From an uncultured Clostridia bacterium (GTDB lineage: Bacteria > Bacillota > Clostridia > Oscillospirales > Acutalibacteraceae): 12,769 nucleotides of DNA. The position numbers were made by a program, and so were the translations under genes. Of the stretch, positions 1-12,769 are shown one piece after another. The notes under the pieces were generated by a model. It had not been told where the DNA came from. It was given only the letters and a program-made list of their open reading frames with translations, and ran no database searches. Numbering within the stretch: the first letter of the stretch is position 1; every line of letters starts with the position of its first letter. The stretch spans positions 1 to 12,769 of the forward strand of contig CAUCSW010000007.1 of the NCBI GenBank assembly GCA_958445555.1, given 5' to 3'.

Positions 1-909
1 GACGACTCTTCTGCAGCCGCCGAGGCCCGAAAGACGCGCTCCGTCGGCAAAGGTCTTTATCTTGCGCCTGTCCGAGCGGAGTTTTCCCATATCAACATCC
101 GCAAAGAGCAGGTAGTCACTGTCAATCGTCTTCTCGTTTTCGGCGAGTATTCTTCCGTTTTCACAAATGACGGAGTGCCCCGAAAAGATGAGGTCGGTCG
201 TGGACTCCGTGCCGCCCGCCGAAGCGTAAAGATATGCGGCAAGGCAGCCTGCCGACTGCTTTTTTATAAGCTCCCTGCGGTATTTCCTCTTCGATATCGT
301 CTCGTTGCTTGCCGAAGGATTGACTATCAGCTCCGCGCCGCCGAGAGAAAGTCTGCCGCTCGGAGGAACGGTCGCCCAGAGGTCCTCGCATATCTCGATG
401 CCGAACCTGAAATCTCCCGCATCAAAGACGAGGTCCCTGCCGAAAGGTACGGCGGGGTGGGTCGGATCAAGTCCCAATTCTTCGGGTGAAAGGATTGTAT
501 CTTCGCTTTCCACACCCGACGAAAACCAGCGATGCTCATAAAACTCATTATAATTCGGGATATATGTCTTCGGCACTATACCGAGGACGCGCCCGCCGCC
601 CGTCACCGCAGCGCAGTTGAAAAGTCTGCCGTTAAGCTCTATAGGCAGTCCCGTTACCGTGATACATCCGAGCTTCACCGTGAATTTTGCAAGCTCCGCA
701 AGTGCGCTCTTTGCCGAATCAAGCAGGGTCTGCTGAAAGAAAAGATCGCCGCAGGTATATCCCGTGAAACAAAGTTCGGGAAACGATACGATATCGGCCC
801 CGTTCTTATCGGCTTTCTCTGCCGCTTTCATTATCTCCGCCTTGTTTCGGGCGACATCCGCCACAACAACATTCGGCACCGCTGCCGCGACACGAATAAC
901 ATCCAGCAT
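1..909 (-). CDS. nadE: Glutamine-dependent NAD+ synthetase, glutaminase (nitrilase) domain, 3' part off the window
   Basis: The 303 visible codons form the N-terminal nitrilase-fold glutaminase of the fused NAD+ synthetase. This domain frees ammonia from glutamine so that the C-terminal synthetase can amidate deamido-NAD+ in the cytoplasm, the last step of NAD biosynthesis. The Glu-Lys-Cys catalytic triad is visible: Glu45 in FPELCFTGYTCGDLF, Lys114 in VPKTYIPNYNEFYE and Cys174 in EICEDLW. The AELIVNPSAS stretch (about 192-201) is also typical of the family. Complete proteins run to about 640 residues, so the ATP-binding synthetase half lies beyond position 1. The start at 909 is preceded by AAAGGAGAG with about 8 bases of spacing, and no better start is seen. 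The gene is separated from the glycan genes by a divergent promoter region. The promoter at 1357-1385 would give it a leader of about 440 nucleotides containing repeat copy 1. Identification is firm. Confidence 0.93.
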   Translation of the reverse strand, partial: MLDVIRVAAAVPNVVVADVARNKAEIMKAAEKADKNGADIVSFPELCFTGYTCGDLFFQQTLLDSAKSALAELAKFTVKLGCITVTGLPIELNGRLFNCAAVTGGGRVLGIVPKTYIPNYNEFYEHRWFSSGVESEDTILSPEELGLDPTHPAVPFGRDLVFDAGDFRFGIEICEDLWATVPPSGRLSLGGAELIVNPSASNETISKRKYRRELIKKQSAGCLAAYLYASAGGTESTTDLIFSGHSVICENGRILAENEKTIDSDYLLFADVDMGKLRSDRRKIKTFADGARLSGLGGCRRVV

Positions 910-1117
910 TGTCTTTTCTCTCCTTTATTTATGGGTAAAAGGTGTAAGGCAAGGGGTTATCAAGAAAGGCTCCCCCGCCGAGCGAATTTTCTTTTTTGCG
1001 CTCCCCTGTTTCGCCGCCCACCTGTTCCGTCGTCTCCTGTTCTGCCGTGGCGCTCCGACATCCGTTGACTTGAATCCGACGAGCGTCGAGCCGACTTAAA
1101 GCAGCAACCGGGCCTGC

Positions 1118-1265
1118 GGCAGCGCCGCGACGCGCCGAAGGCGCGGCAAACGGGCGACGGCAAGCAACAGGGCTGCCCCGATCCCGAATTTCCGTCGGGC
1201 TGATATTGACTGTCGCGCCCGTCGCCCGTTTTGCGCCCTTCTAAAGAAGGGCGCGCGGCGCTGCC
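1118..1265 (+). repeat. Four-way-junction repeat element, copy 1
   Basis: This is a 148-bp structured repeat found three times in the window. The outer stem is GGCAGCGCCGC (1118-1128) with GCGGCGCTGCC (1255-1265). The left arm is CGCGCC, loop GAA, GGCGCG (1131-1145). The inner stem is AAACGGGCGACGG (1148-1160) with its exact complement at 1219-1231. The right arm is GCGCCCTTC, loop TAAA, GAAGGGCGC (1233-1254). The parts abut almost without gaps, so they define a four-way junction around a 58-base core (1161-1218). It sits between a strong minus-strand promoter and nadE, so it would be carried in the nadE leader. The structure is read directly from the bases; the function is unknown. It could be a MITE- or REP-like mobile repeat or a structured RNA. 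Confidence 0.85.
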
Positions 1266-1292
1266 TGCGGTCGGTCTGCTGATTTAAGTCGG

Positions 1293-1329
1293 GTAAGCGG
1301 CAAGGTTCAGATCACTCTCGCCTGCTTAC
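1293..1329 (-). other. Hairpin in the nadE leader region
   Basis: GTAAGCGGC (1293-1301) pairs with GCC, a bulged T, and GCTTAC (1320-1329), giving a 9-bp stem around an 18-base loop. It lies just downstream of the minus-strand promoter and between that promoter and repeat copy 1, so it would form near the 5' end of the nadE transcript. There is no run of T after it in either direction, so it does not look like an intrinsic terminator. Function unknown. Confidence 0.4.
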
Positions 1330-1356
1330 GCTCCGGCTCACAGTTATATTTTTCTA

Positions 1357-1385
1357 ATTATACCACCTTAATACAAATCCTTCAA
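1357..1385 (-). promoter_or_regulatory. Sigma-A promoter reading toward nadE
   Basis: Read on the minus strand, TTGAAG (1385-1380) is followed by a 17-base spacer and a perfect TATAAT (1362-1357). TGG stands directly before the -10 box, so it is also an extended -10 promoter. Transcription would begin near 1350 and run toward repeat copy 1 and nadE. No gene starts between 1350 and 909, so nadE is the likely target, with an unusually long leader. Confidence 0.75.
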
Positions 1386-1395
1386 CAATAAATAT

Positions 1396-1470
1396 TCGCG
1401 CCCGCCCCCTCGCCGACTCACCCGCAGACTCCCGACTCTCTCGCCCACCCCGTCACCCTCGCCGCCCGCG
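1396..1470. other. C-rich low-complexity tract with a G-quadruplex motif on the minus strand
   Basis: This stretch is dominated by C with short CGCC, CCGA and ACTC units and almost no G outside CG pairs. It fills the space between the two divergent promoters. At 1444-1467 the minus strand holds four G-runs of at least three separated by 1, 4 and 6 bases, a canonical G-quadruplex pattern, ending 5 bases before the -35 box of the flippase promoter. No gene is seen here. The remainder of the 910-1488 gap holds repeat copy 1, the leader hairpin, the promoters and a short CGACG-AG-CGTCG hairpin near 1078-1089. Confidence 0.55.
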
Positions 1471-1471
1471 C

Positions 1472-1500
1472 TTGCAAAAAGGACATATATGTGGTATACT
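1472..1500 (+). promoter_or_regulatory. Sigma-A promoter for the flippase-acyltransferase operon
   Basis: TTGCAA (1472-1477), a 17-base spacer and TATACT (1495-1500), with TGG immediately before the -10 box (extended -10). The predicted start of transcription is near 1507. This places the ATG at 1489 upstream of the transcript, so it cannot be the start of the flippase. Confidence 0.75.
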
Positions 1501-1506
1501 GAGATG

Positions 1507-1707
1507 TATTTATATCGGCAAAGCGGGACGGCAATGCGAGAGGATCGTTTTCAAAAAGCGGACTCCGATCATCCCCTCTTGCCTGTCCGAAAAGGAGCTG
1601 CTGCTGTGAAAGACAAAGGTAAAGGTGCAGAGTCTCAAGGGCAGACTGTTGCAGTCTTTGCCGACTGTCCTGCGCAAAACTATAATGAATATGATGAAGG
1701 GACGCAA
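1507..1707 (+). promoter_or_regulatory. Leader of the flippase operon with an imperfect hairpin and an alternative GTG start
   Basis: About 200 bases separate the predicted transcription start from the preferred flippase ATG. An imperfect 18-position hairpin runs from 1530 to 1583: GGCAA with TTGCC at the base and GATCG with CGATC next to the loop, with four or five mismatches between. Further on, AAAGGAG (1591-1597) stands 8 bases before GTG at 1606, which is in frame with the flippase. That GTG would add 34 hydrophilic residues to the protein. The leader either carries a regulatory structure or encodes this extension. Confidence 0.45.
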
Positions 1708-3156
1708 ATGAAACCTAAACATGAGCTTCTAAGCAATCTGGCGTGGAAATTCGGCGAGCGCATATCTGCACAGCTGATCTCAACGGTCGTGTCGATCATC
1801 CTTGCCCGCCTTCTCGAACCGTCCCACTACGGAACCGTTTCGATGGTAATGATCTTTATAACCATTGCGAATATTTTTGTCAGCGACGGTCTCGGCAGCG
1901 CTCTGATACAAAAAAAGGACGCGGATGAAGTCGACTTCTTCTCGGTGCTTTATTTCAACATAGGATTCTCCTGCATTTTGTATGTGATCCTGTTCTTCTC
2001 GGCACCGCTCATTTCGATGTTCTTCGGCGAAGGATATGAGGCTCTTACGCCCGTGCTCAGGGTTTTGGGGCTCAGGATCATCCTTACTGCGATAAACTCC
2101 ATCCAGCAGGCATACATCTCCAAAAAGATGATGTTCCGCAAGTTTTTTCTTGCCACCCTCGGAGGAACGATCGTCTCTGCGGTCGTGGGAATAGCCATGG
2201 CATACGGCGGATACGGCGTATGGGCTCTTGTGGCTCAGTATCTTGTCGGCACCTCGGTAAGCTCCGTCACTCTCGGCTTTGCCATCGGAAAAAGACCTAA
2301 GTTCGTTTTCTCGCTCAACCGTGTAAAGGCTCTGGTCCCTTACGGCATCCGCATTCTCGGAACGGGTCTTCTGATCACCGTTTACCAGGAGCTGCGGTCT
2401 CTGATAATCGGAAAAAAATATTCCACCGACGTTCTTGCGTTCTATGACAAGGGTCGGAGCTTCCCCCTTCTGATAGTTACAAATATCATCTCTTCGATAT
2501 CTGCGGTGCTCTTTCCGAAAATGTCGGAGGAGCAGGACGACCGACAGAAGCTCAAAAGCACGACCCGCAATTCTATCCGCTTCAGTGCGCTGATACTCTG
2601 CCCGATGATGCTGGGCCTTGCGGCGGTCGCCGACTCCTTTGTGCGGGTGCTGCTCACCGACAAATGGGTGCCGTGCGTTCCGCTGCTGCAGTTGTTTTGT
2701 ATAATATATCTGTTTCAGCCGATCCACACGGCAAATATGCAGGCGATAAAAGCGGTCGGCAGAAGTGATATTTATCTGAAGCTGGAGATAATCAAAAAGG
2801 TTATCGAGCTCGCGGTACTTCTTACGACCATGTGGATCAGCGTGGATGCAATGGTCATCGGTATGGCAGTATGCGCCACCGCCTTTACCTTTGTAAACGC
2901 CTATCCCAACATAAAACTGTTGAATTACGGCATAAAAGAGCAGATGGCGGATATCCTGCCGCCTGTTGTGATGTCGCTTATCATGGGCGCCGCCGTTCTC
3001 GGGGTCGGTCTTATCCCGATGCCGCTGATCGTCAAGCTGATCGTTCAGGTGGCGGTGGGTATCGCGGTCTACTTCGGCCTTGCCCTGCTCACCAAAAACA
3101 AAGAGCTTTTGCAGTTGTTAAAGCTGCTGCACATCCGAAAGGAGCGCTCGGAATGA
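1708..3156 (+). CDS. Wzx-type polysaccharide flippase (MOP superfamily)
   Basis: A 482-residue polytopic membrane protein of the oligosaccharide flippase branch related to WzxC and TuaB. This branch moves lipid-linked glycan units from the inner to the outer face of the cytoplasmic membrane. The N-terminal stretch LARLLEPSHYGTVSM (32-46) is typical of the family. About 12 to 14 hydrophobic segments are spread along the chain, for example near 21-36, 45-65, 84-105, 150-170 and 417-462. I chose the ATG at 1708 because GAAGGGA stands 6 bases upstream and the family-like sequence begins there. The GTG at 1606, with a stronger AAAGGAG, is a real alternative, while the ATG at 1489 precedes the predicted transcription start. 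The stop overlaps the next gene's start by four bases (ATGA), implying translational coupling. The substrate is not readable from the sequence. Confidence 0.88.
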   Translation: MKPKHELLSNLAWKFGERISAQLISTVVSIILARLLEPSHYGTVSMVMIFITIANIFVSDGLGSALIQKKDADEVDFFSVLYFNIGFSCILYVILFFSAPLISMFFGEGYEALTPVLRVLGLRIILTAINSIQQAYISKKMMFRKFFLATLGGTIVSAVVGIAMAYGGYGVWALVAQYLVGTSVSSVTLGFAIGKRPKFVFSLNRVKALVPYGIRILGTGLLITVYQELRSLIIGKKYSTDVLAFYDKGRSFPLLIVTNIISSISAVLFPKMSEEQDDRQKLKSTTRNSIRFSALILCPMMLGLAAVADSFVRVLLTDKWVPCVPLLQLFCIIYLFQPIHTANMQAIKAVGRSDIYLKLEIIKKVIELAVLLTTMWISVDAMVIGMAVCATAFTFVNAYPNIKLLNYGIKEQMADILPPVVMSLIMGAAVLGVGLIPMPLIVKLIVQVAVGIAVYFGLALLTKNKELLQLLKLLHIRKERSE

Positions 3157-4295
3157 CAGACTCCGTAAACAATACCGCAGTTGTAAGTGTGTCCCCCCGC
3201 ATATTTTTGTCCTCCCTGCAGGGACTAAGGACCGTCGCCTTTGCGGCTATATTTTTAAGCCACACGGGACTTGGTAATTTCGAGGCCTTGGGCGCTTGGG
3301 GCGTTTCGGTCTTCTTTATCCTGTCGGGATTTGTAATGCTTTACAGTTATTACGACCGACCCTGCCCGAAACCGGGGATCGCTTTTGCTTACAGAAAGAT
3401 CAAAAAACTTTATCCCCTGCATATAGCCACCATGGCGGCAGCCGCCGTTTATTGTTATTTTGTCTACGGTCAGGGCATTCTTAAAATTTTGACCGACATA
3501 GTCCTTCACTCCGCACTAATCCAGATCTGGATCCCGAACACGGCTTATTACTCCACCCTTAACGGGTTGGCTTGGTACCTCGCCGCCTGCGCATTCCTCT
3601 ATTTTGCATTTCCGTTTATACTCAAGCGTATGCAAAGAGCGAGCAGGAAAGAGGTGACGGCGGCACTTGCGATCCTGTTTATTCTTTAGATATCGGTCTC
3701 GGCGATCGCCTTTTTCTTCGGCGGCGAGGATAAAAGCAGCTGGTTTTCAATGCATTGGGTCACCTCTTACTGTCCCTGTACCCGGCTTCTCGATTTTGCT
3801 CTCGGCTGCTGTCTCGGTTGGCTCTTTCTCCATACCGAAAGGCAGGCTCTCTCGGCGCCCGCCGCAGGGATTGCACAGGCGGTCACGGTCGTTGCGGCTG
3901 CCGTCTCGTGCGTCGCTTACGCAAAAGGCGTTCCGTTCTTCGGCGGAGAATTCATAAAGTATGCACTTCTGTTTACGCCTACCACCGTTCCGCTCATTTG
4001 GCTCACCGCCCGCGGCACGGGATGGTTGTCACGGCTCCTGAATCTTAAACCTTTGGTTCGGTTTGCAAAGCTTACACCTTACACCTTCCTTATACACGGC
4101 GTTGTCATCAAATACTGCCGCACCGTTATAAGCAAGCTGGCAGGGCCCGTCAGCGGATATGCCGCCGGTAAATATATTGTCGCACTCGCGGCGCTTATAC
4201 TCACCGTTGCGGCAGCGCTTATATGGAACGCCCTTTCCGAATATGTTCGCCGCTTCTTGAATCAGAGACAAGACTCTGCGCGGCGGTCGCAATAG
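3153..4295 (+). pseudogene. Acyltransferase_3 family membrane O-acyltransferase interrupted by an in-frame TAG
   Basis: The frame encodes an OafA/YrhL-like acyltransferase that would transfer an acyl group to a sugar, probably decorating the glycan moved by the flippase. ATG at 3153 overlaps the flippase stop and follows GAAAGGAG by about 8 bases. Family marks are LQGLR with Arg26 and His37 (the R-x10-H motif), WGVSVFFILSGF (49-60), YRKIKKLYPLH (80-90) and, after the interruption, TRLLDFALG. Codon 179 is TAG (3687-3689), inside a hydrophobic segment. The same frame then continues without other stops to TAG at 4293-4295, giving 380 codons in all, the normal family length. The first part alone is 178 residues. 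The ATG at 3750 could begin a 181-residue second part but has no clear ribosome binding site. It could be a recent nonsense mutation, a sequencing error, or a stop that is read through; I favour the first two. Confidence 0.85.
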
Positions 4296-4696
4296 TTTTG
4301 ATCATCATGCCGCCGGGCAGCGGCAAAAGGGGCAGATACGGTTTTTAGTTTTGCCCCTTGTTCCTTGCTTGCCGATTTAATAAACGGTAAAAATACAAGC
4401 CCGCCCGACAAGACGAACGGTTGTTGCCGTCGGCCCCTTCGGGAGAGGCTTCATAAGAAAAAAAGGCAGCGCAATTAGAGCCGTACTCTAAAGGACAGTA
4501 AAAAACTGTGTAGAAAATTTCTACACAGTTTTTAATTTTGTCTTATACCGTAACAAGCAGGGAAAATGTATATCAAATTTTCCACACTTTAGGAGAACAT
4601 AAAACCCTTAACCAAAAGCAATGATAAAGCGGAGTGTGACAAGCGATTGCGGGGCTCTTGCGCGGCGCGGTGTCACCTCGGATGTGACACTCCCGC
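4296..4696. other. Intergenic region between convergent genes, hairpin-rich
   Basis: No gene is convincing here. Going rightward there is a hairpin of AAGGGGCA (4327-4334) with TGCCCCTT (4352-4359), the terminator at 4501-4540, an AT-rich hairpin GGAAAAT with ATTTTCC (4561-4583), and a 7-bp perfect hairpin GTGTCAC with GTGACAC (4670-4690) just past the stop of the minus-strand nucleotidyltransferase. The last has no T-run after it on the minus strand. A long open frame at 4608-5138 on the minus strand is in the wrong frame for the nucleotidyltransferase and shows no family features. Confidence 0.6.
4501..4540 (+). terminator. Bidirectional Rho-independent terminator
   Basis: AAAAACTGTGTAG (4501-4513) pairs perfectly with CTACACAGTTTTT (4521-4533) around a 7-base loop. 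A T-rich tail follows on the plus strand, and the A-run at the left end supplies one on the minus strand. It lies between the acyltransferase, which ends at 4295, and the convergent nucleotidyltransferase, so it can stop transcription from both sides. Confidence 0.75.
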
Positions 4697-5859
4697 TCAG
4701 AGTCCCAAATAGCTTATAAGCCTTGCCGCCTCGCTCCGCTCGGCTCTGTCGACGGTATGGCCGGTCTTTATTTCGTTTATCGCATTTTTCCTTCCTCTTC
4801 CGAAGACGAGATAAAAGCAGCGAATGACCCAGCAGAACGGCAGCAAAACAGGTGCTTTTACCAGCACGGGGTACCTTGCCTTCATTCGGCAGTAGGGCAA
4901 AAAAGCCTTTTTGAGCAGGTGCCCCAGCCTGCCGCCGTTTTTTATCTGACTGATCGCAATGCCGTTTCTTGAAATGCCGTATGTTCCGGCTTCGAGAGGT
5001 ATTCCTCCACAATCTCCGCGTCGCCGTCTGCCGGCTTGCCGTCAAGCCAATGCGCCATAAGCTTCTCGGAGGCAACGCAAAAATCATACAGTCCGCAGGA
5101 GACAAGCAGGTCCTTTCTGTTCTCGGCACAGACCCCAAAGCTGCGCTCGATCACATCAAGATCAATGATCGGTCTTATCCCGCAGCCGCCGTTTTCGACA
5201 TGCTTTGCTGCGTGGGTGAGGTGATACAGAAAGAAGAGATCCTCCCGCATGATCAGTCGATGCGGATCCGTCTCGTCGCGCGCCGCCGTATCCCATGCCT
5301 CTTCCAGCTTTTTGACCGCCCGTTCGAATCTTCCCTCCTCGACAAGGGTGAAGTGGAGTTCCAAAAAAACACCCGAATCGGTCTTATAGGTGATCTCGTG
5401 CGAACCTTTGTCCTTGATCTTCACGAAGCCCGCGGCACCGAGCGCGGCATCCGCCCCGCCGAGATTCTCGGGTCTTATAAGAATGTCAATATCACAGCTT
5501 GTCCTCATCCATGGCTCGGGATAGAGCGTTTCGATCACCGCCCCTTTAAGCGGCATATAATCCATTCCCGCCGAAGAAAGCGCACCAAACGCCCGATCGG
5601 CCTCATATTTCCGCCTTCCGTATCTGAAGACCGCGCTCATATACAACTCGGTCGCTTCTTTCGTGAGTTCGGCATCAGAGCCGTCTATCAGACCGCCGGT
5701 CAGCATTTTGTGTGCCGCAAGGTGGGCTACATCATGAGCCTTGGCGAGACTCAGAGCTTCCTTTACCGTCTCCCTGTCCGCCTTTTCGGACAAGGGCAGC
5801 GCTCTTTCCCTGCCGATCTCGGCACCTATACATAAGAACATAAAATCCCTTGAAGTCAT
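4697..5859 (-). pseudogene. NTP_transf_5-type nucleotidyltransferase, frameshifted
   Basis: This is a paralogue of the gene at 6382-7590. The first frame runs from ATG 5859 to TAA at 4942-4944 (305 residues). It carries the nucleotidyltransferase marks MPLKG (102-106), CDIDILI (122-128, the metal-binding acidic pair), LELH (166-169) and HLTHAAKH (213-220). After EEYL (about residue 288) the match to the paralogue moves to the -1 frame, near GAGAG at 4994-4998. From there GTYGISRNG and YPVLVKAPVLLPFCWV align with GTADGAS and YPVLEKAPVLLPLFWV, and the frame ends at TGA 4697-4699. The rejoined protein would be about 386 residues against 402 in the paralogue, so one base seems to be missing. The ribosome binding site is poor: GGGAGAG lies 13 bases before the ATG, and AAGGGA before ATG 5844 is an alternative. 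The family's reaction and substrate are not known to me; a nucleotidyl transfer to a glycan precursor is inference. Confidence 0.8.
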
Positions 5860-5958
5860 ATTAACGATTATTCTCTCCCTTGTCTCGTCCCGCCGTTTCG
5901 GCTTGTCCGCCGCGGTTTCCCCGCTTGATATCCCCCGTATCTGTTTTTGTGCCGCGCA

Positions 5959-6017
5959 CCCGAATCCCGAGTCCGAATCCGCACCCGACTCCCGAACCCG
6001 AGTCCGCGCCCGACTTC
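5959..6017. repeat. Degenerate CCCGAN simple repeat
   Basis: The tract is built of 6- to 7-base units such as CCCGAA, TCCCGAG, TCCGAA, TCCGCA and CCCGAC. It also looks like two imperfect larger copies, each starting with CCCGAA and ending with CCCGACT. It lies about 90 bases left of repeat copy 2. Similar CCGA-rich sequence lies left of copies 1 and 3. Confidence 0.6.
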
Positions 6018-6108
6018 TCAAGCCCAAGCCCCCGCACGAGCTTCGACGACCGCCGCCCGCTTCGGTCGATCGGCGGGTATATCGGCGGCTTAATGTTCTG
6101 CTGCCGAA

Positions 6109-6256
6109 GGCAGCGCCGCCCACGCCGAAGGCGTGGTAAACGGGCGACGGCAAGCCGCGGGGCTGCCCTGATCCCGACTTTCCGTCCGGCTGATATTCAC
6201 TATCCCGCTCCGTCGCCCGTTTCGCGCCCTCCCGAAGGAGGGCGCGCGGCGCTGCC
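6109..6256 (+). repeat. Four-way-junction repeat element, copy 2
   Basis: Same architecture and length as copy 1. The outer stem GGCAGCGCCGC (6109-6119) pairs with GCGGCGCTGCC (6246-6256). The left arm is CCACGCC, GAA, GGCGTGG (6120-6136). The inner stem AAACGGGCGACGG (6138-6150) pairs with 6210-6222, a perfect 13-bp match. The right arm is GCGCCCTCC, CGAA, GGAGGGCGC (6224-6245). Compared with copy 1, the left arm has a G-C pair changed to A-T and the right arm a T-A pair changed to C-G, so both arms keep their pairing. The core (6151-6209) is closely similar to copy 1. The left outer strand can also form an alternative hairpin, CTGCC-GAA-GGCAG, with bases just outside the element. Confidence 0.85.
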
Positions 6257-6381
6257 ATAATTACCGCTCGCCTGCCGCAGGGCGGCTTGTCTTTCCCTGC
6301 CGGCAATCTTTATCTATATCATCTGTCGACATTTTTTGTCGGCACCCGCTGACCGTTTCCGTTTTTTAAAAACCGAACCGT

Positions 6382-7590
6382 CTATCGATCCGAGCCGACG
6401 CCGAGCCCGATCCCGTGCCCGAAATCGGGGCTTAAACCTACCTCCGTCAGCATATTCCGAAACTCATCCACCTGCGAACTGCCCGACACCATAATACCCG
6501 TTATGGTCTTTTTTGCTTTTTTGCGGTGGACAAATGCGCGGTCAAAGAGTCTGACGACCCAAAACAACGGCAGCAAAACGGGCGCCTTTTCCAAAACGGG
6601 ATAAAATCCGCACATATTTCCATAAGGCAGGAACACCGCCGATAACAATCTTTTGCTGCGGGTCTTGTTCTCGCCCTTTGCGCGTCTTTTCAGTTCGTCG
6701 GAAACCGAAGCGCCGTCCGCCGTACCGAAGCTGCCGCTCCGCATAACAAATTCCGTGATCCTCGCCGTCGTCTCATCTTCTTCGCCGCCCATAAACCAGG
6801 CGGCGAGTGTCCTTTTTATGTTTTCATAAAAGTCCCTTAATCCAAGCTTGCCCAGCTCTTCGTTTATATAATCCCGGTCCATGTCGGGCTCCGACTTTTC
6901 GTAGACATATATATCCGTAAAATGACGCAACCCGACGCCGCCGTTTCTGAAATGCTTTGCCAAATGTGTAATAAGATAATCGAACTCGTCCTCGGAGGAC
7001 ATACGGTATTCGGAGGAACCCTCGCCCGTCGGACGGGCAAAGTCCCATCCGTCTCCCCAGTAGCGGACAAAGTCGCCGTTTGATTCCGAGACCACCCCGG
7101 TATGAAGCTCGACCGTTATTCCCTCTTTGTTTTTCCATTCGGATTGTCGGTCGCCGTCCCTTTTCGGTGCGAACCCCCGTTCGGACAACACCTTCGCCGC
7201 ACGCTCTGCCTCTTTGCGCCCTATAAGAAAATCGCAATCGCCCATCAGGCGGTATTCGCTGTGGGAATACTTCGGCTTGACCGACAGTCCTTTAAGCGGC
7301 ATAAACGGGATGCCGTTTTCGGCAAACGCCTTCTTAATATCGTCGACTGCACATAACTGCGCCCGATCGACAATAATGCAGCTTGCCGCGATCCTCCTTA
7401 GGTGGGCCATCTTCTCCTTGTCCGGCTTGTTTTCGGTGCGGGACAATCCCGCATAAAGGATCGGAAGTATTCCGTGCCGACGGCACAGTCGGACCGCCGC
7501 GGCAAGATCAAAATCATCGCTTATGACAACAGTAGTCTCCTCAATAACTCCGCGAATTATGGAAATGATGTCTTTTTCAAGTGCGGTCAT
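6382..7590 (-). CDS. NTP_transf_5-type nucleotidyltransferase family protein
   Basis: An intact 402-residue protein of the nucleotidyltransferase-fold family usually listed as uncharacterised (NTP_transf_5). Visible marks are FMPLKG (96-101), the acidic pair in GDCDFLI (117-123), VELH (160-163, likely the third acidic position), HLAKHF (209-214) and GVGLRHFTDIYVY (218-230). The C-terminal part has a hydrophobic YPVLEKAPVLLPLFWV stretch that is also found in the damaged paralogue. I chose ATG 7590 because AGGA lies 8 bases upstream; the ATG at 7605 lacks a binding site and abuts an AT palindrome. The gene follows the epimerase by 68 bases, so the two probably share a transcript. The last residues (GHGIGLGVGSDR) are encoded by CCGA-type simple sequence and may be a replaced tail. 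A role in sugar activation or transfer for the glycan is inference. Confidence 0.82.
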   Translation of the reverse strand: MTALEKDIISIIRGVIEETTVVISDDFDLAAAVRLCRRHGILPILYAGLSRTENKPDKEKMAHLRRIAASCIIVDRAQLCAVDDIKKAFAENGIPFMPLKGLSVKPKYSHSEYRLMGDCDFLIGRKEAERAAKVLSERGFAPKRDGDRQSEWKNKEGITVELHTGVVSESNGDFVRYWGDGWDFARPTGEGSSEYRMSSEDEFDYLITHLAKHFRNGGVGLRHFTDIYVYEKSEPDMDRDYINEELGKLGLRDFYENIKRTLAAWFMGGEEDETTARITEFVMRSGSFGTADGASVSDELKRRAKGENKTRSKRLLSAVFLPYGNMCGFYPVLEKAPVLLPLFWVVRLFDRAFVHRKKAKKTITGIMVSGSSQVDEFRNMLTEVGLSPDFGHGIGLGVGSDR

Positions 7591-7606
7591 ATACTCATTC
7601 CTCATA

Positions 7607-7622
7607 AATAAAATATTTTATT
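7607..7622. promoter_or_regulatory. Perfect 16-bp AT-only palindrome upstream of the nucleotidyltransferase
   Basis: AATAAAAT is followed directly by ATTTTATT, a perfect palindrome of A and T in otherwise GC-rich surroundings. It lies 17 bases before the preferred nucleotidyltransferase start and about 36 bases after the epimerase stop. It could be a regulator binding site or an AT-rich part of a promoter; the sequence does not settle which. Confidence 0.35.
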
Positions 7623-7658
7623 ATGCCGATAATGCGTAAGCCCACCCGGATATCATTC

Positions 7659-8759
7659 TTACCTTGCCAATATATCCGCTATTCTTTTGCAGGCAAAGCC
7701 GTCCCCATAGGGATTGCTCGCGTGCGCCATGGCGTCATATGCCTCTTTGTTTTCAAGCAGTTCTTTGAAATTCCGATATATTACCTCTTCCTCGGTACCT
7801 ACGAGCCTCAGCGTTCCCGCGGCTATTCCCTCGGGGCGCTCGGTCGTGTTCCTCATAACAAGCACCGGTTTTCCGAGAGACGGCGCCTCCTCCTGGATCC
7901 CTCCGCTGTCGGTCAGTATCATATAACTGCGCGACAGAAAATTGTGGAAATCCAGCACATCAAGCGGATCGATTATATGTATGCGGTCGCAGCCCGAAAG
8001 CTCCTCGGCAGCCGCTTTTCTCACTGCGGGATTCATATGTATCGGGTATATCGCCTTCACATCGGGGTGCTCCTCCATGATGCGGCGTATTGCCCTGAAC
8101 ATACGGTGCATGGGTTCGCCGAGATTTTCTCGCCTGTGAGCGGTTATGACTATCAGCCTGCCGTCGCTTGCCCATTCAAGCTCCGGGTGAGTGTAATCCT
8201 CCCGCACGGTGGTCTTGAGGGCGTCTATCGCGGTATTTCCCGTCACAAAAACCGTTTCGGGGTCCTTTCCCTCCCTTATGAGATTTGCCTTTGCCGTCTC
8301 GGTCGGGGCGAAATTATACCTCGCGACAATGCCCACCGCCTGACGGTTAAACTCCTCGGGATAGGGTGAATATATATCGTATGTGCGCAATCCCGCCTCG
8401 ACATGACCGACGGGTATCTGCATATAAAAGCAGGCGAGCGCGGTCGCAAATGTCGTTGTGGTATCTCCGTGGACCAGCACTGCATCCGGCTTTACCTCTT
8501 CGAGGACCGGTCGGATATTCATGAGTATACTGTCGGTTATGTCAAAAAGGGTCTGCTTTTCCTTCATAACCGAAAGGTCGTAATCCGGCACGACATTAAA
8601 GGCGGAAAGCACCTGATCGAGCATCTGACGATGCTGGCCCGTGACGCAAACCACCGTCCTGATCGTGTCCCTCGTTTTCAGTTCGTTAACGAGTGGACAC
8701 ATTTTTATTGCCTCCGGCCGTGTTCCGAAAACAAGCATTATGGTTTTCATTCTTGACAT
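7659..8759 (-). CDS. wecB/mnaA: UDP-N-acetylglucosamine 2-epimerase, non-hydrolysing
   Basis: This cytoplasmic enzyme interconverts UDP-GlcNAc and UDP-ManNAc. UDP-ManNAc is the sugar donor for the linkage unit of wall teichoic acids and for several capsules. At 366 residues it is of normal length. Family marks are clear and in order: FGTRPEAIK near the N-terminus, TGQHRQML, HGDTTTTFA, GHVEAGLRT, PYPEEFNR, TAHRREN, TDSGGIQEEA and MRNTTERPEG. The catalytic and substrate-binding residues in these motifs are present. ATG 8759 has AAGGA only 3 bases upstream. The ATG at 8750 gives the usual family N-terminus (MKTIMLVFGTRPEAIK) with AAGGA 12 bases upstream, so the start is uncertain by 3 codons. 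It heads a probable two-gene unit with the nucleotidyltransferase. A palindromic site lies just upstream at 8782-8804. Confidence 0.95.
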   Translation of the reverse strand: MSRMKTIMLVFGTRPEAIKMCPLVNELKTRDTIRTVVCVTGQHRQMLDQVLSAFNVVPDYDLSVMKEKQTLFDITDSILMNIRPVLEEVKPDAVLVHGDTTTTFATALACFYMQIPVGHVEAGLRTYDIYSPYPEEFNRQAVGIVARYNFAPTETAKANLIREGKDPETVFVTGNTAIDALKTTVREDYTHPELEWASDGRLIVITAHRRENLGEPMHRMFRAIRRIMEEHPDVKAIYPIHMNPAVRKAAAEELSGCDRIHIIDPLDVLDFHNFLSRSYMILTDSGGIQEEAPSLGKPVLVMRNTTERPEGIAAGTLRLVGTEEEVIYRNFKELLENKEAYDAMAHASNPYGDGFACKRIADILAR

Positions 8760-8781
8760 CAGTCCTTACCTGATTCTATTA

Positions 8782-8804
8782 TTGATCGGGATCAAGTGAT
8801 CAAG
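8782..8804 (-). promoter_or_regulatory. TTGATC inverted and direct repeats upstream of the epimerase; possible promoter and operator
   Basis: TTGATC-GG-GATCAA (8782-8795) is a perfect 6-bp inverted repeat, and GATCAAG occurs twice in tandem (8790-8796 and 8798-8804). On the minus strand the distal TTGATC could serve as a -35 box with TAATAG 16 bases later as a weak -10, so the inverted repeat would lie between them like an operator. This is an arrangement-based guess. Confidence 0.35.
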
Positions 8805-8929
8805 CCGCCCCGCCCTTTGGGAAGGCTCCTGTGCCCCGATCGTTTTCTCTGCGGAAATGATCCTTCGCGCCCAAAAAAGCAAAATGGGAGAAAAGCGCCG
8901 AAAAAGAGTGCTGACAGACGGCGCGGTTC

Positions 8930-8959
8930 GATTCTCGTCAGCTTAAGCTGACGGGAATC
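8930..8959. other. Strong 13-bp hairpin with TTAA loop
   Basis: The strands at 8930-8942 (GATTCTCGTCAGC) and 8947-8959 (GCTGACGGGAATC) pair along all 13 positions, with one T-G pair, around TTAA. No T-run follows on either strand, so it is not a standard intrinsic terminator. It lies in the gap between the ATPase and epimerase genes, about 65 bases left of repeat copy 3. The remainder of the 8760-9023 stretch shows no gene. Confidence 0.6.
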
Positions 8960-8964
8960 AAAGC

Positions 8965-9001
8965 AAACCCGACCCCAAAGCCGACTCCAAAGCCGAATCC
9001 G
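8965..9001. repeat. CCGA-rich simple tract next to repeat copy 3
   Basis: Short units such as ACCCGACC, AAAGCCGACTCC and AAAGCCGAATCC follow one another, with AAAGCCGA repeated exactly. The tract ends 22 bases before repeat copy 3. A similar, shorter run (GAATCCGACGAGCG, GAGCCGACTT) lies at about 1072-1096, 21 bases before copy 1. Confidence 0.5.
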
Positions 9002-9023
9002 CTTGAAGGACAAACCGACCGCA

Positions 9024-9173
9024 GGCAGCGCCGCCCACGCCGAAGGCGTGGCAAACGGGCATCGTCACATTTTCGTCTTTCTGAATGCCCTGCTTTTTTC
9101 GGCAGTGTGCGTTTATTTATCTCGCTTTGCCGCCCGTTTCGCGTCCTTCTTTAGAAGGACGCGCGGCGCTGCC
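9024..9173 (+). repeat. Four-way-junction repeat element, copy 3, with a different core
   Basis: The outer stem GGCAGCGCCGC (9024-9034) pairs with GCGGCGCTGCC (9163-9173). It is extended by CCGAC (9015-9019) with GTCGG (9174-9178) across a 4-base bulge. The left arm is CCACGCC, GAA, GGCGTGG (9035-9051). The inner stem is shortened to AAACGGGC (9053-9060) with GCCCGTTT (9132-9139). The right arm is GCGTCCTTC, TTTA, GAAGGACGC (9141-9162), with a C-G to T-A change relative to the other copies that keeps pairing. The 71-base core (9061-9131) is T-rich and unrelated to the core of copies 1 and 2. The right half overlaps the last 18 codons and stop of the ATPase gene on the other strand. Confidence 0.83.
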
Positions 9174-10568
9174 GTCGGCCCGATTGCCCGTAAAACGGGT
9201 TCGGCTCTCGGCTTCGGCATCGGGGAATCGTATGCTGCCCCACCTTGCGGGATTCCCGCGAAGTCCGGAGAGTCCCCCGTCGTCATCGGGCATCTCAAAA
9301 CAGAAGCATTCTCTGACGGCGTCAAGTCGATCCAAGAAGCCATCCTTCACTCCGTAAAGCTCCAGGTCGGCAGAATAAATTCCTCCGACAAGCCCCGCCA
9401 AGTCGGCGTTTATCGCGATCTCGGAGACCGTTACCCCTTCCCGCGCGCTCGGTGCGTTCGTTGTGGTCGGTGCGCCCGATGTGTTTGATGCGCTCGGCTT
9501 GCTCGGTGTGCCCTCGACAGGAGCGGTGTCGAAGTTGCCTACCGCGGCTCTCCTGCGGTCGAACAGGATCGTTCTCACCAGCAGCTTTTCCGAGCGACAA
9601 TCCGACTCGACCGACACGGTAAAGCGCACTTTTTTATCCTTTACGCCTTCGACAACAACGCTTTTAAGTCTTATCCCGTCGGCGGAGTCGCCGTACCTCT
9701 TTCTGTCGGACAGATCGTTTACCCGCTCTATTTCGCTTTCGAAGACATCGGTGTACTTTGCGATCCCGCTTTCGGCGTCGCCGTCAAATATCACCTTGCC
9801 TTTATCGAGAACGATGCATCTGTCGCACAGGCTTCTCACCGTCTCCATATTATGACTGACATACAAGACCGTCCTGCCCTGCTTTGCCGCCGCGGTGCGC
9901 ATCTTGTTTATGCACTTTTTTCTGAACTCAATATCTCCGACCGCGAGCACCTCGTCCATTATCATAATGTCACTGTCAAGATGCGCCGCCACAGAGAAAG
10001 CGAGCTTGACATACATTCCGCTTGAATACCTTTTTACGGGGGTGTCGATAAACTCCCCGCATTCGGAAAACTCAATTATTTCATCTATTTTGGATGCCGT
10101 TTCGGCGCGGCTCATCCCGAGGATCGCGCCGTTGAGGTAAATGTTTTCTCTTCCCGTCAGCTCGGGATGAAAGCCCGTTCCCACCTCAAGCATGCTGGAC
10201 ACCCTGCCGTTAAGGTATATAGTGCCCGCCGACGGCGCGGTGATCCTTGAAAGCAGTTTTAAGAGGGTCGATTTTCCGGCACCGTTGCGGCCTATTATGC
10301 CCACGGCTTCCCCTCTTTTTATTTCCAGATTGATTCCGTCAAGCGCGGCGAATTCATCCTCCGCCAGTTTTCTTCCCGAAGAGGTGACGCCGCCCGTACG
10401 GCGTCCGTCGGATCCGCCCGCGGTTCTGATCTTTCGGTTGGGATCCTCTTTTCCCAAGATCCGCGCAGTCCGACTTTGTATATCCCTTTGCAGTGTGCCG
10501 CCGCCTATTTTTCCGAGACGGTAGACCTTTTCGACGCCGTCGATCCTGATCGCAATGCCGTTATCCAT
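9117..10568 (-). CDS. ABC polysaccharide/teichoic acid exporter, ATP-binding subunit (Wzt/TagH-like)
   Basis: The 483-residue protein is the ATPase of a two-component exporter that drives glycan across the cytoplasmic membrane together with the permease encoded 11 bases upstream. Walker A is GRNGAGKST (93-101), the signature is YSSGM (181-185), Walker B is IMIMDE (201-206) and the switch histidine is His239. From about 290 a C-terminal domain of the Wzt type follows, which in that family can bind the glycan. It is interrupted by a Ser/Thr/Pro-rich insert (about 350-378) and ends near GSIRF (444-448). Residues 466-483 and the stop are encoded inside repeat copy 3, so the original C-terminus was probably replaced. 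Another poorly conserved insert lies near 40-68. The start at 10568 has GAGGAGG 6 bases upstream. Whether it exports teichoic acid, O-antigen-like glycan or capsule cannot be told. Confidence 0.92.
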   Translation of the reverse strand: MDNGIAIRIDGVEKVYRLGKIGGGTLQRDIQSRTARILGKEDPNRKIRTAGGSDGRRTGGVTSSGRKLAEDEFAALDGINLEIKRGEAVGIIGRNGAGKSTLLKLLSRITAPSAGTIYLNGRVSSMLEVGTGFHPELTGRENIYLNGAILGMSRAETASKIDEIIEFSECGEFIDTPVKRYSSGMYVKLAFSVAAHLDSDIMIMDEVLAVGDIEFRKKCINKMRTAAAKQGRTVLYVSHNMETVRSLCDRCIVLDKGKVIFDGDAESGIAKYTDVFESEIERVNDLSDRKRYGDSADGIRLKSVVVEGVKDKKVRFTVSVESDCRSEKLLVRTILFDRRRAAVGNFDTAPVEGTPSKPSASNTSGAPTTTNAPSAREGVTVSEIAINADLAGLVGGIYSADLELYGVKDGFLDRLDAVRECFCFEMPDDDGGLSGLRGNPARWGSIRFPDAEAESRTRFTGNRADGSAARPSKEGRETGGKAR

Positions 10569-10579
10569 ACATTACCTCC

Positions 10580-11488
10580 TCAGACGGTGTCCGCAAAGGT
10601 CTTTTCGACCCTGCTGAAGATAATCATACCGAGCACAAATACCGCTGCCGTCACGGCAAGGCTTATCAGCCAAAACGCCGTCGGAAAGCTGCCGACCCCA
10701 AAAAAGGCATATCTCATTATTTCTATGATCGGCGACATGGGATTGAGCATGCAAAGCGTTTTGTATTCAGCAGGGAGTGATTCCGCAGAATAGATCACGG
10801 GCGTAACATACATCCACAATGAGACGCCGAGATTGACAACCACGCTCAGATCGCGGTATTTCGCCGTCAGTGACGAAACGATCATTCCGAATCCGAGGGC
10901 GAGGATCGCCGTCTGAAGAAGCAGCAACGGAGTCATAAGAGCCGCGGGGTTGAGGCTTATTCTTACTCCGCATGCCGCATAGTACACAAGAAAGCCCGCA
11001 AACATTACAAATTGTATAAGAAAGTCGAACATTCCCGTTATCACCGATGAAACGGGAACCGCGAGGCGCGGAAAATACACCTTTCCGAACAGGCGGGAAT
11101 TGCTCACGAAGGTGGAGGAGGTCTGAAACAGACTGCTTGAGAAAAAGCTCCACATGACATTTCCGCACATATAAAACAAAAAGTACGGAATACCCGAGCT
11201 CGGTATCTTCGCAATCTCGCCGAAAACGATCGTCGACACCGCGGTTGTAAGAAGTGGAGATATGATTATCCACAACGGACCGAGCACTGTCTGCTTGTAT
11301 CTTGTGGCAAAATTCTTTTTTACGAAAAGCGCTACCAGATCGCGGTAACGGAACAACTCCACGGGGTCGATATCGAACCAACCTGTCCGCGGTTTGATAA
11401 CGGTGGTTTCGACCGCTCGCTCTTTGATATTCTTGCCGTCTTTACCGTCTCTGCCGCATTTAAGGTTTTCATCCGATCGCTCAGCCAT
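10580..11488 (-). CDS. ABC polysaccharide/teichoic acid exporter, permease subunit (Wzm/TagG-like)
   Basis: This 302-residue membrane protein of the ABC-2 type forms the channel half of the glycan exporter. After a charged, poorly conserved N-terminus of about 35 residues comes DLVALFVKKNFATRYKQTVL, then GPLWIIISPLLTT, typical of TagG and Wzm. Six hydrophobic segments follow, and NPMSPIIEIMRYAFFG near the end is also typical. I chose ATG 11488 because AAAGGAGG lies 7 to 8 bases upstream. The frame stays open to 11653, but the extra 55 residues are not membrane-like and have no binding site. The TGA stop lies 11 bases before the ATPase start, so the two are co-transcribed. Identification is firm; the substrate is open. 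Confidence 0.93.
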   Translation of the reverse strand: MAERSDENLKCGRDGKDGKNIKERAVETTVIKPRTGWFDIDPVELFRYRDLVALFVKKNFATRYKQTVLGPLWIIISPLLTTAVSTIVFGEIAKIPSSGIPYFLFYMCGNVMWSFFSSSLFQTSSTFVSNSRLFGKVYFPRLAVPVSSVITGMFDFLIQFVMFAGFLVYYAACGVRISLNPAALMTPLLLLQTAILALGFGMIVSSLTAKYRDLSVVVNLGVSLWMYVTPVIYSAESLPAEYKTLCMLNPMSPIIEIMRYAFFGVGSFPTAFWLISLAVTAAVFVLGMIIFSRVEKTFADTV

Positions 11489-11576
11489 GTCTCCGCCTCC
11501 TTTCAAATTGATATACGGTACCCTGCCCGTTGTGGGGCGGATACTGCGGGCTGCCCGCGATATTATGTTACCGATC

Positions 11577-12769
11577 TCAGTTTTTCGACCATGTTTTCGG
11601 AGCCAGCCAGATAACAAGCGGGAATATTTCCAATCTGCCGAGCAGCATCGCAAAGGTCAAAATAAGCTTGGAAAAGACCGAAAATCCGCCGAATGTCCCT
11701 GCAGGGGCTATATTGCCGAACACCGGTCCTACATTATTGAAGCAAGACACCGCTGCGGTGACATTGGTTTCGAAGTTGAACTTATCAAGCGAAAGCAGCA
11801 GGATAATAACTATAAGGCAGAGCGAATAAACGGTGAAATATGCCGAGACGCTGGAGAGCGTCGCCTCGTCCACCTGCTTGCCCTCAGCCCTTACCGCCTT
11901 GACCGAGCGCGGATGCAAAAGCTTTTTGAGCTCTCTTCCCGCAATCTTTATGAGCATTATTGCCCTTGATATCTTTAATCCGCCCGCGGTCGAGCCTGCG
12001 CAGCCGCCCATAAGCATCAGCGTTACGATTATGGTTTTTGAGAATGTCGGCCATGCGTTCATGTCGGTGACGGCTAATCCCGTGGTGGTGATTATCGAAG
12101 ACACCTGGAACGCGGCGGTCTTTACCGCCTCGGAGTCGCTCGCGAAAAGTCCCCTTATATTCCAAAATATAAGACCCGTGCTGACAAGTATGACCGAAAC
12201 ATAGCACCAAAGCTCGCCGCTCTTCACGGCGCTTTTTACCTTGCCTATCAGTAAAAGGTAGTAAAGATTGAAGTTGATCCCGAACAAGGCCATAAACACC
12301 GTTACGACCCAATGGATATAGCTGCTGTAGCCCGCAAGACTGTCCGGATTATTGCTGAATCCGCCGGTGCCCGCGGTGCTGAAGGCGTGTATGACGCTCT
12401 CATAGAGGCTCATTCCGCCGCACATAAGCATTATGATCTCGGCTGCCGTCATGCCGATATATATGATATAAAGTATCTTTGCCGTGTCGACCGCCTTCGG
12501 CATAAGCTTGCCTATGACGGGTCCCGGCATTTCCGCTCTCATTATGTGTATCGAGCGATCGGTCGTGCTTTTTGTCACCGCCATTATGAGAACAAGCACA
12601 CCCATTCCGCCGATCCAATGGGTGAAGCAGCGCCAGAACTGAAGACCGTGACTTAGGCTGCGCACATCGGAAAGCACCGTTGCGCCGGTGGTGGTGAGGC
12701 CGCTTGCGGTTTCAAAGAGTGCATCGACATATGACGGTATTTCACCGCTTATCACAAAGGGAAGCGCCC
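11577..12769 (-). CDS. trkH: TrkH/KtrB-type potassium transporter channel subunit, 5' end off the window
   Basis: This is the C-terminal 397 codons of an integral membrane K+ uptake subunit, which works with a cytoplasmic TrkA/KtrA nucleotide-binding partner not seen here. Several selectivity-filter loops of the TrkH fold are visible in order: SGLTTTGATVL, STAGTGGFS, TTTGLAVTD and NNVGPVFGNIAPAG. The GGCAGSTAGGLK stretch before the penultimate helices is also typical. The reading frame continues through the window edge (ALPFVISGEIPSYVDALFE), so the GTG at 12755 is not the start. The TGA stop is at 11577-11579, 88 bases before the permease ATG. That gap has a short GCGGG-CTG-CCCGC hairpin at about 11546-11558 without a T-run, so read-through into the exporter genes is possible. 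Ordinary family length is about 440-490 residues, so 50 to 90 codons are missing. Confidence 0.94.
   Translation of the reverse strand, partial: ALPFVISGEIPSYVDALFETASGLTTTGATVLSDVRSLSHGLQFWRCFTHWIGGMGVLVLIMAVTKSTTDRSIHIMRAEMPGPVIGKLMPKAVDTAKILYIIYIGMTAAEIIMLMCGGMSLYESVIHAFSTAGTGGFSNNPDSLAGYSSYIHWVVTVFMALFGINFNLYYLLLIGKVKSAVKSGELWCYVSVILVSTGLIFWNIRGLFASDSEAVKTAAFQVSSIITTTGLAVTDMNAWPTFSKTIIVTLMLMGGCAGSTAGGLKISRAIMLIKIAGRELKKLLHPRSVKAVRAEGKQVDEATLSSVSAYFTVYSLCLIVIILLLSLDKFNFETNVTAAVSCFNNVGPVFGNIAPAGTFGGFSVFSKLILTFAMLLGRLEIFPLVIWLAPKTWSKN

Follow-up and report, generated by a model that had tools for sequence, protein, structure and literature searches.

Gene setting and anatomy of the repeat

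The window, meaning the whole 12,769-nucleotide stretch of DNA that was analysed, begins on the left with a partial NAD+ synthase gene on the minus strand (its family match falls under the full-length cut-off), followed by copy 1 of a repeat and by a Wzx-type flippase and an acyltransferase on the plus strand. Then come minus-strand genes with the other two copies among them, in the order NTP_transf_5, copy 2, a second NTP_transf_5, wecB, copy 3, an ABC-export ATPase and permease, and TrkH. All three copies share one orientation, and each is found 208-264 bases upstream of where a minus-strand gene is inferred to start (NAD+ synthase, NTP_transf_5 and wecB); three copies would agree in orientation by chance in one case out of four. 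A Pfam scan of 16 ORFs, out of 62 of at least 60 aa plus the open left ORF, gave no gene of the element's own; the ORFs crossing copies 2 and 3 (5880-6260 and 9003-9488) matched no Pfam family, and none of the 16 crosses copy 1. No transposase, RAYT gene or recombinase was found among the window ORFs examined.

Several features of the surrounding genes were recorded alongside. The two NTP_transf_5 paralogues flanking copy 2 (4942-5865 and 6382-7605, minus strand) are 29% identical over 199 positions. The acyltransferase is apparently split (2832-4295, plus strand), with the ORF at 2832-3689 matching positions 3-163 of the 326 of Acyl_transf_3 and the remainder lying in another frame (3750-4295), which has no Pfam match of its own and was judged by eye to be membrane-protein-like; this seems to be a frameshift, a pseudogene or an assembly error. 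A 15-bp hairpin flanked by A/T-rich ends (4501-4533), which lies between the converging acyltransferase and nucleotidyltransferase genes, looks like a bidirectional terminator; a trpB motif match that overlaps it on the minus strand stays below threshold (33 bits, with 59 required). A sigma-70-like site (11/12) at 8753-8782 on the plus strand lies upstream of wecB and points away from it, towards copy 3; sites of this kind with at least 9 matches number 12 in the window, compared with 6.2 expected.

Table 1. Positions of the repeat copies, their parts and outer arms, and the reading frame that ends in copy 3
Feature	Coordinates	Strand	Basis or remarks
Copy 1 core	1118..1265	+	fold, alignment, covariance model
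Copy 1 parts	outer stem 1118-1128/1255-1265; left hairpin 1131-1145; inner stem 1148-1160/1219-1231; right hairpin 1233-1254; middle 1161-1218		
Copy 2 core	6109..6256	+	fold, alignment, covariance model
Copy 2 parts	outer stem 6109-6119/6246-6256; left hairpin 6120-6136; inner stem 6138-6150/6210-6222; right hairpin 6224-6245; middle 6151-6209		
Copy 3 core	9024..9173	+	fold, alignment, covariance model
Copy 3 parts	outer stem 9024-9034/9163-9173; left hairpin 9035-9051; inner stem 9053-9060/9132-9139; right hairpin 9141-9162; middle 9061-9131		
Copy 1 left outer arm	1091..1117		complementary to 1266-1292; related to copy 3 right arm on the other strand
Copy 1 right outer arm	1266..1292		13 bases beside the core match copy 3 left arm on the other strand, 12/13
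Copy 3 left outer arm	8991..9023		complementary to 9174-9206
Copy 3 right outer arm	9174..9206		within the lengthened 3' end of the ABC-transporter ATPase frame
ABC-transporter ATPase, polysaccharide-export type by best family matches	9117..10568	-	last residues from copy 3 and its arm

The initial annotation had reported three copies of 148, 148 and 150 bp, and these were found where it had placed them (Table 1), with a mean column identity of 85% in the three-row alignment. In all three copies both ends are one module in inverted orientation, made up of GGCAGCGCCGC, a hairpin, one base and AAACGGGC, and in copies 1 and 2 the module is extended beyond AAACGGGC by GACGG. The left hairpin, of 17-18 nt, carries a GAA triloop, and the right hairpin, of 22 nt, carries a tetraloop that varies freely, as had been noted (TAAA, CGAA, TTTA). 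The terminal inverted repeats, again in 3/3 copies, consist of a perfect 11-bp outer repeat and an inner repeat of 8-13 bp. Because these terminal inverted repeats each hold a hairpin at the same place, the copies take the shape of a cross, or four-way junction, which is a consequence of the ends and is not in itself the sign of a special RNA. The initial interpretation is supported in part. Mobility of the MITE or REP kind and a selected or maintained fold are both compatible with the findings, and the junction needs no explanation separate from that of inverted, hairpin-bearing ends.

The copies have G+C contents of 0.70, 0.72 and 0.59, respectively, compared with 0.53 for the window. The middles of copies 1 and 2 (58 and 59 bases) are clearly related, with an alignment score of 78 against a shuffled mean of 15.5 (p ~0.001, the floor of 1000 shuffles, with slightly shifted limits). 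In the same kind of shuffle comparison, also with slightly shifted limits, the 71-base middle of copy 3 showed no relation to that of copy 1 (p 0.29) or copy 2 (p 0.17). As judged from these three sequences, the middle is exchangeable, being common to copies 1 and 2 and different in copy 3, and no gene was found in it. As a separate observation, the bases preceding copy 2 together with its first bases (6101-6115) read GCTGCC-GAA-GGCAGC, which looks like the right tip of another copy abutting copy 2 with a 3-base spacer; the likeness amounts to six matching bases only and may be due to chance.

Fold, paired changes and the question of RNA or DNA

Minimum-energy folds bore out the fold proposed in the initial annotation, with an 11-bp outer stem, a GAA-triloop left hairpin, a 9-bp right hairpin and inner stems of 13, 13 and 8 bp in copies 1 to 3. 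Compared with 200 shuffles of each copy, the fold energies gave z = -6.26, -7.93 and -6.55, and in each case none of the 200 was as good. Pairing is present in 96.7% of the 120 alignment cells of the three rows, and the left hairpin of copy 1 has 6 pairs and an A/G mismatch. The paired stem changes described earlier were likewise recovered, one in the left hairpin (A-T/G-C) and two in the right (C-G/T-A and T-A/C-G). Three of the 40 pairs are therefore changed on both sides, a number reached by 20 of 500 shuffles, while six slid controls gave 0 or 1. The 11 pairs of the outer stem are all invariant and so are uninformative on covariation; among the 13 inner pairs, 9 are invariant, one varies on one side and three are broken in copy 3, where one G-T is also found. 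The covariation evidence is these three pairs, all within the two hairpins.

With two substitutions falling at random on the 32 hairpin-stem positions (the extra mismatch of copy 1 set aside), the chance of restoring a pair is ~0.011 per copy, which makes a chance origin of the paired changes unlikely and stays compatible with mutation specific to hairpins. The three changes fit selection on the fold and also fit mutational correction inside hairpins, and selection on the fold, resting on three pair changes, is plausible. Template-switch correction is established for quasi-palindromes. If the repeat were an old duplicated intergenic palindrome, template switching within its hairpins would copy changes to the partner base without selection or function, and the paired changes would be few and sited in the two hairpins, as all three are. 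This account leaves both the exchanged middle and the presence of copies at three separate sites unexplained, and we consider it very improbable.

A covariance model was built from the three copies and searched against the window. It returned three plus-strand places at 153.6-167.5 bits, with nothing else reaching E 10 apart from the same three places on the minus strand at 48-59 bits, which match because the fold is nearly symmetrical. With its C-G closing pair, the GAA triloop is similar to DNA mini-hairpins of very high stability; an argument from this likeness was dropped, since invariance over three copies is too little to support it.

The repeat had not been recognised as a named RNA class, and this held in Rfam searches of the window and of each copy alone, in which no family reached its cut-off. 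The best scores belong to long-hairpin microRNA precursor models and lie far under the cut-offs, the highest being 32.4 bits against a cut-off of 168 (MIR1437, copy 1). A tRNA-like element was considered and dropped, and integron attC sites, retron RNA and pieces of group II introns were dropped on their anatomy together with the absence of Rfam matches. The RNA folds of the two strands are close in energy for copies 1 and 2, and for copy 3 the minus strand is better by 9.3 kcal/mol; for copies 1 and 2 DNA folds were calculated as well, and in these the two strands are alike. G-U wobble pairs are balanced, with a total of 9 counted on the plus strand and 8 on the minus strand, and a strand preference drawn from them was abandoned. 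None of these results clearly tells whether the fold acts as RNA or as DNA.

These folds bear on whether the copies could be a structured RNA element, either a cis-acting leader or processing signal or a small RNA, read at each of the three copies from the minus strand together with the gene downstream. The great stability of the fold on either strand, the better minus-strand fold of copy 3, the paired stem changes and the regular placement of all copies upstream of minus-strand starts speak for such an element. However, the downstream genes have no evident common function, the shared orientation has the one-in-four chance given above, and G-U pairs are not richer on either strand. In addition, no Rfam family exceeded its cut-off, nothing like a promoter or terminator was called inside any core, and copy 3 overlaps the end of a coding region. 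We regard a structured RNA as unlikely.

Outer arms and the ATPase end at copy 3

Pairing in copies 1 and 3 continues outward for ~27-33 bases beyond the core, a feature that the initial annotation had missed. Including the 11-bp outer stem in both cases, 1091-1129 is 79% complementary to 1254-1292, and 8991-9034 is 77% complementary to 9163-9206. Taken over 40 bases, the two flanks of copy 1 complement each other, as do those of copy 3 (both at p 0.002, the floor of 500 shuffles), and those of copy 2 do not (p 0.275). The arms of copies 1 and 3 are also swapped left for right relative to one another (p 0.006 each way). As the arm tests comprise 15 comparisons, in which two other arm pairs score p 0.016 and 0.026, the value of 0.006 alone is modest, and we take the 12/13 match beside the core (Table 1) to be the stronger fact. 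The swap may mean that the core entered two palindromic repeats in opposite orientations, or that the core was flipped, or that a longer element lost its arms at copy 2.

When the 35-base flanks were joined as if the core were absent and compared with 502 background sites, those of copy 1 folded better than all, those of copy 3 were matched by 6 sites and those of copy 2 by 8. Against shuffles, joined flanks of 27, 35 and 45 bases gave z of -4.69, -4.05 and -2.74 for copy 1, -1.41 (p 0.09), -3.69 and -3.47 for copy 3, and -1.82, -2.5 and -1.89 for copy 2, where the folding comes from hairpins within each flank. The 13-base arm motif CARACCGACCGCA, allowing up to 3 mismatches, occurs 21 times in the whole window compared with 7.2 expected (0 of 200 shuffles had as many), an excess that is unexplained; outside the two arms, no window match has fewer than 2 mismatches. 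The other arm motif shows no excess in the window (10, with 9.2 expected).

One reading of the arms is that the core inserts preferentially into existing palindromes, so that the arms of copies 1 and 3 would be the halves of a target belonging to a second repeat family, entered in opposite orientations; this is a version of the mobile-repeat reading given below, with a defined target. Complementary and swapped arms, the joined 35-base flanks of copies 1 and 3 that beat shuffles, and the excess of near matches to the arm motif all point in this direction, and YPAL is reported in PMC2229807 to enter or adjoin dyad-symmetric targets. The pattern is nevertheless drawn from two sites only, and copy 2 is without arms although its flanks, when joined, still fold somewhat better than shuffled sequence. 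Copy 3 is not significant at 27 bases (p 0.09) and is equalled by 6 of the 502 background sites at 35, the motif outside the arms always has at least 2 mismatches with no excess of its companion, and two other arm pairs score p 0.016 and 0.026 among the 15 comparisons. Insertion into palindromes is, on balance, quite unlikely. A little more speculative is a mobile repeat family of gut Clostridia whose enzyme would recognise the four-way junction itself, both hairpins and both stems together, rather than a linear end, and which would insert into palindrome centres in either orientation with its middle exchangeable; we would call this a long shot.

The swapped arms would also result if the core were an invertible segment that a recombinase flips between its 11-bp inverted repeats, moving the outer arms relative to the core. 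Against this, no recombinase is present among the ORFs examined, no promoter-like site was called inside a core, and several copies with a different middle would go unexplained; we find an invertible segment scarcely credible.

The ATPase frame crosses the right arm of copy 3, enters the core and stops at 9117. A protein search with ATPase residues 300-483, in which 2463 candidates were scored, returned two relatives at E <= 1e-5, which share 95% and 82% identity with it over 86% of the part searched. Both agree with the window ATPase through NPARWGSIRFPDAEAESR and then read DR-stop, their ends being ...AEAESRDR, where the window reads TRFTGNRADGSAARPSKEGRETGGKAR. The stop of the relatives corresponds to a position three to four codons into the outer arm of copy 3, with the outer edge of the arm at 9206 and the first differing codon at 9198-9200. 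Such differing ends are what an insertion missing from the relatives would give, which falls short of proof, and a changed stop codon in a diverged arm would give the same protein ends. In copy 3, a repeat supplies the C-terminus of a transporter ATPase. Elsewhere in this protein, an Ala/Pro/Ser/Thr-rich linker (9441-9536, minus strand, residues ~345-376) varies in length between close relatives, one of which, P0122, has 15 more linker residues than the window ATPase.

A probable short mobile repeat and its relation to known elements

We conclude that the element is probably a short non-autonomous mobile repeat, similar to a MITE or REPIN, with a probability of roughly 0.6. This reading is supported by the presence of copies at three separate sites, the replaceable middle, the inverted end module, hairpin changes that are paired bar one mismatch and the differing ATPase ends, and we also count for it that Pfam gave the element no gene of its own and that no Rfam family was over cut-off. 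Against it are the lack of a transposase among the ORFs examined, the failure to find a clean target-site duplication, the G+C-rich copies, and the single orientation at 208-264 bases from minus-strand starts, as a cis-acting element would show, although in three copies only. Movement, an enzyme of transposition, its recognition of the hairpins and any effect on mRNA are inferred. A transposase encoded elsewhere would recognise both hairpin-bearing ends, either as folded single strands, as PMC8266576 describes for TnpA-REP and the IS200/IS605 transposases, or as paired inverted repeats, and would move whatever sits between the two ends. Selection by this transposase would keep the hairpins paired and let the loop and middle drift. 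Copies would settle between genes, where transcripts would fold stably and, as a by-product, may alter mRNA stability.

The kind of element is already known. Bacterial MITEs such as Correia/NEMIS, ERIC and YPAL/RU-2 are described in PMC2229807 and PMC10969869 as similarly intergenic, ~100-200 bp long and bounded by inverted repeats, with transcripts predicted to form long, stable folds. The same sources describe YPAL as not A+T-rich, as having internal inverted repeats and as entering or adjoining dyad-symmetric sites. In contrast to the single long stem loop of those descriptions, the copies here carry a pair of opposed hairpins, placed alike in the two repeats, and for them no source IS is known and no target duplication is established. 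Direct repeats near the copies are 8 bases long at copies 1 and 2 and 4 bases long at copy 3; 41 of 614 background sites reach at least 8, and the 8-base repeat of copy 1 overlaps its own terminal repeat. As in MITEs, there is no transposase gene within the element, 148-150 bp being too short for one. MITEs are typically A+T-rich, a trait that is typical rather than defining and that is absent from these copies at the G+C contents given above.

REPINs, or REP dimers, which are associated with RAYT (TnpA-REP), likewise consist of two inverted hairpins around a spacer; in many REP families, according to PMC3733652, unlike elements often form dimers. Here, in contrast, an inverted repeat of 11 bp plus 8-13 bp encloses each hairpin. 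The exact GTAG/CTAC tag was absent from every core and from 60 bases on each side of it. In CGTC-tagged REPs, an unpaired CGTC stands at one end of an 8-9-bp stem. CGTC or GACG occurs in each copy here, but at no unpaired hairpin-side place common to the three; it falls within the inner stem of copies 1 and 2, adjoins the left hairpin in copy 1 only, and is found at the right edge and inside the right hairpin in copy 3 only. TIRtrons (TIR-associated tyrosine transposases) are described in PMC3733652 as having long TIRs, some of which are self-complementary in part or throughout (a figure legend speaks of 'double palindromic TIRs'), and certain species are said to hold dispersed families of TIRs. 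Unlike the present copies, beside which no transposase gene was seen, those TIRs surround transposase genes, and the likeness is one of description. The closest systems in form are REP dimers and the self-complementary 'double palindromic' TIRs of TIRtrons, and the closest in behaviour are small MITEs such as YPAL. The Rickettsia palindromic elements (RPE) described in PMC2229807 and PMC10969869 also join reading frames, as copy 3 does with the ABC ATPase; by comparison, copy 3 gives a C-terminal tail only, and copies 1 and 2 lie outside recognised domains.

Further copies were sought in several collections. In the contigs of 84,980 species genomes, a specific left-end pattern matched by all three copies was found in 1 stretch, from a Sphingomonas MAG, and this was rejected as a chance match with the right end absent in the ~300 bases after it. 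Seven patterns searched in viral contigs matched 3, 0, 3, 68, 0, 0 and 8 stretches (82 in total), none of which was seen with a right end, as judged by eye for the two patterns with 3 stretches (the L008 stretch ends early) and by exact search for GCGGCGCTG within 400 bases for those with 68 and 8. The covariance model, run on 72 viral loci (L004, L006-L008 and L056-L123, leaving aside L001-L003, L009-L055 and L124-L131), gave 36 matches up to E 10, the best at 18.3 bits and E 0.25. BLAST against plasmids and phages returned 4 and 1 records, respectively, with short partial matches covering at most 27% of copy 2. A protein search with the peptide derived from the repeat covered 489 candidates (~250-794 residues eligible) and found none at E <= 10. 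No further copy was found in these collections, and therefore the family in its exact form is narrow or its hosts are missing from them. In the open-licence literature on such repeats in Clostridia/Firmicutes, no paper apparently describing this repeat was found among the matches listed.

If the element is mobile, it offers a compact natural case for asking how hairpins in terminal repeats are recognised, whether as folded single strands, paired repeats or a junction, and does so in a host group whose short repeats are little described in the open-licence literature found. Direct repeats spaced through a polysaccharide gene cluster, as here, could also recombine its modules.

A gene of this cluster was also sought among viruses. 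WecB was found at 47 loci in viral contigs, 34-38% identical to the window protein except for one short 91% match (L055), and L055 was set aside as a relative of the window, sharing at most 19 bases with it at a G+C content of 0.43. Among 120 listed relatives of the window WecB, which suggest that the host is related to gut Clostridia, the nearest named ones belong to Ruminococcus sp. CAG:382 and to Christensenellaceae/Eubacteriales MAGs, at 85-86% identity.
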